Positions 1 to 64,000 of a DNA stretch of 64,000 nt are shown piece by piece. Location: NCBI GenBank assembly GCA_018242205.1, contig JAFECJ010000021.1, forward strand, positions 1 through 64,000, read 5' to 3'. The position numbers were made by a program, and so were the translations under genes. Numbering within the stretch: the stretch's first letter is position 1; the number at the start of each line of letters is the position of its first letter. The notes beneath the pieces were generated by a model. The model did not search any database and was not told the DNA's origin. It saw nothing but the letters and a program-made list of their open reading frames with translations. Origin of the DNA: Pseudomonadota bacterium. Its GTDB lineage: Bacteria > Pseudomonadota > Alphaproteobacteria > Rhizobiales > Xanthobacteraceae.

Positions 1-916
1 GACCGTCCTTGATCATGTGCTTGGGATCGAGGTGGGCGAAGGCCGGGTGCAGCTTCTTGAACTCGTCGAAGTTCTCGAATACCGACTTCACCAGCGTATA
101 GACGGTTGCGTCCGGCACCTTGGCCGAGGTCACCACGGTCGCGAGCACGCCGTAGGTGTCGGTCGGGTTCGGGTTGTTGGCATACATGCCGCCCGGGATC
201 GTCGCCTTGGCGTAGTACGGATGCGCCTTGATCAGCGCGTCAACCGCCTTGCCGGTGAGCGGCACCAGCTTGGCGCCGCACGACGTGGTCGGATCCTGGA
301 TCGCCGCCGACGGATGGCCGACGCCGTAGTAGAAGCCGTCGATCTTGTTGTCGCAGAGCGCGGTGCCCTGCTCGTCGGCCTTGAGCTCGGCGGCCAGCGA
401 GAAGTCCTTGAGCGTCCAGCCCATCTCCTTCAGCAGCATTTCCATCGAGGCGCGGGTGCCCGAGCCCGGATTGCCTACGTTGAAGCGCTTGCCCTTGAAG
501 TCCTCGAACTTGGTGACGCCGGCTTCCTTGCGCGCCAGAACGGTGAACGGTTCCGGGTGCACCGAGAACACGGCGCGCAGATCCGGGTCCGCCTTGCCCT
601 TGAACTGGGCATCGCCCTTGGTGGCGTTGTACTGCACGTCAGACTGCGACAGGCCGAAGTCGAGCTCGCCCGATTTGATGGCGTTGACGTTGAACACCGA
701 GCCGCCGGTCGACTCCACCGAGCAGCGGATGCCGGTTTCGGCGCGGGTCTTGTTCATCAGACGGCACACCGCGCCGCCGACCGCGTAATAGACGCCGGTG
801 ACGCCGCCGGTGCCGATGGTGACGAACTTCTGCTGCGCGAGAGCCGGCGTGCCGGTGCTCATCAATGCAATCAAGCCGGCCGCGGCAAGGCCGCCGGTCA
901 ACATCTTCTTTGTCAT
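1..916 (-). CDS. TAXI family TRAP transporter solute-binding protein (3' end cut by window edge)
   Basis: Periplasmic substrate-capture protein of a TRAP transporter (TAXI subfamily). The frame is open from the ATG at 916 to the window edge, about 305 codons. The N-terminus is a Sec signal peptide (MTKK, hydrophobic stretch, TPALAQQ cleavage region) followed by [20 protein letters not shown], the usual TAXI opening. Further motifs are [14 protein letters not shown] and [27 protein letters not shown] Shine-Dalgarno lies about 9 nt upstream. The C-terminus and the membrane subunits would lie left of the window. The substrate cannot be read from sequence; glutamate-like or other carboxylate ligands are typical of the family. 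Confidence 0.93.
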
Positions 917-1029
917 ATTCAACTCCCTCCAACCTGGTTTCGATTTAGTCTTTGCGCGCCGTCAGGCCCGCATTGTCACGCATCGCAGCCGATGACTGCA
1001 ATGCGTAATTCCCAATCACGCGAGTTTCG

Positions 1030-2352
1030 TCAAGCGATCGCGGCGTCGACCGCCTCGCCCAATCTTTCGACTATTTGATCGATCGTATCGCTATCGCTGA
1101 TGAATGGCGGCGCCAGCAGCACGTGATCGCCGCGCCGGCCGTCCACGGTTCCACCCATCGGATAGACCATGAGGCCGCGTGTCATCGCTTCCTGCTTGAT
1201 TTTGGCGTGCAGCTTGCGCGCCGGATCAAACGGCTCCTTGGTGCCGCGATCGGCGACGATCTCGATACCCTGGAACAGACCACGGCCGCGCACGTCGCCG
1301 ACGAAGGGGTGATTGCCGAAACGCTCCTGCAATCGCCGCGCCAGATAAGCGCCCTGGGTGCGCACATTGGCGAGCAAATTGTCGCGCCGGATGATGCGCT
1401 GCACTGCGAGCGCCGCGGCGCAGGCCAGCGGGTGGCCGGTATAAGTATGGCTGTGCTGGAAGGCGCCCGAGCCCCTGGCGATGGTGTCGAAGATTTTGCC
1501 CGACATCATCAGCGCACCGATCGGCATGAAGCCGCCGCCGAGACCCTTGGCGATCGCCATCAGGTCGGGCGCGACGCCGTCCTGTTCGCAGGCGTGCAGC
1601 GTGCCGGTGCGGCCCATACCGCACATCACCTCGTCGAGGATGAGCAGAACGCCGTGCTTGTCGCAGATCTGGCGCACGCGCTTGAAATAGCCCGGCACTG
1701 CCGGCACGGCGCCGAGCGTGGCGCCGACCACCGTTTCGGCGATGAAGGCCAGAACGTTATTGCCGCCGAGTTCGTCGATCTTGGCTTCCAGCTCCTGCGC
1801 CAGCCGTTCGCCATAGGCTTCCGGAGTCTCACCTGCGCGGCGGTCGCGATATTCGTAGACCGGCGACACATGATGCGTTTCGATCAGCAACGGCGAGAAG
1901 TCGCGCCGCGCCGACGGCCGTCCGCCGATCGCCAACGCGCCAAAGGTGATGCCATGATAGCTCTGGCGGCGCGAAATGAGATGCCGTCGCTGTGGCTCGC
2001 CGCGCTCCACGACAACCTGCCGCGCCAGCTTGATGGCGGCCTCGACCGCCTCCGAACCGCCGCTGACGAAGAAGGTGTGCGTGATGCCAGGCGGCGCATG
2101 AGCGGCGAGGTCGTCGGCGAGTTCTTCGAGCGCCGGCGTGGTAAAGAAACTTGTATGCGCGAACTCGATTCTGTCGAGCTGCGCCTTCATGGCGTCGATG
2201 ACGTCCTTGTGGCCGTGACCGAGACAGGACACCGCGGCGCCGCCGGAGGCGTCGATATATTGCTTTCCGGTCGAATCATAGATGTGAACGCCTTCACCGC
2301 GCACGGCGACCGGATAGTCCTTGCCGATCTGGCGGTGCATTACATGAGTCAT
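1030..2352 (-). CDS. Class III (aspartate family) PLP-dependent aminotransferase
   Basis: Fold-type I aminotransferase of the omega-amino acid / beta-alanine:pyruvate type, 440 aa. Visible motifs are FFVSGGSEAVEAAIKLARQ (PLP phosphate region), LILDEVMCGMGRTG (cofactor Asp) and AIAKGLGGGFMPIGA, which holds the Schiff-base Lys. A longer in-frame extension runs into the upstream LysR gene, but the ATG at 2352 forms an ATGA overlap with the LysR stop (2349-2351) and has AGGA about 9 nt upstream, so I start there. The coupling to the regulator and the divergent amino-acid oxidoreductase suggest amine or amino-acid catabolism. The substrate is not determinable. Confidence 0.93.
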   Translation of the reverse strand: MTHVMHRQIGKDYPVAVRGEGVHIYDSTGKQYIDASGGAAVSCLGHGHKDVIDAMKAQLDRIEFAHTSFFTTPALEELADDLAAHAPPGITHTFFVSGGSEAVEAAIKLARQVVVERGEPQRRHLISRRQSYHGITFGALAIGGRPSARRDFSPLLIETHHVSPVYEYRDRRAGETPEAYGERLAQELEAKIDELGGNNVLAFIAETVVGATLGAVPAVPGYFKRVRQICDKHGVLLILDEVMCGMGRTGTLHACEQDGVAPDLMAIAKGLGGGFMPIGALMMSGKIFDTIARGSGAFQHSHTYTGHPLACAAALAVQRIIRRDNLLANVRTQGAYLARRLQERFGNHPFVGDVRGRGLFQGIEIVADRGTKEPFDPARKLHAKIKQEAMTRGLMVYPMGGTVDGRRGDHVLLAPPFISDSDTIDQIVERLGEAVDAAIA

Positions 2353-3305
2353 GAGCGCGATCCTGACGCGAGCGCCGCGGGCTTCTTGCCGTCGGCGAGG
2401 AATACAACGGGCGATTTGCGCAAATGCGCCATCAGGCGCTGCACGGCCGGGCCGGCGCGCGAGCGGTCGCAGAATGCGAAAATCGTGAACGGCACCGACC
2501 AACGATTATCGCCGGCCGCCTTGATCTTGCCGTCGGCCACCGCCTCGGCCGCGGCCGATTCCGGCAGCCAGCCGATGCCGTGACCGGCGACGATGAGATT
2601 ATGGATGGCGCTCGCCAGATCGGACTCGCAAGCCTTGAAGGCATGCACCGGGCTTGGCGCCGACTGCGTGATCAGATCGACCATGCGGCCCATAAAGGTG
2701 TTGGGCGAATAGTTGATCAGCGGGAAGGGGTGTTTGGCGGTGCCCGGCAGCTTGAACGCCGGCTCGTTACGCTTGACCGCGACGTAAGGGCGGAACCATT
2801 CGCTGGCGATGGCGACGCGCTCATAATGATCGGGATCGAGGAAGATCGGCTGTTGCGCGTGGTGAAACACCAGCAGCACGTCGGCGGCGCCGGCGACATG
2901 CGCGGTGACCGCGTCATGCACATTGCTGGCGAGCAGCCGGCAGCCGGAGGCGCCGGTCACTTCGTGCCAGGTCTTCCACCATTCCGGAAAGCGCGAGATG
3001 GCGAGCGAGTGCGGCAGCGCGAAGGTGATGACTTCATGACCGAGGGTCGGTTCTCCGTGCGCCACGGCGCGCGCATCGACCATCTGCTGAATGATGTCCG
3101 CGGCGGTGCGGCGGAAGCGTTCGCCGGCCGGCGTCAGCTTGGTCGGGTAGCAGGAGCGATCGATCAGCGCGACGCCGAGCCAGGATTCAAGCTGCTGGAT
3201 GCGGCGGCTGAAAGCCGGCTGCGAGGAGTGACGGGTCGCCGCCGCCTCGGTGAAATTGCTCACCTCGGCCAGACTCAAGAAATCCTGCAGCCAACGGAAA
3301 TCCAT
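2349..3305 (-). CDS. LysR family transcriptional regulator
   Basis: LTTR of 318 aa. The N-terminal winged HTH is clear (FLSLAEVSNFTEAAATRHSSQPAFSRRIQQLE, written here only to locate it at residues 9-40, key motif TEAAATRHSSQPAFSRRIQ), followed by the effector-binding domain. It is translationally coupled to the downstream aminotransferase and divergent from the flavin oxidoreductase at 3428. A perfect LTTR-type palindrome (3354-3372) lies in the shared intergenic region, so it probably controls both directions in response to the substrate of the two enzymes. The inducer is unknown. Confidence 0.93.
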   Translation of the reverse strand: MDFRWLQDFLSLAEVSNFTEAAATRHSSQPAFSRRIQQLESWLGVALIDRSCYPTKLTPAGERFRRTAADIIQQMVDARAVAHGEPTLGHEVITFALPHSLAISRFPEWWKTWHEVTGASGCRLLASNVHDAVTAHVAGAADVLLVFHHAQQPIFLDPDHYERVAIASEWFRPYVAVKRNEPAFKLPGTAKHPFPLINYSPNTFMGRMVDLITQSAPSPVHAFKACESDLASAIHNLIVAGHGIGWLPESAAAEAVADGKIKAAGDNRWSVPFTIFAFCDRSRAGPAVQRLMAHLRKSPVVFLADGKKPAALASGSRS

Positions 3306-3353
3306 GGCGTCCCCTTCGCGCGGCTGAACGATAGTCGCCCGCGCTCGATCCTA

Positions 3354-3372
3354 TCATGCAAATTTTGCATGA
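3354..3372. promoter_or_regulatory. LysR-type operator candidate (9-bp perfect palindrome)
   Basis: TCATGCAAA-T-TTTGCATGA, perfect 9-nt arms around one base, containing a T-N11-A core (3357-3369). It lies between the divergent LysR gene (start 3305) and the oxidoreductase (start 3428), the normal place for an LTTR recognition site. Confidence 0.6.
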
Positions 3373-3427
3373 AGCGGTAAGACCCGGCGGCGTAAGGTGC
3401 GGCGCAACAGAAAGGGCCGCCATTGCA

Positions 3428-4654
3428 ATGAAAATCGCCGTTCTGGGCGCGGGAGTGATCGGCCTGACCTCGGCCTGGTGGCTTTATGAGGCCGGCCACG
3501 ACGTCGTGCTGGTCGACCGCGCCGAAGGTCCCGCCGCGGAAGCGAGCCGCGCCAATGGCGCGCAACTATCTTATCGTTACGTCGCGCCGATGGCCTCGCC
3601 GAAAATGCTGGCGCAACTGCCCAGCCATTTGTTGCCGGGCGAGAATGCGATCAAGGTTTCGCTCAATCGCGAACTCGTGGGCTGGGGGCTGCGCTTCGTC
3701 AAGGCCTGTACCCGCGCGGAAGTGGCGCGCACCACGGCGGCGCAATTGGCGCTTGCCGACTTGAGTCGCGCCGAACTGGAGAGACTGCTCGGCGCAGTGC
3801 CGCTCGACTTTGGTCTGCGCACGGCGGGCAAACTGGTCGTGTTCCGCAACCGGGCCGATCTCGATGCCGCCAGGCCGACGAAAGACGAGCCCGCCGAGGC
3901 GCTGACGCCACAGCAATGTCTCGACCTCGAGCCTGCGCTGGCGCTCAAGCCCGACGAATTCGCCGGTGGCGTTTACACCGCGTTGGAACAGGTTGGCGAT
4001 TGCGCGGCGTTCTGCGAGCAGCTCTTCGCCAAACTGAAAGCGTGCAACCGCGTCGACATCCGCATGGACACGGCGATCGGCCGGCCGGTGGTGAAGAATC
4101 GCCGCATGATCGGTGTCGAAACTGATCAAGGCATTATCGAGGCCGATTTGTTCGTGTTGTCGCTCGGCTCCGGCGCCCGCGCCTTCGCCCGATCGTGCGG
4201 TTTCAATCTGCCGATCTATCCGGTGAAGGGGCACTCGATCACAATCGTCGATGATGGCGCGCCTAAGCTCAAGCACAGCGTCACCGATTACAGCCGCAAG
4301 ATCGTCTATGCGCCGCTGCCGGGCGCGACCCGCGTCGCCGGCTTCGCTGACTTTCAGGGTTATGACACGACGCCCGTTCGATCGCGCATCGCGCAATTGA
4401 AAAGCGCGGCGGCTGAGACGTTCGGTCTTGCGGCTTCGGGCGATGTCGAACCCTGGGCCGGCTTGCGGCCGATGACGCCGGACAGCCGACCGGTGATCGG
4501 GCTGTCGCCGCTCGACGGGCTGTTCCTGAATACAGGGCAGGGCATGCTCGGTTGGACTTTGGCCTGCGGCAGCGCGCGGCTCAGCACGGATCTCATCGAA
4601 GGCCGGACGCCGTCATGCCCGGCGGAGCCGTTTGCGTTGGCGCGGTTTGGCTGA
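3428..4654 (+). CDS. FAD-dependent oxidoreductase, D-amino acid dehydrogenase (DadA) type
   Basis: Flavoprotein of the DAO family, 408 aa. It starts MKIAVLGAGVIGLTSAWWL, a GxGxxG Rossmann motif that fixes the ATG at 3428 rather than a longer in-frame start at 3356; AAAGGG lies upstream. The C-terminal FAD-binding segment GLRPMTPDSRPVIG and NTGQGMLGWTLACGSARL are typical of DadA, which oxidises D-amino acids to 2-oxo acids and passes electrons to the respiratory chain. It is divergent from the LysR/aminotransferase pair, which suggests one amino-acid catabolic unit. It ends 3 nt before the convergent uup stop. Confidence 0.9.
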   Translation: MKIAVLGAGVIGLTSAWWLYEAGHDVVLVDRAEGPAAEASRANGAQLSYRYVAPMASPKMLAQLPSHLLPGENAIKVSLNRELVGWGLRFVKACTRAEVARTTAAQLALADLSRAELERLLGAVPLDFGLRTAGKLVVFRNRADLDAARPTKDEPAEALTPQQCLDLEPALALKPDEFAGGVYTALEQVGDCAAFCEQLFAKLKACNRVDIRMDTAIGRPVVKNRRMIGVETDQGIIEADLFVLSLGSGARAFARSCGFNLPIYPVKGHSITIVDDGAPKLKHSVTDYSRKIVYAPLPGATRVAGFADFQGYDTTPVRSRIAQLKSAAAETFGLAASGDVEPWAGLRPMTPDSRPVIGLSPLDGLFLNTGQGMLGWTLACGSARLSTDLIEGRTPSCPAEPFALARFG

Positions 4655-4657
4655 CAC

Positions 4658-6475
4658 CTACTCCCCCGCCAATTCCTCGCGCATCATTTCCAGCTCGAGC
4701 CACTGGTCTTCGGCGGCGGCGAGCTTGCGCTGGGTTTCGCCGAGATCCTTGGTGATTTTGTCGAAGGCATTGCGGTCGCGCACATAAAGTTGCGGATCGT
4801 TGAGCTTGTCCTGCAGTTCGCTGGCCTTGGCCTGCAGCGCTTCGATGGTCTTCGGCAGGGTCTCGAGCGCGTGCTTGTGCTTGAAGCTGAGCTTCTTTTT
4901 CGCCGCCGGTTTGTCAGCCACGACCTTGGCCGCCTTCGGTGTCTCGGCTTTCGGCGCTTCCTTGGCCGCCGCGCGTGACAGGTCCTCGCCGCGCTGCTTC
5001 AGCATGTCGGAATAGCCGCCGGCGTATTCGGTCCAGCGACCGTCGCCTTCCGGCACGATCACGCCGGAGACGAGGCGGTCGAGGAAATCGCGGTCATGGC
5101 TGATCAGCAGCACGGTGCCGGGATAATCGCTGATCGTCTCTTCGAGAACGTCCAGCGTTTCCATGTCGAGATCGTTGGTCGGCTCGTCGAGCACCAGCAA
5201 ATTTGATGGTTTCGCCAGAGCCTGCGCCAACATCAGCCGGCCACGCTCGCCGCCCGAGAGTTTGCCGAGCGGCGTGCGGGCCTGTTCGGGCGAGAACAGA
5301 AAGTCCTTCATGTAGCTGACGACGTGTTTGGCCTGGCCGTTGACCATCACGGTCTCGCCTGCGCTGCCGGTCAGCGCATCGGCGACGGTGGTGTCGGGAT
5401 TGAGGCTGTCGCGATGCTGGTTGAGCGTGGCGATGGCGAGATTGGCGCCGAGCTTCACCGTGCCGGAGTCGGGCGCGTCGGCGCCGATCAGCATATTGAT
5501 CAAGGTCGTCTTGCCGGTGCCGTTCGGGCCGACGATGCCGATGCGATCGCCGCGCGCGACGCGCAGTGAAAAATCCTTGACGATGGCGCGTTCGCCGTAG
5601 CTCTTGGAAATGCCCTTGGCCTCGATCACCAGCGCGCCGGATTGCTGCGCCGAGCCGGCGGTGATGGCGGCGGCACCCGCGGCACCGCGATAACTCTTGC
5701 GCTGCTCACGCAAGGCGGCGAGTTCGCCGACGCGCCGCATGTTGCGCTTGCGTCGCGCGGTGACGCCATAGCGCATCCAGTGCTCTTCGGCGGCGATCTT
5801 GCGGTCGAGCTTGTGCTGGTCGCGCTCTTCCTCGGCCAGCACCTGGTCGCGCCATTCCTCGAAGAAGGCAAAGCCCTTGTCGAGCCGCCGGGTCGTGCCG
5901 CGGTCGAGCCACACCGTGGTGCGCGTCAGATTGGAAAGGAAGCGGCGGTCGTGGCTGATGATGACCAGCGCGGTGTGGCGCGACGACAGATCGCGCTCCA
6001 GCCATTCGATGGTCGGCAGGTCGAGATGGTTGGTCGGCTCGTCGAGCAGCAGAATGTCGGGATCGGACGCCAGCGCATGAGCGAGCGATACGCGCCGCGC
6101 CTCGCCGCCGGACAGATTCGAGGGATCCTCGTTGCCGGTCAGTCCCAGTTCGTCGAGCATCTGCCGCGCGACGTAGGTGTCGTCGGTCGGCTTCAGCCCG
6201 CTTTCGACATATGACAATGCCGTGGCATGGCCGCCGAAATCCGGCTCCTGCGTCAGGTAGCGCACCAGCGCGCCCGGCTGCACGAACACGGTGCCGGCGT
6301 CGGGCTCGACCTGACCAGCGGCGGTCTTCAGCAAGGTCGATTTACCGGAGCCGTTGCGGCCGACCAGCGACACGCGCTCGCCGCTCGAAACCGACAGGTC
6401 GGCCCCGCTCAGAAGCGGGGTGCCGCCGAAGGTCAGCTTTATGCCGGTGAGTTGTAACAGGGGAGGGGGCGCCAT
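4658..6475 (-). CDS. uup: ABC-F family ATPase Uup
   Basis: Soluble duplicated ABC protein (about 605 aa) with no membrane domain, of the ribosome/DNA-associated ABC-F class. The first NBD has GRNGSGKSTLL, the signature LSGGEARRVSLAHAL and LLLDEPTNHLDL. The second has GPNGTGKTTLINML, LSGGERGRLMLAQAL and LVLDEPTNDLDM. The C-terminal 80 residues form the basic coiled coil typical of Uup (KKKLSFKHKHALETLPKTI onward), which binds DNA in the E. coli protein. The ATG at 6475 (MAPPPLLQLTGI) fits the family better than an upstream in-frame start at 6511. Confidence 0.93.
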   Translation of the reverse strand: MAPPPLLQLTGIKLTFGGTPLLSGADLSVSSGERVSLVGRNGSGKSTLLKTAAGQVEPDAGTVFVQPGALVRYLTQEPDFGGHATALSYVESGLKPTDDTYVARQMLDELGLTGNEDPSNLSGGEARRVSLAHALASDPDILLLDEPTNHLDLPTIEWLERDLSSRHTALVIISHDRRFLSNLTRTTVWLDRGTTRRLDKGFAFFEEWRDQVLAEEERDQHKLDRKIAAEEHWMRYGVTARRKRNMRRVGELAALREQRKSYRGAAGAAAITAGSAQQSGALVIEAKGISKSYGERAIVKDFSLRVARGDRIGIVGPNGTGKTTLINMLIGADAPDSGTVKLGANLAIATLNQHRDSLNPDTTVADALTGSAGETVMVNGQAKHVVSYMKDFLFSPEQARTPLGKLSGGERGRLMLAQALAKPSNLLVLDEPTNDLDMETLDVLEETISDYPGTVLLISHDRDFLDRLVSGVIVPEGDGRWTEYAGGYSDMLKQRGEDLSRAAAKEAPKAETPKAAKVVADKPAAKKKLSFKHKHALETLPKTIEALQAKASELQDKLNDPQLYVRDRNAFDKITKDLGETQRKLAAAEDQWLELEMMREELAGE

Positions 6476-6507
6476 GGCCTTTCGCCTACAGGCGGAAAGC
6501 GCCGAGG

Positions 6508-7749
6508 TCAAAGCAAAGGTCGCGGCGCCCTGGGGGTGGCGGCGATGGCGTCGAGGCGGCCGATGACGTCCCGCAAGGTGCGGTCGGCGAGATCGCGCAA
6601 CGCCGGAGCAGCGGCTGCCTGCTTCGCGGCGTCATCGGTTGTGAAAGGGAGTGTCGGCATCTTGGCGTCGAAGCCGGTGGCGGCGCACATCGCTGCGCGC
6701 TCGACCGCGTCCGGGCTGACCCCGAAATGCGGCAGGACGCGCGTCTCGACGGCGTCCGGGAGGTCGCGGTAGTTGATCGCCAAACCCTGAGGCGAGGCGA
6801 GCGCGTCGACCGCGGCGTTGCAGATCGTGCCCAGGACGCGCGCGGTGTAGTCGAGATCAGGCTCGGTCGCGCTGGCGTCGAGGCCGTAAAGCGCGGGCGG
6901 CATTATTTGCCGCGCCATCTGCGGGCCCGGCTCGCGCGCCTGCGATACCAGCACCTCGACCGGATCGCGATAGAGAAAGACCCAAGGCACATCGGGAAAC
7001 ACGCGCGTGAATAGCGGCAGCGCCATCGCGTGCCAACTATCGAGTTTGATGAACAGGCGTTGCTCGCCACTACCGTGCCGTCGGCCATAGGCGATCGCAA
7101 AGGCGCGCAGGAGGTCTTCGTGAGACGATCGCGCGCGCGGCGGCGCCGCACGGCTCAATTTTACCGCCGCGTCGATCGGCGCGGCTTCCGAAATGACGAT
7201 GTTGTTCGAGCTTTGCGCCAGCATTTGCGACACCAGCGTCGAGCCGCAGCGCGACATGTGAAAGATCAGGCCCGTGGGCATCAGGCTTGTTCCGGCATGT
7301 CGCGGCGCGTCAGCGACGAAATCGGACAGCGCCATCCGGTACGGGATCAACTGGTTGAAGGGCCGGCTCAGCGCTTCGCGGACAGTGCCTTCAAAGAAAG
7401 GCTCTTTCGTGGGCCGCGCGCCGACAAAGCTCCAATCGACTGTCGGGCGACCGAAGAAGTTGACGTGGACCGGCAGCCAACCCGGCGGCGGCCACTGCGC
7501 TTTCATTTCGACACCGGCGGCAAAACGCGACAGGCCCAGGGGATCTCCGCGCAGGGCATCGCCGATTTGCCGAGCTGTGACGGCAAGGCCGCGCGCGCCA
7601 GCGTCTCGCGCAAGCCGGGCGGCAAAGACCCCCGGTTCAAGGATGTCCGCGAGTTGTGCAGCCCACGATGCGTCGCCCAGCACCAATTGCCTGAGCTGAG
7701 CGAGTCTTTCCTCGGCATCGTCGGACGGCAATTGGTTGAGATTTTTCAT
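6508..7749 (-). CDS. Sulfotransferase family protein
   Basis: 413-aa P-loop-like sulfotransferase that would use PAPS as donor. The 5'-phosphosulfate-binding motif is FHMSRCGSTLVSQML, with the 3'-phosphate motif FLYRDPVEVLVSQ further on. The ATG at 7749 (MKNLNQLPSDDAEERL) is chosen because the open frame upstream only runs antisense through the DUF6916 gene. The N-terminal 130 residues are not a recognised catalytic part. It is divergent from the DUF6916 gene and lies on the far side of the GNAT and tail-collar genes from the RiPP cluster, which has its own, unrelated-looking sulfotransferase at 13506. The acceptor is unknown. Confidence 0.85.
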   Translation of the reverse strand: MKNLNQLPSDDAEERLAQLRQLVLGDASWAAQLADILEPGVFAARLARDAGARGLAVTARQIGDALRGDPLGLSRFAAGVEMKAQWPPPGWLPVHVNFFGRPTVDWSFVGARPTKEPFFEGTVREALSRPFNQLIPYRMALSDFVADAPRHAGTSLMPTGLIFHMSRCGSTLVSQMLAQSSNNIVISEAAPIDAAVKLSRAAPPRARSSHEDLLRAFAIAYGRRHGSGEQRLFIKLDSWHAMALPLFTRVFPDVPWVFLYRDPVEVLVSQAREPGPQMARQIMPPALYGLDASATEPDLDYTARVLGTICNAAVDALASPQGLAINYRDLPDAVETRVLPHFGVSPDAVERAAMCAATGFDAKMPTLPFTTDDAAKQAAAAPALRDLADRTLRDVIGRLDAIAATPRAPRPLL

Positions 7750-7833
7750 AAAACTACTTATAGTAGCAATCCAATAATGGAGCCAGTTCGCTATCCCCTT
7801 CCGCTCAATGGTGCTCGTTGAGGAGAGGTTTTC

Positions 7834-8133
7834 ATGTCCCGGCCGTTGATTCTCGAAGATTTCGCCAGCCGCGTCGGCGATACGTTCGCCATCCGCGAGC
7901 AGGGGCTCGAAGCCTTTCCCTTGACGCTGACAGAAGCCAAGCCGTTGCGCGCGACCTGGCCAGGGGCCGCCGCACGGCCGCCGTTCTCCCTGATCTTCGT
8001 CGGCAGCAATCCATGCATTCTGCCGCAGCGTCTCTACAAGTTCGATCTCGACGGCATCGGCCTGGTCGACATCTTCCTGGTGCCGGTGGGCAAGGACACC
8101 AAGGGTGTCAGCTACCAGGCCGTCTTCAACTGA
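7834..8133 (+). CDS. DUF6916 family protein
   Basis: 99-aa soluble protein (MSRPLILEDFASRVGDTFAI... ending GVSYQAVFN) that I recognise as DUF6916, a small beta-rich family often found beside tail-collar/MdpB-type genes. GAGGAG precedes the ATG by about 9 nt. The last 22 nt overlap the convergent GNAT gene. The family has no established function. Its placement between a sulfotransferase and the collar genes suggests it belongs to that group. Confidence 0.8.
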   Translation: MSRPLILEDFASRVGDTFAIREQGLEAFPLTLTEAKPLRATWPGAAARPPFSLIFVGSNPCILPQRLYKFDLDGIGLVDIFLVPVGKDTKGVSYQAVFN

Positions 8134-8681
8134 GTCCTTCGCGGCGCCGCGCCACGCGGCAACCATTCCATTTCGATCTGCACCCCGGGTTCGCCGATCC
8201 CGGCGAAGCCGAGCCGGCGGTACAAACGCTGCGCCGGATTGTGGACGTCGACGAACAGCGCCACTCCCATCAAGCGCGCGCGAGCAACATCCTGCAACGC
8301 CTTTAGAAGCGCGGTGCCTAGGCCCCGTCCGCGGAATGTCGGCAGCAGTGCGATATCGATCAGATGTATGTGGGTGGCGCGGACATCGACATAAAGCCGG
8401 CCGATCGGCGCGCCGCGATACTCGATTACATCGAAAGCCGTGTTGGGGAAGAACTTGCGATAGTGATAACGCTGCGCGTCAAACTGCTGATCGACAAAGG
8501 CGGCCTTCTGTTCCGCCTTCCATGGCAGCAGCGCGAGTTCGCGCTCGCGCGTGGTAGCGTACAGCGCTCGCAGGAATGGTAGGTCGCCGTCGTCCTCGGG
8601 ACGCAAGCCGTATCCTTGCACCGCCAGACTATCGGGAATGGCGAAACGGTCCGGTGCTGTCTCCCGCGCGCTGTCGGCCAT
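8112..8681 (-). CDS. GNAT family N-acetyltransferase
   Basis: 189-aa acetyl-CoA-dependent acyltransferase. The acetyl-CoA-binding loop is IALLPTFRGRGLGTALLKAL (R/Q-x-x-G-x-G/A), followed by the usual NPAQRLYRRLGF segment. The ATG at 8681 overlaps the stop of the upstream collar gene (8681-8683); a GTG at 8684 is an alternative. It is the last gene of the collar operon, which suggests a modifying role for, or co-expression with, those proteins. The acceptor is unknown. Confidence 0.85.
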   Translation of the reverse strand: MADSARETAPDRFAIPDSLAVQGYGLRPEDDGDLPFLRALYATTRERELALLPWKAEQKAAFVDQQFDAQRYHYRKFFPNTAFDVIEYRGAPIGRLYVDVRATHIHLIDIALLPTFRGRGLGTALLKALQDVARARLMGVALFVDVHNPAQRLYRRLGFAGIGEPGVQIEMEWLPRGAAPRRTQLKTAW

Positions 8682-9214
8682 CACGGAGGTGTCGGATACA
8701 TGCCTTCCAGCGAGATGCAGAAATTGAGCGTCAGATAAGGCTGCATGTTCTCGTGCGGCAGCGTGCTGCCATAGGGCGAGATCGCGCGGTTCGAGAAGCC
8801 GACGTTGATGGTCGGATTGGTCTGGTACAACACGTCGCCCTTAATCTGCGACAAGTAGCTATCCGACATCGGATTGGCGGTTCGCTCCGAAGCGTTGCCG
8901 GGATCGGCGCCGTAAATTGGATGGTTGTGCTGCGGCAATTGGCTTGAGGTCAGCGTGACCGTGGTCGTTCCCATCGGTTCGCCAATGACCGTATTGAGGC
9001 CGGTATTGCTATTTCCCCAGTGCATCGGAATGCGGCCCTGCAAGTTCGGCAAATTGAAGGTCGTCGTACCGTTGCCGCCATAGGTCGTGCCGAGAATGGC
9101 GAACAGCGCGGTGTATTGCGAGATGGCCATGGTCTGGCCGTTGCACTGCGCCCAGCCATAGGGCGCGAAGTTAAATCCGAAGCAGCAGATTTCGCCGATG
9201 AACGGTTCGGACAT
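8681..9214 (-). CDS. Phage tail-collar domain protein (MdpB-like), third copy
   Basis: 177 aa. It opens MSEPFIGEICCFGFNFAPYG, then WAQCNGQTMAISQYTALFA and YGGNGTTTFNLPNLQGRIP, the tail-collar (MdpB, microcystin-dependent protein) fold seen at phage fibre bases but also in stand-alone bacterial proteins. The C-terminus has ENMQPYLTLNFCISLEG. A strong AAGGAGGG lies just upstream. It is one of three paralogs in tandem (also 9225 and 9811), with no baseplate, sheath or tube genes nearby, so a tailocin is not supported. Confidence 0.88.
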   Translation of the reverse strand: MSEPFIGEICCFGFNFAPYGWAQCNGQTMAISQYTALFAILGTTYGGNGTTTFNLPNLQGRIPMHWGNSNTGLNTVIGEPMGTTTVTLTSSQLPQHNHPIYGADPGNASERTANPMSDSYLSQIKGDVLYQTNPTINVGFSNRAISPYGSTLPHENMQPYLTLNFCISLEGMYPTPP

Positions 9215-9224
9215 TTCGCCCTCC

Positions 9225-9773
9225 TTAGCCGCGCGACGGAAACACGCCCTGCAGGGCGATGATGAAGGTGATGCACAAGGACGGCATCAGATTGGCGTGC
9301 GGCTGCGATTGTCCGGCCATGCCGCAGACGCCCGTCGCCAACGCTTTCGGCGACGGTGCCGGCTGACCCGTCACGGGATGGCAGTAGAACAGCGGCGAGC
9401 CTGACCCGGTCGCGGTGGCCGGGACGACGGTCGATCCGATCGTCGTTGCAGTCGCTGTCGCCGGCGCCGCATTGAGCATGTGCATGTGCTGCGGAATTTG
9501 CGATGTATTGAGCGTGACTTGCGGCGTGCCGCCCGGCTGGCCAATTACGTAGTTCGACAGGCCGGGCCCCTGGCCCTCGTGGATCGGGAGCCTCGATTGC
9601 AGGTCGGGCAAGGCGAAGGTCGAGACGCCGTTGCCGCCGTAGTAAGTGCCGATCAGGGAGAACAACGCCTGATTCTGGCTGATTGACATGATCTGCCCAT
9701 TGCACATCGCAAAGCCTTTCGGCGCGAAGTTACCGCCAAACATGTCGATCTGTCCGACAAAAGGTTGGCTCAT
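9225..9773 (-). CDS. Phage tail-collar domain protein (MdpB-like), second copy
   Basis: 182 aa. It starts MSQPFVGQIDMFGGNFAPKG and carries AMCNGQIMSISQNQALFSL and YYGGNGVSTFALPDLQSRLP. Its central region is an Ala/Thr-rich insert unlike the other two copies, and the C-terminus is HANLMPSLCITFIIALQG. GGAGG precedes the ATG. The conserved N- and C-terminal blocks with a variable middle suggest duplicated binding proteins that have diverged in specificity. Confidence 0.88.
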   Translation of the reverse strand: MSQPFVGQIDMFGGNFAPKGFAMCNGQIMSISQNQALFSLIGTYYGGNGVSTFALPDLQSRLPIHEGQGPGLSNYVIGQPGGTPQVTLNTSQIPQHMHMLNAAPATATATTIGSTVVPATATGSGSPLFYCHPVTGQPAPSPKALATGVCGMAGQSQPHANLMPSLCITFIIALQGVFPSRG

Positions 9774-9810
9774 ATGTATCCTCCCGGGTTGATGCCTGAG
9801 TGATGGAACG

Positions 9811-10344
9811 TCAGCCGCGCGGCGGGAAGATTCCGGACGTGCAGATGCACCAGTTGAGCGTCAGGTAGGGCTGGAGGTTGTTGTGTGTGAGACCGCCGCC
9901 TGTCATGCCGACGCTGAGGACGTTGATCGGCTGCGCCGTTGCGTCCGATCCGTAGAACATGTCCGGCGTGTTGCCGCCTCGATAGGCCGTCGCGAGCGCC
10001 ACACCCCCGATGATATCGTTGCTGTTCGCGTTGCCAGAGGAGCCCATGAAGGCGTGGTTGTGCTGCGGCGTGGTCGCCGAGGTCAGAAACACGTTCTCGA
10101 GGCCGGACATTTCGCCCTGGACGAAGACCTCGCCGTTGAGTGTGCCGACATGCATCGGCACGCGGCTCTGCAAACTCGGAAGTCCGAAAGTCGTGCTGCC
10201 ATTGCCGCCGTACATGGTGCCGAGCAGCGCGAACAACGCGGCGTTCTGCTGGATTGACATGATCTGGCCGTTGCACTGCGCCCAGAATCTCGGCGCGAAA
10301 TTGAATGCCATGGGCTGAATCTGACCGATGAAAGCTTGCGACAT
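9811..10344 (-). CDS. Phage tail-collar domain protein (MdpB-like), first copy
   Basis: 177 aa, first gene of the minus-strand collar operon. It starts MSQAFIGQIQPMAFNFAPRF, with WAQCNGQIMSIQQNAALFAL and MYGGNGSTTFGLPSLQSRVP. The C-terminal block is NNLQPYLTLNWCICTSGIFP. Its start faces the RiPP precursor across a 259-nt intergenic region (10345-10603), so the collar operon and the lasso-type cluster share a divergent promoter region. Confidence 0.88.
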   Translation of the reverse strand: MSQAFIGQIQPMAFNFAPRFWAQCNGQIMSIQQNAALFALLGTMYGGNGSTTFGLPSLQSRVPMHVGTLNGEVFVQGEMSGLENVFLTSATTPQHNHAFMGSSGNANSNDIIGGVALATAYRGGNTPDMFYGSDATAQPINVLSVGMTGGGLTHNNLQPYLTLNWCICTSGIFPPRG

Positions 10345-10400
10345 GACGGGTCATCTCCCCCGAGAGGTTTGACAACCATTAACAGGCCTTCTTCCAAAAT

Positions 10401-10445
10401 ACAACCTTAACTTACATATCATCTAGTTTTGCTCTCTTAGGTTGT
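10401..10445. promoter_or_regulatory. Inverted repeat in the collar/RiPP divergent intergenic region
   Basis: Arms ACAACCT (10401-10407) and AGGTTGT (10439-10445) are perfectly complementary and separated by about 31 nt of AT-rich sequence. This stretch is unlike the GC-rich flanks and is the best candidate for the operator/promoter core of the 10345-10603 region. No confident -35/-10 pair can be named. Confidence 0.3.
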
Positions 10446-10603
10446 AAATTCAGCGCGGCGCCCCACTCGCCGTCGGACCCCGATAGCGACAAAAACGGGG
10501 TGTCGGAGGTCGCGGGCTCTTCCCCTTCAGGCGTCGTGCGGGCGCCACCGGTGGCTTGCCGCAAGCGTGTTCTCTGCTAAAATACCAGCAAAGGTAGGTG
10601 GTC

Positions 10604-10777
10604 ATGGCCGCGACTCCGGAAGGCCGCGCTCAGCAGGTGCTCGAAGAGGGCAAAGCCGCTCCGGCGCCAGACCGCAAGCCGTGGCAGACGCCGCGCTTCA
10701 TCGTGTCCGAAGTCGTCGATACGCAATTCGGCAGCAATCCTCCGACCAACGACAATCCTTATTCGCAACTGAGCTGA
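10604..10777 (+). CDS. RiPP (lasso-type) precursor peptide candidate
   Basis: 57-aa ORF starting at an ATG after AAGGTAGGTGG, 58 nt before the cyclase gene and co-directional with it. The leader holds KPWQTPRF (residues 25-32), matching the aromatic-x-x-Pro-x-hydrophobic part of the Y-x-x-P-x-L recognition motif read by PqqD-type leader-binding proteins. Gly43 could be core residue 1. Asp50 would then be ring position 8, giving a 15-residue core GSNPPTNDNPYSQLS with an 8-membered macrolactam. The C-terminal residue is Ser57, the acceptor type for lasso-associated HPr-like kinases. Odd points: the conserved Thr at -2 is absent (Gln41; Thr40 is at -3), and Gly43 is one residue nearer the motif than usual. 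The core boundary is inference. Confidence 0.7.
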   Translation: MAATPEGRAQQVLEEGKAAPAPDRKPWQTPRFIVSEVVDTQFGSNPPTNDNPYSQLS

Positions 10778-10835
10778 ACAAGCGAAGCTGCTGCCGGGCC
10801 GGCCGACACATGTGATCTAGCCGGGGGCAAGCTCT

Positions 10836-12782
10836 ATGGCCGCTTTTGCCGGCATCGTGACCTTCGATGACGCTCCTCTCGACAGCAGGATCGAGCAGGC
10901 GATCACGGCGGCGGCGTCCGGGCCCCGTCGGCAACGCGTGGCCTCGTTCAGGGCGGCGCATGGCATCGTGGCGCAACGGCTCGCCGCACCGGGCGGGCTC
11001 GACGGACCGCAAAATTGTCCGAAGGTCGGCCGCCCTTTGGAAGCGACGCAACTGTTCGCAGCCGATGTACGACTCGATAACCGCGACGAACTGATTGCCC
11101 TGCTGGGTGCGGCAAGGCCGCCGCAAGCGGACGACGCCGACCTGCTGCTGGCGACGATCGACCGTTTCTATGACGCCGGAATTGCGCGATGTCTCGGCGC
11201 TTTCGCCTTCGTGCGATGGCAACCGGACCGGCGCCGCCTTCTGCTCGGCCGCGATTGTCTGGGTCATCGCAGCCTGTTCTATCATTGCGGCGATGGTTTC
11301 GTGGCCTTCGCCTCGACGCTTGGCGGATTGCTGGCCTTGCCGCGTGTGCCCCGGCAACTCGATGAGATCGCCCTTGCCAATTTTCTTGCCGTCAATCTGA
11401 ATGCTCGCGAGCAGACCCTCTATCGCGGCATAGCGCGCGTGCCTTCGCGTTGCGTGGTCGAAATAGGAAAGCGTGGCAGGGTGCAGCGGCACTACTGGTC
11501 CCCTCGCATGGGGGGCGCCGACAACCGATCCGATACGGATTATGTCGAGGAGGCGCGTGCCCGGTTCGACGACGCGGTCCTGACCGTGAGCCGCGATTTG
11601 CCTCGTGTCGCCGTGTCATGCAGCGGCGGCTTCGACTCGAGCGCGATTGCCGCGACCTTGGCGCGGCTTGGCCACGCGCAATCGATCGACTGTTATACGG
11701 TGGTGCCACCGCCCGGCAGCAACATCGACGTCGGCGAACGCCGCTATTATGACGAGACAGACAAGGTCGAGGCGCTCGGCCGTCTTCACCCCGCGCTCAA
11801 TTTGAACCTGATGTCGCCGCCGGCGCCGCATCCCAATGAAAGCGATCCGACGCGCATTTTCGCTCGCTCGCACATGCCTTACCCCGGGCCGACGGTGCTC
11901 GGAGCTCATGGTGCTTTGTACGACGCCGTGGCGGCATCCCGCCATCCGGTCTTGCTCTCGGGCGACCTCGGCAATCTCTGTCTGTCATGGGACGGTCTCT
12001 TTTCCATACGCGCCTTGCTGCGCGAAGGTCGGTTCCGGGAACTGGTTCATGAATTATCGGCCATCGCGCGTCGTAACAGGCGTAGTCGTGCGCGAACGAT
12101 TTTCGCCGAGGCGCTTCTTCCCGGTTTGCCTTTGTGGCTCCGCCGCACCGTCCATCGGCTGCGCGGACGCGAACCCGATGCGATCGAGCGATACTCCGCG
12201 CTCAATCCTGCCTTCATTGCCGGCAACGACCTGCCTCGCCAATGGTACGAGCAGGCTTTCGAGGCATGGCCCATGCCGGAGGGATGGAACGCGGCGCGGT
12301 TTCGGGCGCGCGCGCTTTTTGACCTCAACCAGGTGGCGCGCGACCTGAAAGCTGCGAGCGTAGACGTCTTCGGCTACGAGAGACGTGATCCTTATGCCGA
12401 CCGTCGATTGATTGAATTCGCGCTCAATGTGCCGGAGCGGCTGTACCGGTGTGACGGCATCCCGCGCGCCTTTGCCCGCGCCGTCTTCGCCGATCGGTTG
12501 CCGCCGGAAATCCTGAACGAACAGCGGCGCGGAATATCCGCCGCGGCCTGGTTTCAACGCCTCGACGTTCGCCGGCGCGACATCGAGGATGAAATCGAGC
12601 GGCTCGAGACTTCGGCGACGGCCCGGCGCCTCATCGATATCAAACGCCTGAAAGAACTGGTCGCTGCCTGGCCCGCCGACGGCAACGAGGCGCAAAGCAA
12701 GCGCGGTCTCTATTTCGGCGCGTTGCAGCGCGCGCTGCATGTGGGCCACTTCATCCGCTGGGTCGAAAGCGCCAACGCGTGA
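10836..12782 (+). CDS. Asparagine synthetase-like lasso cyclase (class C protein)
   Basis: 648 aa with an N-terminal glutamine-amidotransferase-like domain (about 1-220) and a C-terminal ATP-pyrophosphatase domain. The P-loop is SCSGGFDSSAIAATL (about 261-275). It starts MAAFAGIV, so the catalytic Cys2 of true asparagine synthetases is missing. This is normal for lasso macrolactam synthetases, which adenylate an Asp/Glu side chain and do not need ammonia. It follows the precursor by 58 nt and converges with the minus-strand B2/PqqD/sulfotransferase/HPrK operon. Confidence 0.85.
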   Translation: MAAFAGIVTFDDAPLDSRIEQAITAAASGPRRQRVASFRAAHGIVAQRLAAPGGLDGPQNCPKVGRPLEATQLFAADVRLDNRDELIALLGAARPPQADDADLLLATIDRFYDAGIARCLGAFAFVRWQPDRRRLLLGRDCLGHRSLFYHCGDGFVAFASTLGGLLALPRVPRQLDEIALANFLAVNLNAREQTLYRGIARVPSRCVVEIGKRGRVQRHYWSPRMGGADNRSDTDYVEEARARFDDAVLTVSRDLPRVAVSCSGGFDSSAIAATLARLGHAQSIDCYTVVPPPGSNIDVGERRYYDETDKVEALGRLHPALNLNLMSPPAPHPNESDPTRIFARSHMPYPGPTVLGAHGALYDAVAASRHPVLLSGDLGNLCLSWDGLFSIRALLREGRFRELVHELSAIARRNRRSRARTIFAEALLPGLPLWLRRTVHRLRGREPDAIERYSALNPAFIAGNDLPRQWYEQAFEAWPMPEGWNAARFRARALFDLNQVARDLKAASVDVFGYERRDPYADRRLIEFALNVPERLYRCDGIPRAFARAVFADRLPPEILNEQRRGISAAAWFQRLDVRRRDIEDEIERLETSATARRLIDIKRLKELVAAWPADGNEAQSKRGLYFGALQRALHVGHFIRWVESANA

Positions 12783-12795
12783 GGATGTGTCTTGC

Positions 12796-13257
12796 TCAGG
12801 CGAAGCGTGCGAGCTCGGTGCAATCCGTCGCCAGAGGATAGCCGGTGACTTCGAAGCCGCCGGCGTCCAACCAGGCGTGCGCCTCGATGCCATTTGCAGC
12901 ACGGCCGGTGACGCCGAAATGCAGCACGTTGGCAATGCCGCGCCGCTGTAACATGTGCCTGGCCGCCAGCGCCTGGGGCAGGCAGGCGGCGTAGAACGGT
13001 AGATAACAGGCCGCTCGCGTCACCGCCCAGCGGATTTCGCAAACGATCGCCGCGTCACGGCTTGCTGCGGTGGTACGCGAAGATTGCGGCGGCGACAGCG
13101 TCCCGAGGCGCCGCGCCAGCCGCGGAAACGACACGAACATCAGACCGAGCCGTGCCACCACAAGGCGCAGCACGGCCTCGACGACCAGCGCGCGGCGTCG
13201 CCCGTCGACTTGCGCGAATCTACGCAGCGGGTGGCGGATCGAGCGCGACAGCGCCAT
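12796..13257 (-). CDS. Lasso peptide biosynthesis B2 protein (transglutaminase-like leader peptidase)
   Basis: 153 aa. The C-terminal half is the B2 cysteine-protease core: CLPQALAARHMLQRRGI provides the catalytic Cys, HFGVTG and AHAWLDAGG carry the catalytic His, and the Asp lies in the latter segment. The role is to cut the leader from the precursor while the B1 protein holds it. The gene overlaps the end of the pqqD-like B1 gene by 38 nt, so the two are co-translated. It ends 13 nt from the convergent cyclase stop. Confidence 0.88.
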   Translation of the reverse strand: MALSRSIRHPLRRFAQVDGRRRALVVEAVLRLVVARLGLMFVSFPRLARRLGTLSPPQSSRTTAASRDAAIVCEIRWAVTRAACYLPFYAACLPQALAARHMLQRRGIANVLHFGVTGRAANGIEAHAWLDAGGFEVTGYPLATDCTELARFA

Positions 13258-13498
13258 GGTTCATCAACTCCCGCAAAAATGCCTCGACCTCGCCCCGGCA
13301 GACCTGGGGCGCGACGTCATACTCGTCCAGCAGCAGCGTACAGACGTCGTCGAGAGATCGCGGCTGCTCGATCAACTCCCAGATCCGGGCGCCGACTTCG
13401 CTCATGCCCACATAGTGACGGTTGGTGGCGCTCATCATCACCAGTTCGTCGCCGATCTTGGCACTAAGCCACTCGCCTTGCCTGCGGACGATCGTCAT
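13220..13498 (-). CDS. PqqD family leader-recognition protein (B1/RRE)
   Basis: 92 aa, stand-alone PqqD-like RiPP recognition element. It has the typical core LVMMSATNRHYVGMSEVGAR followed by IWELIEQPRSLDDVCTLLLDEYDV and a final helix (VEAFLRELMNHGAV). These proteins bind the leader and deliver the precursor to the B2 protease and cyclase. It overlaps B2 by 38 nt and lies 7 nt after the sulfotransferase. Confidence 0.9.
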   Translation of the reverse strand: MTIVRRQGEWLSAKIGDELVMMSATNRHYVGMSEVGARIWELIEQPRSLDDVCTLLLDEYDVAPQVCRGEVEAFLRELMNHGAVALDPPPAA

Positions 13499-13505
13499 GC
13501 GTCGT

Positions 13506-14402
13506 TTATCCTGCCTCTGAAAGGTGCGTGGCGCCCGCCAGCGGATAACCGAGCCGCTGCATCATGGCGCCGTGATCGTGTTCGATGCGCGCAACCTGCG
13601 CCGCCGTGAGTTCGTCGCGCCAGGCGCCGGCCTCGCCGCGGCGGAAGAACGCCTGACGATGCGGGGCTTCGCGGAAGCCGTTGCTATGCTCCTGCGCCGC
13701 CACGCGCTCGAAGGCCGACAGCGCGATCGCGCGGTGGATCGCGGCATCGGTGGCCGGCCAACCGGCGAAGTCGAGTGCGGCGCGCAACGTCGCCGCCGGC
13801 ATGCTTCGTAGATCCTCATAGCGCACCAGGTGCATCGGCAGGTCGCGCTGGTTCAGCCAACTGGCGACGTGCTCGCTCCAGCGGGTTAGCCTCTGGCGCA
13901 GTTGCAGATATCCGCGGTCGGTGTGGCCGCACAGGCAGGCGCCGGCATTGTTCATGAACGCGATGGTTCTGTCGATGCCGTAGCGGCTGTGATGCGCGAA
14001 TGACGAGGCGATGTCGCGCGGATCGCGCACGATGACGAGCACACCGTCGGCGCCGGCGCGGCCACCGAGAATGGGCGCGCCGTCCGGTCCATACTGGTAA
14101 GCATCGTGGGCTTTGACGAAGCGCACCGGGCCTTCGGCGAGCTCAGGGACGTCGTCGTCGCCGTCGCCGCTTTCAGCCAGAGCCGCGTTCGCTCCGGGTC
14201 GCAGCGCATCGATCTCCTCGTGGGTGAGCAGGCCGGAATCGATCAGCGTCATGCGGTCGAAGGGAGCTCGTGCGCTGGCGAAGCCACCTGACAGCCTGTT
14301 GATGTCGGCACCGTCATCGCCGGCGACGGCGAGGTTGGCGAGCAGAATGCGCATCCAGGTGTTGCCCGACTTCGGATAGGAGGCGAGCCAGAAGGTGCGC
14401 AT
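13506..14402 (-). CDS. Sulfotransferase of the RiPP cluster
   Basis: 298 aa. It begins MRTFWLASYPKSGNTWMRIL, whose YPKSGNTW is the PAPS 5'-phosphosulfate-binding loop, and carries VLVIVRDPRDIASSFAHH as the 3'-phosphate motif. The ATG at 14402 overlaps the HPrK stop by one base (TGATG), which decides the start against an upstream frame reaching 14804. The gene sits inside the lasso-type operon, so a likely acceptor is the peptide product (core Tyr53, Ser54 or Ser57 of the precursor). That is inference, and a small-molecule acceptor is possible. Confidence 0.85.
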   Translation of the reverse strand: MRTFWLASYPKSGNTWMRILLANLAVAGDDGADINRLSGGFASARAPFDRMTLIDSGLLTHEEIDALRPGANAALAESGDGDDDVPELAEGPVRFVKAHDAYQYGPDGAPILGGRAGADGVLVIVRDPRDIASSFAHHSRYGIDRTIAFMNNAGACLCGHTDRGYLQLRQRLTRWSEHVASWLNQRDLPMHLVRYEDLRSMPAATLRAALDFAGWPATDAAIHRAIALSAFERVAAQEHSNGFREAPHRQAFFRRGEAGAWRDELTAAQVARIEHDHGAMMQRLGYPLAGATHLSEAG

Positions 14403-15334
14403 CACGCCGCTCTTCGGCACAGGCCGATATCGCGCCAATGCTGTTCGAGCTGTGCCAGCACAATCGGCAAGGCCTTGAAATTCAGGCTGCGCGTGAGATG
14501 AAAGATACCGGCGCCGTTGGCGATGGCGGTCGCGGCGTGGAAATAGGCGGCGTCCTGACCCATGCGGTTGATCAGCCGCGGCCGGTAGGCGTGCCGTCGC
14601 AAGGTCAGCGCCGCATCGACCACGTTGGGTGCGGTGATGCCGGGATGATGCGGCGGCCGCGCTTCGCGCAGCGCATAGATCGCGCCGAGCGGTAACGCCT
14701 GTTCGCGAACGCCGTCGGGTTCGACGTAGTATTTTTCCAGCCGCGCCCGCATACGTCCGCCACGCCGGCTGCCAAGCGCAAGTTCGTCGATCGTCTGCGA
14801 CCACAGCCGCAACCGGCGGCCATCGGGATGCACTGTCGCCGCGCCGTCGCTGCCGAGTGAAAGAGCGCAGAGGTCGTCGGTCACCAATGGCAGGCCGCGC
14901 TGAGCCAGCGCGGCGGCCAGCGTCGATTTACCGGCGCCCGATGTGCCACAGAACAGGATTGCCTTGCCGCCGACCTCCACCGCGCTGGCGTGCAACACAA
15001 TCTGTCCGCGCTGATGCAGGAGGATGCCGAAGACGGTGCCGAGAATGAAAATCGGAACATCGTCTGGATCGGCGCCGGCAGCGGCTTCGAAAGCGATGCT
15101 CCGGCCGTCGTAAAGGTAGAAGCGAGCGACACCGGGGACATGAATCAGGAAGTGCCGGGCCGCCATCTGCCAGGTTGGGCCCCGCGCGGTGGGGTTGGTT
15201 AGGGCGTCGGGGACGGGCGCGCGCCGGATCGATACATCCGCCTGCTGCGGGCCCCCAGACGCCGGGCTGGCACCCGGCAGGACCACTTCACTCGCCACGG
15301 TGAGTCCGGAAAGCGCGTATGAATACAAGCCCAT
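14402..15334 (-). CDS. HPr kinase/phosphorylase C-terminal-like protein of the RiPP cluster
   Basis: About 310 aa with an HprK-type kinase fold. The P-loop is FCGTSGAGKSTLAAALAQRG (about 129-148), followed by LVTDDLCAL with the acidic pair. Homologs in lasso clusters (paeninodin type) phosphorylate the C-terminal serine of the precursor, and the precursor here ends in Ser. The start is uncertain: ATG 15334 (MGLYSYALSGLTVASE) matches the usual family opening, with ATG 15364 and TTG 15397 as alternatives. It is the first gene of the minus-strand operon. Confidence 0.83.
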   Translation of the reverse strand: MGLYSYALSGLTVASEVVLPGASPASGGPQQADVSIRRAPVPDALTNPTARGPTWQMAARHFLIHVPGVARFYLYDGRSIAFEAAAGADPDDVPIFILGTVFGILLHQRGQIVLHASAVEVGGKAILFCGTSGAGKSTLAAALAQRGLPLVTDDLCALSLGSDGAATVHPDGRRLRLWSQTIDELALGSRRGGRMRARLEKYYVEPDGVREQALPLGAIYALREARPPHHPGITAPNVVDAALTLRRHAYRPRLINRMGQDAAYFHAATAIANGAGIFHLTRSLNFKALPIVLAQLEQHWRDIGLCRRAA

Positions 15335-15436
15335 GCTCCGCAGGTCGGACGCGGCACGTCCCATGCGAGCATCTATGATAGAGCACAACCGCGTCAACCG
15401 GAAGATGATTTGGTCGCCCGAAACGCGCGAAAACGG

Positions 15437-15673
15437 CTATTTCTTGCGGATTCTAAAGGTCAGCAGGTCCGTACCGTGTTCCTGACCTCGGTCCTTGCTC
15501 TCCAGGAAATCGCCGCTCTCGCGGACCGCGTGCGGGATGTCGATCGCCGCCATGGGATCGGTGCATTCGGCGACGATCAGGTCGCCGGGCGCCAGGGTCG
15601 TCAGGGCCTTCTTCACCAGCAGCGTCGGCAACGGGCATTTGAGGCCGCGCAGGTCCATGGTCTTTTCGGTCAA
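15437..15673 (-). CDS. TusA-like sulfur carrier protein
   Basis: 78 aa. MDLRGLKCPLPTLLVKKAL is the TusA/SirA/YedF signature; the Cys of KCPLP carries persulfide sulfur. I choose a TTG start at 15673 because a CAGGAG lies 8 nt upstream; ATG 15658 is an alternative. It is divergent from the MoeA-like gene and close to Moco genes, which fits a role in sulfur delivery to molybdoenzyme maturation, though tRNA thiolation is also possible. Confidence 0.88.
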   Translation of the reverse strand: MTEKTMDLRGLKCPLPTLLVKKALTTLAPGDLIVAECTDPMAAIDIPHAVRESGDFLESKDRGQEHGTDLLTFRIRKK

Positions 15674-15748
15674 CGCCAAAGCTCCTGTCGGCGGCGGTGC
15701 TGCGCTAGACTGACACCGCATCAGGCCTGAAGCGGTCAAGGGCAATTT

Positions 15749-16873
15749 ATGGCGGCAGCGTCCGAGACAATACAGATGATTTCGCGGCTCACGCCGCTCT
15801 CGGACGTCACGGCGATGGTCGATCTGCGGGTCAAGGCGGTGACGCCTCGCACCATCGACATCGCGGCGGCCGCGGGCCGCGCGCTCGCGGTCGATGCCAT
15901 GGCGCCGCCGCGGCCGGCGGCGTCACTGGCGCTGATCGACGGCTGGGCGCTAACCGCCGACGCCACGTTGGCCGCGGCGCCTCATCATCCGATGCCGCTC
16001 TTTCATCCGCCGCAACGCATCGAAGCCGGACAGCCTTTGCCGCCGGACGCCGACTGCGTTGCGCCATTCGATGCGGTGAGGTCGGCCAACGGAATGTCCG
16101 AGGCGCTTGCCACCGTTCTTCCCGGCGATGGCGTGTTGCTGGCGGGCGGCGACAGCGATCCCCTGATTCCGCTGCGGCGTGCCGGCGAGCGCATGCGCAT
16201 GACCGATCTTTCCGCATTCGCCGCGCTCGGATTGTCGCGCATCGCGGTGCGCGAACCACGCATCCGCGTTCTGCCGCTGCGCGGGTCGAGCATCATCGTC
16301 GCGGCGGCGCGGTTGCTGGCCCATGACATCGAACGGCGCGGCGGCGGCGCCAAATTCGATGAGCCGGGCCGCGATCTCGGCACCGTGCTGGCGTCGGAAA
16401 CGGCCGACGCCATCGTCGTCATCGGGGGCACCGGTTCGGGCCGCAACGACACCTGCGTGCACACGATGGCGCGGGACTGCGAACTCGCCGTGCATGGCAT
16501 TGCCATTTCGCCCGGCGAGACTGCGGCGCTCGGCTTTGCCGGTCCTCGGCCGCTGCTCTTGCTGCCGGGCCGACTCGATGCCGCGCTGGCGGTCTGGCTA
16601 ACGGTCGGCCGCCGCATCCAGGACCGGCTCGCCGGTATCCCCGGCGGCGAGAGGCAATTGTCGGAGCCGCTCACCTTGTCGCGCAAGCTGCCGTCCGCTG
16701 CCGGACTTTGCGAAATCGTACCGGTGCGTCGCACCCAGAATTCGGTCGAGCCCCTGGCATCCAAATATCTGCCGCTATCGGCGCTGACGCGTTCCGACGG
16801 CTGGATCCTCGTTCCGGCGGAGAGCGACGGCTATGCTGAAGGTACGGTCGTGCAGGTCAGGCCGTGGCCTTGA
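15749..16873 (+). CDS. MoeA-like molybdopterin-binding protein (divergent paralog)
   Basis: 374 aa, related to MoeA/MogA domains but divergent. The canonical MoeA motif around the FDNSAVDGYA loop is replaced by LALIDGWALTAD, and the MoCF-like region reads IVVIGGTGSGRNDT. It is followed by mobB- and moeA-encoding genes, so a function in molybdenum insertion or Moco transfer is likely. Because key MoeA residues differ, it may be a dedicated chaperone-like paralog for one molybdoenzyme and not a second MoeA. Confidence 0.78.
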   Translation: MAAASETIQMISRLTPLSDVTAMVDLRVKAVTPRTIDIAAAAGRALAVDAMAPPRPAASLALIDGWALTADATLAAAPHHPMPLFHPPQRIEAGQPLPPDADCVAPFDAVRSANGMSEALATVLPGDGVLLAGGDSDPLIPLRRAGERMRMTDLSAFAALGLSRIAVREPRIRVLPLRGSSIIVAAARLLAHDIERRGGGAKFDEPGRDLGTVLASETADAIVVIGGTGSGRNDTCVHTMARDCELAVHGIAISPGETAALGFAGPRPLLLLPGRLDAALAVWLTVGRRIQDRLAGIPGGERQLSEPLTLSRKLPSAAGLCEIVPVRRTQNSVEPLASKYLPLSALTRSDGWILVPAESDGYAEGTVVQVRPWP

Positions 16874-16904
16874 ACGTCAGCGCTTAGCCGGGCACATTTC
16901 GCGC

Positions 16905-17681
16905 ATGGCCAACCGGGGTCTCCAAGAAGCAATCCGCGCTGTCGGCGGTGTCACCGAGCTGGCGCGCCGCATCGGCATCTCGCAGCCATCGGTTTCGAAC
17001 TGGACCCGCGTTCCCGCCGGCCGCGTCGCGGCGGTCGAGGCGGCAACCGGCGTCGATCGATCCATTTTGCGCCCCGATCTCTATGGTGCAACGGACGATG
17101 CCGTTCCGGTCCGCGCTCGCGACCTGGCGGCGCTCGACGAAGCCGCAACATCGTCGATGCGCATCGTTGGCCTTGCCGGCTGGAGCGGCTCAGGCAAGAC
17201 CACGTTGATTACCCGCCTCATTCCCGTGCTCAAGGCGCGGGGCTTGAACGTGTCGACGCTCAAGCACGCGCATCACGGCTTCGATCTCGATCGGCCGGGC
17301 AAGGACAGCTTCAGGCACCGCGAGGCGGGCGCGACAGAGGTCATCGTGTCGTCGGCAAACCGCTGGGCGATCCTGCATGAGCTGCGCGATGAGGACGAAT
17401 GGGATCTGCTCGATCTGGTGGCGAAGATGTCGCCGGTCGATCTAGTTCTGGTTGAAGGCTTCAAGCGCGATGCCTTTCCGAAGATCGAAATTCATCGCGC
17501 CGCCAACGGCAAGCCGCTGATCCACCCCGACGATCCCTATATCATTGCCGTCGCGGCGGATGTCGCCTTGCCGGATGTCAGCGTTCCGATAGTCGACCTC
17601 AACGACATCGACGCGATCGCCGACCTGGTACTGGCGCACGCGGCGAGCCTTCGCGACGTGGCGCGGGCGATGGCGGGATAG
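16905..17681 (+). CDS. mobB: HTH-MobB fusion (molybdopterin-guanine dinucleotide biosynthesis adapter)
   Basis: 258 aa from ATG 16905. The N-terminal 60 residues are a YdaS/Cro-like helix-turn-helix (GGVTELARRIGISQPSVSNW). After a linker, MobB starts near M109 of the longest frame with VGLAGWSGSGKTTLITRLIP (Walker A), then TLKHAHHGFDLDRPGKDS and VEGFKRDAFPKIEIHR, all standard for MobB, a GTPase that helps MobA make the MGD cofactor. The two parts are in one uninterrupted frame; an internal ATG at 17157 could give MobB alone. HTH of this type is familiar to me mainly in front of TorD-like chaperones. Confidence 0.85.
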   Translation: MANRGLQEAIRAVGGVTELARRIGISQPSVSNWTRVPAGRVAAVEAATGVDRSILRPDLYGATDDAVPVRARDLAALDEAATSSMRIVGLAGWSGSGKTTLITRLIPVLKARGLNVSTLKHAHHGFDLDRPGKDSFRHREAGATEVIVSSANRWAILHELRDEDEWDLLDLVAKMSPVDLVLVEGFKRDAFPKIEIHRAANGKPLIHPDDPYIIAVAADVALPDVSVPIVDLNDIDAIADLVLAHAASLRDVARAMAG

Positions 17682-17687
17682 AGCGCG

Positions 17688-18977
17688 ATGGCGCAACTGA
17701 CCGATGACTGTTTTGCATTCTCCGGAACACTGCTGACTCTGCCCGAGATGGAGCGCCTGATCGCGACCCGCGTTGCGCCGGTGTCCGAAACCGAGCGCGT
17801 GGCGCTGCGCGATGCCCGAGGTCGTGTTATCGCCGACGACATCAAGGCGCCGCTTGACCTGCCGCCGTTCGATAATTCGGCGGTCGACGGTTATGCGGTG
17901 CGCCATGCCGATCTCGATCCGGGTGGCGACACGACACTCACCATCGGCGGCCGGCTGACCGCAGGCGCCCGGACCGATCTTGCGCTAGCGCCGCAACAGG
18001 CGATCCGCATTTTCACCGGCGCGGCGATGCCGGCCGGCGCCGACACCGTTTACATGCAGGAAGACGTCGTTGTCGCGAGCGACAAGGTAACGGTGCCGAA
18101 GGGCCTGGCGCTTGGCGCCAATCGCCGGCTCGCCGGCGAAGACGTATCGGCCGGCCACGTCGTGCTGTCCGCCGGCACCGTGCTCGAAGCGCGGCATATC
18201 GCGCTGGCAGCGGCGCTCGGCATCACCGATGTCGAGGTCCGGCGGCGGCTGAAGGTGGCGATCTTCTCGACCGGTGACGAAGTCGTCGAGCCGGGCACGC
18301 AACGCGTCGGCGCCGCGATCTTCGATTCCAACCGCTATCTGTTGTCGGCGCTGCTCGAGCAGCTCGGCGCCGTCGTTACCGATCTCGGCATTCTCGCCGA
18401 CGATCCGTTCGAACTGGCGCGGGCACTGGCGAAAGCGGCCGCCTGGCATGACCTCGTCATCACGTCGGGCGGCGTGTCGATGGGCGAAGCCGATCACGTC
18501 CGGGGCGCGGTGGAAAAAATCGGCAAGCTGGTGTTCTGGCGCGTCGCCATCAAGCCGGGCCGCCCGGTCGCGATGGGCGTGATCCGCGCGGCACCGCGCA
18601 AGGACTACGCCGCGCATGCCGGCGCCGCCTTCTGCGGTTTGCCAGGCAATCCGGTGGCGGTATTTGTCACGTTCGTGCGCGTGGTGAAGCCGTTGCTGCT
18701 GCGCCTGTCCGGCGCGCGACCGCAAGAGTTGATGGCGCTGCCGGTGCGCGCCGCCTTCGCCTATGAGAAGAAGAAAGGCCGCCGCGAATATGTGCGCGCC
18801 TCGTTGCGTCGTGGCTCCGACGGCGAGGTCGAGGCGGTCAAACATCCGCAGGACGGCACCGGCATTCTGACGTCGTTGACGGAAACCGACGGGTTGCTCG
18901 AATTTCCCGAGGACGTCACCACGATCCAGCCCGGCGACCGGGCGGGCTTTCTCTCTTTCGCGGCGCTGATGGGTTAG
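17688..18977 (+). CDS. moeA: Molybdopterin molybdenumtransferase MoeA
   Basis: 429 aa; inserts molybdate into adenylylated molybdopterin. Motifs: DLPPFDNSAVDGYAVRHAD, FTGAAMPAGADTVYMQED, FSTGDEVVEPGTQ, TSGGVSMGEADHVRGAVEK and FCGLPGNPVAVFVTF. It begins 6 nt after mobB and its end overlaps the convergent mobA stop by 4 nt. A 171-residue-plus antisense open frame covers it but is a GC-rich shadow. Confidence 0.95.
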   Translation: MAQLTDDCFAFSGTLLTLPEMERLIATRVAPVSETERVALRDARGRVIADDIKAPLDLPPFDNSAVDGYAVRHADLDPGGDTTLTIGGRLTAGARTDLALAPQQAIRIFTGAAMPAGADTVYMQEDVVVASDKVTVPKGLALGANRRLAGEDVSAGHVVLSAGTVLEARHIALAAALGITDVEVRRRLKVAIFSTGDEVVEPGTQRVGAAIFDSNRYLLSALLEQLGAVVTDLGILADDPFELARALAKAAAWHDLVITSGGVSMGEADHVRGAVEKIGKLVFWRVAIKPGRPVAMGVIRAAPRKDYAAHAGAAFCGLPGNPVAVFVTFVRVVKPLLLRLSGARPQELMALPVRAAFAYEKKKGRREYVRASLRRGSDGEVEAVKHPQDGTGILTSLTETDGLLEFPEDVTTIQPGDRAGFLSFAALMG

Positions 18978-19609
18978 CCGTATTGCGCGGCGAGGGCCAC
19001 CGCGCGCGCCGCATCCTCCGGCGTGTTGATATTGAAGAACGGATCGACCGGCTGATCGGGCCAATCGGCAATCGCAATGCCGTGGCGCGCGGTGAAGACC
19101 TCGACCTTGCGCAGGCCTTCGACGGTGAGCGCTTTGCGCAATTCCTCGCGCAGCGCCAACGTCCATAGACCGATCACCGGGTGCCGCCACTCGCCGGACC
19201 GCGCGCACGCGAACGGCACACCGGCGCCCAGCTGGCGGCGGGCTTCGTGCAGACGTACGACGAGATCGTCGGGCAGGAACGGGCAATCGCCCGGCACGCT
19301 GAGCAGCCATTCGATGCCGTTGTCCTGTGCCGCGAGCCAGTCGAGCCCGGAGAGAATGCCGGCCAGCGGTCCGGGGAAATCCGGCACGTTGTCCGGGACG
19401 ACCACGCAGCCGGTTTCGGCAAAGCGCGCCGCGTCGCCATTGGCGTTGATGACGATGTCGGCGCACTGGCCCGACAACGTCGCCAGCACCCGGTCGACGA
19501 TCGTCGAACGGCCGATCTTGAGAAGGGCCTTGTCGCCACCGCCCATGCGGCGGGCGAGCCCGCCGGCCAGCACCAGGCCAACAGTAGGGGGATGCGGAAA
19601 ATCGCTCAT
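18974..19609 (-). CDS. mobA: Molybdenum cofactor guanylyltransferase MobA
   Basis: 211 aa nucleotidyltransferase that attaches GMP to Mo-molybdopterin. The N-terminal GTP-binding motif is [20 protein letters not shown], with [17 protein letters not shown] in the middle. It converges on moeA with a 4-nt overlap. MobA plus MobB indicates bis-MGD enzymes of the DMSO-reductase family elsewhere in the genome. Confidence 0.95.
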
Positions 19610-19783
19610 GACGGTTCTCTATAGCCCTTGGCGCCACCAAAGGGGCAATTCTCATTCGATCGGGTGTTTCGTTCGCTTTTGCTGGTGCAAGCCATTGCAA
19701 TCACTTGAGGAATGTGCAGGTTAGCCGTCGTCGGAAAGCGGTGCTTGACGAAAGACGGCGGCGCCGTCAGGTAAGGCCCGTTT

Positions 19784-19873
19784 GGAGAGGTGGCCGAGTG
19801 GCTGAAGGCGCACGCTTGGAAAGCGTGTATACGGGAAACCGTATCGAGGGTTCGAATCCCTCTCTCTCCGCCA
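19784..19873 (+). tRNA. tRNA-Ser (GGA anticodon)
   Basis: 90 nt including an encoded CCA. The acceptor stem GGAGAGG pairs with TCTCTCC, the anticodon arm has loop TTGGAAA between ACGCT and AGCGT, the long variable arm is TATACGGGAAACCGTATC, and the T arm is GAGGG-TTCGAAT-CCCTC. The class II variable arm and GGA anticodon identify serine. It flanks the Qat island, and tRNA 3' ends are common integration sites; no second copy of the 3' end was found in the window. Confidence 0.97.
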
Positions 19874-20239
19874 GCTCCAAGACCAACCGGCTCTCGGACT
19901 GAATTTACCGACAAAAAAAGGCCAGTATCCGAAGTCAACGCTACGGCTGGCTCTGAACCGCGGTTGTCATACCCGACGTGGAGCCCGTTCTCTTGGGCTG
20001 CTCTCTCTCAGGGGGTCTGTACTTTCAATCGCTTATACGGTCCGCGGACGTAGCATCAGTCGGCCAGTTTGGAGGGGCGTCTAGCTGCGAGTTCGAAGGG
20101 CACTTCGCTTGCCCAAGGTCGAGTCGGCCGCCATCAGCCCCAGGCTGCCTTTTTGCTTGTCGAAAACCGCGCAAGCAGCGCAAATTCCTCCCCGCCGCGC
20201 ACTGGGCGTTCTTTTTCCCGTCCGTTTCATGAATTTCGC
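19874..20239. other. Gap between tRNA-Ser and qatA
   Basis: No convincing gene. An in-frame extension of qatA to 20069 exists but has low-complexity, basic sequence and no ribosome site. The stretch is the left junction of the Qat island and should hold the qat promoter; I see no clear -35/-10 boxes, repeats or att duplication. Confidence 0.5.
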
Positions 20240-22009
20240 ATGTGGGCTGACACCGATACCGACATCGACTTCCTCAACTATTCGGAAGTAGCCGAGCTCA
20301 TCGCCGAGATGATCGGTACGCCCGACTTGCTGCCCCTGTCGCTGGGCGTTTTTGGCAGCTGGGGTGTCGGCAAATCCAGCACGCTCCGCCTAGTCGCCAA
20401 CGAGCTCGCGAAAAATGAGAGCAAATATCTCGTCATCCATTTCGATGCTTGGCTCTATCAGGACTTCGACGACGCGCGGGCCGCCTTGATGTCGGTGATC
20501 GCAGGCGAACTTGCCAACGCCGCGCCGACATCGCTAGCCTCAAAAGCGAAGTCGCTATTTGGCCGTATCAACAAGCTCCGCGCGCTTGGGCTGCTAGCGG
20601 AAGGTGGCGCGCTCGCCATGGGTGTTCCGACTTTCGGACTCATTACGCGAGGCCTTGAAGGCGTTCGCGACGCGGTCGAAGGGGTCGCTGATAACGAAGA
20701 CATCGATGCCATCAAGAAGGCTGGCATTGATGCGAAGGAAAAGACTACCGGACTTCTCAAGGAAGTGTCGGTGAAGGGGCCGCCCGAGGAAATCGCCGCG
20801 TTCCGGCGCGACTTCGGCGAGGTGCTGAATGGCCTTGGCAGGACGCTCGTCGTCTTCATTGACAATCTCGATCGCTGCCTGCCCGGGAACGCGATACACA
20901 CGCTCGAGGCCGTCCGCCTCTTTCTGTTCATGCCAAAGACCGCCTTCGTCATTGGCGCGGATGAAGACATGATCCGTCACGCCGTCGCGCGTCACTTCAA
21001 CGAGCCCGGCGAAAAGCAAGTCACCGACTACCTAGACAAGCTCATCCAGATCCCCGTGCGCGTCCCACGGGTCGGCGTCGAGGAAGTTCGCGCGTACCTC
21101 ACGCTTCTCTTGTTTTATGGCGAGGTTGCCGACACCGCTTTGCGCGAAAAGGTCCGGACATTCCTGATTGATCGTCTGCGAAAATCATGGACGCACGACG
21201 AGCCGTTCAAGATCGACGAGGTACTCAAGAGTGTAGGCAAGGAAGCTGACGACAGGCTGCGGCGTTCGCTCGAGATGGGTGACCGCATGGCCCCGCTTCT
21301 TGCGCATTCCGAGCGCGTGCTTGGAAATCCGCGCATCGTCAAGCGGCTACTCAACGTGGTGCGCATGCGCGCAGCCATCGCCCGTAAACGCAGCATGCCA
21401 CTCGACGAGGCTATTATCGCGAAGCTCGCGCTGTTCGAGCGCTGTGTAGACTCCGCTGCCACGGAAGCGTTGCACAATGCCATCAACGCGGCGCCGGGCG
21501 GCAAGCTCCAGTTCCTCAAACCGATCGAGGACGGCGAGCCCATCGAAGACCATAAGACCGTGATGCCGGACACGTGGCACCCGCATCTCGCTTTCGTGTC
21601 TGATTGGGTGCGGCTCCAGCCCAAGCTGGCGGACGTTGACTTAAAACCGGCTGTGTATCTGGCGCGCGAGACCATTCCTGTCCGCGTCGCTGCCGGGACT
21701 GTCCCTGCACATGTGCAGAATGCCGTAGAGACGCTGCTCAGAACGGCGACTTTGTCTTCGCAGGCAGCGGGTGCTGCCGTGACGGCGTTGAAAGGCGGCT
21801 ACGAAGTGGTCGGCATCGACGCGCTCGTGGCCGAAATGCGCAAGAACGCGGACTGGTCCAAAGTGCGGGCCGATGTGCGCGGCACCGTTCTCTTGGCGCG
21901 CGCGTCGCCGGATGCAGCAAAGGTCGCAGCGCGGTTTTTCCGTGACATTCCATCGCCGCCAGCATGGTTGCGCACCATGCTGTCCGGCGAGTCGTGGTAC
22001 GAAGGATAG
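20240..22009 (+). CDS. qatA: QatA: KAP family P-loop NTPase of the Qat anti-phage system
   Basis: 589 aa. Walker A VFGSWGVGKSSTLR (about 38-50) and Walker B LVVFIDNLDRCLPG (about 203-216) belong to the KAP NTPase family, with an inserted Ala/Gly-rich stretch (about 115-150) that may touch the membrane, as in other KAP proteins. It is first of four genes whose order (KAP ATPase, unknown, QueC-like, TatD-like) defines Qat. ATG 20240 (MWADTDTDIDFLNY) is chosen because the NTPase domain starts immediately after it. Confidence 0.92.
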   Translation: MWADTDTDIDFLNYSEVAELIAEMIGTPDLLPLSLGVFGSWGVGKSSTLRLVANELAKNESKYLVIHFDAWLYQDFDDARAALMSVIAGELANAAPTSLASKAKSLFGRINKLRALGLLAEGGALAMGVPTFGLITRGLEGVRDAVEGVADNEDIDAIKKAGIDAKEKTTGLLKEVSVKGPPEEIAAFRRDFGEVLNGLGRTLVVFIDNLDRCLPGNAIHTLEAVRLFLFMPKTAFVIGADEDMIRHAVARHFNEPGEKQVTDYLDKLIQIPVRVPRVGVEEVRAYLTLLLFYGEVADTALREKVRTFLIDRLRKSWTHDEPFKIDEVLKSVGKEADDRLRRSLEMGDRMAPLLAHSERVLGNPRIVKRLLNVVRMRAAIARKRSMPLDEAIIAKLALFERCVDSAATEALHNAINAAPGGKLQFLKPIEDGEPIEDHKTVMPDTWHPHLAFVSDWVRLQPKLADVDLKPAVYLARETIPVRVAAGTVPAHVQNAVETLLRTATLSSQAAGAAVTALKGGYEVVGIDALVAEMRKNADWSKVRADVRGTVLLARASPDAAKVAARFFRDIPSPPAWLRTMLSGESWYEG

Positions 22010-22013
22010 GGCC

Positions 22014-22775
22014 ATGGGAACCTCCGGCTCGAGCAAAGGTCCCAAAAATTCTTCGCCTCTAGTTCCGCCCGGCGTTGATGATGAGCCTGGCAAGCCCTTG
22101 CCTGAGCCCGAGGGTCAACGCTTTCGCGGCTTCCGCACGGAGTTCGGCCGAGCTGTCGCAGGCGGGGGCACAGCCAACTTAACTTCCGCACTCGGAAAAT
22201 ACGCGCGCGAGGCAACGCTCGGCAGTGCAGTCGGACCGCGCCGGTTCGGAGCCGCCTACAGCTCAGGCGCGGCGCTGGCCGATACGCTGTCCAACATCGC
22301 GGCCGGCGGTACCGGGCAAGCGCCCAGCGGCGTCGACCTCTCAGGGTTGGTCGGACAGCCGGTCAACATTGCTGCGCAAGAAATTGCGCGAGCCCTCGCA
22401 CCGGACAACATCGACGCTGACAGCATCACTGCGGCGATCCAGGAAGCGATCACGGAGGTGCTTCCGGAAGCCGGGGTCTTCGACCCATCTCTGCTTACGC
22501 CGGATGCGCTTGTTCATATCATGGTCGAATTCTTTAGCCGAATCCTGTTTATCGAGATCACGAACGTGGCTGGCGATGCTTGGAATCACGCGCCGGACGC
22601 CGCGCATGCCACGCAGACTGAGGCCGCCCTTCTCGAACTTATTCGCGTGGTCGTCGACAAGCATTTCGGGCCACGTATCGCTCAGGGTCTCAACGGAGCA
22701 ACGCGCGAGGAATTCCACAAGCTGGAGCGTGCTGCCATGAACGAGGTCTGGCGCGAATGGGAAGACCAAGCATGA
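22014..22775 (+). CDS. qatB: QatB: Qat anti-phage system protein of unknown function
   Basis: 253 aa. The N-terminus is Ser/Pro/Gly-rich (MGTSGSSKGPKNSSPLVPPG), then RFRGFRTEFGRAVAGG, which resembles the start of the conserved QatB region; the rest is helical. It begins 4 nt after qatA with GAAGGATAGG as ribosome site, and its stop overlaps the qatC start (ATGA). The biochemical role is not known; position and length match QatB. Confidence 0.88.
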   Translation: MGTSGSSKGPKNSSPLVPPGVDDEPGKPLPEPEGQRFRGFRTEFGRAVAGGGTANLTSALGKYAREATLGSAVGPRRFGAAYSSGAALADTLSNIAAGGTGQAPSGVDLSGLVGQPVNIAAQEIARALAPDNIDADSITAAIQEAITEVLPEAGVFDPSLLTPDALVHIMVEFFSRILFIEITNVAGDAWNHAPDAAHATQTEAALLELIRVVVDKHFGPRIAQGLNGATREEFHKLERAAMNEVWREWEDQA

Positions 22776-24073
22776 CTCGGTTCGTTTTCCACGTTGACCG
22801 CAATTCGGTTCCGGATGAGGCAGATAAAGATATTCATGTGTGGCTGTACGGGCCAAGTCCGCCTTACGAACACGTCGGTACTGTCGGCGCTCGGGCATAT
22901 GACGCCGCCACACGCCTATTGCTGCAGCCAAGCCGTGCGGCGATGGACCTTCTATCCATTGCGATGGCAGTTACGGCCGCCGACACGTTCATTCTCCGTG
23001 CCGACGAGCCCGACGGCTGGCGGCGCACGTTCGAGATGCACCTTCCGCTGAGCGATCCCGCTCCGTGGTTGTCGCTGAAGTCGCATCTCGAAGCGACGCT
23101 GCGCTTCCTGAGTTCCGACATCTGGCACTTTGAATTTACGGGTGGCGGTATGGACCCGCCATCTATGGGGGAAATCAAGAGCCGCAACCGCGTTGTGAAC
23201 CTTGCGAAGGCCGATTGCGTATCACTGTTTTCCGGTGGTCTCGACAGCGCGATCGGAGCGCTTGATCTCATCGCGCAGGGCAAGCGCCCGCTTCTGGTGA
23301 GCCATGCGTCGAAAGGCGATGCGCACAAGCAAAATGTCGTCGCAGGGTTACTGCCGAGCGCCTGCGAACGCATGTCCGTGAATACTTATCCCACGTGGGC
23401 TGGCGCCGACGACGACAGCCAACGCACGCGAAGCTTTCAGTTTCTAGCGCTTGGCGCCCTCGCGGCCGAAGCCGTCGCGCGTTACCGAAAGCTTGCGAAG
23501 GCAGATCTCTTCGTTTGCGAAAACGGACTCATCGCGCTCAATCCGCCGCTGACACCACGCCGCATGGGCTCGCACAGCACGCGAACGGCGCATCCGCATT
23601 TCATCGGCTGCGTCCAAGCACTGTTCGATGGCGTTGGCATACCAGTTGCCCTCTCGAACCCGTACCGCCATCGCACGAAGGGCGAGATGGCCGTTCCGCA
23701 TTCCGCGAAAGGCAACTTTTCTCAGTTTGCCACCGAAACCGTGTCTTGCGGTAAGTGGAAGCGGCGCAATCAGCAGTGCGGGCGCTGCGTTCCATGCCTT
23801 ATTCGGCGAGCTTCGCTGCATGCCGCGGCGGTGCCCGACTGTACCGATTACCAGTATCCCGATCTGCAGGCCGTGATGAGCGATGAAGTTGGCCGCGACG
23901 ATCTGATTGCGGTACAAGCTGCGCTCATTAGGGGCGGTGATGTCGAGCGGCATGTTATGAATGCAGGGCCGCTGCCGACGGATTTAAAGGATCGGCAAGC
24001 TTACATCGACGTAGCGAAACGCGGCATGGCCGAGCTCCGCGGTTATCTGGCGTCGGAAGGATTCAACGTTTGA
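22772..24073 (+). CDS. qatC: QatC: QueC-like ATP-pyrophosphatase of the Qat system
   Basis: 433 aa. Residues 150-160 hold the PP-loop SLFSGGLDSAIGAL. The C-terminal cysteine cluster C326, C336, C339, C342 (SCGKWKRRNQQCGRCVPC) matches the zinc site of QueC, the 7-cyano-7-deazaguanine synthase. QatC is thought to modify DNA or protein with a deazapurine-like chemistry, but this is not proven. Start and stop both overlap the neighbouring genes, a tight four-gene operon. Confidence 0.92.
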   Translation: MTRFVFHVDRNSVPDEADKDIHVWLYGPSPPYEHVGTVGARAYDAATRLLLQPSRAAMDLLSIAMAVTAADTFILRADEPDGWRRTFEMHLPLSDPAPWLSLKSHLEATLRFLSSDIWHFEFTGGGMDPPSMGEIKSRNRVVNLAKADCVSLFSGGLDSAIGALDLIAQGKRPLLVSHASKGDAHKQNVVAGLLPSACERMSVNTYPTWAGADDDSQRTRSFQFLALGALAAEAVARYRKLAKADLFVCENGLIALNPPLTPRRMGSHSTRTAHPHFIGCVQALFDGVGIPVALSNPYRHRTKGEMAVPHSAKGNFSQFATETVSCGKWKRRNQQCGRCVPCLIRRASLHAAAVPDCTDYQYPDLQAVMSDEVGRDDLIAVQAALIRGGDVERHVMNAGPLPTDLKDRQAYIDVAKRGMAELRGYLASEGFNV

Positions 24074-24810
24074 TCGACTTTCACTGCCATCTCGATTTAT
24101 TCGACGACCCACAGCAGGTGGCTTCGGCCTGCGAACGAGCCGGCATTTACGTCCTATCGGTGACGACCACGCCCAAAGCATGGCCAAAGACGGCTGCGCT
24201 TGCCAAGGGTAAGCGCTACATCAGAACGGCGCTGGGATTGCACCCCGAGCTTGCGCATGAGCGTTTTGGAGAGGTTTCGCTGCTTGAGCGGTTGCTTGGC
24301 GAGACGCGCTACGTCGGCGAGATCGGATTAGATGGCTCACCAGCGCATCGGCAACATGCTGCGGTGCAATTGAAGGTTTTCGAACGGATATTGGCCGCCT
24401 CGCACGATCGCGGCGGGCACATCTACACGGTGCACAGCAGAGGCGCGGCCGACGCTGTTTTGACAAGCCTGCAAAAATATCGATGCGCTTCGACCGCCGT
24501 CTTGCATTGGTTCTCGGGGAGCAAAACTGAACTCAAGGCAGCCGTCGCACTCGATTGCTGGTTTTCAGTCGGTCCTGCGATGCTGCGAAGTGAAAAAGGT
24601 AGGGCCTTGGCGGCGCAGATGCCGAAAGATCGCGTGCTGACGGAAACCGACGGCCCGTTTGCAAGAAGCGGAAAGCGACCGTTAACGCCTGCCGATGCCA
24701 ATGTCGCAACTATGCAACTCGCAACCTTGTGGTCGATGAGTGAAACAGAAGCCACATCGCACATAAAACGCAATCTCAAGGAGCTCCTCTCCCGCGTTCC
24801 CGGGAAATAG
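24070..24810 (+). CDS. qatD: QatD: TatD-like metal-dependent hydrolase of the Qat system
   Basis: 246 aa starting at a TTG that overlaps the qatC stop (TTGA). The TatD metal ligands are visible: H5 and H7 (DFHCHLD), E84 (VGEIGLDG), H122 (TVHSRG), H146 (LHWFSG) and D194 (TETDGP). TatD proteins are metal-dependent nucleases. It closes the qat operon. The 239 nt that follow (24811-25049) hold no gene; an A6...T8 stretch near 24875-24893 may help end transcription but lacks a GC stem. Confidence 0.92.
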   Translation: MIDFHCHLDLFDDPQQVASACERAGIYVLSVTTTPKAWPKTAALAKGKRYIRTALGLHPELAHERFGEVSLLERLLGETRYVGEIGLDGSPAHRQHAAVQLKVFERILAASHDRGGHIYTVHSRGAADAVLTSLQKYRCASTAVLHWFSGSKTELKAAVALDCWFSVGPAMLRSEKGRALAAQMPKDRVLTETDGPFARSGKRPLTPADANVATMQLATLWSMSETEATSHIKRNLKELLSRVPGK

Positions 24811-25049
24811 TAGATCTGCCGGAGCGCACGGGATGACCACAGAAGGACGTGAGCAAATGCGATCGAACGCGACGAAAAAATGCCTGATTTTTTTTGTTTT
24901 TCCGGGTAGGCAAGGCCGCTCATAACGGCCGGCTCGGAGGTTCGAAGGTCGAGCACCTCAGCTGTACCGAAATATTCCATAATGGATCTTATACGTGTCC
25001 TTCGTAGAGAAATGCCAAATTCGGCCGCCTCGAGCGTAGCGATTATATT

Positions 25050-26669
25050 CTACGTGAGACCCATCTGAATCGCAGGGCTCGCTGTTCGCTCAGGATAGAA
25101 TCGACGAACCAAGTCTCCATAAGCTTGGTAGAATAGTGATGGCGATCGCAATTTAAACGGCCGATATTGCGGAAATGTTTGCCTTGTAAACCTCAACACA
25201 GTCCCAGGGCACACCGAACGCGGCAGTAGATAATAGTCAAGAACGCGACTGTTTTTTCGATTAAGGCGGGCTGCAAAGATTACATCGCCACGGAAGAATT
25301 TGAAATTGTGTAGGGTCCACCCTGCAACATCGGTTCGCGGTTCTGTATAGGGAATAACGACTACCCCAACATCCGTTGTTTGGTTGATCTTTAACGTCTT
25401 ACGGCGCTCGTCGTATTTTGCCGTGCCGCCGCCGTTTTCAGTGCATGAGATGAGCCGGCAAATGAGGTCCCGATGCACTCGCGGCACGATAGCGGGTCTA
25501 TTTTTCGGATAGCCAAACGTCTGTTTGTACCCGATTAATCGATATGCTTCTGAAATGCTTCCGAAACGCTCATGATAGCATGGGCCGGCCGGTGTGAATT
25601 TCGACTCGTTTAACAGACGCGTCGTGAGATGACCTTGCACGCAAAACGCGGCCGTTAAATAGTCAAGCATTTGGCTGTCTGTATAGTACCACCACGGATT
25701 ATCAAGAATTGACTGTGCGGCGTCGAATAGATCGCGGTCGACTATTGGCGCGTGGGCGCGGGTAATCCGGAGCCAAGAATGCTGAGGCGTTCGTACCGCC
25801 GTTCCAAGTAGCTTTTGAGCGGTCAAGCCATAAACGAGATTGCCGACATATTTTTCATTTCGAAGAATGCGTAGAATTTGATTTCCTCTCCACGGTCGCT
25901 GCCGAGCGTTCAAGAGGTTTTCGCTGTTGAGGAGGTCGGCTATATGCTCCCGCGGCATGCGCTGGCGCACAAATAATCTGAATATTCTGCGTACAGTGTC
26001 CTGCTCTTGCTTCGGCCCTGGCACGAGAATGACATTGTCCGTCTCAAAATGCCGCCGCTCGCCGTCTTTAAGAAGTCCTCTCGGGCTTCTCCGCTCGTCA
26101 ACCAGCATTCTCCGGAATGCGTAGGGGGCAATGCCTCCTTGAAAGTGACCTTGGAGGAAGCTTTTGCGATGGCCTTCGTGAACCTTGACGGACAGTTCGC
26201 GGCTGAATTCTCCCGCCATCGCTCGCTTGAGATTTTTGATGATCTGAGCAACGACCGTGCCGTCATTCTCAAATTGCTCAGCACAATAGACGACGGGGAC
26301 GCCGGCCCGTTTACAAATAAACTCGTAGTGGGCGCTTTCGTCAAAGTCTTGAAATCGACCCCAGCGACTAACGTCGTAAACCAGTATCGTGCAAAATGCC
26401 GGTTGCCCGGATTGGACGTCATTTAGGAGTTGCTTGAGCGCGTCGCGACGCTCGATGCGAACGCCACTTTTGCCAGGATCGATATACGAGCGGACGATAT
26501 TGAAGCCATTCTGGGCGGCGTAGGCACCAATTGCACTTTTCTGATAGTCAATGGAGTATCGCTGATGATCAGTCGACATCCGGATGTATTCAGCCGCCGG
26601 AATCGGCGTGTTAGCCTCTTCTCGGCGTGATTGGGGCGACCCATGTCTGACACTGCGATGATGCCGCAT
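25050..26669 (-). CDS. Large serine recombinase (recombinase family protein)
   Basis: About 539 aa. The N-terminal resolvase domain has AAEYIRMSTDHQRYSIDYQ with the catalytic Ser and LVYDVSRWGRFQD; the central Recombinase domain includes IAPYAFRRMLVDE and GNQILRILRNEKYVGNLVYG. The last 200 residues are not recognised and lack an obvious zinc ribbon. The ATG at 26669 is a best guess; the frame stays open to 26786. Base composition is visibly AT-richer than the flanks and codon use is unlike the neighbours, consistent with transfer. It is the likely mobility gene of the Qat island. Confidence 0.88.
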   Translation of the reverse strand: MRHHRSVRHGSPQSRREEANTPIPAAEYIRMSTDHQRYSIDYQKSAIGAYAAQNGFNIVRSYIDPGKSGVRIERRDALKQLLNDVQSGQPAFCTILVYDVSRWGRFQDFDESAHYEFICKRAGVPVVYCAEQFENDGTVVAQIIKNLKRAMAGEFSRELSVKVHEGHRKSFLQGHFQGGIAPYAFRRMLVDERRSPRGLLKDGERRHFETDNVILVPGPKQEQDTVRRIFRLFVRQRMPREHIADLLNSENLLNARQRPWRGNQILRILRNEKYVGNLVYGLTAQKLLGTAVRTPQHSWLRITRAHAPIVDRDLFDAAQSILDNPWWYYTDSQMLDYLTAAFCVQGHLTTRLLNESKFTPAGPCYHERFGSISEAYRLIGYKQTFGYPKNRPAIVPRVHRDLICRLISCTENGGGTAKYDERRKTLKINQTTDVGVVVIPYTEPRTDVAGWTLHNFKFFRGDVIFAARLNRKNSRVLDYYLLPRSVCPGTVLRFTRQTFPQYRPFKLRSPSLFYQAYGDLVRRFYPERTASPAIQMGLT

Positions 26670-26826
26670 TGGCAGGACTTTTGTCGTCAATGGCGAGTTG
26701 TCGGTGCCTAAAGTTACAATCTCAGAGCCTGGTTGACTACCCGTGCGCTGGAGGTAGTACGAGAGGTAAATAACTGGGAATAACAATGCCCCGGGGGGTA
26801 TCGATGCCTCCAGCGAGGCTCGCGAG

Positions 26827-27522
26827 TTGGGGGACGTGGTGGAAATTCAGCAGGCTGTAGCATCGCGGTACTCGTGCCGAGCCTTTCTCGACAAGTCGGT
26901 GCCTAAGCACGTGGTGCGCGACATCATTGAGCGAGCAGCGCGTGCGCCATCGGCTGGCAACATGCAGCCGTGGCGCGTCTATGCGTTAGCCGGCAAAAAG
27001 GTGGACGAATTGCGCGCGATACTGCGTCCGCGAATGGCGAGCGAACTGCCGAAGGGCGAGGGTGTTGAATATACCATCTATCCGCAGCCAATGGCGCCAA
27101 CTTATCGCGAGCGGAGTTTCACGGTCGGAGAATTACTGTACGAGTCCATAGGCGTAACACGTGACGACAAAGCCAGCCGCTACCGGCAGTATGCTCGTAA
27201 TTTTGAATTCTTCGGTGCGCCGGTCGCATTGTTCTTCGCCCGAGAGAAGGATCACGGCGTAGCGCAGTGGGCGGATATCGGCGGTTATCTGCAAACCGTG
27301 GCACTCCTTGCGCGCGGCTATGGCTTGCATACCTGTCCGCAACAGGCCTGGGTTTCATTTCATAGGACGGTGCGTGAGTTTCTGAGTCTCCCTGATCATT
27401 TGATGGTCTATTCCGGGATGGCGCTTGGCTACGAAGATCCAGACGCACCCATCAATCGCTGGCGATCGCCTCGGGCACCTGTCGATGAATGGGCACAATT
27501 TGACGGTTTTGACGATTGTTAA
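26827..27522 (+). CDS. Nitroreductase family protein
   Basis: 231 aa FMN-dependent nitroreductase/flavin reductase. SRYSCRAFLDKSVPK and RAPSAGNMQPWRVYAL are the FMN-phosphate and isoalloxazine-contact motifs; the C-terminal GLHTCPQQAW and GMALGYEDPDAPINRWRS are also typical. The frame begins with TTG at 26827; GTG codons at 26836 and 26839 are alternative starts. Substrate unknown. It separates the recombinase from the mobile-element scars on its right. Confidence 0.88.
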   Translation: MGDVVEIQQAVASRYSCRAFLDKSVPKHVVRDIIERAARAPSAGNMQPWRVYALAGKKVDELRAILRPRMASELPKGEGVEYTIYPQPMAPTYRERSFTVGELLYESIGVTRDDKASRYRQYARNFEFFGAPVALFFAREKDHGVAQWADIGGYLQTVALLARGYGLHTCPQQAWVSFHRTVREFLSLPDHLMVYSGMALGYEDPDAPINRWRSPRAPVDEWAQFDGFDDC

Positions 27523-27540
27523 TCGTCGTTGAGATCTCAA

Positions 27541-27693
27541 CTGTCTTATCCGATCCTCTTGTCCAAAGCCGGCAAGACCCTTCGCGGGCGTCGATTTTCA
27601 CGATGAAGGACGACGCGGCCGAAATGAGCTTCCGGCGCGTCCGCTGGGCCGATATGGACGGCGAGACGGTCTGCCCGCATTGCGGCGGCATCG
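27541..27693 (+). pseudogene. IS1595-type transposase, N-terminal remnant
   Basis: About 50 codons that read LSKAGKTLRGRRFSRMKDD, then MSFRRVRWADMDGETVCPHC, closely resembling the start of IS1595-family transposases: the conserved F-x-x-x-R-W...G-x-x-V-C-P-x-C-G zinc-ribbon opening. After CGG the match stops and the sequence runs antisense into another broken gene, so the DDE catalytic part is missing. No terminal inverted repeats were seen. Confidence 0.55.
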
Positions 27694-27802
27694 CGAGACA
27701 ATGGGCCTCCTTGCGATTGTCGAGGATTTTGCCCCCGAGTTCTGCGTGGAGTTGTTCGAGCGTGTATTTGGCTTGGTGCATGGAGATCTGGGCGCGGGGC
27801 AT
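27694..27802 (-). pseudogene. Remnant of a Rhizobiales small conserved gene (MPRAQISMHQAKYTLEQLHAE type)
   Basis: The first 35 residues (MPRAQISMHQAKYTLEQLHA, then ELGGKILDNRKEA) match, from memory, the start of a conserved hypothetical family common in rhizobial islands. Beyond this the frame continues to 27452 but translates antisense over the IS1595 fragment and is no longer family-like. The gene was therefore cut by, or fused to, the element. Family recognition is from memory and should be confirmed by alignment. Confidence 0.45.
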
Positions 27803-27867
27803 AAAATCCTCCTTGCACCCGCAACTGATGCGAGTAATATTACAGGTCTGTACGGAGGGTTGTGCCC

Positions 27868-28101
27868 ATGCATTTCAGCAAGGAAGAGACCTGTAAGTAC
27901 CTACGCGACACCTCAGCGCAACTGGCTTTACTGTCTGCCGACTCCGGGCTCTTTGCACTGGCCTATATTCTCAGCATGGCCCAAATGGAGGCCGCTTCGA
28001 ATTTGGCTGAAATACAAGGCGTCCCGCTCCTAGGGATACCTCATGTTCCAAATGGAGATGGGGTGCAAGCCAACGAAAAGCTTATGGCGTTTGCGACATA
28101 A
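27868..28101 (+). CDS. Small hypothetical protein
   Basis: 77 aa beginning MHFSKEETCKYLRDTSAQLA, then ALLSADSGLFALAYILSMAQ, with a helical middle. GGAGGG lies 8 nt before the ATG. Short helical proteins of this layout occur widely in Hyphomicrobiales without known function. No signal peptide or membrane segment is evident. Confidence 0.55.
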   Translation: MHFSKEETCKYLRDTSAQLALLSADSGLFALAYILSMAQMEAASNLAEIQGVPLLGIPHVPNGDGVQANEKLMAFAT

Positions 28102-28199
28102 GATCGGACTATTGCGCTTACGCAGCGCAGGTATTCAAGAGCAGTCATATTTCTGTCACCTGAAACGCCTGTCGCATCAATGACACGTCGCGCGCGGCG

Positions 28200-28213
28200 T
28201 TGAGCCGGATCAA
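28200..28213. promoter_or_regulatory. FNR/FixK-type box candidate
   Basis: TTGAG-CCGG-ATCAA differs at one position from the TTGAT-N4-ATCAA consensus. The centre is about 69 nt before the ATG at 28276, which would place a start of transcription near 28248 if the site acts at -41.5. Suggests oxygen-responsive control of the 74-aa gene. Confidence 0.4.
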
Positions 28214-28275
28214 TGATCCCCGGCGCGAGGGCTGGCACAAATACGCCAGTCAATCGCAACTGGGGAGTACCGGCG

Positions 28276-28500
28276 ATGGTCGCTGTCAAGCATATCAAAC
28301 GGCGCGACGAGATTCCCGAAGGCGAGCGGTTCGTGCTCGTCACCTATGGCGAAACGCTGGCCGAGATCCGCGACGGCGACGGCTATGTTTTCACGGTGCC
28401 GCAAACGGCGATGAGCGAACTGTCTTTCACGGCGGTGGTTCATTCCGCCAGGGAGGCCGCCAAGCGCGAGAAAGTGCCTTTCGTCTACGCCTGCAAATGA
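28276..28500 (+). CDS. Hypothetical protein, 74 aa
   Basis: Small soluble protein (MVAVKHIKRRDEIPEGERFV, later YGETLAEIRDGDGYVFTVPQ). The frame extends upstream to 28213, but ATG 28276 follows a GGCG and begins the conserved-looking basic start. It is preceded by a FixK-like box and convergent with the methyltransferase. I do not recognise a family. Confidence 0.6.
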   Translation: MVAVKHIKRRDEIPEGERFVLVTYGETLAEIRDGDGYVFTVPQTAMSELSFTAVVHSAREAAKREKVPFVYACK

Positions 28501-28510
28501 CGGGCGCGGT

Positions 28511-29347
28511 CTAAGGTTTCACCGCCACAAACCGCGCGCCGCCGAGGATGCCGTCGCTGACCAACTCGACGAAGCGCACATAGCTTTCATAGAACGCGTC
28601 GTGGCCTGACGCCGTGCCGGCGGCGAGCGTTTCACCGCGCAGCTTCTGGTACATCGAGAGCCGCACTTTCAGGATCTCGGCCCAGTCGGTCGTGAGATCG
28701 TCCACCGCGATGATTGTGAAGCCGGCGGCTGCGACGAGTTTTGTATAGCTGGCGATGTCGTACAGGTTGGTCGCCGCCATGCCGGCCCACATCAGTTCGG
28801 CGTCGGCCGGCGACAACGGCCGGTGTGCGACCCAATCGCTGAAGGCGAGGCGACCGCCACGTCTGAGAATGCGGTGCGCTTCCGACAGCGTCCGCGCCTT
28901 ATCGGGTACATGCAGCAGAGCTTCCTGGCTGACGACGGCTTCGACGCTCTCGTCCGGCAATGGCACGGCCATGACATTGCCTTCGATGACGCGGACGCGG
29001 TGGCCAAGACCAACGAGTCGCGTCAACTCGGCGGCGCCTCTGACGCGCGCCGGGGTCAGTTCGATGCCGGTAACGTCGGCGCCGTAGCGATGCGCCAGAT
29101 AGCGCGCCGGGCCGCCGAGGCCGGCGCAGAAGTCGGCGACGCGGCTGCCGGGGCCGATCTGAGCCCGTTCGGCCAGTGCATCATTGGCGGCGAGGCCGCC
29201 GTAATGATCCTGGTCGTGCGGAAAGAGGTCGCCCGGCGCGACGTTCTCCAGGCTGCCGCGGGCGGCCATGAGCTTGGCCTTGATGATGCCGGCCGATATC
29301 GGATGGCGCTCATAGAAGTCGATTGCTGAACGGATGTCGTTCGCCAT
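28511..29347 (-). CDS. SAM-dependent methyltransferase
   Basis: 278 aa class I methyltransferase of the UbiE/sarcosine-dimethylglycine type. Motif I is VADFCAGLGGPARYLAHRYG, followed by DVTGIELTPARV (motif II acid), VVSQEALLHVPDKARTLSEA and ILRRGGRLAFSDWV (motif III region). The substrate is probably a small molecule; it cannot be named. Divergent from pstS, sharing the 29348-29509 region. Confidence 0.88.
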   Translation of the reverse strand: MANDIRSAIDFYERHPISAGIIKAKLMAARGSLENVAPGDLFPHDQDHYGGLAANDALAERAQIGPGSRVADFCAGLGGPARYLAHRYGADVTGIELTPARVRGAAELTRLVGLGHRVRVIEGNVMAVPLPDESVEAVVSQEALLHVPDKARTLSEAHRILRRGGRLAFSDWVAHRPLSPADAELMWAGMAATNLYDIASYTKLVAAAGFTIIAVDDLTTDWAEILKVRLSMYQKLRGETLAAGTASGHDAFYESYVRFVELVSDGILGGARFVAVKP

Positions 29348-29413
29348 CCGCGTTTCCTCTGTTTCGGGCTTTTGGCAGCCAGTCTTACCGAACTGTAATG
29401 GTAGAGAGGCGGT

Positions 29414-29431
29414 TTGTCACAAAACTGAAAT
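29414..29431 (+). promoter_or_regulatory. Pho box upstream of pstS
   Basis: TTGTCAC-AAAA-CTGAAAT is two 7-nt half sites separated by 4 nt, each matching 5 of 7 positions of CTGTCAT. It lies about 80 nt before the pstS ATG. Indicates PhoB control under phosphate limitation. Confidence 0.5.
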
Positions 29432-29509
29432 GTCCGCGTTCTACGCGGCTCTCCGTGGACCTTGGGCCTGGGGGCGGCGCTCGAAGATCCGCATTAGCAG
29501 GAGAGTTCG

Positions 29510-30538
29510 ATGCGCACACACCTCGTAACCGCGCTTGCGGTGACGGCTCTTTCGTTCGCTGCGGCGAACGCTCAGGCGGCCGATTTGACCGGCGCCGGCG
29601 GCACCGCGATCTACCCGGTCCTGTCCAAGTGGGCGGACCAGTACAAGAAAGAAACCGGCGACAGCATCAATTACCAGGCGATCGGTTCCGGCGGCGGCAT
29701 CAAGCAGATCGAGTCGAAGACCGTTCTGTTCGCCAACACCGACATGCCGCTCAAGTCGGAAGACGTCGCCAAGAACAACCTGGTGCAGTTCCCGCAGGTC
29801 ATCATCTCGATCACCCCGGTGGTCAACATCAAGGGCATCAAGGCCGGCGAAATGGTGCTCGACGGCCCGACGCTCGCCAACATCTATCTCGGCAACATCA
29901 AGGAGTGGGATGACGCCGCGATCAAGAAGCTGAACCCGACGGTCAAGCTGCCCCACACCGCGATCACCACCGTGCACCGCGCCGACGGTTCGGGCACCAC
30001 CTTCAACTTCACCAACTACCTGTCGAAGGTCTCGGCCGACTGGAAGAGCAAGGTTGGTGACGGCACCGCGGTCACCTGGCCGAACGGCGTTGGCGGCAAG
30101 GGTAATGCCGGCGTCGCGCAGTATGTGCAGAAGGTCGACGGCTCGATCGGCTATGTCGAATACGCCTACGTCATGGAAAACAAGCTCGTCTACACCGACA
30201 TGATCAACGCGGCCGAGAAGCACGTGAAGCCGACCATGGGCGCGTTCCAGGCGGCGGCGGCCAATGCCGACTTCTCGAAGGTGAAGGACTTCTATCTCAT
30301 CCTCACCAACCAGCCGGGCAGCAAGAGCTGGCCGATCACCGCGGCGACCTACATGCTGCTGCGCAAGGATTCGCCGGCCGACCAGAACCAGGAAGCGCTG
30401 AAGTTTCTCGACTGGGCCCTGAAGAAGGGCCAGGCGCAGGCCAAGGCGCTCGACTACGTGCCGCTGCCGGATGACGTGATCAAGCAGATCGAAGCGCACT
30501 GGGCCAAGGAATTGGCCTGGAAGACCGCGATGCACTGA
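29510..30538 (+). CDS. pstS: Phosphate ABC transporter substrate-binding protein PstS
   Basis: 342 aa periplasmic phosphate-binding protein. Signal peptide MRTHLVTALAVTALSFAAAN ending at AQA. Phosphate-contact motifs: DLTGAGGTAIYPVLSKWADQ, AIGSGGGIKQIESK, FANTDMPLKSED and VHRADGSGTTFNFTNYLSK. A GGAGAG precedes the ATG. It stands alone: no pstC, pstA, pstB or phoU follows, and a terminator lies just after it. Confidence 0.95.
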   Translation: MRTHLVTALAVTALSFAAANAQAADLTGAGGTAIYPVLSKWADQYKKETGDSINYQAIGSGGGIKQIESKTVLFANTDMPLKSEDVAKNNLVQFPQVIISITPVVNIKGIKAGEMVLDGPTLANIYLGNIKEWDDAAIKKLNPTVKLPHTAITTVHRADGSGTTFNFTNYLSKVSADWKSKVGDGTAVTWPNGVGGKGNAGVAQYVQKVDGSIGYVEYAYVMENKLVYTDMINAAEKHVKPTMGAFQAAAANADFSKVKDFYLILTNQPGSKSWPITAATYMLLRKDSPADQNQEALKFLDWALKKGQAQAKALDYVPLPDDVIKQIEAHWAKELAWKTAMH

Positions 30539-30553
30539 TCGCGTGCTGCGATA

Positions 30554-30580
30554 ACCGCGGCGCTGGAAAAGCGCCGCGGT
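30554..30580. terminator. GC-rich hairpin after pstS
   Basis: ACCGCGGCGC-TGGAAAA-GCGCCGCGGT, a perfect 10-bp stem without a U-run. More likely an RNA 3'-stabilising hairpin than a terminator by itself; the next one (30626-30657) has the T-run. Confidence 0.5.
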
Positions 30581-30625
30581 CCCGAATTGGGGGCGAGCGC
30601 TAGGGCTCTCTCCAGCCCGACTTGA

Positions 30626-30657
30626 AGGCCGGATCGCAACGATCCGGCCTCTTTTTT
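30626..30657 (+). terminator. Rho-independent terminator of pstS
   Basis: Stem AGGCCGGATCG / CGATCCGGCCT with a 3-nt CAA loop, followed by CTTTTTTG. A textbook intrinsic terminator about 90 nt after the pstS stop. Confidence 0.88.
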
Positions 30658-30870
30658 GAACCCGATCCGCCGGCCGTTGTGCATTACGTTAGTGCTGCAC
30701 GAACCCTGCACGGCGAACCCTTACGTGGTGTTGTGCACTACCAAGCGCGTCGGCGGCGGCGTGCAGGATTCCGACGCTATCAAGCTTCTGAAGTTGGCGG
30801 CGAGTTGAGGGGTAGAACGCGTGAGCTCTCCGCTGTCACCGCCCGCCCGCGCGGGCATGACGGCTGTGCG

Positions 30871-31086
30871 TCACGCCATGATGTCGAGCAATTGACCGAC
30901 CATGTCGGTCTGCGCCTTCAGCGCTTTGGTGTTGGCGGCGAAGGAGGTCTCCGAGGTGACGATGTTGGCGAGCTCGGCCGCCATGTCGCCGCCGTCGCTG
31001 GCATTGGCGATGCGCATCGCCGACGCCTGAAACTGCGCCGCTGCGGCCATCATGCCGGAGATCGAAACTGCCCCGATCGAACTCAT
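30871..31086 (-). CDS. FlgC-like short protein (flagellar rod C-terminal motif)
   Basis: 71 aa. The C-terminal part SETSFAANTKALKAQTDMVG plus QLLDI matches the helix that ends FlgB/FlgC/FlgE-type rod and hook proteins; the N-terminal part (MSSIGAVSISGMMAAAAQFQ) is Ala-rich. No flagellar genes are nearby, so it is an orphan. It may be a stand-alone rod-motif protein or a decayed fragment. Confidence 0.65.
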   Translation of the reverse strand: MSSIGAVSISGMMAAAAQFQASAMRIANASDGGDMAAELANIVTSETSFAANTKALKAQTDMVGQLLDIMA

Positions 31087-31135
31087 GGCCGCGAGCCTAG
31101 GCCGGGCGGCGTTAACCGGGCGTTGGCGGGGCCGG

Positions 31136-31744
31136 TTAACGAGGGGTTAATTTGCGATCATCCTCGATCGTCTGCTCGAGCTTTTTGCTCAGAATCCACG
31201 ACAGACTGAGGAAGATGACGAGCATGCCGAGGCCGAGGCCCGAGGAGGCGTCGTTCATCACCGTCTCCGAGACCTGGCCGAATGCATAGCCGGCGGCGAC
31301 CACCGCGACGGCCCATAGCCCGGCGGCGACGAAGTTGAGCGCGAGGAAGAACGGCCAGGTCAGCTTCGACAGGCCGTAGGCGAAGGCGGCGGCGCCGCGG
31401 ATGCCATGCGGATAGCGATGAAACAGGATCATCAGCACGGCGTGACGGTCGGTCAGCTTTGCCGCGATATTGATGAGGCGCTCAATACGCGGCCACGACC
31501 TGAACAGCCGCGCGCCATAGCGGCGGCCGAGATAGAAGCGGACCGCGTCGCCGACGAAGCTGCCGAACCAGAACACGCCGACGAGCTTGGTGACGCCGAG
31601 CGCGCCGGCATGCGCGGCGTAGCCGGCGAACAGCCCGAGCAGCAGGCTGTGCGAGGTGGCGTAGGCGAACAGCAGCGAATAGGCGGCGTCGCCGTTCTGG
31701 CGGATGATGTCGAGAAAGGATGTCAGGTCGGTCGGGAACAGCAT
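31136..31744 (-). CDS. VTT/DedA-like membrane protein
   Basis: 202 aa, about five hydrophobic segments. It has the VTT (SNARE-associated Golgi/DedA) arrangement: GVFWFGSFVGDAVRFYLGRR followed by HRYPHGIRGAAAFAYGLS, where the second segment contains the re-entrant region. Related proteins move undecaprenyl phosphate or phosphatidylethanolamine across the membrane. More divergent than the DedA at 40966. Confidence 0.8.
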   Translation of the reverse strand: MLFPTDLTSFLDIIRQNGDAAYSLLFAYATSHSLLLGLFAGYAAHAGALGVTKLVGVFWFGSFVGDAVRFYLGRRYGARLFRSWPRIERLINIAAKLTDRHAVLMILFHRYPHGIRGAAAFAYGLSKLTWPFFLALNFVAAGLWAVAVVAAGYAFGQVSETVMNDASSGLGLGMLVIFLSLSWILSKKLEQTIEDDRKLTPR

Positions 31745-31876
31745 GGCGGCTCGTTCGGATGAGCGCGGACCCTAGACTTTTCATACGCACGGCGAGCTGC
31801 GGCGTAATGTCAGTGCGACTCTTTAGCTAGTCGCCATTCCGGACGGAGAACGGCTTCGCCTATTCGATACGGCGCC

Positions 31877-32632
31877 TCAGGGCGCGAGCGGCGAGCCGAG
31901 CGCCGCGGCTGTGGCCACGATCCAGTCGCGGTAATTGAGAAGCGGCGTCAGGCCGGTGAGGCCGCCGCAGCCTTCTTCGCTCTTCGGCGCCGTCGACCAG
32001 GAGACGATGCCGATGACGTCGCCGCTGTCGTGCGGGCCGGCGCCATCGAAGGCCGGGGCGCCGCTATCGCCGGTGCAGCCGCCGAGGCCGTGGCGTTCGT
32101 TGCGCGTCGCCGGATCCTCGAGACGGATTTGCAGGCTGCCGGGTTTGCCGGTGACGGTGAGGTTCGCCATGCGCGGCTGACCCAGACCGTGCGCGGTGCC
32201 GGCCTGCGTCACGCCGAAGCCGGCGATGGTCAGCGCTTCGCCGACGGCGACGCGGCGCGACGGAGCCAATGTCGCTGGCACGACGAGGTTGGGCAGGGGG
32301 CTCTTGAGTTTCACGAGCGCGACATCGGCGGTGGCGCGGCTGGCGCGGTAGTTCGCCATGTTGAACCCGGGATGCCGACGGATCTTGTCGACGTCGACCA
32401 TGACACTGTCCTGGAAGACTCTCACCCGATACGTCGCCGGAATGATGACGCAGTGCGCCGCCGTGAGCACGAGATCGCGCGTCAGCGCCGTGGCCGTGCA
32501 GAGATCGCCGCGGTTATCGATCAGCATCACGATCGGCCGCGCGGCAAAGCCCGAAGCCGGCGGTGCCTGGCCGCTGATGGCGAAGGCGGGTGTCACAAAA
32601 ATGAGTGAAAAGAGCACTGTGAATAGGCGCAT
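31877..32632 (-). CDS. Secreted trypsin-like serine protease (S1 family)
   Basis: 251 aa with signal peptide MRLFTVLFSLIFVTPAFAIS. The catalytic triad is visible as TAAHCV (His), ASRATADVALVKL (Asp) and GGCTGDSGAPAF (Ser). Acts outside the cytoplasm. Substrate unknown; it stands alone between a membrane-protein gene and a mobile element. Confidence 0.9.
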   Translation of the reverse strand: MRLFTVLFSLIFVTPAFAISGQAPPASGFAARPIVMLIDNRGDLCTATALTRDLVLTAAHCVIIPATYRVRVFQDSVMVDVDKIRRHPGFNMANYRASRATADVALVKLKSPLPNLVVPATLAPSRRVAVGEALTIAGFGVTQAGTAHGLGQPRMANLTVTGKPGSLQIRLEDPATRNERHGLGGCTGDSGAPAFDGAGPHDSGDVIGIVSWSTAPKSEEGCGGLTGLTPLLNYRDWIVATAAALGSPLAP

Positions 32633-32766
32633 GATCGGATATCGGTCGGCATTCTGCCGGATTTGTCAACGGCGTGCTGTCGCCCGGATAGGCAAGAGTT
32701 ACAGTATCTAAGAGCGATGGTCATAGCAGCCTTCGTCCAAGGTGCGCCGGTGATTCGACTCATCTA

Positions 32767-33174
32767 TCAACAATGCGGTGCTTCCGTCGGAAAGCGAAGG
32801 AGTGCTTCCTGTGTCGACCACTCAACCGGCAATGGTCGACATAGCAATTTTAAGGACAGCTCGGAACGTTGGAGGTCCAAGATAGACGTTACCAGCCGCG
32901 GAGATAACAAAGTCAAACGTAGAAGGCGGCAGGCATAGGAATCGTTTACTCCGTTGGCTTTGGCCAACTCGGTGATTGAAGAAAATTCGCCCTCTTCAAT
33001 TTGCTTTCGCCAGCGAAATGCCTTTGCCAGGGCCTTCAACAGTGCTTCCTCAGTCCTTGATGGCGGCGGCGATGCCGGGATGGCCTCGGTAATGATGACC
33101 TTTCGGCCGCCGCGGGCCGAGAACTTCATCGGCACATGCACGGTGACGGTCTTGGAGGGTGCTTGTTTGGTCAT
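32767..33174 (-). CDS. Conserved hypothetical protein of the recombinase module (HTH-like)
   Basis: 135 aa. A basic N-terminus (FSARGGRKVIITEAIPASP), then FRWRKQIEEGEFSSITELAK and NGVNDSYACRLLRLTLLSP, which reads as a helix-turn-helix, and LKLLCRPLPVEWSTQEALL. It is a conserved companion of serine recombinases in Hyphomicrobiales. Its ATG overlaps the recombinase stop by 4 nt. Possibly a recombination directionality factor or repressor; this is inference. Confidence 0.75.
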   Translation of the reverse strand: MTKQAPSKTVTVHVPMKFSARGGRKVIITEAIPASPPPSRTEEALLKALAKAFRWRKQIEEGEFSSITELAKANGVNDSYACRLLRLTLLSPRLVTSILDLQRSELSLKLLCRPLPVEWSTQEALLRFPTEAPHC

Positions 33175-34490
33175 GCGGCGTCCCGCGCATATGCGATCCG
33201 CAGGTCATTGAAGACAGTCGTAAGCCCGTCGATGCGGAGGCGGATGTCCGCACCGGCTTCCGAGATGTCGACTCGCTCCACAAGGAGCTGGATGATCCGG
33301 GCTTGCTCGGCCGGGAACAGCTCGTTCCAGAGCTCTTCGAATTGGCTGAGCTGGTCGCGCACGGCGCGTTCGGTCAACCCCTTTATTGATTGACGGGCCG
33401 CGCGCCAGGTTGCCACGACGATCTCGGGGCTCTGGAGCATCGTTCTGATCTGGCCGATGACCACGGCCTCGATGTCTGCGGCCGAGATCCGCCGAATAGG
33501 CGAGGAGGTGTCTGCCCGCTTCAGGCAATCGGTCGAGGCATAGTACCGATAGAGCTTGCCCCGTTTGCGGGTGTGGGTTGGGGTCATGGCCGTGCCGCTC
33601 GGCCCGAAGATAAGCCCTTTCAGAAGCGCCGGCGTTCGGCCCAGTTGCCGTGTCCGCCTGGTGTGCGGGCTACCCCTGATCAGTGAGTGGACCTGGTCCC
33701 AGAGCTTTGACTCTACGATCGGCTCGTGCTCACCCGGATAGGACGTGTCTTTGTGGACGGCTTCGCCAAGATAAACCCGGTTGTTCAGCACCCTGTATAA
33801 GTAGCCTTTATCGATGGGTTTGCCCTGCTTATTGAGGCGGCCTTCTTGGCCGAGCTGCTCGATCAGAAGCTGGGGCGGGGTGCCTCGGCTGAACCGGCGG
33901 AAGATCGATCGCACCAATTCGGCCTCTCGCTCGTTCACGGCCAGTTTCCGGTTCCGGACGTCATATCCGAGCGGCGTCCAGCCACCCATCCACATGCCTT
34001 TCCGGCGGGAGGCTGCGACCTTGTCGCGGATCCGTTCGCCAATCACCTCGCGCTCGAACTGGGCAAACGACAGGAGCACATTCAGGGTCAGCCGACCCAT
34101 CGAGGTCGTGGTGTTGAAGGCCTGTGTCACGCTGACGAAGGTCACCTGCCTGCGATCGAACACCTCGACCAGCTTCGCAAAATCCATCAGCGAGCGGCTC
34201 AGTCGGTCGATCTTGTAAACGACCACCACGTCCACCCGACCAGCCTCGATATCCGCCAGCAGGCGCCTTAGCGCGGGCCGCTCCAGCGTGCCGCCGGAGA
34301 ATCCGCCGTCGTCGTAGCGGTCGCCCTGCAGGAGCCAGCCCTCGGCCTTCTGGCTGGCAACGTATGCTTCGCAGGCCTCCCGCTGGGCGTCGAGGCTGTT
34401 GAACTCCTGTTCGAGCCCTTCCTCGGTCGACTTGCGGGTATAGACCGCGCAGCGGATCTTCGGTTTCACTGAAGTCGATGAGGCCTTCAC
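33171..34490 (-). CDS. Large serine recombinase (second mobile element)
   Basis: 439 aa. Resolvase domain: KIRCAVYTRKSTEEGLEQEF with catalytic Ser, VDVVVVYKIDRLSRSLMDFA and FVSVTQAFNTTTSMGRLTLN. The Recombinase domain follows (GYLYRVLNNRVYLGEAVHKD). The GTG at 34490 overlaps the DUF2924 stop by 4 nt, which decides the start against the open frame to 34646. Together with DUF2924 and the small genes around it this forms a conserved recombination module. Confidence 0.93.
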   Translation of the reverse strand: MKASSTSVKPKIRCAVYTRKSTEEGLEQEFNSLDAQREACEAYVASQKAEGWLLQGDRYDDGGFSGGTLERPALRRLLADIEAGRVDVVVVYKIDRLSRSLMDFAKLVEVFDRRQVTFVSVTQAFNTTTSMGRLTLNVLLSFAQFEREVIGERIRDKVAASRRKGMWMGGWTPLGYDVRNRKLAVNEREAELVRSIFRRFSRGTPPQLLIEQLGQEGRLNKQGKPIDKGYLYRVLNNRVYLGEAVHKDTSYPGEHEPIVESKLWDQVHSLIRGSPHTRRTRQLGRTPALLKGLIFGPSGTAMTPTHTRKRGKLYRYYASTDCLKRADTSSPIRRISAADIEAVVIGQIRTMLQSPEIVVATWRAARQSIKGLTERAVRDQLSQFEELWNELFPAEQARIIQLLVERVDISEAGADIRLRIDGLTTVFNDLRIAYARDAA

Positions 34491-34933
34491 GAGCGCCTCC
34501 GCTGGTTCTTCAGGCCGAAGAAGACGAGGCCGTTCCAGTTGGTACCGGTGATATGGCGGGCGACGGCCGAGAGCGATTTGTAAGGCCTGCCCTGATATTC
34601 GAAGTCGTCGCGCCTGACCGTGACGCAGTGTTCCTTGCCCTGCCATTCCCGGATCAGGCGGGTTCCGGCGATCGGGCGCCCGACCGATGCTTCTCGACGC
34701 CGCTTGACGGCCTTTCCCTCCAGCTCGTCGGCGATGGCATCGAGCCGCTCCAGGGTCTCCTCGCTCAAGCCGCCGTACACCAACTCCTGGATGCGGTACG
34801 CCAGCCGGCTCTCCAGAAACCGCCGGTTATAGGGCGGCGGCTCCCGGTCGAAGAGGTCGCGCCATTTGCGCTTCAGGTCGTCGACAGGGGCCGATTTGAG
34901 GGCCGCCAATTGCGCCAGTACCGATTCGCTCAT
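34487..34933 (-). CDS. DUF2924 domain protein
   Basis: 148 aa. LKRKWRDLFDREPPPYNRRF, LESRLAYRIQELVYGGLS and ending GRPYKSLSAVARHITGTNWN, FFGL are the DUF2924 landmarks. The family nearly always precedes a large serine recombinase in alphaproteobacterial mobile elements and likely assists it. Both ends overlap neighbours by 4 nt. Confidence 0.92.
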   Translation of the reverse strand: MSESVLAQLAALKSAPVDDLKRKWRDLFDREPPPYNRRFLESRLAYRIQELVYGGLSEETLERLDAIADELEGKAVKRRREASVGRPIAGTRLIREWQGKEHCVTVRRDDFEYQGRPYKSLSAVARHITGTNWNGLVFFGLKNQRRRS

Positions 34934-35169
34934 TCCCGATTCTCCCGTCCAGTTCGGGCAGGATCACTGCTCTCGGCGGCCGAGAAGTGAAGTGAACTTT
35001 CTCCACAATCAGGCGCAATTCGACTGGACTTGCGGGCCTGAAGACGCATGAGGCCGAAAGCGAGAAGAGCGGCGACTTCGGAAATGCGGTCCACGCCCAA
35101 CACGTCGTTGGCGGGGACGTCAGTGCAGCTCCGTGGACTTGCCGAAGGCGCGACCATGACCGCGCTCAT
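34930..35169 (-). CDS. Small conserved hypothetical protein of the recombinase module
   Basis: 79 aa. The C-terminal ISEVAALLAFGLMRLQARKS and GESSLHFSAAES resemble short proteins preceding DUF2924. ATG 35169 overlaps the stop of the AlpA-like gene (35166-35168) by 4 nt, and the stop overlaps the DUF2924 start. This repeated overlap pattern is why I choose this start over the longer frame (35214). Function unknown. Confidence 0.65.
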   Translation of the reverse strand: MSAVMVAPSASPRSCTDVPANDVLGVDRISEVAALLAFGLMRLQARKSSRIAPDCGESSLHFSAAESSDPARTGRENRE

Positions 35170-35381
35170 GCCGCAGGTGAGCGCGCCTGGCGCCGATCGC
35201 ATTCGGCGAGCCACTCATCGATCTCATCCTTGAAGTAATAGACAATCCGCGGCCCACAATGGTGAAAGGCCGGTCCCTCGTCGCGCATCCGCCACTTCGC
35301 GAGGGTCGAGCGACTGATCCCGAGATAGCCCGCCGCTTGGGCAGCCCTCAAACGCGTCCGCGCTGGAGCCGGTATGGTCAT
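35166..35381 (-). CDS. AlpA/excisionase-type helix-turn-helix protein
   Basis: 71 aa MerR-like winged helix: RAAQAAGYLGISRSTLAKWR, then RIVYYFKDEIDEWLAECDRR, the layout of phage AlpA/excisionase (helix_turn_helix_17) proteins. Probably binds att or promoter DNA of the element. First gene of the recombinase module. Confidence 0.88.
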   Translation of the reverse strand: MTIPAPARTRLRAAQAAGYLGISRSTLAKWRMRDEGPAFHHCGPRIVYYFKDEIDEWLAECDRRQARSPAA

Positions 35382-35498
35382 CGTAGCGTCTCCTGGCTAT
35401 GGCGATTCTTTGCCTGCCAGTGACGTTCTTCTAAACGGACCTACGCGTCAGGTTACAAAATTGGCTTGAATAAATCACTTGTTTCGCTAGGGGCGAAT

Positions 35499-36134
35499 CT
35501 AGAGCGAAAGATTATACAAAGGCTCAAGCTTGCGGCCAGGTCGAACGAATGGCTCCCATTTGACACCGAGTGCTCGCAACAATTCAGGGTCCAACAGCAT
35601 ATAACGTAGCGACCCCTTGCACTTAGCCTTATGTGCCTCAACTTTGAAGTAGCTGCGTTTAATCGCCTCCGGACTGCCGTAGGCTGTTGTCCCTTCCAAA
35701 ATCATGGTTGAGCATTCGAACGCTCGGTCGAGTGTGGACCCCAGCCACGCCAGCAGTCTTTCGCGGTCTTCCCGAATCTCGTTGGGTACATTCTCTTTGC
35801 GTGATCGGATCGCCTCAACTTGTTCGCGTAGGTCTTGTTGAGCTTCGCGCTGCCAAACAACTGTGCTCCATCTGGTATAATCGATATTGTCTTGGCGAAG
35901 GCGCGCGACATGGCCGGCGGCACGGCCGCGGCGTTTAGGCCCGTCCCCTCTTAGCAAGCTGCATAGCAAATCTGTCGCGGCGGGGAGGAGCCAGTCTGGA
36001 ACCGGTTGTCGCCACTTCTGGCAAAAATGCAGCGCGGCTGGAATCGCAACCACGATCCCCTCGCTGGCCATGTTTTGCAAAAGATCAAGATCTCGCTGGA
36101 ACACGCTGCTTGCTGTGTTGGTGGCGCCTTTCAC
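35499..36134 (-). CDS. Hypothetical protein of the second mobile element
   Basis: 211 aa, soluble, Arg-rich middle (RAAGHVARLRQDNIDYTRWS, EQVEAIRSRKENVPNEIRED). No family recognised. It is divergent from the HTH protein at 36438, with two operator-like repeats between. AT-richer than chromosomal genes, which fits an acquired gene. Confidence 0.65.
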   Translation of the reverse strand: MKGATNTASSVFQRDLDLLQNMASEGIVVAIPAALHFCQKWRQPVPDWLLPAATDLLCSLLRGDGPKRRGRAAGHVARLRQDNIDYTRWSTVVWQREAQQDLREQVEAIRSRKENVPNEIREDRERLLAWLGSTLDRAFECSTMILEGTTAYGSPEAIKRSYFKVEAHKAKCKGSLRYMLLDPELLRALGVKWEPFVRPGRKLEPLYNLSL

Positions 36135-36437
36135 CTCGGTTCTCCCTCATTTGCCAATGCTGACAAAGCCTCCGGTGAAACCAAACTCGCGTTATTCACT
36201 CCGATTCTCTCGTGAGGAACAATATTCCTCCAAATCGCTATATGTTTCATGAGGAACATACAGCCGCCCCCGTGAAAATGTTGCTCTGTTGACGCGGCGA
36301 ATCTGGGAGTCTGGCTTCGCTGCCGGTGAAAAGAGGAATGCCGATCGCGCTAAGGCAACTCGCGGAATTATCTTCACAATTTCAATCCAGTTCGCTGGCT
36401 GCGAGCATGTCGGCAACCCGACTCGCTGACACCCGAG
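36135..36437. promoter_or_regulatory. Divergent control region with two operator-like repeats
   Basis: GAGGAA-N5-TTCCTC (36214-36230) is a perfect 6-bp inverted repeat. A second, imperfect palindrome ATGTTTCATGAGGAACAT ends near 36259. The nonamer TGAGGAACA occurs in both (36213 and 36250, 37 nt apart). This looks like a repressor control region between the two divergent genes. Confidence 0.4.
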
Positions 36438-37235
36438 ATGCAGGAAATGCGGCCGCAGCGCCTCGACATAACGCTCGCTTTCAAAGCCATCAGTCTTTCC
36501 GAAGTGCTGTCCGGCACGGAAAAGCAGGTCGCTGCCGCAATTGTCGACAGTTTCAACTTCCGAACGCAGCAATGCGATCCAAGCTTTGACCGAATAGCCC
36601 ATCTCGTTGGCAAGAGCCGACGAACGGTCATCCGCGCCGTCGAACGACTTGAGACAATTCGGTTCTTAACGAGGACCAGGCACGGCGGTCATTTCAATCG
36701 CAATGCCTACCAGCCCAACTGGGCCCAATTCAGGTCGATCGAATCACACTGGAGCGCGCGCCGGAAAACACGCCATTGGGGTCAAAATCTGTCACCTTCA
36801 AACGTGACACCAGCTAGTCACCTTTCCAGTGACACGACTGGCACCCAAACTATTCAATTCAATCATTCCAGTGAAACCAGTCCAACAGCAGGTGCGATAC
36901 CAGAGCGATCTGGCAACCGTTTCAAGCAAGAAAGCGGACTTCCGACTTGCATAGCTAGGTCAGAGCTACGGCAGCCCCGTTCAACGGGGCAGCCACGCCG
37001 TTTCTCACCGGCCGTATTTACCGATCCAGCAGCCGCGGCTCGATTAGCAGCCGAAAGGCGATGGAATTCTCAGTTGACGGCGCGCCTTCGCGATCGGCCG
37101 GAGCTCTTTGAGCAGGCGATCGATGCCATCGATCAACAGCTTCAGGGCCGAGCTACGGAAGCGGAAATGACGCGCAAGGGAACTGGTCTCCCTTACATTC
37201 TCGATCAACTGATCAAGCGAGGTTTGAGGCTATGA
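36438..37235 (+). CDS. Phage/plasmid-type helix-turn-helix protein (replication-initiator-like)
   Basis: 265 aa. An N-terminal HTH: LSGTEKQVAAAIVDSFNFRT, FDRIAHLVGKSRRTVIRAVE and RLETIRFLTRTRHGGH. This is the helix_turn_helix_36 style found at the start of phage replication proteins. A Ser/Thr-rich linker and a basic C-terminus follow (RDRPELFEQAIDAIDQQLQG). Likely a replication or control protein of the prophage remnant. Confidence 0.72.
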   Translation: MQEMRPQRLDITLAFKAISLSEVLSGTEKQVAAAIVDSFNFRTQQCDPSFDRIAHLVGKSRRTVIRAVERLETIRFLTRTRHGGHFNRNAYQPNWAQFRSIESHWSARRKTRHWGQNLSPSNVTPASHLSSDTTGTQTIQFNHSSETSPTAGAIPERSGNRFKQESGLPTCIARSELRQPRSTGQPRRFSPAVFTDPAAAARLAAERRWNSQLTARLRDRPELFEQAIDAIDQQLQGRATEAEMTRKGTGLPYILDQLIKRGLRL

Positions 37236-37596
37236 CCGCACCACGACAAGCTCGAGCGGAGGGGTGGGGGGTACCCAAATCTCTGGAAGGTTCGCAACCG
37301 TCGGACCGGCGGCCCCCTCACGCGCAGATTTTTTTCTGCCAACAGGAGTTTTGATTCAATCAAACGAAATCAAACAATCAAAAGCCGAATCATTTCAATG
37401 GCTGACCCGCCAGGCGTCCCGCTTTTCGAGCTATTTATTTTCGGTCGCCCCGGGGGAGGTCAAAAGTTTTTCCGATCGCGAACCAGGACCGGTGGGCAAG
37501 GCACACAAACTTTTTCGATCAATTCCGGAATCTTTTTTTCTCGGCGCCTCTCCGAAAATTGCCGCGAAATTCGGGGTGGGGGGGGGGGGGAGGTAG
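37236..37596. other. Gap before the ParB-methyltransferase
   Basis: A 110-codon frame (37264-37596) is open but Ser/Phe-rich with no recognisable domain and runs into the G tract, so I do not call it a gene. The stretch ends at the 13-G run (37578-37590) and the methyltransferase ribosome site. Confidence 0.4.
37578..37590 (+). repeat. Homopolymeric G tract (13 nt) in the methyltransferase leader
   Basis: Thirteen consecutive G residues, then AGGTAG and the ATG at 37597. The tract overlaps or abuts the ribosome-binding region, so slipped-strand changes could alter its spacing. Confidence 0.9.
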
Positions 37597-38865
37597 ATGA
37601 CATCGTCGCAAGCAAATGGGATCTCCGAGAATTGCGAACGCCTGAAGCTGGAGATGTGGCCGACGGAGCGGATTCTTCCTTCGCCGCGCAACGCGCGGAC
37701 GCACAGCGAGGCCCAGGTTGCGGAAATTGCAGGATCCATCCGCGCTTTCGGCTTCGCCAATCCGATCCTGGTTGGTGATGGTGGGGAAGTGATCGCTGGT
37801 CACGGACGGCTTGCGGCGGCCCGATTGCTGGGGCTCCCCGAGGTGCCGGTCGTTCTCCTGAAGGGATTGAGCGAAATGCAGCAGCGCCAATTGATGCTTG
37901 CCGACAATCGGATTGCGCTCAATGCCGGCTGGGATCTCGACATGCTGCGGCTCGAGTTGACGGACCTGTCGGCGCTGGGTGCCGACCTCAGGGTTCTCGG
38001 TTTTACCAAGGGTGAACTCGCAAAGGCACTGACGCCGGCCGGCCGTGGGCTTACTGACGAAGATGCGATCCCGGAGGTGAGCGAGGTCGCGATTACGCGG
38101 CCAGGCGATGTGTGGGTGCTGGGTCAGCACCGGATCGGATGCGGCGACAGTACCGATCGCGCCGTCGTCGAAAGGGTGCTCGCCAATGCCGTGCCCCCGC
38201 TCATGGTGACGGATCCACCTTATGGGGTGAACTACGACCCCGAGTGGCGCCATAGGGCAGGCGTGAACAGCTCAAGTCGCGTCGGCAAGGTCGAGAATGA
38301 CGGGCGAGCGGACTGGGAGGACGCCTGGGCGTTGTTTCCGGGCAGCATCGTCTATGTGTGGCACGGGGCGCTCCACGCGGCGACGGTCGCCTCCAGTCTG
38401 GAGCGCCAAGGCTTTGCCATTCGCGCCCAAATCATCTGGGCCAAGGAGCGTCTGGTTATCGGCCGCGGTGACTATCACTGGCAGCATGAACCCTGCTGGT
38501 ACGCCGTCCGCTCCAAGGGCAACTGGACAGGCGATCGTAAGCAGACGACGCTCTGGACCATCTCCAGCAAGGATCAGGACGCTGAAACCGTCCACGGCAC
38601 GCAGAAGCCGGTCGAGTGCATGCGCCGGCCGATTCTCAACAACTCAAGCCCCGGCGATCTCGTCTACGAGCCCTTTCTCGGAAGCGGCACGACGCTGATT
38701 GCCGCCGATAGCTGCGGCCGGGTCTGCCGCGCCGTCGAACTCTCCCCTCTCTATGTCGATGTGGCGATCCGGCGGTGGCAGGCGTTCACGGGCGCCAAGG
38801 CACTCAGAGACGGCGACGGCCAACTGTTTAACGATATCGCCGCAAGTGCGGCTTCGGAGGAATGA
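37597..38865 (+). CDS. ParB-domain DNA methyltransferase (DNA modification methylase)
   Basis: 422 aa with an N-terminal ParB/Srx nuclease-like domain (about 20-120; GEVIAGHGRLAAARLLGLPE) fused to a DNA amino-methyltransferase. Motif IV DPPYGVNYDP comes before motif I-like EPFLGSGTTLIAADS, the beta-class order, so it makes N6-methyladenine or N4-methylcytosine. Such phage-borne enzymes protect phage DNA and often precede terminase genes, as here. Its stop overlaps the terminase start (ATGA). The poly-G leader is unusual. Confidence 0.92.
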   Translation: MTSSQANGISENCERLKLEMWPTERILPSPRNARTHSEAQVAEIAGSIRAFGFANPILVGDGGEVIAGHGRLAAARLLGLPEVPVVLLKGLSEMQQRQLMLADNRIALNAGWDLDMLRLELTDLSALGADLRVLGFTKGELAKALTPAGRGLTDEDAIPEVSEVAITRPGDVWVLGQHRIGCGDSTDRAVVERVLANAVPPLMVTDPPYGVNYDPEWRHRAGVNSSSRVGKVENDGRADWEDAWALFPGSIVYVWHGALHAATVASSLERQGFAIRAQIIWAKERLVIGRGDYHWQHEPCWYAVRSKGNWTGDRKQTTLWTISSKDQDAETVHGTQKPVECMRRPILNNSSPGDLVYEPFLGSGTTLIAADSCGRVCRAVELSPLYVDVAIRRWQAFTGAKALRDGDGQLFNDIAASAASEE

Positions 38866-39347
38866 CGATGCGCGGTCGCAGACCCGTCCCCACGCGAATC
38901 AAGGTCCTCACCGGCAATCCAGGAAAGCGACCTCTCAACGAGCACGAGCCGCGACCGGAGCCACAAATCCCGGATTGTCCGCCCCAGCTTGGTCAGGTCG
39001 CCCGCGAGGAATGGAACCGGCTTGTGGGTGAGCTGGCGAGCCTGCGTATCGTCACAGCACTCGATCGATCGGCACTGGCGGCCTACTGCAACGCCTATGG
39101 TCTCTGGGCCGAAGCGACAGAGGCCATCCAGAAGTACGGCACGATGGTCAAGTCGCCGACCGGATATCCCATCCAGTCGCCCTATGTGTCGATCGCCAAC
39201 CGGCAGGCCGAAATCATGATGCGGATTGCCTCCGAGTTCGGGTTTACACCTGCGAGTCGCAGCCGGATATCGGCGCCGGCGGAAGACTGGCCGCAAGCAA
39301 GTTTGTTCGATGTTGTGCCGGTGGCGGACACTGATGATGCCGGCTAG
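38862..39347 (+). CDS. Phage terminase small subunit, P27 family
   Basis: 161 aa: MRGRRPVPTRIKVLTGNPGK, RPLNEHEPRPEPQIPDCPPQ, then LDRSALAAYCNAYGLWAEAT, the P27 small terminase layout (recognises phage DNA for packaging). ATG 38862 or 38868. No large terminase, portal or capsid genes follow, so the packaging module is truncated here and the prophage is defective. Confidence 0.9.
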   Translation: MTMRGRRPVPTRIKVLTGNPGKRPLNEHEPRPEPQIPDCPPQLGQVAREEWNRLVGELASLRIVTALDRSALAAYCNAYGLWAEATEAIQKYGTMVKSPTGYPIQSPYVSIANRQAEIMMRIASEFGFTPASRSRISAPAEDWPQASLFDVVPVADTDDAG

Positions 39348-39539
39348 TACCGTCGACGCATTATGGTCGCCGAACATGCTTGCCGTTGAGACGCCGCGCA
39401 TATTCAGCAATCAGACCTCCGCAGCAAAAAACGTTACGGAGCACGGCCGATCTTTCGTGTTTCTTTCGTTATTCGAAGAAACATTATGTCGTCGCTGGGC
39501 ATGGCTGCTCGGCTGAAGCCAGTTTGCGCGTCTTTCGGC

Positions 39540-39791
39540 TTATACGAAGCTGACGCCAATTCGCTTCTGCGAGCGCCATATCACACGGCATTCATATTTG
39601 GCGTTGTCGGTGTGGATATTCAGGGTAAACTTGTCTGGAATGCCGACTGGGCTTTCGATTTCGAGGCATCCACCGGTGTCGGAAATGTTGCGCACAACGC
39701 AATTAATGCCAGCGGCGTAGGCGAATGTGATCGTTCCGCTTTTCAGAACACGTTTGCGCTGGCTGGTGCGTTTGTCTGTCATCGTCTGCAT
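39540..39791 (-). CDS. PilZ domain protein
   Basis: 83 aa from ATG 39791 (ATG 39782 also possible). PilZ residues: RTSQRKRVLKSG (R-x-x-x-R) and NISDTGGCLE (N/D-x-S-x-x-G), then CRVIWRSQKRIGVSFV. Binds cyclic di-GMP. It lies between the prophage remnant and the phosphatase operon, in AT-richer sequence. Confidence 0.78.
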   Translation of the reverse strand: MQTMTDKRTSQRKRVLKSGTITFAYAAGINCVVRNISDTGGCLEIESPVGIPDKFTLNIHTDNAKYECRVIWRSQKRIGVSFV

Positions 39792-40319
39792 GTCTGCAAT
39801 TATTATCTGCGCTTCATGATGAGAGATCCAAGATGCAGATCTCAACCTGGCGTGTCAGCATTGAGACGACAATAATTTATCGAACTGTAAAGACGTCGAA
39901 AAAATCGCGGTAACATTCTTGGGATCGTGAATCTGAGTGCCGGCGCACTTCTCTCGCTGACTCGTTCTGCGCGATGAAAATGTGTCGGCAAACCGACGCT
40001 CAAACTATTCCAATACCTGTTGGTCATGCGATGCGAATGTCCGACCTAGGTTTTCAGCCACCGGTTTCTGCACTTTTTGAATTGTTCTAGTAGTTCTGAG
40101 ATTAACGGACATAACCCTTAGAAGGGCACTGCCACACGAGCGCAGAACAAAATCATCAGAGGCGGCATGTGGCCGCTCAAGGCGCTATCTTCGTACAATA
40201 ATGATGTGGCCATCGGTGGGGGGTGGAGTGGTGTCGAGAAAGGTTGGAGTGCGCAGGTCGAGAAACGGCATGCTCTGGCCGTCTTTATAAGCGCCTCGGA
40301 TCGGTCCATTCGATATAAT
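39792..40319. other. Intergenic stretch of about 530 nt
   Basis: No convincing gene, RNA or repeat. Sequence is AT-richer than average, matching the end of the acquired region. A short frame at 40167-40406 lacks a ribosome site and a recognisable domain. Confidence 0.5.
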
Positions 40320-40871
40320 TTAAAGAATATTGGTGATAGCCCGATCGATGGCCGTTCCCTCGCAATACAATGTGCGAACCAGCAAGGCTGCCGCAATCCC
40401 TGTTAAGGCTCCACCGACAACGTCGCTGACGTAATGCGTTCCGATGTACACCCGCGAAGTAATCACACACAGTGCCACGGCGCTCGACAACAGACCCATA
40501 CGCTTTGCGCCATTTACAAGGAAGGCGGCGGCGATTGCTGCCGTTGCGGTGGCATGGTCTGACGGGAAAGACGGGTCGGCGCTCGGGGCTACAATGAGGT
40601 GACTAATCCCGGCGTCATAGGGGCGCACGCGATGTGCGAAGAGCAGTATGAGCTGGTTGATGGCAAGGCCGAGAAGGAACGAAAGGCCGGTCGCGACGAG
40701 AATATGGCGGTGATGCTGGCGATCCTGCTTCCGCCACCATTGGGCAGCAACCAGCAGTACTAGAATTGGGACGCCCCATGCCGAGGCGCTGACCATCAAC
40801 AGGTCGAGGGTGCCGTGTTGTCCGGCGATGCTATTCAGCGCCCGCGTCAAATATGCGTCAAAACTGTACAT
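40320..40871 (-). CDS. PAP2 family phosphatase (BcrC-like undecaprenyl pyrophosphatase)
   Basis: 183 aa integral membrane protein. The three PAP2 motifs are HRVRPYDAG (C1, lacking the usual leading Lys), PSFPSDHATA (C2) and SRVYIGTHYVSDVVGG (C3). The SFPSDHA form is typical of BcrC/YbjG-type lipid pyrophosphatases that recycle undecaprenyl pyrophosphate. It is the last gene of the regulator-kinase-DedA-PAP2 run. Confidence 0.87.
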   Translation of the reverse strand: MYSFDAYLTRALNSIAGQHGTLDLLMVSASAWGVPILVLLVAAQWWRKQDRQHHRHILVATGLSFLLGLAINQLILLFAHRVRPYDAGISHLIVAPSADPSFPSDHATATAAIAAAFLVNGAKRMGLLSSAVALCVITSRVYIGTHYVSDVVGGALTGIAAALLVRTLYCEGTAIDRAITNIL

Positions 40872-40965
40872 TGCTTTTCCCTGGTATCTTCGTGTCGCCC
40901 CCGCTTAAATTTTCAGCGTTAGCAGGCGCGAAGCATCTGGCAGCATCTGCGCTCAATCTCTTGCA

Positions 40966-41574
40966 TCAGACGCGTGGCCGTACATGTCGATAAAGGTAGA
41001 ACGCCACTGAACCGGCAAAAAGGATGGCGATCAACCAGTCGAAACGATGGAAAAAGGTCTGGACTGCTGGGGTCTTGTTCCATTGTTCACCGAGTTGAAG
41101 GCCGAGATATGCGAGCCCGAAGCACCATGGCCACGAGCCGGCAAAGGTGTAGGCCTGGAATTTGATGAACGGCATGCGGGCGATGCCTGCCGGAAGTGAG
41201 ATGAAGGTCCGGACCACCGGCAGCAGACGGCTTATAAACACTGCGGCCGAGCCATAACGCGCAAAATAGCTGTCGAAACGCGTGAGATCATCTTCACTGA
41301 AGAATACATATCGGCCCCAGCGCAAGACGGCGGTCCTGCCACCATGGGCGCCGATCAGATAGGCCACGGTTGAACCAATGTTGCACCCGATCGCCCCGGC
41401 GGTTGCGGCCGTTACGAGACTTAGGTGTCCCGTCGATACAAGGTATCCAGCGAAGGGCATGATAATTTCGGACGGAAGAGGCAGGCAGGCTGACTCGATC
41501 GCCATAAGCCCCGCGATGCCGGCATAACCGCCCGCCGATATGGCCGAGTTGATCCAGGAAACAACTAGGGCCAT
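40966..41574 (-). CDS. DedA family membrane protein
   Basis: 202 aa: INSAISAGGYAGIAGLMAIE, ESACLPLPSEIIMPFAGYLV, GAIGCNIGSTVAYLIGAHGG and RLLPVVRTFISLPAGIARMP, all DedA landmarks (membrane-embedded Glu and the Arg-rich second half). DedA proteins are undecaprenyl-phosphate/lipid translocases linked to antimicrobial-peptide and pH tolerance. It begins 3 nt after the kinase stop, so the kinase and DedA are co-transcribed. Confidence 0.92.
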   Translation of the reverse strand: MALVVSWINSAISAGGYAGIAGLMAIESACLPLPSEIIMPFAGYLVSTGHLSLVTAATAGAIGCNIGSTVAYLIGAHGGRTAVLRWGRYVFFSEDDLTRFDSYFARYGSAAVFISRLLPVVRTFISLPAGIARMPFIKFQAYTFAGSWPWCFGLAYLGLQLGEQWNKTPAVQTFFHRFDWLIAILFAGSVAFYLYRHVRPRV

Positions 41575-41577
41575 GCT

Positions 41578-42876
41578 TTAGTCCAAGGCCACAGCCGGCA
41601 TAATGACGATAGCGCGCAGGCCGGTTGTAGCGGTCTTGTTCTCCAGATTCACCGTACCGTCCAGGTGATCAACGATGCGCTTGACGATCGACAGACCGAG
41701 CCCGGTGCCGCTTTCAACCGGCTGGCTGCCACGGAAGAATGGCTCGAAGACCCGCGCAGCGTCGGACGAAGGGATGCCGGGCCCCGTGTCATCCACTTCA
41801 AAGACGACATTGTCTCCCTTGCGGTAGAGCCGTACGTCGATGCTGCCGCCTTTGGGCGTATATCTTATGGCGTTATCGATAAGGTTACGGAACAGCGTCG
41901 CCACCATGATGGGGTCGGCTTTCAACCCCACGGCATCTAAGGCTGCAAATCCGAGATCGATACCGCGTTCGCGTGCCAAGGGCAGGAGATCTGCCATCAC
42001 TTCCTTGGCGTACCGATCGGCGGGTACGACGGAAGGGCGATCCGAATTGTTGATCTCGGATCGCGCGAGTGCAAGGAGTTGGTCGAGCAAATGCGCGGTG
42101 CGTCTCGCTCCCCCCCTAAGGGCCGCTAGGCGAGTTTCCGCGTCAGCAGGCAAATCCGTATGGGTTAAATTGTCAGCCTGAACGCTAATCGCCGCAATTG
42201 GCGTCCGCAGTTCGTGGGCTGCGTCGGCGATGAAGCGCCGCTGCTGGTCGACCATCTCGTGAACGCGTTCCAGAAGTCGATTAATTGATGCCACAAAAGG
42301 GCGCAGTTCATTCGGCATACCTTCCGAAGGAAGCGGGGCAAGCTCACGTGTCTTGCTGCGGTCCAGCTCATTTGCGAGCTTGGCCATGGGCTCCAGCGTC
42401 CGGCCGATTACAATACCGACGATCAGCATCAGGAACGGGATCAAGATCGCCAAGGGAAGGAGAATATGAAGGGCATTGGCGCGGGCGACCTCGTTACGTA
42501 CTTGGGCGGGCTGACCGATGGCGACGCGCGTTTTGTCGCTTCGGGTCACCAAGAGGATTCGCCAGTCGTGGCCGTCTCTTTGCGTCAAATGGAAGCCGTC
42601 CGGCAGTGCGTTCAGCGCCTTATCCCGTGCGGAAGGGTGCGCAAGGTCGATTTCGTCGAGCTTAACCCTGGCTTCGGGCTCCAGCTTGAAATTTCCGATG
42701 TCGCCCAAGTCACGGGTTCCGCCGACCGCAACAGCCGCCATCTGGGCAAGGACGGAGTCCTGCAGTTCATTCGCCTCATCGAAGGCCCACCAATAGGTGA
42801 TCACTCCAGCCAGTATTCCGGCCAGTATGATGAACCCCGTGAGACTTATGATCAGGCGGACGCGCAACGAGCTCAT
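41578..42876 (-). CDS. Sensor histidine kinase (QseC/PmrB-like)
   Basis: 432 aa. TM1 about residues 8-30 (LIISLTGFIILAGILAGVIT), a periplasmic sensor domain, TM2 near 140-160, HAMP, the H box FIADAAHELRTPIAAISVQ, the N box FRNLIDNAIRYTPKGG and G boxes DDTGPGIPSSD, GTGLGLSIVKRI. The start overlaps the response-regulator stop (ATGA). The signal is unknown; the downstream DedA and PAP2 suggest envelope stress or cationic peptides. Confidence 0.94.
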   Translation of the reverse strand: MSSLRVRLIISLTGFIILAGILAGVITYWWAFDEANELQDSVLAQMAAVAVGGTRDLGDIGNFKLEPEARVKLDEIDLAHPSARDKALNALPDGFHLTQRDGHDWRILLVTRSDKTRVAIGQPAQVRNEVARANALHILLPLAILIPFLMLIVGIVIGRTLEPMAKLANELDRSKTRELAPLPSEGMPNELRPFVASINRLLERVHEMVDQQRRFIADAAHELRTPIAAISVQADNLTHTDLPADAETRLAALRGGARRTAHLLDQLLALARSEINNSDRPSVVPADRYAKEVMADLLPLARERGIDLGFAALDAVGLKADPIMVATLFRNLIDNAIRYTPKGGSIDVRLYRKGDNVVFEVDDTGPGIPSSDAARVFEPFFRGSQPVESGTGLGLSIVKRIVDHLDGTVNLENKTATTGLRAIVIMPAVALD

Positions 42877-43538
42877 TGGTTTGCCTTGTCGACCATCCAG
42901 CCCACACCCCTCACGTTACGAATCGCATCGGTGCCGAGCTTCTTGCGCAAAGCATGGATCAAGAACTCAATGGCGTTGCTTTCGACCTCCTCATTCCAGC
43001 CGTATAGTCGTTGCTCAAGCTCGGTGCGGGAGAATATCTTGCCCGGACGCATCATGAGCGCATTGAGCAGCGCGAACTCGCGAGCGGTGAGAGCGACTTT
43101 ATTGCCACCCCTGCCGGCCTCGTGTGTCGCCGGATTGAGGTCAATATCACCATTACTCAGCAGAGCATCGGCGCCGCTTCCCTGCCGCCGCAAGACCGCA
43201 CGCATGCGCGCCAGCAGCTCGCCGACCTCGAAGGGCTTGGTCAGATAGTCGTCAGCTCCAAGGTCAAGGCCGCCGATCCGGTCGTCAATCGCATCCCTCG
43301 CTGTGACGATAATGACCGGCACCGGAGGGAGGGTCCTGCGAATCTGGCGCAGCACCTCCAAGCCGTCCGGCTTAGGAAGACCAAGATCGAGCAGTATGAG
43401 CTGGTAGTCCTGGAGCTTTGCCGCGTCGAGGGCCGTTTCACCGTCTGTTACCCAGTCGACGGCATAGGCCGCATCCTTGAGGGCCTGCTCCACGGCGGCG
43501 CCAAGCATACGGTCGTCCTCAACATACAGCACGCGCAA
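42873..43538 (-). CDS. OmpR-family response regulator
   Basis: 221 aa. A receiver domain (LRVLYVEDDRMLG; phospho-Asp in LILLDLGLPKPDGL; TARDAIDDRIGGLDLGADDY; KPFEVGELLARMRAV), then a winged-helix effector domain (EFALLNALMMRPGKIFSRTE; GWNEEVESNAIEFLIHALRK). TTG 43538 is preceded by GGAGGAGG at the right distance, while ATG starts at 43577/43562 lack a ribosome site. It likely binds the 11-bp-spaced repeats at 43588-43642. Confidence 0.92.
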   Translation of the reverse strand: MRVLYVEDDRMLGAAVEQALKDAAYAVDWVTDGETALDAAKLQDYQLILLDLGLPKPDGLEVLRQIRRTLPPVPVIIVTARDAIDDRIGGLDLGADDYLTKPFEVGELLARMRAVLRRQGSGADALLSNGDIDLNPATHEAGRGGNKVALTAREFALLNALMMRPGKIFSRTELEQRLYGWNEEVESNAIEFLIHALRKKLGTDAIRNVRGVGWMVDKANQ

Positions 43539-43587
43539 GTCTGATGTCCTCCTCCAGTCCATCGTATCACATTCCACAGGTGGAAAA

Positions 43588-43642
43588 TTAGGGCCGACTT
43601 AGGGCGCTCAGACAGCCCGATCCACCCCTAAGCAAGCGCTAA
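43588..43642. promoter_or_regulatory. Response-regulator binding sites (11-bp-spaced direct repeats, two pairs)
   Basis: Pair 1: TTAGGG at 43588 and 43599, exactly 11 bp apart. Pair 2: the same element in reverse orientation, CCCTAA at 43626 and CGCTAA at 43637, again 11 bp apart. They lie between the divergent regulator (start 43538) and the COG4705 gene (43684). OmpR-type regulators bind direct repeats of one helical turn, so these are strong candidates for its own sites. Confidence 0.65.
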
Positions 43643-43683
43643 GTCTGCGGCGTCACCTTCATGTTCATCAACTGAGGTGATTC

Positions 43684-44457
43684 ATGACGCAGACCACCCG
43701 AACGGCCTTGCAGACAATGCTTAACAAGGTTCCCGAAGTGACCCTGGCATTCTGGGTCATCAAGGTCTTGTCGACCACGGTCGGCGAAACCGGAGCCGAC
43801 TATCTTGCCGTGAATATCGGGCTGGGCTCGACGGTTACCACGGGCATCATGGCGACGCTGCTCGGCGCCGCCCTGATCGCTCAAATTCGCATGCGGCGCT
43901 ACGTACCCTGGATCTACTGGCTCACCGTCGTGCTGGTCAGCATCGTCGGCACACAAATTACCGATGCTCTTACGGACGGGCTTGGCGTCAGCCTCTATGC
44001 CAGCACCTCGGTATTCGCGGTCATGCTGGCCGCCATTTTCGCGGTCTGGTACGGCGTCGAGCGCACCCTTTCAATCCACACGATCGTGACCACGCGTCGG
44101 GAGCTGTTCTATTGGACAGCGATTCTCACTACCTTTGCGCTGGGGACCGCCGCCGGTGACCTTGCGACCGAGGCGCTCGGCCTTGGGTTTACCGTAGGCG
44201 TCGTTGTGTTCGGCTCTCTCATCGCCTTGATTTGGCTCGCTTACACGGTAGGTGCCAATGCGGTGCTGACGTTCTGGCTCGCCTACATTCTGACGCGCCC
44301 ATTGGGTGCTTCGATCGGTGATCTCCTGTCGCAAGCCCGAGAATACGGTGGTGCCGGGTTCGGCACGATCTACACCAGTATCGCCTTCCTTGCGGTCATA
44401 GCGCTCTTGGTCGCCTTCGCGAACACCGGCCAGCGGCAGAGCCGAGAAGCGGCCTGA
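43684..44457 (+). CDS. COG4705 membrane protein, first copy
   Basis: 257 aa with about eight hydrophobic segments. The N-terminal block LNKVPEVTLAFWVIKVLSTT and VGETGADYLAVNIGLG, repeated in diverged form later (LFYWTAILTTFALGTAAGDL), and AYILTRPLGASIGDLL define the COG4705 family (uncharacterised membrane-anchored proteins). It is divergent from the response regulator with the repeat sites between, so it is probably its target. Paralog at 45029. Confidence 0.88.
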   Translation: MTQTTRTALQTMLNKVPEVTLAFWVIKVLSTTVGETGADYLAVNIGLGSTVTTGIMATLLGAALIAQIRMRRYVPWIYWLTVVLVSIVGTQITDALTDGLGVSLYASTSVFAVMLAAIFAVWYGVERTLSIHTIVTTRRELFYWTAILTTFALGTAAGDLATEALGLGFTVGVVVFGSLIALIWLAYTVGANAVLTFWLAYILTRPLGASIGDLLSQAREYGGAGFGTIYTSIAFLAVIALLVAFANTGQRQSREAA

Positions 44458-44500
44458 CAGCTCGCCCTGACCTCATCAAGCAACGAAAGGAGTCGTCACA

Positions 44501-44902
44501 ATGAAGGCCGATCGCGTTATCCTGACTGTTCTACTGGCCGCCGCCGCAATCGCTGCCGCGCCAGTCTTGCCCATTACCCGGACATTGAGCGCGGTGGCCA
44601 TGGCGGCAACGTCGTCGAAGCTCGGTGACCTCTCTAAATTCCGGAAGATCGTGGTTGATACTGCAGCAATCGTCGAAAAGGGTGATCTCGCCGGCGCCAA
44701 GGCCCGTATCAAGGATCTCGAAACCTCATGGGATGAAGCGGAGCCGTCGCTCAAACCACGCGCAGCTTCTGACTGGCACCGGGTTGACAAGGCTATCGAC
44801 CGAGCTTTGGCCGAACTGCGAGCGAGCAAGCCTGACGCGACAAAGTGCAAAGAAGCGCTGACGCACCTCCTGACTGTGATGGACGCACCTTCGAACCCGT
44901 AA
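44501..44902 (+). CDS. Small secreted/periplasmic hypothetical protein
   Basis: 133 aa. Signal-anchor-like N-terminus ([20 protein letters not shown]), then a helical, charged domain ([40 protein letters not shown]). GAAAGGAG precedes the ATG. Sandwiched between the two COG4705 genes, so likely part of the same regulon. Family not recognised. Confidence 0.75.
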
Positions 44903-44955
44903 GACTTCAAGCCTGACGTGCAAACGGGCACTTCAAGAGAGGCAATCGTGCGCTG

Positions 44956-44971
44956 CCTAAGTCTCTCATAA
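44956..44971. promoter_or_regulatory. Second response-regulator site candidate, upstream of COG4705 copy 2
   Basis: CCTAA (44956) and CATAA (44967) are 11 bp apart, in the orientation of pair 2 at 43626. About 58 nt before the ATG at 45029. Suggests a separate promoter for the second COG4705 gene under the same regulator. Confidence 0.45.
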
Positions 44972-45028
44972 GGTCGTTGCCCCAACGTGGCTTTACAATG
45001 ATGCGCTGCCCGAAACGAAAGAAGTGTA

Positions 45029-45811
45029 ATGCTCGATAGAACTGCCTCAAGAAACAACACGTTAGTCGAAGGAACTTTAAGTAAGGTACCCGAACTCACC
45101 CTGGTCTTCTGGATCGTCAAGATTGCCGCAACAACCTTGGGTGAAACCGGCGGCGACGCGGTCACCATGTCGATGAATCTCGGCTATTTGGTGGGGACCG
45201 CCATATTCGCGGTCATCTTCCTTTTGGCCGTCGCCGAGCAGATCAAGACTGAACACTTCCACCCGCTGCTGTACTGGACCGTCATCGTCGCGACGACGAC
45301 GGTCGGCACTACATTGGCCGATTTCGTCGACCGATCGCTAGGCATCGGTTATCCGGGAGGCGTTTCGATTCTCATCGCGCTTTTGGTTCTCTCTCTGGCC
45401 ATCTGGCGCTTTTCGACCGGAACCATCGCGGTCACGTCGATCCATTCTCGCAAAGCGGAGACGTTTTACTGGGTCACTATCATGTTGTCGCAGACGCTCG
45501 GCACTGCGCTTGGCGACTGGATGGCCGATACCAATGGCTTAGGGTATCTCGGTGGCGCGACTGTTTTCACCGTCGGGCTTGCCGTTATCATTGCTGCTTA
45601 TTACTGGACGTCGATTTCCCGAGTTGCCTTGTTTTGGCTCGCGTTCATCCTGACTCGACCGCTTGGCGCTACGGTTGGAGACTTTCTCGATAAACCCCTG
45701 CATCAGGGTGGTCTCGACCTGAGCCGCTACACCGCGTCGGGCGTTCTTGTCATATTCATCCTCGGCTGTATCTGGTTCTTGCCGCAGCGGGCAGGCAGGC
45801 ACCATGGATAA
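45029..45811 (+). CDS. COG4705 membrane protein, second copy
   Basis: 260 aa. LSKVPELTLVFWIVKIAATT, LGETGGDAVTMSMNLGY and AFILTRPLGATVGDFLDKPL parallel the first copy. About eight hydrophobic segments. Function unknown; the duplication with a secreted protein between and a phosphatase after it suggests an envelope function. Its stop overlaps the next gene by 8 nt. Confidence 0.88.
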   Translation: MLDRTASRNNTLVEGTLSKVPELTLVFWIVKIAATTLGETGGDAVTMSMNLGYLVGTAIFAVIFLLAVAEQIKTEHFHPLLYWTVIVATTTVGTTLADFVDRSLGIGYPGGVSILIALLVLSLAIWRFSTGTIAVTSIHSRKAETFYWVTIMLSQTLGTALGDWMADTNGLGYLGGATVFTVGLAVIIAAYYWTSISRVALFWLAFILTRPLGATVGDFLDKPLHQGGLDLSRYTASGVLVIFILGCIWFLPQRAGRHHG

Positions 45812-46454
45812 CGGCGCAGGGTTTGATTTAGCGGAGGCGTCCCGGCCGAAGCGCTTCATTTCGACAAGGAGAATCCAAGCCCGGAGGATCTTGACGGTTT
45901 GCGTCGTCGTCGTCGCCACCGCTTTATTGGCGGTCGGCGGCTGGGCGATCTTCCTCCAATTGACGGGCAACATCCATACGGTGCGTCCGAACGAGCTCTA
46001 TCGATCGGCGCAATTGGATGGCGACGATCTTGCGCGCGTGCTCGATGAATACCGAATAAAGTCGGTGATCAATCTCAGAGGTGGCAATCCAGGCGATGCC
46101 TGGTATGACGAAGAGCTGAAAGTCACCAACGCGCACGGTGTGCAGCATTTCGACGTTGGCATCGGTGCGACCAGTGAGCCCGAGCCCAAGGTCATGCGCA
46201 GGCTGATCGGATTGCTGCGCAACGCTCCACGACCAATTCTAGTTCATTGCTTTAGTGGCGCAGACCGTTCGGGCCTGGCCGCCGCGCTCTATGAGTTCTT
46301 GGTCACCGGAGAAAGTGCTCGCACGGCCGCAAGACAATTATCGTTTTGGTATGGTCATTTTCCCTGGCTTGGTAGTCGTACCGTCGCCATGGACCATGCC
46401 TATTGGAGGATCATCAAGGGTGGGGAATATTCGGCCCTATCTGCGCCTGAATGA
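45804..46454 (+). CDS. Membrane-anchored dual-specificity/tyrosine phosphatase-like protein
   Basis: 216 aa. One N-terminal TM helix (ILTVCVVVVATALLAVGGWA) and a catalytic domain outside: VRPNELYRSAQLDGDDLARV, IKSVINLRGG, and the signature HCFSGADRSG (C-x5-R) with general-acid Asp region nearby. ATG 45804 overlaps the COG4705 stop by 8 nt. Related proteins dephosphorylate proteins or lipid phosphates; with PAP2 in the divergent arm, a lipid/undecaprenyl substrate is plausible. Confidence 0.86.
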   Translation: MDNGAGFDLAEASRPKRFISTRRIQARRILTVCVVVVATALLAVGGWAIFLQLTGNIHTVRPNELYRSAQLDGDDLARVLDEYRIKSVINLRGGNPGDAWYDEELKVTNAHGVQHFDVGIGATSEPEPKVMRRLIGLLRNAPRPILVHCFSGADRSGLAAALYEFLVTGESARTAARQLSFWYGHFPWLGSRTVAMDHAYWRIIKGGEYSALSAPE

Positions 46455-46487
46455 CGGCGCCGGGATAGATCATTCTACGAGCCAGAG

Positions 46488-47345
46488 TTAGGGATTGCAT
46501 CCGGTGCAGTAGCGCTGCTCAGCGGTGGCCAGGCCATCCTGTCGCGGTCGCGTTTCCTTGTGGTTGCAACTGATGCAGCCCAGGAGCTCATGTCGGACCA
46601 AAACGCTGGGGCCCCCGCAATATTCGCAGGGTAAGCCCTTTTCGGTGCCGATGATGCCAAAGCCAGGCGCTGCGCACGAAGGACATTGCGATGCAATCCG
46701 CCCAACGAGCCGTTCGGCCAACGCTTCGAGCGCCTTCATGCGCGTCGGGTTCATGTGCGCGCGCATGTCGGTTTGAACCAGAGCCCGTCCATCTTTGGAC
46801 ATCGCGCAACTGGCGGCAAGAGCCTCGGCGAGCGCTTCTTTCGTCTTCAGGCCTTTGTGGAAGGTCTGTGCACAGACGACTGGTTGGGCGGGGCTTGAAA
46901 TGAGAGCGTGCCGTGGGAAGTCGACCCGGCTGAGAAAGTCGATGATATCTTCGTCTTTGCTAGCCATTATATGAGCAAAAACCGGTGCTTCGTCGATGAA
47001 TGTCTCTTTGACAACGACACCGCGCTCATCGTCGACGAAGACCATCAACTCGATGCCGGCGGCGATAAATGGAACCAACGGATGCGGCCCGTAGCTGCCT
47101 TCACTGGCGATTCCGAGGGAAAGCCCCGTCTGCTTCATGGCCGCCCGCGCCTTCGCCATCGCGGCATCCTCGATGGTACCGAACCGCGGAATTTCTCCAG
47201 TGAAAGTGCCGAGAAGGTCGGTATCGAACATATCCGGCACGACGACCGTCACTTCCAATCTCGATGAGAAGGCCGGGCCAACCGCCTTCTCCTTGCCGTG
47301 CATCGTCGCTAGTACGGCCGTCTGTCCGGCGTAGAGAGCGCTCAT
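46488..47345 (-). CDS. DUF6671 family protein with C-terminal zinc ribbon
   Basis: 285 aa. [20 protein letters not shown] starts the family; [20 protein letters not shown] follows. The C-terminus has Cys pairs CPSC, CEYCGG, CISC and CTGC, a zinc-ribbon/knuckle. ATG 47345 overlaps the dabA stop by 4 nt (ATGA), so it is the third gene of the dab operon. Function unknown; the linkage suggests a role in bicarbonate accumulation or its regulation. Confidence 0.82.
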
Positions 47346-49747
47346 ACAGTCGCCTCCAGCACGGGAACGATCGCCGACGTGTCGCCCTCCGGCGTCCAGG
47401 CAAGATTTCCTGCGTAGCGCCATGCCATGCGACCGACTTCATCCAGCGCGAAGAGATGCAGCCACTTGTTGTCAAACAAGGCCCGGACGCTTGCGTGCCG
47501 CTGCAATATCTCGCCGATCGCCTGGCGCGGTGCGGCGATGCAGACCGAGAGCCGGAGCGGCTCATGGATGTATTTTTCGCCATCATGAACTGACTGCCAT
47601 GGCAGGCCGCCGCGCAGCACGCCGCCGTTGCCTTCGACCACGCCGAGGCCACCCACGACATTATGCAACAGCTTGTTGCCGCCGCCGAACACGTGGGGAG
47701 CGACCGTCGATCCGTAATATTGCAGGCTGATCCAGCTTGCCACGACCACTGGGGCGGTCAGGATCAGCTCAAGCACGCCGAAGCCCTTGTCTTTCTTCCA
47801 GTCGTAATCGTGAAGAAAGGCCTGGCCTTGTAACGATTTGCCCTTGGTAACGTCGCGCGGGGCGGCGATGAACGCACTGCACCCTGCAAGCCCCCATTCC
47901 GGGCGTATCTCCGACCAGTCGCGACTGCGTTTGGCCACATCCCGCTCAGTGCCCGCGTGCGGCAAGCGCAAGGCGCGTTCAGCCCGCGCCAGCTTCCCCG
48001 CAAGCTCGAACCAGCGGCGTGCCTGCGCAAGATCGTCAGCATGGGAGTTGCAGGCGGAGTCCTTGTCGAAAAGCGTCACCCTGTCGGTCGTCGTGTCATG
48101 GAGCGCCGCCACAAAGAGAGTGTCGTCGGGAACGGTAATGGCACGTCCCGCCAAGCCAAGTCGCACCGTCTTGTCATTCAACAGCCAAGCCAGAAGCCGC
48201 GCATTGACATCGCCGGCATGCCCCCCGCATGCCCCGCAATGAAGCGCGCTCGCATGCGGATTATTCGTCACATTGGCCCCGTGGCCCGCTATGACAATCA
48301 GGCGCGCAAAGCCACCGGTGAGCGACATCGCCCGCAGGATGTTCTCAGCTGCATCAAGGCGCGCGATGGCGTCATCTAGACCTTTGACGATAACCGGCGC
48401 CGGATCGGATTCGTGTTTGTGCGCGGCAAGACCCAAGGCATCCTTCACAAGCTTGGCGAAATAGACCGGGCCCATCGCTTCGACGAAGGCAAAAGACGAA
48501 ACCGCAGCGACTTTGAACCGCGTCCAGGCTCGCGAGGCCCGTGCCGCAAACCGTGCCGTGGCTTCTTTCCTTGTTCCTGTTCCCAACGAGCAGCTAGACA
48601 GCGCGGGCCGGAGGAGAACCGGCAAATGCCGCTCCTCGACATCGGATGCAAAACCCCGGTACGAGGCGGCGAGACCAAAGAAGTCCGCAAAGCCTAGCGT
48701 CGAAATCGAGCCATCGATGGATTCAATCGCCCGGCGGAGAACTTCCGACCGGACATCGATGCAAAAGGCTACCTGCATCGCGGGCCGTGTCGGGGCTTCA
48801 GCCGCAGGCGGTGGACCGGCTAGAAGTTCGGCGAGCGTGCGCTGGCCCGATCGCTCGGCCGCCTCCTGTAGAACGGCATCGATCTTGTGATCTGACGAGG
48901 GGACAAGCGGGGCTTCATAGAGTGCGCAGGCATTCTTCCACTTTGACCGCAGTGGGGCACCGTAGCGGCGCAGCAAGGCCTCTTCCCAGACCAGCCGGAC
49001 GGCAAGAAGATCGATGACTGATGTATCGGTGCTTCCTTCCAGCTCGGCCTGCCAGAGCCGGTAGCGGGCCAATTGGCTCCAGCCGCCGAGCGTCATCAGG
49101 AGGCGATGAAAATAGAGAACACGCGAGCCATCCGGGATGCCAAGCGTGGCAGCGGCTTCGCAGATGGCCTCGGATGCGGATTCCGGCGCATCGGCGACAA
49201 AGGCAGCAAAGCCAGAGAGACCGGCGATTTCGGGTGTCAGGTCGTGCGTCGCATAAGCGCGCCATGCCGCATAGGCATTCCTGCCCTTGGGCGCCGCCCA
49301 GAGCGCCTGGCCCTCGTCGAAGTAACTTGCGGCCCATGCGCCGATCCGGTCATCGATGATGCGCGGCCAAGCGATATGCGACAGCTCCACCGCGTGATCG
49401 GCAACCGTTGGCAGCACCAGCGGCGAAGGCTGCAGCCGTTGAGCACCAGCCTTGACGAAGGCGACATCCATTCTGGCATGTGCCCCGGAAGTCGCGGCAA
49501 GCGCATGGCGAAGATCTTCTTCCGAGATTGAGCCGTCATCTATTTTTTTCGCATACCAGGACCTCGGCATGGTCACCCGCGCGCCGGCGAGGCGCTCAAG
49601 ACGCGCAGCGACCTCCGCGAGACCGAGATCGCTCTGCCCAAGGAAAGGGTTCACCGCTACGCTGGACGCCAGAGGCCACAAAGGTGGGATCGCCCGTGCC
49701 GCCTCGTTCGCGCTGTCCATAACGGTCTGATCCAAAGCCCGGCTCAT
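47342..49747 (-). CDS. dabA: DabA (DUF2309), inorganic carbon accumulation subunit
   Basis: 801 aa. DabA is a beta-carbonic-anhydrase-like subunit of the DAB energy-coupled CO2-hydration system. The predicted zinc ligands are present: C329 and D331 ([10 protein letters not shown]), H489 ([20 protein letters not shown]) and C504. ATG 49747 overlaps the DabB stop by 4 nt (ATGA). It would work with DabB at the cytoplasmic membrane to trap bicarbonate, using the ion gradient. Confidence 0.95.
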
Positions 49748-51330
49748 GCGTGTTCTTCCTTGATTGCGGCCTTCTCGTTCATGCGCGGCCATGTCCAGCC
49801 CCCGATCAGGCGATCAAAAACGGCGTTGGCGTAGAGCCCGTTCGAAAGATGCACCCGCAATCCAGCGGCGGCGGGGTGATAGGCCCAGAGGGGAAACAGG
49901 GCTTGAGCAAGCGCTACGGTACCGAAGCTGAAGACGGCCAGCACGATGACGGCCCATTCGAGTGGGCCGGGCGGTGGCGCCGGAGGCAAAGCGCCTCGCG
50001 TCAGGTGCTCCGTCAGCGTTTGCAAAACGAAATACCCGATGGTCGCAGCAACCGAGGCGGCAGCCGTTCGCCATGTCAACGCACGCGGGGCCTGATCGGC
50101 GAGGCCCTGAGCCAAGAGATAGGCCACACCGAAGACAAGGATCGCGCCTAGCGCAATCGCTTGCGGCGACTTGTGTGCAAATCCCGCGACAGCCCCGATC
50201 GCCACATAGATCAGTATGGCCAGCAGCATCGCTCTGCCGACCGCCGCGCTATCGGGTATGGCGACCGGTCCGGGGCGGGCAATCGAGGCCACCCGTTCCA
50301 CGGCGTCACCGGACGACAGAAACGCATGCGCTTTGTAGAGCGAATGAGCGACGATATGCAGAAGCGCCAGCGGAAAGAGCCCAAGACCGCATTCGAGGAT
50401 CATGAAGCCCATCTGCGCGATAGTTGACCATGCAAGCGAGGTCTTCACCGCAGGTTGCGTCAGCATCACGAGCGCGGCAAAGAGCGCGGTAAACCCACCA
50501 ATCAGGGCGAGGGCAGCAAGGATACCCGGCGCAAGCAGCATGACATCGGCGAAGCGGATGAGGAGAAAGCCGCCTGCATTGATCACGCCCGCATGCAGGA
50601 GGGCCGAAACGGGCGTGGGCGTTTCCATCACTTCCGTCAGCCAGCCATGCGTCGGGAATTGCGCGGATTTAAGGAGGGCTGCGACCGCTATTAATGCGAC
50701 AGCAAAAGTTGCCGTCGTTGGTGCGTTTCCCTCCCTCGCAGCAGACAAAATCTGTTCGATGTCGCCACTTTGATAGGCGATGGCCAGCAGGATGAAGCCA
50801 AAGGCCAGCGCACCATCGCCAATCCGCGCCGTGATGAACTTTTTACGTGCGGCGCGCCGGGCCTGAAGTCGGTCAGGATAATAAATAAGGAGCCGATGAA
50901 GGCAGAGGCTTGTTGCGATCCACGCACCTGCGAATTGAAGCAGAGCACCCGATTGAACCAGAAACAAAACGCAGGCCAGCGTGAGGCAGAGCCAGCCCAT
51001 GAAGGCGCCTTGCCGTGGCTCGCCGTCCAGATAGGTCGACGCATAACGCAGCACCACGAGCCCTACGAAGGATACGAGGAGCAGCATCGTGACGCTGATG
51101 GCATCAAGGCGTGTCACGAGGCAAAAGGGGGCACTCCCCAGGCAGCGGCCTTGTCCGGGTCCATGGCTAACCAGGACGAAGGCGGCAGCGATTGACGCCG
51201 ACAAGGCGAGAACGCCAGCCAGTTGCGCGATAAACAGGGTCGCCCGGGGTCGCTGCGCCGGCCCGCAAAATGCGGCCATTGCGGCCAGGGCGGCGGATAC
51301 AGGCGCCATCAGGGGCAGGATGTAAATCAC
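49744..51330 (-). CDS. dabB: DabB (NuoL/MrpA-like), inorganic carbon accumulation membrane subunit
   Basis: 528 aa polytopic proton-conducting subunit of the NuoL/ND5 family. [20 protein letters not shown] and [20 protein letters not shown] are the conserved channel motifs. GTG start 51330 with GGAGA upstream. Precedes dabA, as in other DAB operons, and is divergent from the LysR gene at 51438. Confidence 0.93.
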
Positions 51331-51417
51331 GACTCGGGGTCTCCAGCGGCAAAGGTCTGATGCCCCAAGAGCTAGCGAATAGAGCCGGTTTGAAAAAATA
51401 CATTGTTTTTCACATAT

Positions 51418-51436
51418 CGTTCTATTTAATAGAACG
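51418..51436. promoter_or_regulatory. LysR-type operator candidate between dabB and its LysR gene
   Basis: CGTTCTAT-TTA-ATAGAACG, perfect 8-bp arms, with a T-N11-A core (51421-51433). It ends one base before the LysR ATG (51438), so it covers that gene's ribosome site and suggests tight autoregulation, and is about 90 nt from the dabB start. Confidence 0.6.
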
Positions 51437-51437
51437 G

Positions 51438-52319
51438 ATGGCAGCCCTCAATTATCACCATCTGCGCTATTTCTGGACGGTCGCCCGTGAGGGCAATCTT
51501 ACCCAGGCGGCGCAACACCTGAATGTGTCGCAATCCGCGCTCTCGATTCAGATCAAGAATCTCGAAGGCCGGCTCGGGCATAAGCTGTTCGAGCGCCGGA
51601 ACCGTCAGCTGCGCCTGACCGAAGCCGGCCGTATCACGCTCGATTATGCGAATTCGATTTTCGCGACAGGCGATGAACTGATCCACACACTCAAGGGCGT
51701 CGAGCGGCCACGACAAACGATCCGCATCGGCGCACTGGCGACCTTGTCCCGCAATTTTCTGATCGGCTTCCTCCGGCCGATTCTCAAGCGAACCGATGTA
51801 AATGTCATTCTACGTTCCGGGACGACCGCCGAATTGTTACGCGACCTCGATACGCTCGGGCACGACGTCGTCCTGCTCAATCAGCCGCGCGTGCGCGATG
51901 CTGCGTCGACTGTCATCTCGCACCGTATCTCCGAACAGCGCGTTAGCCTTGTCGGAACTCCCGCCCGTGTCGGCAAGCGGCCAAAATTGGCTGAGCTTTT
52001 GACCCAGCACCCCATCATCCTGCCGACGGCCGACAGCGGCATACGCATGGGCTTCGATGCTCTTGTCGACCGCATGGGCATTACCCCGCACATCGTGGCT
52101 GAAGTCGACGACATGGCCATGATGCGCCTGCTCGCGCGCGAGGGCACCGGCCTTGCCGTGCTTCCGCCGATCGTCGTGAAAGACGAGTTGACGAACGGCG
52201 TGCTACGCGAAGCCAGCCGTCTGCCCGGCATCGCCGAGACGTTTTATGCCGTCACCCGCGAGCGGAATTTTCCAAACCCTTTGGTCAAAGTACTGCTGCA
52301 TGGCAGCGTGCGCAATTAG
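51438..52319 (+). CDS. LysR family regulator (NhaR-like) divergent from the dab operon
   Basis: 293 aa. The N-terminus MAALNYHHLRYFWTVAREGN, LTQAAQHLNVSQSALSIQIK and LEGRLGHKLFERRNRQLRLT is a winged HTH of the NhaR/CbbR-like branch. Start fixed by the HTH; the frame stays open upstream to 51270. As the only regulator beside dabBA it is the obvious candidate to sense low inorganic carbon. Signal unproven. Confidence 0.9.
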   Translation: MAALNYHHLRYFWTVAREGNLTQAAQHLNVSQSALSIQIKNLEGRLGHKLFERRNRQLRLTEAGRITLDYANSIFATGDELIHTLKGVERPRQTIRIGALATLSRNFLIGFLRPILKRTDVNVILRSGTTAELLRDLDTLGHDVVLLNQPRVRDAASTVISHRISEQRVSLVGTPARVGKRPKLAELLTQHPIILPTADSGIRMGFDALVDRMGITPHIVAEVDDMAMMRLLAREGTGLAVLPPIVVKDELTNGVLREASRLPGIAETFYAVTRERNFPNPLVKVLLHGSVRN

Positions 52320-52491
52320 CTGTCATCTTACGCGATTTCGAATTGGGTTTGTCCCAGGCAAACTTACCCGATAAATGTCTAATTGTTTTCCCTTCAGGTG
52401 ACTTCATTAATTGCGGCATCGACGAAGCTCGGCTGCTGCCGCCATGTTGGAATACGAAGCGAATCAATGCGATCACATAAGACGCGAAGAA

Positions 52492-52947
52492 CTATCGCTC
52501 GCTAGCCGGAATCTCCAGCACGACGCTGTCCGCCGACTCCAGAAGCCGGAGCGGGATCTGGTTGTTGTCGCGCGGCTCGACGGCCGAGCAGGTGCCGCAG
52601 CTGAAATAATGAGCCTGCTTGCCCGACGGCAATTTGATGTTGACGGCGTGGCCGCTGTCCTCGACGCTGTATTGCACGGCGAAGCCGCTGCCGGTGCAGG
52701 TGGTGCCGCTGCCCTTGCACGGGATGCGGACAATGCAGGTCTGCGCCGCGCAGCGCACGTCACCCTTCATATTGGCCGCGATCTTGGCGGCGGTGGCCGC
52801 AAGACAGTTGCGGTAGTCGGCATTGTTGGCCGCGGTCTGCCCGCAGGCGTCGCCGATCTGGTCGAGCTTGAACGTCACGCCGTCCTTGGCGACCGCAGCC
52901 GCCGTCGCGGACAGCAAAAGACAGACGACCAGAACGGTTCTTCTCAC
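52492..52947 (-). CDS. Secreted hypothetical protein
   Basis: 151 aa from GTG 52947, where a signal peptide begins (VRRTVLVVCLLLSATAAAVA). The mature part has several Cys (DACGQ, CAAQTCIVRIPCKG, FSCGTCSAVEP), possibly disulfide-bonded. The longer frame (53049) overlaps the next gene. Convergent orientation with nothing; family not recognised. Confidence 0.7.
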   Translation of the reverse strand: MRRTVLVVCLLLSATAAAVAKDGVTFKLDQIGDACGQTAANNADYRNCLAATAAKIAANMKGDVRCAAQTCIVRIPCKGSGTTCTGSGFAVQYSVEDSGHAVNIKLPSGKQAHYFSCGTCSAVEPRDNNQIPLRLLESADSVVLEIPASER

Positions 52948-52979
52948 GACAGCACTCCCGAATGCGGATTGGCCCGAAA

Positions 52980-53840
52980 TTACCGGCAGGTGAAGAGCAG
53001 ATGTGGGCCGACCTGACCGGAGACGTTCGGCGCGGCCGGCGCCCGACACGCCGCAAAGAGAAGCTCGAACGGATCGCCCACGTCCGGCACGCCGGCGCCC
53101 ATGATGGCCTGCGATCCGCCCGGCGCGATGCTGTCGGAGCCGTAGCTGCGCTTGGCGCAGTTGAAGGCGCCCGTGCCGCGCCCGCTCATGGTGCAGAACG
53201 AGACAATGATCGGATAGGCGCAGCCATTGCCCAGCACGTTCTGGAAGTCCCCGGCACCCTGGCGGACGAGACGGATGCAGCCCAAGGCCGAGCCGTAATG
53301 CTTCTGCGGGGCGGCATTGTCGGCCGAACGGGCCGGCGCATTCGCCTTGCCTTTGCTCGGCGCCTTGTCGTCGCCGAACTGCGACAGCACGGAGCGGCTG
53401 GCCTTGTCGGCGACGGCCTCTCGCTGCGCGCTCTTCTGCTGCTCGGTCGGTTCGGGCGCGTAACGTGGCGGCGGCGGGTTCGCGCGCGCGGGCTGCGGCG
53501 GCGTGGCATGAACCGCGGCGGCCGCGCCGTCGCCATAGCCGCAGTCCGCCAGCGTCTTCACGACATTCTGGAAGCTGTGGAGGTTGGCAATTCTTTGCTG
53601 GTTCGGGGCGCGCGCGACATAGGCCGCCATCTTCTCCATGGCGCCTTTATACTTCAGGTACTGCTCTCGGCCGGTCTGGCCGGGCCGATTGAAGAAGGTG
53701 ACGATATAGCTCTCATCTAAACCATACTCGTACCAATGTATCCAACCCCCGGTCTGACAGTTGAAGGCGGCTTGGGCCGGCGTAGTCAAAAGGGCAAGCA
53801 GCGGGAGCAGAACAAGAGCAGGTCTGAGCATTGCGTGCAC
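52980..53840 (-). CDS. Secreted hypothetical protein with Pro-rich linker
   Basis: 286 aa. Signal peptide MLRPALVLLPLLALLTTPAQ (ATG 53840 or 53831), a helical N-domain (NQQRIANLHSFQNVVKTLAD), a Pro/Ala-rich linker (around 110-130) and a C-terminal Cys-containing domain (GCIRLVRQGAGDFQNVLGNG, CAYPIIVSFCTM) that resembles small Cys-rich export domains. Same strand as the previous gene, with 32 nt between. Function unknown. Confidence 0.75.
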   Translation of the reverse strand: MHAMLRPALVLLPLLALLTTPAQAAFNCQTGGWIHWYEYGLDESYIVTFFNRPGQTGREQYLKYKGAMEKMAAYVARAPNQQRIANLHSFQNVVKTLADCGYGDGAAAAVHATPPQPARANPPPPRYAPEPTEQQKSAQREAVADKASRSVLSQFGDDKAPSKGKANAPARSADNAAPQKHYGSALGCIRLVRQGAGDFQNVLGNGCAYPIIVSFCTMSGRGTGAFNCAKRSYGSDSIAPGGSQAIMGAGVPDVGDPFELLFAACRAPAAPNVSGQVGPHLLFTCR

Positions 53841-54202
53841 AACGGCATTTTATGACATGGGCGAGCTTATTTAGCGAAATAGAAGTTCGCAATACCTCCC
53901 AGCGGTCAGTCATAGCGGAACGCATCCCCGGTGTGCATAGAGGCCGAATGGCCCGGTGGGTACTGCCCAACGAGTTCGGCTCGCGCATGGCTCGGAACTA
54001 AGGATGGCATGTTGTAAAATTTCAGTCAGGGATGTGGCGTGCCTAACGCGATCGATGCATGCGTGGCCAGGGCGGCCGTTTCGCCGGAGGTCCGCTTCTG
54101 GCCCAAAGCGGACCTACGCGCGCCACGGCTTTGGTTTGTCTGCTTGGCTAGGTATCTGAAAAAATCAAGGCGGGATTGCTGTGCTCCCCATCTCCCCATG
54201 CC
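53841..54202. other. Intergenic stretch with palindromic repeat
   Basis: No gene seen. It contains the hairpin at 54089-54114, listed separately, and otherwise unremarkable sequence. Confidence 0.5.
54089..54114. repeat. Palindromic intergenic element
   Basis: GGTCCGCTT - 8 nt - AAGCGGACC, perfect 9-bp arms around CTGGCCCA. A degraded relative with the same GGCCCAAA core occurs at about 57073-57110. It resembles a dispersed palindromic unit of alphaproteobacterial genomes. Confidence 0.5.
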
Positions 54203-54502
54203 TCACCAAAAATCCGCTTCCTCGGCAAGGCGTTGCTTGATTTTTGCGCGCAAAGCCTCAAGGTCCAAAATGCACCGAGCGTAGGCGCGCGTTTCCGGAG
54301 TAAATCCGAACTTTTTGCAATACAAATTATTCTCTGCCGAGATTTCAAAATGCTGTTGGGCTTCGTATGCCGCGCGATTATCGGGTATCTTGGGCGCGAT
54401 AACTAAAGCGAAATAGAAAAGAAACGCAATAAGTGCGGCCCAAAGAGCAGCATGCACATTATCATAAACCGAAATTATAATGTCTCGTGTCAATTTTTTC
54501 AT
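54203..54502 (-). CDS. Small membrane protein, hypothetical
   Basis: 99 aa with one TM helix (AALWAALIAFLFYFALVIAP, about 18-37) and a charged C-terminus (CILDLEALRAKIKQRLAEEA). No family recognised. AT-rich relative to neighbours. Confidence 0.6.
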   Translation of the reverse strand: MKKLTRDIIISVYDNVHAALWAALIAFLFYFALVIAPKIPDNRAAYEAQQHFEISAENNLYCKKFGFTPETRAYARCILDLEALRAKIKQRLAEEADFW

Positions 54503-54709
54503 TGAACGCGCTCAAATAGCCGCATGTGTTGCATCGGCAAACAATGTTCACCGCGTTTAACGTAGTGTGAACGGGGACTTAATGCGCTAGCGCCAACCGA
54601 CAGCTTAGCTTTTCGTTGATGCTGAAGCATCCAAACGAGTTGTCGAGGCTCCCCCAAGCGAGTGCAGTCTGAAACTACAATGCTCACTTTGCCTGGGTGG
54701 CGTCCGTAT

Positions 54710-54889
54710 TCACTTCTGAGCGGACGGCATTACGATGTCGCCGCTTCTGTCGCTAATACAAACGCCCTCAACCAGAGAATATCCCTGCGGACAATTCGGC
54801 TGGGAAGCTTTTTGAGCCTTCACCTGAGCCAAATTTGCGAATATTGCCATCGCACCAAATACGATGATCATTCCAATCGTTCGGATCAT
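54710..54889 (-). CDS. Small secreted peptide, hypothetical
   Basis: 59 aa from ATG 54889: signal peptide MIRTIGMIIVFGAMAIFANL ending about AQVKA, and a short mature part with two Cys (NCPQGYSLVEGVCISDRSG), likely one disulfide. The longer frame (54997) overlaps the next gene. Not recognised. Confidence 0.55.
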   Translation of the reverse strand: MIRTIGMIIVFGAMAIFANLAQVKAQKASQPNCPQGYSLVEGVCISDRSGDIVMPSAQK

Positions 54890-54899
54890 TGGATGCACC

Positions 54900-55463
54900 T
54901 CAAGAGCAATTGTGCGCTTTGAATGGGCCAATTTGCGCAGCTGCGTCAGGCTGGGCATCGGTCCGGTCGTGGGCGAGGTTGTTGACCATGTTGGCAAACG
55001 TGTTCAACGCCACGGCGGCAGCGATCTCGACAATCGCGGCATCGTCGAATCCGGCGGCGTAAATGGCGGCGATGTCCGCGTCCGGCACATGCCCGCGTCC
55101 GTCGAGCAATAAGCGCGCAAAGTCGAGCGCGGAGGCGCTCATTCGATCGGCCGAGGTCGCGCGCTGCGCTGCTGCGACTTCGTCGGCAGTTAGGCCGGCT
55201 GCGCGCCCATAGCGAGTATGGCTGGCGAGACAAACATTGCAATTGTTGCCCGCCGCGATGGCGATGGCGACCTGCTCACGCAGGCGCAGTGGCAGAACGC
55301 CGTGTGAGAGCGCATCGCGCAGCGAAAGGTAGCCCGCGAGTGCAGCGGGCGAGTGGGCTAGCACGTGCATCAACGCCGGCACAAAGCCCATCGCGGTTCG
55401 GACCTGATCGAGTAGCGCTTCGCTCCGGCCGGCGGGACGATTTAGCGGTTCGATGCGGGGCAC
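54900..55463 (-). CDS. AhpD/carboxymuconolactone decarboxylase-like peroxidase
   Basis: 187 aa. GTG start 55463 (VPRIEPLNRPAG) has AGGGAGG 8 nt upstream. The AhpD-type catalytic motif is NNCNVCLASHTRYGRAAGLT (C-x-x-C-x-x-x-H). Alkylhydroperoxidase-like proteins reduce peroxides. Divergent with nothing; DUF1330 gene follows upstream. Confidence 0.85.
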   Translation of the reverse strand: MPRIEPLNRPAGRSEALLDQVRTAMGFVPALMHVLAHSPAALAGYLSLRDALSHGVLPLRLREQVAIAIAAGNNCNVCLASHTRYGRAAGLTADEVAAAQRATSADRMSASALDFARLLLDGRGHVPDADIAAIYAAGFDDAAIVEIAAAVALNTFANMVNNLAHDRTDAQPDAAAQIGPFKAHNCS

Positions 55464-55554
55464 GGGGAGCCTCCCTTTGCAGTGGAGACAAACAGTTGAG
55501 GCGGCCGGACGCGGCAGCCTGTTGTTTTGGTTTGGTGGGGTCAGTGCGCCATTT

Positions 55555-55962
55555 TCATTTGGACGGCGGACTGCACGTGGCGCAGCCTTCCACGATGTAT
55601 GACCGGAAATTGGACGACTTGTCGCGCAGCGCGACGAGCTCTGTCTGCTCCGGCGCGTCGTGCCAGGCGTTGGCCTTCGCCAAGCTCTCGAATACGTAGA
55701 TCGCGACACGTGATTTCGTCGGTGCGCCTGCGATCATCTCGATGGCGCCGCCGCGCGCCAGGAAATGGCCGCCGAATCTTTTGATCAACGCGCCCTGGCG
55801 TGTGGCATAAGTCGCGAAGCCGGCCTGATCGGTCACCTGAATCTCGTTGATGACGTAGGCGGGTGCTGGCGGGGCGGCCTGCGCACGGATGCCGTGGATG
55901 GCAGCTGCAACGAATCCCGCCGCGGTGAGTGCCGTTGCGGTCAGTTTGTAGGTTGGCGTCAT
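55555..55962 (-). CDS. DUF1330 family protein with signal peptide
   Basis: 135 aa. N-terminal signal-like segment (KLTATALTAAGFVAAAIHGI) ending at AQAA, then AYVINEIQVTDQAGFATYAT and RVAIYVFESLAKANAWHDAP, the DUF1330 (dimeric alpha-beta barrel) core. C-terminal CATC may bind a metal or form a disulfide. Divergent from the LysR gene at 56089. Confidence 0.85.
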   Translation of the reverse strand: MTPTYKLTATALTAAGFVAAAIHGIRAQAAPPAPAYVINEIQVTDQAGFATYATRQGALIKRFGGHFLARGGAIEMIAGAPTKSRVAIYVFESLAKANAWHDAPEQTELVALRDKSSNFRSYIVEGCATCSPPSK

Positions 55963-56040
55963 GGCGGATCTTCGTTCCGTTGTTCCAGCTTCGGCGAGCG
56001 TGTCTTACGCAGCGGACGGCGCCCTCAATGCCTTGACCGG

Positions 56041-56079
56041 CCTATAATCGGAATAGCCAAAATCTGTATGGACCTATAA
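56041..56079. promoter_or_regulatory. Direct repeat in the DUF1330/LysR divergent region
   Basis: CCTATAA at 56041 and 56073, 32 bp (three helical turns) apart, ending 10 nt before the LysR ATG. Could be two half-sites of the LysR protein; no palindrome of the usual kind is seen. Confidence 0.25.
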
Positions 56080-56088
56080 GATGTACTA

Positions 56089-57054
56089 ATGGCGAAACGT
56101 CTTTCGACCGACTGGGATGCCCGCATCGGCCGCCGCCTCAAGCTGCGCGATCTCCGTATCCTGTTCGCGGTGATGCGGGCCGGCAGCATGGCGAAGGCGG
56201 CGGCACAGCTTGGCATTACCCAGCCCGCCATCTCCCAGGCGGTCGGTGACCTCGAGGCCGCGCTCGGCGTGCGATTGCTCGACCGTGGGCCGCGCGGCGT
56301 CACGACGACGCTGTTCGGCGATGTTCTACTGAAACGCGGTGCCGAAGCCTTCGATGCCCTGAAACAAGGTGTTCGCGAGATCGAATACCTAGCCGATCCG
56401 GGATCGGGCGAAGTCTGGGTGGGGGCTTCGGAGTCTTATATTGCCGGCGGCTATCTCTCCGCCATCGTGGCCAGTCTGGCGCGGCAATATCCGCGCATCG
56501 TCGTCCACATCTCCGAGGCCAATACGGCGGCGCTTGAATTTCAGGAGTTGCGCGCCCGCAAAGTCGATCTGATGCTCGGGCGTATCTCCGGCGAAATCCG
56601 CGACGACGACTTGCGCGTCGAACCGCTCTATGACGAAGCCATCGTAGTGGGGGCGGGCCGCAGCCACCGGTTTGCGCGCCGGCGCAAGCTCGAAATCGCG
56701 GAACTTGCCGACGAGTCCTGGATCCTCGCGCCGCCGAATACGGTTGTGCGCGACCTGGTTGGTAGCGCGTTCGGGGCGTCAAAAATGGAGCCGCCGCGCC
56801 TCAGCGTCACCACCTATTCCATGCAGTTGCGCATGCAACTCTTGGCGACAGGCGGCTACGTCTCGCCGGTACCGGCGTCGCTTTTGCACTACAACGCCGA
56901 ACGCTGGTCGCTGTGCGCACTTCCGGTCGCGCTTGGTAAGCCACTACCTGTCGTTGTCGTCACTCTCAAGGAACGTACGCTCAGTCCAGTGGCCGCATTG
57001 TTTATCGATCACGCGCGCACCGTCACCAAGGAGCTGCGCCGCATCTCGCGCTGA
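56089..57054 (+). CDS. LysR family transcriptional regulator
   Basis: 321 aa. HTH: RDLRILFAVMRAGSMAKAAA, QLGITQPAISQAVGDLEAAL. Effector domain with WVGASESYIAGGYLSAIVAS. Divergent from the DUF1330 gene, which it probably controls. Inducer unknown. The 235 nt that follow (57055-57289) hold only a short frame starting at 57240 and the degraded palindrome. Confidence 0.9.
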   Translation: MAKRLSTDWDARIGRRLKLRDLRILFAVMRAGSMAKAAAQLGITQPAISQAVGDLEAALGVRLLDRGPRGVTTTLFGDVLLKRGAEAFDALKQGVREIEYLADPGSGEVWVGASESYIAGGYLSAIVASLARQYPRIVVHISEANTAALEFQELRARKVDLMLGRISGEIRDDDLRVEPLYDEAIVVGAGRSHRFARRRKLEIAELADESWILAPPNTVVRDLVGSAFGASKMEPPRLSVTTYSMQLRMQLLATGGYVSPVPASLLHYNAERWSLCALPVALGKPLPVVVVTLKERTLSPVAALFIDHARTVTKELRRISR

Positions 57055-57289
57055 CGTGACCGATAATGCCGAGTCCGCTGGTTATGGCCGGATATGGCCC
57101 AAATCGGACGTCGCCCGAATCGGTACCCTTGGGCTGGGGCTAGCACCAGGCCCGCAGGCGGAACATCTTACGGCCAGCGGGGTGGGCGCCGGCCCAATTC
57201 AGGCTAGCGACCGCTTCCAGAATAGAGAAGTTTGTTTGCATGAGCACTCCCACCGCCACTTTTCCGGATCGTTCCGGACGCAGCTTCGG

Positions 57290-58066
57290 TCACCGCAAAG
57301 CCTGCACGCTCGTGGCGATGCTGCTGCCGAGCGCCGTCATTGCCGGCACATAGCGCGCGGCGATCTCCTCGGGCCGGACAGCCGACTTGAAATACGTCAT
57401 TCCGGCCGTCGCCAGCACCTTGTTGTCGACGATGATGGGCACCGCGATGGTGCCGGACGAGCGCGGCTCGACTAGCGGATCGCGTTCGGCATGGCCCTGG
57501 CGGCGGACCGCCGACAACATCGCCAAGGTCCGCGCCCGGTCGCGGGCCGGCGCGTCCTCGGCTTCCGGTGATTTCGTCAGCATGTCGATGAGGTCGCGGC
57601 GCTCCTGTGACGGGCAGAACGCGACGTAGGCGCGGCCCAGCGCGCGGCCGAGCAGGCTCAGCCGCGTGTTGACGGTCGCGTGGAACGGCGACACCGGGCT
57701 ATCCGGAATCGTGCTGAATCGGATCGCCATCGACAGCCCGTCGCGCACGGCGATCGCCACCGGCCACTGATGCTGGCGCGTGAAGGCGATGGCCCAAGGC
57801 CGCGCCGCCTCGACCACCAGCGGATCGCCGCGGAATCCATTGCTCAGCGACTTGACGCGCGAGGCAACGGCGTAACCGCCTTGCCGCCGGTCGTTGACGA
57901 CGTAACCCATAACGCACAGCGATTTCAGCAGCCGCACCAGCGTGGATTTCGGCAGCGACGTCGTCTTGTGCAGCGTGGCGAGCGAGACGACACGATGACG
58001 ATTCAGTTCCTCAAGCAGGCGCAGCGTGCGCGCCGCGGCCTCGACGGTCTCGGTCTTCAGCGGCAT
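57290..58066 (-). CDS. IclR family transcriptional regulator
   Basis: 258 aa from ATG 58066 (58081 also possible). N-terminal winged HTH (TLRLLEELNRHRVVSLATLH, KTTSLPKSTLVRLLKSLCVM) and C-terminal effector domain with RRQGHAERDPLVEPRSSGTI. Divergent from the Bug binding-protein gene; a palindrome (58155-58173) lies between. Likely controls uptake and degradation of the Bug ligand. Confidence 0.92.
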   Translation of the reverse strand: MPLKTETVEAAARTLRLLEELNRHRVVSLATLHKTTSLPKSTLVRLLKSLCVMGYVVNDRRQGGYAVASRVKSLSNGFRGDPLVVEAARPWAIAFTRQHQWPVAIAVRDGLSMAIRFSTIPDSPVSPFHATVNTRLSLLGRALGRAYVAFCPSQERRDLIDMLTKSPEAEDAPARDRARTLAMLSAVRRQGHAERDPLVEPRSSGTIAVPIIVDNKVLATAGMTYFKSAVRPEEIAARYVPAMTALGSSIATSVQALR

Positions 58067-58154
58067 GACCCTAAATTCCACCCTGCGGAACGCGGTCGAT
58101 TACCTATGGCAAAGTCCGGCAGTGGCTGCAAACAATAAGCGACAGCAAAACCGT

Positions 58155-58173
58155 CGTTTCGTTATGCGGAACG
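58155..58173. promoter_or_regulatory. IclR-type operator candidate
   Basis: CGTTTCG-TTATG-CGGAACG, arms complementary apart from one position. It sits 24 nt before the Bug ATG in the divergent region with the IclR gene. The TTCCG-N5-CGGAA form is similar to several IclR-family sites. Confidence 0.45.
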
Positions 58174-58196
58174 GGGAGAAAATCCGGGAGGAGCAC

Positions 58197-59162
58197 ATGA
58201 GACGATTGCTGCAGCTTTGCGCCGCGCTTTGCCTGAGCCTGTCCTGCGTCGCCGCCTTGGCGCAGGATCATTGGCCGAGCCGGACGGTTACGCTGGTGGT
58301 GCCGTTTCCGGCCGGCGGCAATGCCGACATCATCGCGCGTGAGATTGCGCAGGCGCTTCAGGAGAAGCTCGGTCAGACGGTGATCGTGGAGAACCGGTCC
58401 GGCGCCGGCGGCAATATCGGCGGCGCTTTCGTCGCCAAGGCCAAGCCGGACGGCTACACCTTTTTGTTCGCGACGCCGGCGCCGGCGGCGCTGAACAAGT
58501 TGATGTACGCATCGATGCAATACGATCCGGCGCAGGACTTCGCGCCGGTCGTGCTGGTATCGAAATCGCCGCTGATCGTCGTGGCTAAGCCGGGCGGCTT
58601 CAAAACGCTGAAGGAACTGCTCGACTTCGCCAAGGCCAATCCCGGCAAGGTCAATATCGGTCATCCGGGCAAGGGCACGCTCGGCCACATCACCACGGTG
58701 TTCCTGCAGAAGCTCGGCAACGTGAGGGTGACCGACGTGCCTTATCGCGGCACCGCGCCGCTGATGACGGATCTGCTCGGTGGACACATCGACGTCGCCA
58801 TCGACTTCATGACCACCTATGTGCCGCTCGTCAAAGAGAACAAGCTCAACGCCCTGGCCGTGACGACGACGACGCCGTCGTTCCAGTTGCCCGCCGTGCC
58901 GACGGCGACATCGGTCGGTTTGCCGGGCTTCGATGCCTCGGCCTGGTATGCGGTGCTGGCACCTAAGGACGCGCCGAAGGAGGCCGTCGACAAGGTCAAT
59001 GCGGTCGTCAATGCCTGGCTGAAGAGCGAGACCGGCCAGAAGAGCTTGCGGCAGAACGGGATGGACGCGATCGGCGGATCGCCGGCCGATCTCAAGGCCT
59101 TCATCGATAACGAGCTGACGAAGTGGGCGCCGCTCATCAAGGATGCCAATATACGGCTCTGA
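58197..59162 (+). CDS. Bug family tripartite tricarboxylate transporter binding protein
   Basis: 321 aa. ATG 58197 with GGGAGGAG upstream; signal peptide RRLLQLCAALCLSLSCVAAL. Motifs DHWPSRTVTLVVPFPAGGNA, DIIAREIAQALQEKLGQTVI and GAGGNIGGAFVAKAKPDGYT are standard for BctC/Bug (DctP-type fold) proteins binding carboxylates. No tctAB membrane genes adjacent, as common for Bug orphans. Followed by a terminator and the BKACE gene. Confidence 0.93.
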   Translation: MRRLLQLCAALCLSLSCVAALAQDHWPSRTVTLVVPFPAGGNADIIAREIAQALQEKLGQTVIVENRSGAGGNIGGAFVAKAKPDGYTFLFATPAPAALNKLMYASMQYDPAQDFAPVVLVSKSPLIVVAKPGGFKTLKELLDFAKANPGKVNIGHPGKGTLGHITTVFLQKLGNVRVTDVPYRGTAPLMTDLLGGHIDVAIDFMTTYVPLVKENKLNALAVTTTTPSFQLPAVPTATSVGLPGFDASAWYAVLAPKDAPKEAVDKVNAVVNAWLKSETGQKSLRQNGMDAIGGSPADLKAFIDNELTKWAPLIKDANIRL

Positions 59163-59188
59163 ATCGCGCGCTCGTTGATCCTCCCGTT

Positions 59189-59225
59189 GACGCGGCGGCG
59201 AATGATCGTCGCCGCGTCTTCTTTT
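59189..59225 (+). terminator. Rho-independent terminator after the Bug gene
   Basis: 13-bp stem (GACGCGGCGGCGA / TCGTCGCCGCGTC, one G-U pair) with 4-nt ATGA loop, followed by TTCTTTT. It separates the Bug gene from the BKACE gene, 27 nt after the stop. Confidence 0.75.
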
Positions 59226-59244
59226 CACAGAGGCCTGGAAACTC

Positions 59245-60138
59245 ATGGCAAGCCTGACCTTCATCACCTGCGCCGTCACCGGCAACCACACCACCCGCGC
59301 GCAGAACCCGAACCTGCCGGTCACGCCCAATGAAATCGCCGAAGCGGCTCTATCCGCGGCCGAAGCCGGCGCCGCGATCGCACACATACATGTGCGCGAT
59401 CCGCAGACCGCCGCGCCGTCGATGAAGCTGGAGCATTACGAAGACGTCGTCGCGCAGATCCGGCGCGCCAATCCGGCGTTGATCATCAACCTGACAACGG
59501 GGCCGGGCGGCCGCTATCAGCCATCGCCGGACGATCCGCGTGTGCCGGGGCCGAAGACGACCTTGACCACCGCCGAGAAACGCGTCGCGCATATCAGCGC
59601 CATCCGTCCCGACATCGCCACGCTCGACCTCAACACCATGGTGTTCGGCGGCGAGGTCGTCATCAACGCGCCGGACAGCGTGCGCAAGATGGCGGCGGCG
59701 ATGCGGGCCGCCAACGTGCTGCCGGAGCTGGAGCTGTTCGATTCCGGCGACATTCAATTCGCGAATGATCTGATCAAGGAGGGCACGCTGGCACCAAGGC
59801 CTCTGTGCTCGATCGTGATGGGCATCAAATACGGCTTCAAGCCGGTCCCTGAGACCTTGCTTTATGCGCGCGGCCTGATGCCGGAGGGCGCGATCTGGAC
59901 CGGCTTCGGCACCGGCCGCATGGCCTTTCCGATGGTGGCGCAGTCGTTCCTCGCCGGCGGCTGCGTGCGCGTCGGTCTGGAAGACGCGGTCTATCTGTCG
60001 GCCGGCCAGCTTGCGCCGTCGAACGCAGAGATGGTGGTCAAGGCCAAGCGCATCGTCGAGGATCTCGGCGGTGTCATTGCCTCGTCGCACGAGGTGAGGG
60101 CGCTGCTGAAACTGCCGCCGACCAACGCCGCAAGGTGA
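59245..60138 (+). CDS. 3-keto-5-aminohexanoate cleavage enzyme family protein (BKACE)
   Basis: 297 aa zinc enzyme that condenses beta-keto acids with acetyl-CoA. It begins MASLTFITCAVTGNHTTRAQ and carries the metal-site region AAIAHIHVRDPQTAAPSMKL (H-x-H) and PELELFDSGDIQFANDLIKE; the C-terminus is GCVRVGLEDAVYLSAGQLAP. GAAACTC precedes the ATG. With the IclR and Bug genes it suggests catabolism of a beta-keto carboxylate. Substrate cannot be read. Confidence 0.93.
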   Translation: MASLTFITCAVTGNHTTRAQNPNLPVTPNEIAEAALSAAEAGAAIAHIHVRDPQTAAPSMKLEHYEDVVAQIRRANPALIINLTTGPGGRYQPSPDDPRVPGPKTTLTTAEKRVAHISAIRPDIATLDLNTMVFGGEVVINAPDSVRKMAAAMRAANVLPELELFDSGDIQFANDLIKEGTLAPRPLCSIVMGIKYGFKPVPETLLYARGLMPEGAIWTGFGTGRMAFPMVAQSFLAGGCVRVGLEDAVYLSAGQLAPSNAEMVVKAKRIVEDLGGVIASSHEVRALLKLPPTNAAR

Positions 60139-60164
60139 GGGGAACTCGCCCCCGCGCGCGGTGG

Positions 60165-60178
60165 TCAGACCGGTCTGA
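60165..60178. promoter_or_regulatory. 14-bp perfect palindrome downstream of BKACE
   Basis: TCAGACCGGTCTGA, inside GGTCAGACCGGTCTGAGG. GGTCAGACC resembles FadR-type GntR sites, but no GntR gene is in the window. Could also be a decayed terminator stem; no T-run follows. Confidence 0.3.
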
Positions 60179-60266
60179 GGCGGGGTTGTGGCGACGCTCA
60201 GTTTCGAGAGACGGCATAACACTATAACAAGATTGAAATATATCAGACATTGACATTCCAATTCCA

Positions 60267-60287
60267 ATTTGGAAAAGTTTTCCAAAT
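60267..60287. promoter_or_regulatory. IclR autoregulatory operator candidate (10-bp perfect palindrome)
   Basis: Inner arms TTTGGAAAA-G-TTTTCCAAA, perfect with one extra A/T pair outside, ending 5 nt before the IclR ATG at 60293. A partial copy of the half-site (ATTCCAATT) lies just upstream. AT-rich region suited to a promoter. Confidence 0.6.
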
Positions 60288-60292
60288 AGGGG

Positions 60293-61141
60293 ATGGAAAC
60301 GCGACTCATGTCGGTCGTCGCGATCGAGCGTTGTCTGCAGCTCATCGAGGTTCTCGCCGGCGAGGCAGAGCCGGTCGAATTGTCGGTGCTGGCGAGCCGG
60401 CTCCGCATGCCGGTCAGCGCCGTCCACCGTACGCTGACGACCTTGGTGAAATCCGGCTGGGTGGTGCAGGCCGAGGCGGGCCAGGCCTATGCGCTGTCGC
60501 TGCGACTGAGCACGCTCGCCTTTCGTAATCTCGACGTCCGTGCCGTGCCCGACATCGTCCAGGAAATTCTCGACCGGCTGGCGCGCCGCACGCATGAGTA
60601 TTGCCGCCTCGCCATTGTCGAACACGAAGACCTAGTCTGGGTGGCCCGCGCGCAGGGCGCCACCACTGGGCTGCGCTACGACCCAGACATGGGCCAGGAA
60701 ATCGTTCTGCACGCCACTGCCAACGGCAAGGCCTGGCTCTCGACCCTGCCGGAAAACGAAGCTCTGCGCATCGTCTGCGCCCGCGGCTTCGGCGCGAGGC
60801 GCGCGCTGGGACCACGCGTCATTGGCGACGTCGACGATTTGCGGCGGCATCTCGGCGAGACGCGCGCGCGCGGCTATGCCGTCGCCGTCGATGAAGCGGA
60901 GCCCGGAACGGCGGCGATCGCCGTGCCGTTCCATGCCGATACCGAGGCCGGTTCGCCGGTCGTCGGTACCATCAGCATTGCCGGGCCGTTGATGCGGATC
61001 ACACCCGACCGTTACGACGATCTGAGCCGCGAACTGCATGCCACCGCCGCCGAGGTGTCGGCCGTGTGGCCGACCCGAATCCGCCAGCGTGGCGGGGCGC
61101 GCATGAACAGCCCGCAGGGCCGGCGCATGGTGATCGCATGA
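60293..61141 (+). CDS. IclR family transcriptional regulator (ABC operon)
   Basis: 282 aa. N-terminal HTH with RLRMPVSAVHRTLTTLVKSG and effector domain RLAIVEHEDLVWVARAQGAT. A start at M6 (60308) is possible. Its stop overlaps the permease start (ATGA), so regulator and importer form one operon. The perfect palindrome before it suggests autorepression. Confidence 0.92.
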   Translation: METRLMSVVAIERCLQLIEVLAGEAEPVELSVLASRLRMPVSAVHRTLTTLVKSGWVVQAEAGQAYALSLRLSTLAFRNLDVRAVPDIVQEILDRLARRTHEYCRLAIVEHEDLVWVARAQGATTGLRYDPDMGQEIVLHATANGKAWLSTLPENEALRIVCARGFGARRALGPRVIGDVDDLRRHLGETRARGYAVAVDEAEPGTAAIAVPFHADTEAGSPVVGTISIAGPLMRITPDRYDDLSRELHATAAEVSAVWPTRIRQRGGARMNSPQGRRMVIA

Positions 61142-61917
61142 ACCAGGCGCGCGCCACCATGACGCCGTACCGGATCGCGGTTCGCATCGCCGAACCGGCA
61201 TTTTGGTTCACCTGCCTGTTGCTGCTGTGGCAGGTTCTGGTGCGCGCCCTCGATGTGCCGTTATTCGTGTTGCCGGCGCCGTCGGATTTTCTCTACCGCA
61301 TCGTGACCGATCATCAGCGTCTGCTGCACGAAGGTCTGATCACCGCCCGGCTCGTGATCTACGGCTTCATCGCCGGCGCCATTCCCGGCGTCGTGCTCGG
61401 CTACTTGATCGCGAATGTCCGCCTGTTCGAACAATTGCTTTATCCGCTGTTCGTCTTCATCCAGGGCATGCCGAAGATCACGCTGGCGCCGCTGATGTTG
61501 GTCTGGTTCGGGTATTCGACGTTCCCGAAGATCCTGCTCACCGCGATGATCACGTTCTTCCCGGTGCTGGTCGACAGTGTCGCCGGCTTCAAGTCGGTCG
61601 ACCCGCGGCTTTACTATCTCAGCCGGTCCACCGGCGCCTCGCGCTGGCAGACATTCTGGAAGATCCAGTTGCCCTCGGCGGCGCCCAGCATCTTCTCCGG
61701 ATTCAAGATCACCATCGTGGTGGCAGTGACAGTGGTCATCGTCGTCGAATGGCTCAATTCCAATAACGGCCTGGGCTACATCGTGCTGCGCGCCATGGAT
61801 GCGCACGATACCGCGCTCATTTTTGCGACCCTCGTGGTCGCTTCCATGATTGGCGTCCTCCTGAGTTACGCCATCGTGGTCATCGAGCGGGTCGCCATAC
61901 CCTGGCGACGGCATTGA
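61138..61917 (+). CDS. ABC transporter permease (SsuC/TauC-like), first
   Basis: 259 aa, six or so TM helices; the EAA loop is LSRSTGASRWQTFWKIQLPS, with AAPSIFSGFKI. ATG 61138 overlaps the IclR stop. With the second permease at 63055 it may form a heterodimer. Ligand class: NMT1/SsuA-like, i.e. pyrimidine, sulfonate or aromatic; not determinable. Confidence 0.9.
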   Translation: MNQARATMTPYRIAVRIAEPAFWFTCLLLLWQVLVRALDVPLFVLPAPSDFLYRIVTDHQRLLHEGLITARLVIYGFIAGAIPGVVLGYLIANVRLFEQLLYPLFVFIQGMPKITLAPLMLVWFGYSTFPKILLTAMITFFPVLVDSVAGFKSVDPRLYYLSRSTGASRWQTFWKIQLPSAAPSIFSGFKITIVVAVTVVIVVEWLNSNNGLGYIVLRAMDAHDTALIFATLVVASMIGVLLSYAIVVIERVAIPWRRH

Positions 61918-61968
61918 ACCATACGACTGACGGCCAAGATTAAAACGTGAAAACATAGGGAGGTAACC

Positions 61969-62970
61969 ATGCAACATCGCAAGACCCTGCTCGCTGTCGC
62001 CGTTTCGGCGTTGGCGTTGCTCGGGGCGTCGCAAGCCGGCGCCGCCGACAAGATCACCATGACGATGAACTGGCGCGCCGATTCGGCCCATCTCGGCTTC
62101 GCGCTCGCCAAGACCAAAGGTTACTACAGCGCCGAAGGCCTCGACGTCACGCTGCAGGAAGGGCGCGGCTCGGGCGTCGCCGCGCAACTGGTAGCGACCG
62201 GGCAGGCCGAACTCGGTTTTGCCGACGCTGGCGCCGCGCTCAACGTCGCGGCCAAGGGCGCGCCGATCAAGATCATCTCGACGATCTGGAAAGCCGGTCA
62301 GTTCGGCATCAACTTCCTGGAAAAGTCCGGCATCAAGACGCCGAAGGATCTGGTTGGCAAGAAGCTGTCGGTGCCGCCGGGCAGCGCGATGGTGCCGCTG
62401 GTGCCGCTGTTCCTCAAGGCCAACGGGCTTAAGGATTCGGACGTGACGATCATATCGGCCGCGCAGAATGCCAGCATCGGTCTCCTGACATCGGGCAATG
62501 TCGATGCCGTCGCCGAGACGCCGGAGAACATCGCCGTGCCGCTGGCGGCGCAGAACATCAAAGCCGGTCACATCTACTTCTACGATCACGGCGTGCCGTT
62601 GATCAGTCTCAGCCTCATCGCCCGCGAGGACAAGATCAAGGCCAATCCCGACCTCTACAAGCGCTTCATCCGTGCCACGCTGAAGGGCTGGCAGGAAGCG
62701 ATGAAGGACCCGAAGGCGGCGGTCGCGGCGATGAAGCAGGTGTTCCCGGAGTCGGACAAGACTCCGGAAGCGCTGATGACCAGCGCGCCTTACAGCTTCG
62801 CCTCGGTCTGCCCCGGCGGCAAGGGCGACAAGATCGGCGTAACCGACGCCAAGGGCTGGGAAGAGACCTACAAGGTCATGACCGCGGCGATGAACTTCCC
62901 CACCACGCAGCCGATCACGAACTACTACACCAACGAACTTCTCCCCGAGAAGCCGGTGCTCTGTCCGTAA
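61969..62970 (+). CDS. ABC transporter substrate-binding protein (NMT1/THI5-like)
   Basis: 333 aa. Signal peptide MQHRKTLLAVAVSALALLGA ending at AGA. Core KITMTMNWRADSAHLGFALA, KTKGYYSAEGLDVTLQEGRG and GFADAGAALNVAAKGAPIKI follow the NMT1/SsuA fold used for thiamine-precursor, sulfonate or aromatic ligands. GGGAGG precedes the ATG. Followed by a stem-loop and the second permease. Confidence 0.92.
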   Translation: MQHRKTLLAVAVSALALLGASQAGAADKITMTMNWRADSAHLGFALAKTKGYYSAEGLDVTLQEGRGSGVAAQLVATGQAELGFADAGAALNVAAKGAPIKIISTIWKAGQFGINFLEKSGIKTPKDLVGKKLSVPPGSAMVPLVPLFLKANGLKDSDVTIISAAQNASIGLLTSGNVDAVAETPENIAVPLAAQNIKAGHIYFYDHGVPLISLSLIAREDKIKANPDLYKRFIRATLKGWQEAMKDPKAAVAAMKQVFPESDKTPEALMTSAPYSFASVCPGGKGDKIGVTDAKGWEETYKVMTAAMNFPTTQPITNYYTNELLPEKPVLCP

Positions 62971-62980
62971 TCGCGTGTTG

Positions 62981-63022
62981 GCGCCTTCGCGGATGGCCTC
63001 GAATTGGCGTCCGCGGAGGCGC
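62981..63022. other. Intra-operon stem-loop after the binding-protein gene
   Basis: GCGCCTTCGCGGA (62981-62993) pairs with TCCGCGGAGGCGC (63010-63022) apart from one position, with a 16-nt loop and no T-run. Lies between the binding protein and second permease; likely an mRNA stabiliser that favours binding-protein expression. Confidence 0.5.
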
Positions 63023-63054
63023 TGTCGCCTTCGCTCTTTTGCCACAGGCCCTCA

Positions 63055-63867
63055 ATGTCTGACCAGATCGCCCCGGTCACATCGCCGCCAACGCCTGCCG
63101 CGAGACTCATTCGCGCCGGCTGGCTGTGGTCGATCCTCAATTCGGTGCTGTCGGTCGTCATCTTCCTGGCGCTGTGGGAAGGATTGATTCGCCTGTTCGA
63201 TGTACCGGTCTGGCTGGTGCCGAAGCCGTCCGACTTCCTCGGCCGCTTCCTCGTCGATTATCCGGAAATCCTGCGCAATGCGCTGGCGACGTCGGTTACA
63301 CTGGCTGCCGGGTTCGGCCTCGGCGTCGTGATCGCGGTGCCGCTGGCGCTGCTGATGGTGTCGATCGGCGCGCTGGAGCGCGGGCTCTATCCCGTCATCG
63401 TCTTCCTCAACATCATGCCGAAGACGGTGATCGGCCCGATCCTGATCATCTGGTTCGGCGTCAGCCCGCTGGTTTCGGTGCTGGTGGTCTTCCTGATGTG
63501 TTTCTTTCCCGTGCTGGTCGACAGCATGCATGGATTCCGCGCCGTCGATCCCCGACTCGATTATATCACCCGCTCGATGGGCGCGACGCCGTGGCAGGCG
63601 TTCCGCTATGTCCGGCTGCCGGCGTCGATGAGCCATATCTTTGCCGGCATGCGCATCGGTATCGTCAAGGCGGTCGAGGGCGTCATCATCGCCGAGTTCA
63701 TTGGCTCCAGCGCCGGGCTCGGCTTCATGATCATGCGGGCGTCGAGCTTCATGAACATGGAACTCCTGTTCTGCGGCCTGGTCGCCGTCGCCATCGTAGC
63801 GCTGATCTTCAACGCCCTGCTTGCCACGTCCGAGCGGATTATGATGCCTTGGGTACGTCCACGATGA
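63055..63867 (+). CDS. ABC transporter permease (SsuC/TauC-like), second
   Basis: 270 aa. EAA-loop motif ITRSMGATPWQAFRYVRLPA, and FLNIMPKTVIGPILIIWFGV. ATG 63055 (MSDQIAPVTSPPTPAARL) begins after the stem-loop; upstream ATG 63004 is in it. Its stop overlaps the ATPase start. Diverged from the first permease, so the importer is probably heterodimeric. Confidence 0.9.
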   Translation: MSDQIAPVTSPPTPAARLIRAGWLWSILNSVLSVVIFLALWEGLIRLFDVPVWLVPKPSDFLGRFLVDYPEILRNALATSVTLAAGFGLGVVIAVPLALLMVSIGALERGLYPVIVFLNIMPKTVIGPILIIWFGVSPLVSVLVVFLMCFFPVLVDSMHGFRAVDPRLDYITRSMGATPWQAFRYVRLPASMSHIFAGMRIGIVKAVEGVIIAEFIGSSAGLGFMIMRASSFMNMELLFCGLVAVAIVALIFNALLATSERIMMPWVRPR

Positions 63868-64000
63868 GCGTCGGAGCTTCCATCAATGCGCGCGGCCTTA
63901 CCAAGTCCTACGGGAGCGGGGAGGGCGCCTTCCATGCGCTGGGGCCCATCGATCTCGACATCAAGCCGGGCGAATTCGTGAGTCTGATTGGTCCGTCCGG
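63864..64000 (+). CDS. ABC transporter ATP-binding protein (partial, cut by window edge)
   Basis: The 45 codons present read MSVGASINARGLTKSYGSGE and end at EFVSLIGPSG, the start of the Walker A motif. It is the SsuB/TauB-type ATPase expected to power the permeases. ATG overlaps the permease stop (ATGA). The rest lies outside the window. Confidence 0.85.
   Translation, partial: MSVGASINARGLTKSYGSGEGAFHALGPIDLDIKPGEFVSLIGPS

Follow-up and report, generated by a model that had tools for sequence, protein, structure and literature searches.

A lasso peptide gene cluster with predicted kinase and sulfotransferase tailoring enzymes, probably coupled to a phage tail collar module

What is made by a lasso peptide gene cluster that carries both a predicted peptide kinase and a sulfotransferase, and why do genes for phage tail collar proteins lie directly beside it? 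These questions are raised by a 64,000-nucleotide stretch of DNA (hereafter the window) from an alphaproteobacterium of the family Xanthobacteraceae, whose nearest named relative in our scan is the Hyphomicrobiales MAG palsa_894. Our favored reading, to which we assign a probability of roughly 0.72, is that the locus is a kinase- and sulfotransferase-bearing lasso cluster coupled to the collar module.

The lasso peptide genes

The cluster comprises two convergent units. On the forward strand, a 57 aa ORF encoding the candidate precursor A (10604-10777) is followed by the gene for C, an asparagine-synthetase-like predicted lasso cyclase (10836-12782; PF00733, 75 bits; GATase_7, 41 bits). Converging on them from the reverse strand (15334-12796) are the genes for K, an HPr-kinase-like predicted peptide serine kinase (14402-15334), ST, a predicted PAPS-dependent sulfotransferase (13506-14402), B1, a PqqD-type leader-binding protein or RRE (13220-13498), and B2, a transglutaminase-like leader peptidase (12796-13257); the two units meet where C ends at 12782 and B2 at 12796. 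Given that K and ST share one base and that B1 and B2 overlap by 38 bases, K-ST-B1-B2 form an operon. A first-pass annotation had listed all these parts at these positions in two convergent units, as the ORFs and profile matches confirm, but it overlooked an adjacent conserved block at 6508-10344. Its observation that the lasso cluster contains no ABC exporter holds, such an exporter being a usual but not universal trait of lasso clusters. The source genome encodes a single lasso-type B2.

B2 matches the NCBIfam model lasso_biosyn_B2 (NF033537) with 84 bits against a cut-off of 33 and PF13471 with 72 bits, and its Cys92 and His127 are invariant in the alignment. B1 scores 67 bits against PqqD PF05402 (cut-off 23) and 65 bits against the lasso PqqD model NF033536, which is below the cut-off of 80. 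Variation in this protein is seen among related loci: L034 has a second, divergent PqqD-type B1 beside C (9405-9671 and 10180-10458), and in L033 a divergent version alone was found (7024-7323). C begins with MAAFAG and lacks Cys2. In a phylogenetic tree it falls in a 37-member clade of cyclases from lasso loci, including the Firmicutes paeninodin-type ones, with support of 100/100, and the asparagine-synthetase-like proteins of related genomes sit outside this clade; among solved structures it is closest to the amide-forming beta-lactam synthetase. Tree placement and the absent Cys2 together rule out that C is a true asparagine synthetase.

The precursor gene is preceded by a GGTAGG-like ribosome site, with an alternative start at GTG 10598. 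The leader is predicted to end in ...KPWQTPRFIVSEVVDTQ and to be followed by the core FGSNPPTNDNPYSQLS, which would give an F1-D9 ring; GSNPPTNDNPYSQLS, with G1-D8, is an alternative core. A conforms to the lasso precursor pattern in its leader motif, the Thr at -2 and the Asp at core position 9, and its C-terminus (...SQLS) carries the terminal Ser found in paeninodin-type clusters. The homolog in L032, a congener and the nearest relative, displays a dN/dS of ~0.3 and a nearly unchanged core. Less similar precursors were recognized in many homologous loci by their shared architecture, namely a W/YxxPxφ leader motif, usually a Thr and at times a Ser or Asn at -2 of the predicted cut, an Asp or Glu at core 7-9, then a short tail with Ser as the last residue. 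This terminal Ser is present in 25 of the 30 pattern matches that were not chosen by their last residue, some of them from closely related loci, against 21/200 in an order-2 Markov control (p ~3e-20); the precursors of L045 and L071, for which the search pattern demanded a final Ser, were left out of this count. The exceptions include the precursors of L039 and L105, which end in Val and Gly respectively. Certain clusters encode two to three tandem precursor candidates, all Ser-terminated (L091, 11279-11959; L089, 12963-13791).

By these sequence criteria the gene set for a lasso peptide is genuine. The lasso assignment of the first-pass annotation, which was to be doubted if the precursor lacked conservation in homologous loci or if C grouped with true asparagine synthetases, is well supported, because the precursor is conserved and C lies with the lasso cyclases. 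That the product is instead some other macrolactam or an unthreaded cyclic peptide is most improbable: threading is unreadable from sequence, and the first core residue is unusually diverse and mostly not Gly, but C clusters with the Firmicutes paeninodin-type cyclases and most precursors obey the ring-size and T(-2) rules.

The kinase and the sulfotransferase

K is, by profile and alignment, a divergent relative of the Hpr_kinase_C family, scoring 31.7 bits, just below the cut-off of 33.3. In the alignment H115, G130, G133, K136, S137 and D153-D154 are invariant and G135 is present in 90% of the sequences, which matches the H-G-G-G-K-S-DD motif of lasso kinases (PMC10368454). Together with the terminal Ser of the precursors, these motifs support well the earlier proposal that K is a C-terminal-Ser kinase. 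An assignment to the HPr-rel-A system kinases (TIGR04352) was rejected at 48.5 bits against a curated cut-off of 200, and a scan of viral contigs found no relatives of K.

Among the closest known systems are the paeninodin-type kinase clusters of Paenibacillus and Bacillus (PadeK/ThcoK; PMC8498205; four loci examined here, L046, L047, L048 and L051), which resemble the present one in the gene set A-C-K-B1-B2 with an HPr-kinase-like K, in the C-terminal Ser and in the split B1/B2. They differ in having their own ABC exporter and often a nucleotidyltransferase, and, unlike in the window, ST and collar genes are absent from all four of these loci. HPrK-like kinases acting on the linear precursor, as we propose here, are known from Sphingobium yanoikuyae (SyanK) and Bradymonas (BsfK); the former targets the C-terminal Ser and the latter Ser3, aided by B1 (PMC8498205, PMC10368454). 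The Bradymonas cluster differs from that in the window in its ABC transporter and nucleotidyltransferase, in having no described sulfotransferase and in the residue at -2, which is Ile rather than Thr.

ST scores 79 bits against PF00685 (cut-off 22) and retains the motifs PKSGNTW, RDPRD..S and FFRRG, corresponding to the 5'-PSB, 3'-PB and RxxG cofactor motifs of the SULT type. Its predicted structure (mean pLDDT 70) has a SULT fold with SULT1A, Teg12 and StaL as best matches; the last two, both glycopeptide sulfotransferases, are also among its relatives in sequence. Of the 47 clusters we collected that have both K and C, 33 encode ST and 14 do not; 22 carry collar genes, 19 have an ABC exporter and 11 possess a pseudomycoidin-type nucleotidyltransferase. 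Hence, K together with ST is a common arrangement; the pair is found in many families, with ST beside K in most of the clusters that have it and the two genes translationally coupled in most loci. This overturns the earlier remark that the combination was not known as described, as does the mention, in PMC8498205, of a sulfotransferase gene linked to lasso-kinase genes in Firmicutes lasso clusters (citing Zhu et al. 2016, JBC); there the gene is given no known function, and a collar module does not come up. The pair is therefore already known and not unique to this locus. The literature searched yielded no sulfated lasso peptide.

Other tailoring combinations exist, as in the collar-type lasso cluster of Azospirillum sp. 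TSH100 (L105), where genes for an aspartyl/asparaginyl beta-hydroxylase and a 2OG-Fe(II) oxygenase (7964-9001 and 18039-18848) are present and ST was not found within the stretch examined.

That K and ST both tailor one peptide is plausible from these gene neighborhoods. Alternatively, the lasso peptide could be phosphorylated with ST acting elsewhere, i.e. on another small molecule, a sugar or the collar proteins. Consistent with this, no second hydroxyl at a fixed position besides the C-terminal Ser is conserved among the compared precursors (in that of L072 the terminal Ser is the sole S/T/Y among the last 12 residues), K clusters devoid of ST exist, and another sulfotransferase, ST2, accompanies the collar block. 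Nevertheless, we consider it unlikely given that ST adjoins K in most clusters, including the collar-free L069, L073, L075, L076, L089, L090 and L101.

The adjacent collar module

The overlooked block at 6508-10344 lies directly left of A. It contains three tandem reverse-strand genes for proteins with the phage tail collar domain PF07484, namely collar proteins 3 (9811-10344; 86 bits), 2 (9225-9773) and 1 (8681-9214), a GNAT acetyltransferase gene on the same strand overlapping the stop codon of collar 1 (8112-8684; PF00583, 57 bits), a forward-strand gene for a DUF6916 protein (7834-8133; PF21880, 91 bits) and that for ST2, a second sulfotransferase-family protein with an uncertain start (6508-7761, reverse strand; PF13469, 31 bits), which is kept beside the block in L032-L034, L036, L037, L042, L064 and L084. 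Structure prediction for the collars gave a poor model with a mean pLDDT of 53. A prophage origin was rejected: the phage matches listed are below 40% identity and occupy one place per record, and no further tail genes were seen near the collar genes. We found no description of lasso peptides joined with tail-collar proteins, and no naming of DUF6916, in the literature searched, the coverage of which was incomplete. This association is, we think, unexpected and the more surprising part of the locus.

Of the 43 genomes compared within the genus, nine contain the collar triplet, truncated at the end of a contig in one case, and exactly these nine have a kinase-type lasso B2. One more genome encodes a lasso B2 of the kinase-less kind but lacks the triplet. 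Within a genus, such co-occurrence could be explained by physical linkage alone. Outside the genus, a count made by eye placed collar genes no more than 10 kb from K in about 15 of about 50 loci, where fewer than one would be expected. Lasso-linked collar loci (L032-L034, L036, L037, L042, L045, L064-L068, L070-L072, L084-L088, L105) encode one to three tandem collar proteins, usually with the GNAT and often with DUF6916. The link extends to another phylum, on a Verrucomicrobiota contig (L045), and to plasmid p1 (NZ_CP039640.1) of the cultured Azospirillum sp. TSH100 noted above. In the raw counts 17 of the 22 collar clusters lack an ABC exporter. This inverse link with the exporter is suggestive as it stands but not significant after tree-based pairing, and a correlation of collars with ST in the K+C clusters vanishes after phylogenetic pairing.

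Collar triplets lacking K occur in many genomes, indicating that the module is separable from the lasso genes. It is therefore conceivable that the collar-GNAT-DUF6916 block is unrelated and merely shares a common chromosomal integration hot spot with them. In support of this, stand-alone triplets of the MdpB/tail-fibre-like type (L078, L079, L081, L083) encode the same three ~180 aa collar proteins with GNAT/DUF6916 but lie away from lasso genes, and within the window's genus the block is always flanked by the same genes. We nonetheless hold this to be somewhat unlikely: in other families the order and orientation of genes between the two modules vary, but the modules are still no more than a few kb apart (L065, L068, L070, L071, L072, L087, L088), collar status switches about ten times along the kinase tree, and in L045 a lasso precursor candidate, picked by a pattern demanding a final Ser, directly follows the third collar gene. 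A lasso cluster coupled to the collar module remains our preferred reading.

Two further configurations were observed. Three genomes of one genus (G099, G228, G326) carry up to seven lasso-type kinases and 9-11 collar genes each, mostly dispersed. In L080 a precursor, B1, GNAT and the collar triplet are found with no K nearby, an arrangement that suggests action in trans.

Evolution and the predicted product

Between congeners K, ST, B1, B2 and the collars share ~50-65% identity or better. C is less conserved, with only 28-36% identity in some of them, and the C proteins of the genus fall in three clades of the cyclase tree. Given this divergence of C against the similarity of the rest, A and C seem to be replaceable together, as a cassette, while the remaining genes form a stable backbone. 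Such a pattern would arise where C has to match the core but B1, B2 and K recognize the leader and the C-terminus, and where the collars are independent of the core sequence. Relative to the window, C and the precursor appear to have been swapped in L036, L037, L042 and L043, with K-ST-B1-B2 and the collars being orthologous. A congener (L041, from G025) has a kinase-less lasso-like cluster with an unusually long candidate precursor; the B2 proteins of the genus display a Gly-Tyr-Pro ~13 residues past the invariant His, where, by eye, that of L041 has an Asp.

Drawing on the gene set, family membership, motifs, precursor conservation and recurrent co-clustering, we infer the following scheme for the enzymes, the site of sulfation and the collars. 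B1 would bind the leader at WQTPRF, and K would act on the linear precursor, phosphorylating its C-terminal Ser. ST would move sulfate from PAPS onto the same peptide, either to another Ser/Thr/Tyr or to the phosphorylated C-terminus. B2 is predicted to cut two residues past the conserved Thr (...VDTQ|F) and C to form the ring by joining residue 1 to Asp9. The product would be a 16-residue lasso peptide (predicted monoisotopic mass 1718.754 Da) that is most likely phosphorylated (+79.966) and probably sulfated (+79.957), with a collar-protein partner. With the alternative core starting at G1, the predicted mass would be 1571.685 Da.

The three collar proteins most likely form a heterotrimer resembling a short tail fibre. 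Together with the GNAT and DUF6916 proteins they may be a functional partner of the peptide. Because the usual ABC exporter is missing from most collar clusters, our guess is that they serve in release or display, by binding to the modified peptide or to its target. A more specific version, in which the phosphate and sulfate at or near the lasso C-terminus let the collar heterotrimer bind, carry or display the peptide and so replace an ABC exporter, is quite unlikely and offered as speculation; if true, it would mean that receptor-binding proteins of phage tails have been recruited as partners of a RiPP.

The sulfotransferases of lasso clusters have so far been uncharacterized in the literature searched, and with the K-ST pair recurring in many families a single expression experiment would inform the whole class. 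The link to a RiPP gives the widespread collar triplet-GNAT-DUF6916 module, for which we found no described function, a testable role, and it bears on how lasso peptides exit from cells in exporter-less clusters.

Follow-up and report, generated by a model that had tools for sequence, protein, structure and literature searches.

Within the window, the whole stretch of 64,000 nucleotides that was analysed, a short open reading frame on the forward strand is adjoined by genes for a cyclase, a leader peptidase, a leader-binding protein, a sulfotransferase and a kinase. The features of this cluster, with the evidence for each assignment, are as follows.

6508..7749 (-), second sulfotransferase-like protein, beyond the collar genes described below; PF13469, 3.7e-07
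10590..10594 (+), Shine-Dalgarno-like AAAGG, 9 bases 5' of the ATG; the upstream sequence is the same in the nearest homologue
10604..10777 (+), predicted lasso precursor gene A, 57 amino acids plus stop; translation, homologues, codon pattern
10836..12782 (+), lasso cyclase C (asparagine synthase-like); PF00733, 7.9e-21; NF033535, 3.1e-52, 178 bits, below the cut-off of 525
12796..13257 (-), leader peptidase B2; NF033537, 84 bits, above the cut-off of 33; PF13471
13220..13498 (-), B1, a PqqD-like leader-binding protein; PF05402, 1.4e-18; NF033536, 64.9 bits, below the cut-off of 80
13506..14402 (-), sulfotransferase with YPKSGNTW and RDPRD, which we take to be PAPS-type motifs; PF00685, 5.8e-22
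14402..15397 (-), HPrK-like kinase with the P-loop GTSGAGKST; TIGR04352, 6.1e-13, 48.5 bits (cut-off 200); PF07475, 31.7 bits (cut-off 33.3)

The translation of 10604-10777 contains K25-P26-W27-Q28-T29-P30-R31-F32, then T40, Q41, F42, G43 and D50, and it ends in S57; the residues named for this ORF in the original prediction all match it. The nearest homologue of the precursor, from genome G070 (on the same contig as locus L007), is 68% identical (E 2e-19), and a scan of genome contigs with the cyclase gave one locus, that of this homologue. An alternative GTG start lies two codons 5' of the ATG in both genes. From Thr40 to the end, 9 codons are identical between the two, 7 differ synonymously and 2 change the amino acid (Gly43 to Ser and Leu56 to Ile, both in the core), whereas the first 24 codons hold 14 amino-acid changes; because the changes are mostly synonymous in the one part and amino-acid-changing in the other, the recognition motif and core are under purifying selection. 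The ORF is short and profile searches gave it neither a Pfam nor an NCBIfam match, as might be expected if it were spurious or decayed, but the prevalence of synonymous changes in the core (7 against 2) and the presence of homologous precursors next to related cyclases across many genera, and in other families, make this extremely improbable. A plasmid collection searched with the precursor gave no match.

The identification of the ORF as a lasso precursor, made originally from the sequence alone, is borne out by its neighbours, since genes for the cyclase, B2, the B1/PqqD protein, the HPrK-like kinase and the sulfotransferase adjoin it. Precursor, leader peptidase and asparagine synthase-like cyclase, which together make up a lasso cluster, are all present, with the cyclase and B1 scoring below their NCBIfam cut-offs. 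The HPrK-like kinase and terminal Ser of the paeninodin type are present as well, the kinase matching its Pfam and NCBIfam models below cut-off and carrying the P-loop. No PF00664-type ABC_membrane exporter was found on the precursor's contig, the six matches in the genome all lying on other contigs. The second sulfotransferase-like gene (6508-7749) recurs in related loci.

Homologous loci were collected at two levels. The cyclase was searched against 391 genomes of the family, 35 of which matched at E 1e-40 or better; the family set consists of the surroundings of the cyclase matches listed and one locus found via the precursor. From these, 32 homologous precursors were picked by eye, excluding the studied precursor and its nearest homologue; several loci yielded no precursor candidate, and the W..P ORFs of L074, L075, L076 and L078, whose last residues are D, K, K and V at loci where no kinase was hit, were left out. 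L074, L075 and L076 have B1, B2 and cyclase with no kinase hit, and a W..P ORF of a different type, ending in a GFSFE-like conserved stretch and not in Ser. A class-wide search of 385 genomes gave 35 other matches; 26 regions, covering 28 of these, form the class set. It yielded 19 precursors, selected for an acidic residue between W+18 and W+25 and for Ser or Thr as the last residue, with no filter on the -2 residue; three ORFs that did not resemble precursors (the Tyr-type ORFs of L101 and L123 and the second ORF of L117) were dropped. The precursors of L128 and L122 were found later and are not among the 51.

The positions within the precursor gene to which the argument refers are listed below.

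10682..10699 (+), leader recognition motif W27-x2-P30-x-F32, putative B1 binding site, as assigned here; W..P conserved in homologues
10721..10723 (+), Thr40, predicted leader position -2; W+13, family rule
10727..10774 (+), predicted core F42-S57, 16 amino acids, with ring F42-D50 and tail N51-S57; family rule, conserved codons
10751..10753 (+), Asp50, predicted isopeptide acceptor at ring position 9; translation, family rule
10772..10774 (+), terminal Ser57, predicted phosphorylation site; terminal Ser in homologues, kinase adjacent

If the core is taken to begin at Phe42, Thr40 falls at -2, Asp50 falls at ring position 9, which is a normal ring size, and the distance from W27 to T40 is 13 residues, the commonest spacing in the family. 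The boundary rule used takes T, A or S at W+13, or T at W+14, as position -2 and asks for D or E at core position 8 or 9. It fits 47 of the 51 precursors (28/32 from the family and all 19 of those from other families of the class), and four of the 32 family precursors break it. In the class set the -2 residue is T in 13, A in five and S in one (n=19); nine residues N-terminal of the acceptor, T is found in 20 and A in 18 of 50 precursors. The first core residue that the rule predicts among the homologues is N, A, T, L, V, D, E, S, I or G, and the later-found L128 precursor, from a second genome, reads A(-2), E(-1), F1, D8 and is by the same rule a second Phe1 case. L110 and L106, from different genomes, have near-identical cores with Thr in one and Ala in the other at -2, which suggests that the two residues are interchangeable there.

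When the boundary was fitted without supervision to 32 homologues, solutions one register apart scored almost equally (283.7, 282.6 and 282.4), the best lying one residue upstream for most homologues; for the studied peptide the fit nevertheless preferred Phe42 (-0.76) to Gly43 (-7.84). The fit did not fix the register by itself; the register therefore rests on the Thr/Ala column and on the published mass of paeninodin, considered below. The precursor has Thr at -2 (Thr40, W+13, core from Phe42), in an absolute register that we infer, and an acidic residue within core positions 7-9, with Asp50 at 9, or at 8 if the core began at Gly43. Neither boundary places Ile or Val at -2, that position being Thr40 in the one and Gln41 in the other.

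The original prediction had B2 cutting between Phe42 and Gly43, with Gln41 at -2, Thr40 at -3 and an eight-residue ring from Gly43 to Asp50, and had accordingly described the leader as a variant that lacks Thr at -2 and is cut at a shifted site. Gly is the commonest first residue among known lasso cores and the Gly43-Asp50 ring is a legal one; the odd cut site was proposed probably because the peptide was assumed to start with Gly. A Gly1 with D or E at 8 or 9 is, however, possible in only 11 of the 51 precursors, and the exact pattern proposed in two, both of which also satisfy the Thr(-2) rule. The nearest homologue retains T-Q-F; of the two residues on which the proposed ring was built it keeps Asp50 and has Ser for Gly43, and a homologue without Gly43 was one of the outcomes that the original prediction had itself named as refuting it. 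Asp50 as acceptor is supported, 47/51 precursors having D or E at core 8 or 9. A missing Thr(-2) is not supported, since Thr40 stands at the usual W+13 spacing, two positions ahead of a legal core F42...D50. Paeninodin sets the same trap. From a core sequence which we take to begin with Ala, [M+2H]2+ is calculated as 1209.504 for Ala1 and 1173.985 for Gly1. The published value for the core cut by B1/B2, 1209.50 (PMC5067487), fits Ala1 and excludes Gly1.

Published precursors bear on both readings. In PMC7533575 a B. cereus precursor is split before Gly, which places Thr at -3, as has been proposed for ruminal precursors too; counted from its Trp, the same precursor has Thr at W+13, Ala1 and Asp9, the layout of the one studied here. 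Many Lachnospiraceae precursors in Table 3 of that paper, which are predictions, read T(-3), Gly1, D9 and would have a ring of ten if Thr were at -2; T(-3) is thus not dismissible in general, and the Ile(-2) described in PMC10368454 means that Thr(-2) is not universal. Metanodin is described as starting with Asn1, demonstrated experimentally and recognised from a Thr two residues upstream (PMC12670498). A search of the literature found no lasso peptide paper naming Phe1. Taking these points together, a start at Gly43 is improbable and a shifted cut site in this precursor unlikely; the ORF most likely encodes a kinase-type lasso precursor that has the usual Thr(-2) and whose ring is predicted to run from Phe1 to Asp9.

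The Trp-based recognition motif proposed originally is supported by the conservation of W..P in homologues, and B1 has a described role in leader binding (PMC10368454, PMC5067487). The suggestion that the terminal Ser suits the HPrK-like kinase also holds up: kinases of this kind are reported to phosphorylate a terminal Ser (PMC9266682, PMC8498205), the kinase gene adjoins, and the terminal residue is Ser in 53/53 precursors counted, a figure that is partly a product of selection. Ser44 (core Ser3) was considered as the site, as in BsfA, and set aside; Ser57 is favoured because the terminal Ser is near-universal, Ser44 being the less likely candidate. Of the family loci flanked by 4.5 kb or more on each side, 29 carry the kinase, and at 22 of these a sulfotransferase accompanies it; the literature mentions sulfotransferase genes in some lasso clusters, their role given as unknown (PMC8498205, PMC4289311). 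Tyr53 was set aside as a sulfation target, some sulfotransferase-linked cores (e.g. L062 and L111) having no Tyr.

Taken as a whole, the locus is best explained, with good confidence, as encoding a kinase-type lasso precursor that is cut between Gln41 and Phe42 and closed into a ring from Phe42 to Asp50. B1 would bind the leader through W27-x2-P30-x-F32, and the HPrK-like kinase would phosphorylate Ser57 on the precursor. B2 would cut, reading Thr40 at -2, and the cyclase would join the amino group of Phe42 to the side chain of Asp50, giving a nine-residue ring and a seven-residue tail, NPYSQLS. A further group may come from the sulfotransferase encoded alongside. What is read directly here is the gene, its neighbours and the T-x-core-D/E pattern, and sequence cannot reveal threading; the same enzymes could be imagined to make an unthreaded RiPP, for example a branched cyclic one, or a product set mainly by the kinase and sulfotransferase. 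The scores of the cyclase, B1 and kinase under their curated cut-offs, and the unknown function of sulfotransferases in such clusters (PMC8498205, PMC4289311), leave some room for this, but B2 is above its cut-off, lasso models are the best matches of cyclase and B1, and the acidic acceptor recurs at core 8 or 9 in 47/51; such a product is very unlikely.

Among known systems the paeninodin type of the Firmicutes is close in its split B1/B2, cyclase, HPrK-like kinase and terminal Ser (PMC9266682), in the sulfotransferase genes noted in such clusters (PMC8498205) and, for the related B. cereus precursor, in W-x2-P, Thr at W+13 and Asp9. It differs in having Ala1 where Phe1 is predicted here, in carrying transport genes (PMC8498205), whereas the studied contig has no PF00664-type ABC exporter, and in that a trio of collar genes adjoins the studied cluster. 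Metanodin shares the non-canonical first core residue and the Thr two residues upstream (PMC12670498), its Asn1 standing against the predicted Phe1. The syanodin system of Sphingobium likewise has a proteobacterial HPrK-like kinase, whose reported substrate is the precursor's terminal Ser (PMC8498205, PMC10368454, PMC9266682), a likeness of kinase and last residue. The Bradymonas bsf cluster has the same kinase, cyclase, B1 and B2 functions and a leader motif that contains Pro, but it is described with Ile(-2), Tyr(-17) and a phosphorylated core Ser3 (PMC10368454), in contrast to the Thr(-2), Trp(-15) and favoured Ser57 of the studied precursor, which also has a Ser at core position 3 (Ser44).

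On the other side of the precursor, beside the lasso cluster, lies a module of tail-collar genes with two companions.

7834..8133 (+), DUF6916 protein, often with the collar trio; PF21880, 6.6e-26, and linkage
8112..8684 (-), GNAT acetyltransferase, which travels with the collar trio; PHROG acetyltransferase, and linkage
8681..9214 (-), tail-collar protein 1; PF07484, 5.1e-28
9225..9773 (-), tail-collar protein 2; alignment and PHROG tail families
9811..10344 (-), tail-collar protein 3; PF07484, 2.3e-24

A tandem collar trio (here 8681-10344, reverse strand) recurs beside the lasso cluster in several genera of the family and, elsewhere in the class, in six further families. Flanks of 4.5 kb or more on each side are available for 36 family cyclase loci; at least three collar genes are found at 17 of the 22 with kinase and sulfotransferase and at 2 of the 14 others (Fisher p 0.0004, relatedness ignored). 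In the class set of 26 regions the trio is present at 7/14 kinase and sulfotransferase loci against 0/12 (p 0.006), and it is these seven that represent the six further families.

Collar trios with no linked cyclase (L080-L099 and L126-L145) lie mostly beside a giant repeat ORF. It is surface-protein-like and present at 17 of 20 loci in a first such set, taken from the best collar matches, and at 15 of 20 in a second, the class being defined by length and composition and the loci not being phylogenetically independent; two giant ORFs that were checked contain Cadherin or TIG domains. The exceptions in the second set are L127 and L130, which end at contig ends, L133 and L142, which have no giant ORF, and L128, which has the kinase, B1 and sulfotransferase. 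Among the 33 lasso-linked collar loci a giant ORF occurs only at L070, where the ORF is itself a collar match. The distribution looks as if the giant repeat protein and the lasso cluster were alternative partners of the collar genes.

In genome G227, L128:7317-12136 has collar genes beside B1, kinase, sulfotransferase and the Phe1-type precursor, with no cyclase hit; a cyclase with another precursor (L059) lies about 70 kb away.

The AlphaFold model of one collar protein has a mean pLDDT of 39.6 and was not usable. That for the DUF6916 protein is all-beta and confident (89.8), and it found no match in the PDB at E 0.001 or better. In the literature searched, no paper names a lasso peptide together with a tail collar, and a text search of a 2026 review (PMC13352647) did not return the term phage tail. 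It is conceivable, though doubtful, that the collar trio, GNAT and DUF6916 proteins form a cell-surface unit, or one linked to export, that partners either a giant repeat protein of the surface or a lasso peptide modified by phosphorylation and perhaps sulfation, the latter being delivered, displayed or sensed by way of the collar assembly.

The studied peptide adds a new member to the kinase-type lasso peptides, its product being a prediction. For genome mining, it illustrates that fixing Gly as core residue 1 shifts the cut site and yields false leader variants; the family suggests both that starts with Asn, Ala, Thr, Val, Leu, Ile and even Phe are common and that cores are better anchored on the small residue at -2. 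The collar linkage is more unusual than the precursor, and the alternation of lasso cluster and giant protein beside the collar genes is the part worth pursuing. What phosphorylation and the other modifications do for these peptides is described as not yet settled (PMC9266682); the collar linkage, if functional, would give kinase-type lasso peptides a physiological context.
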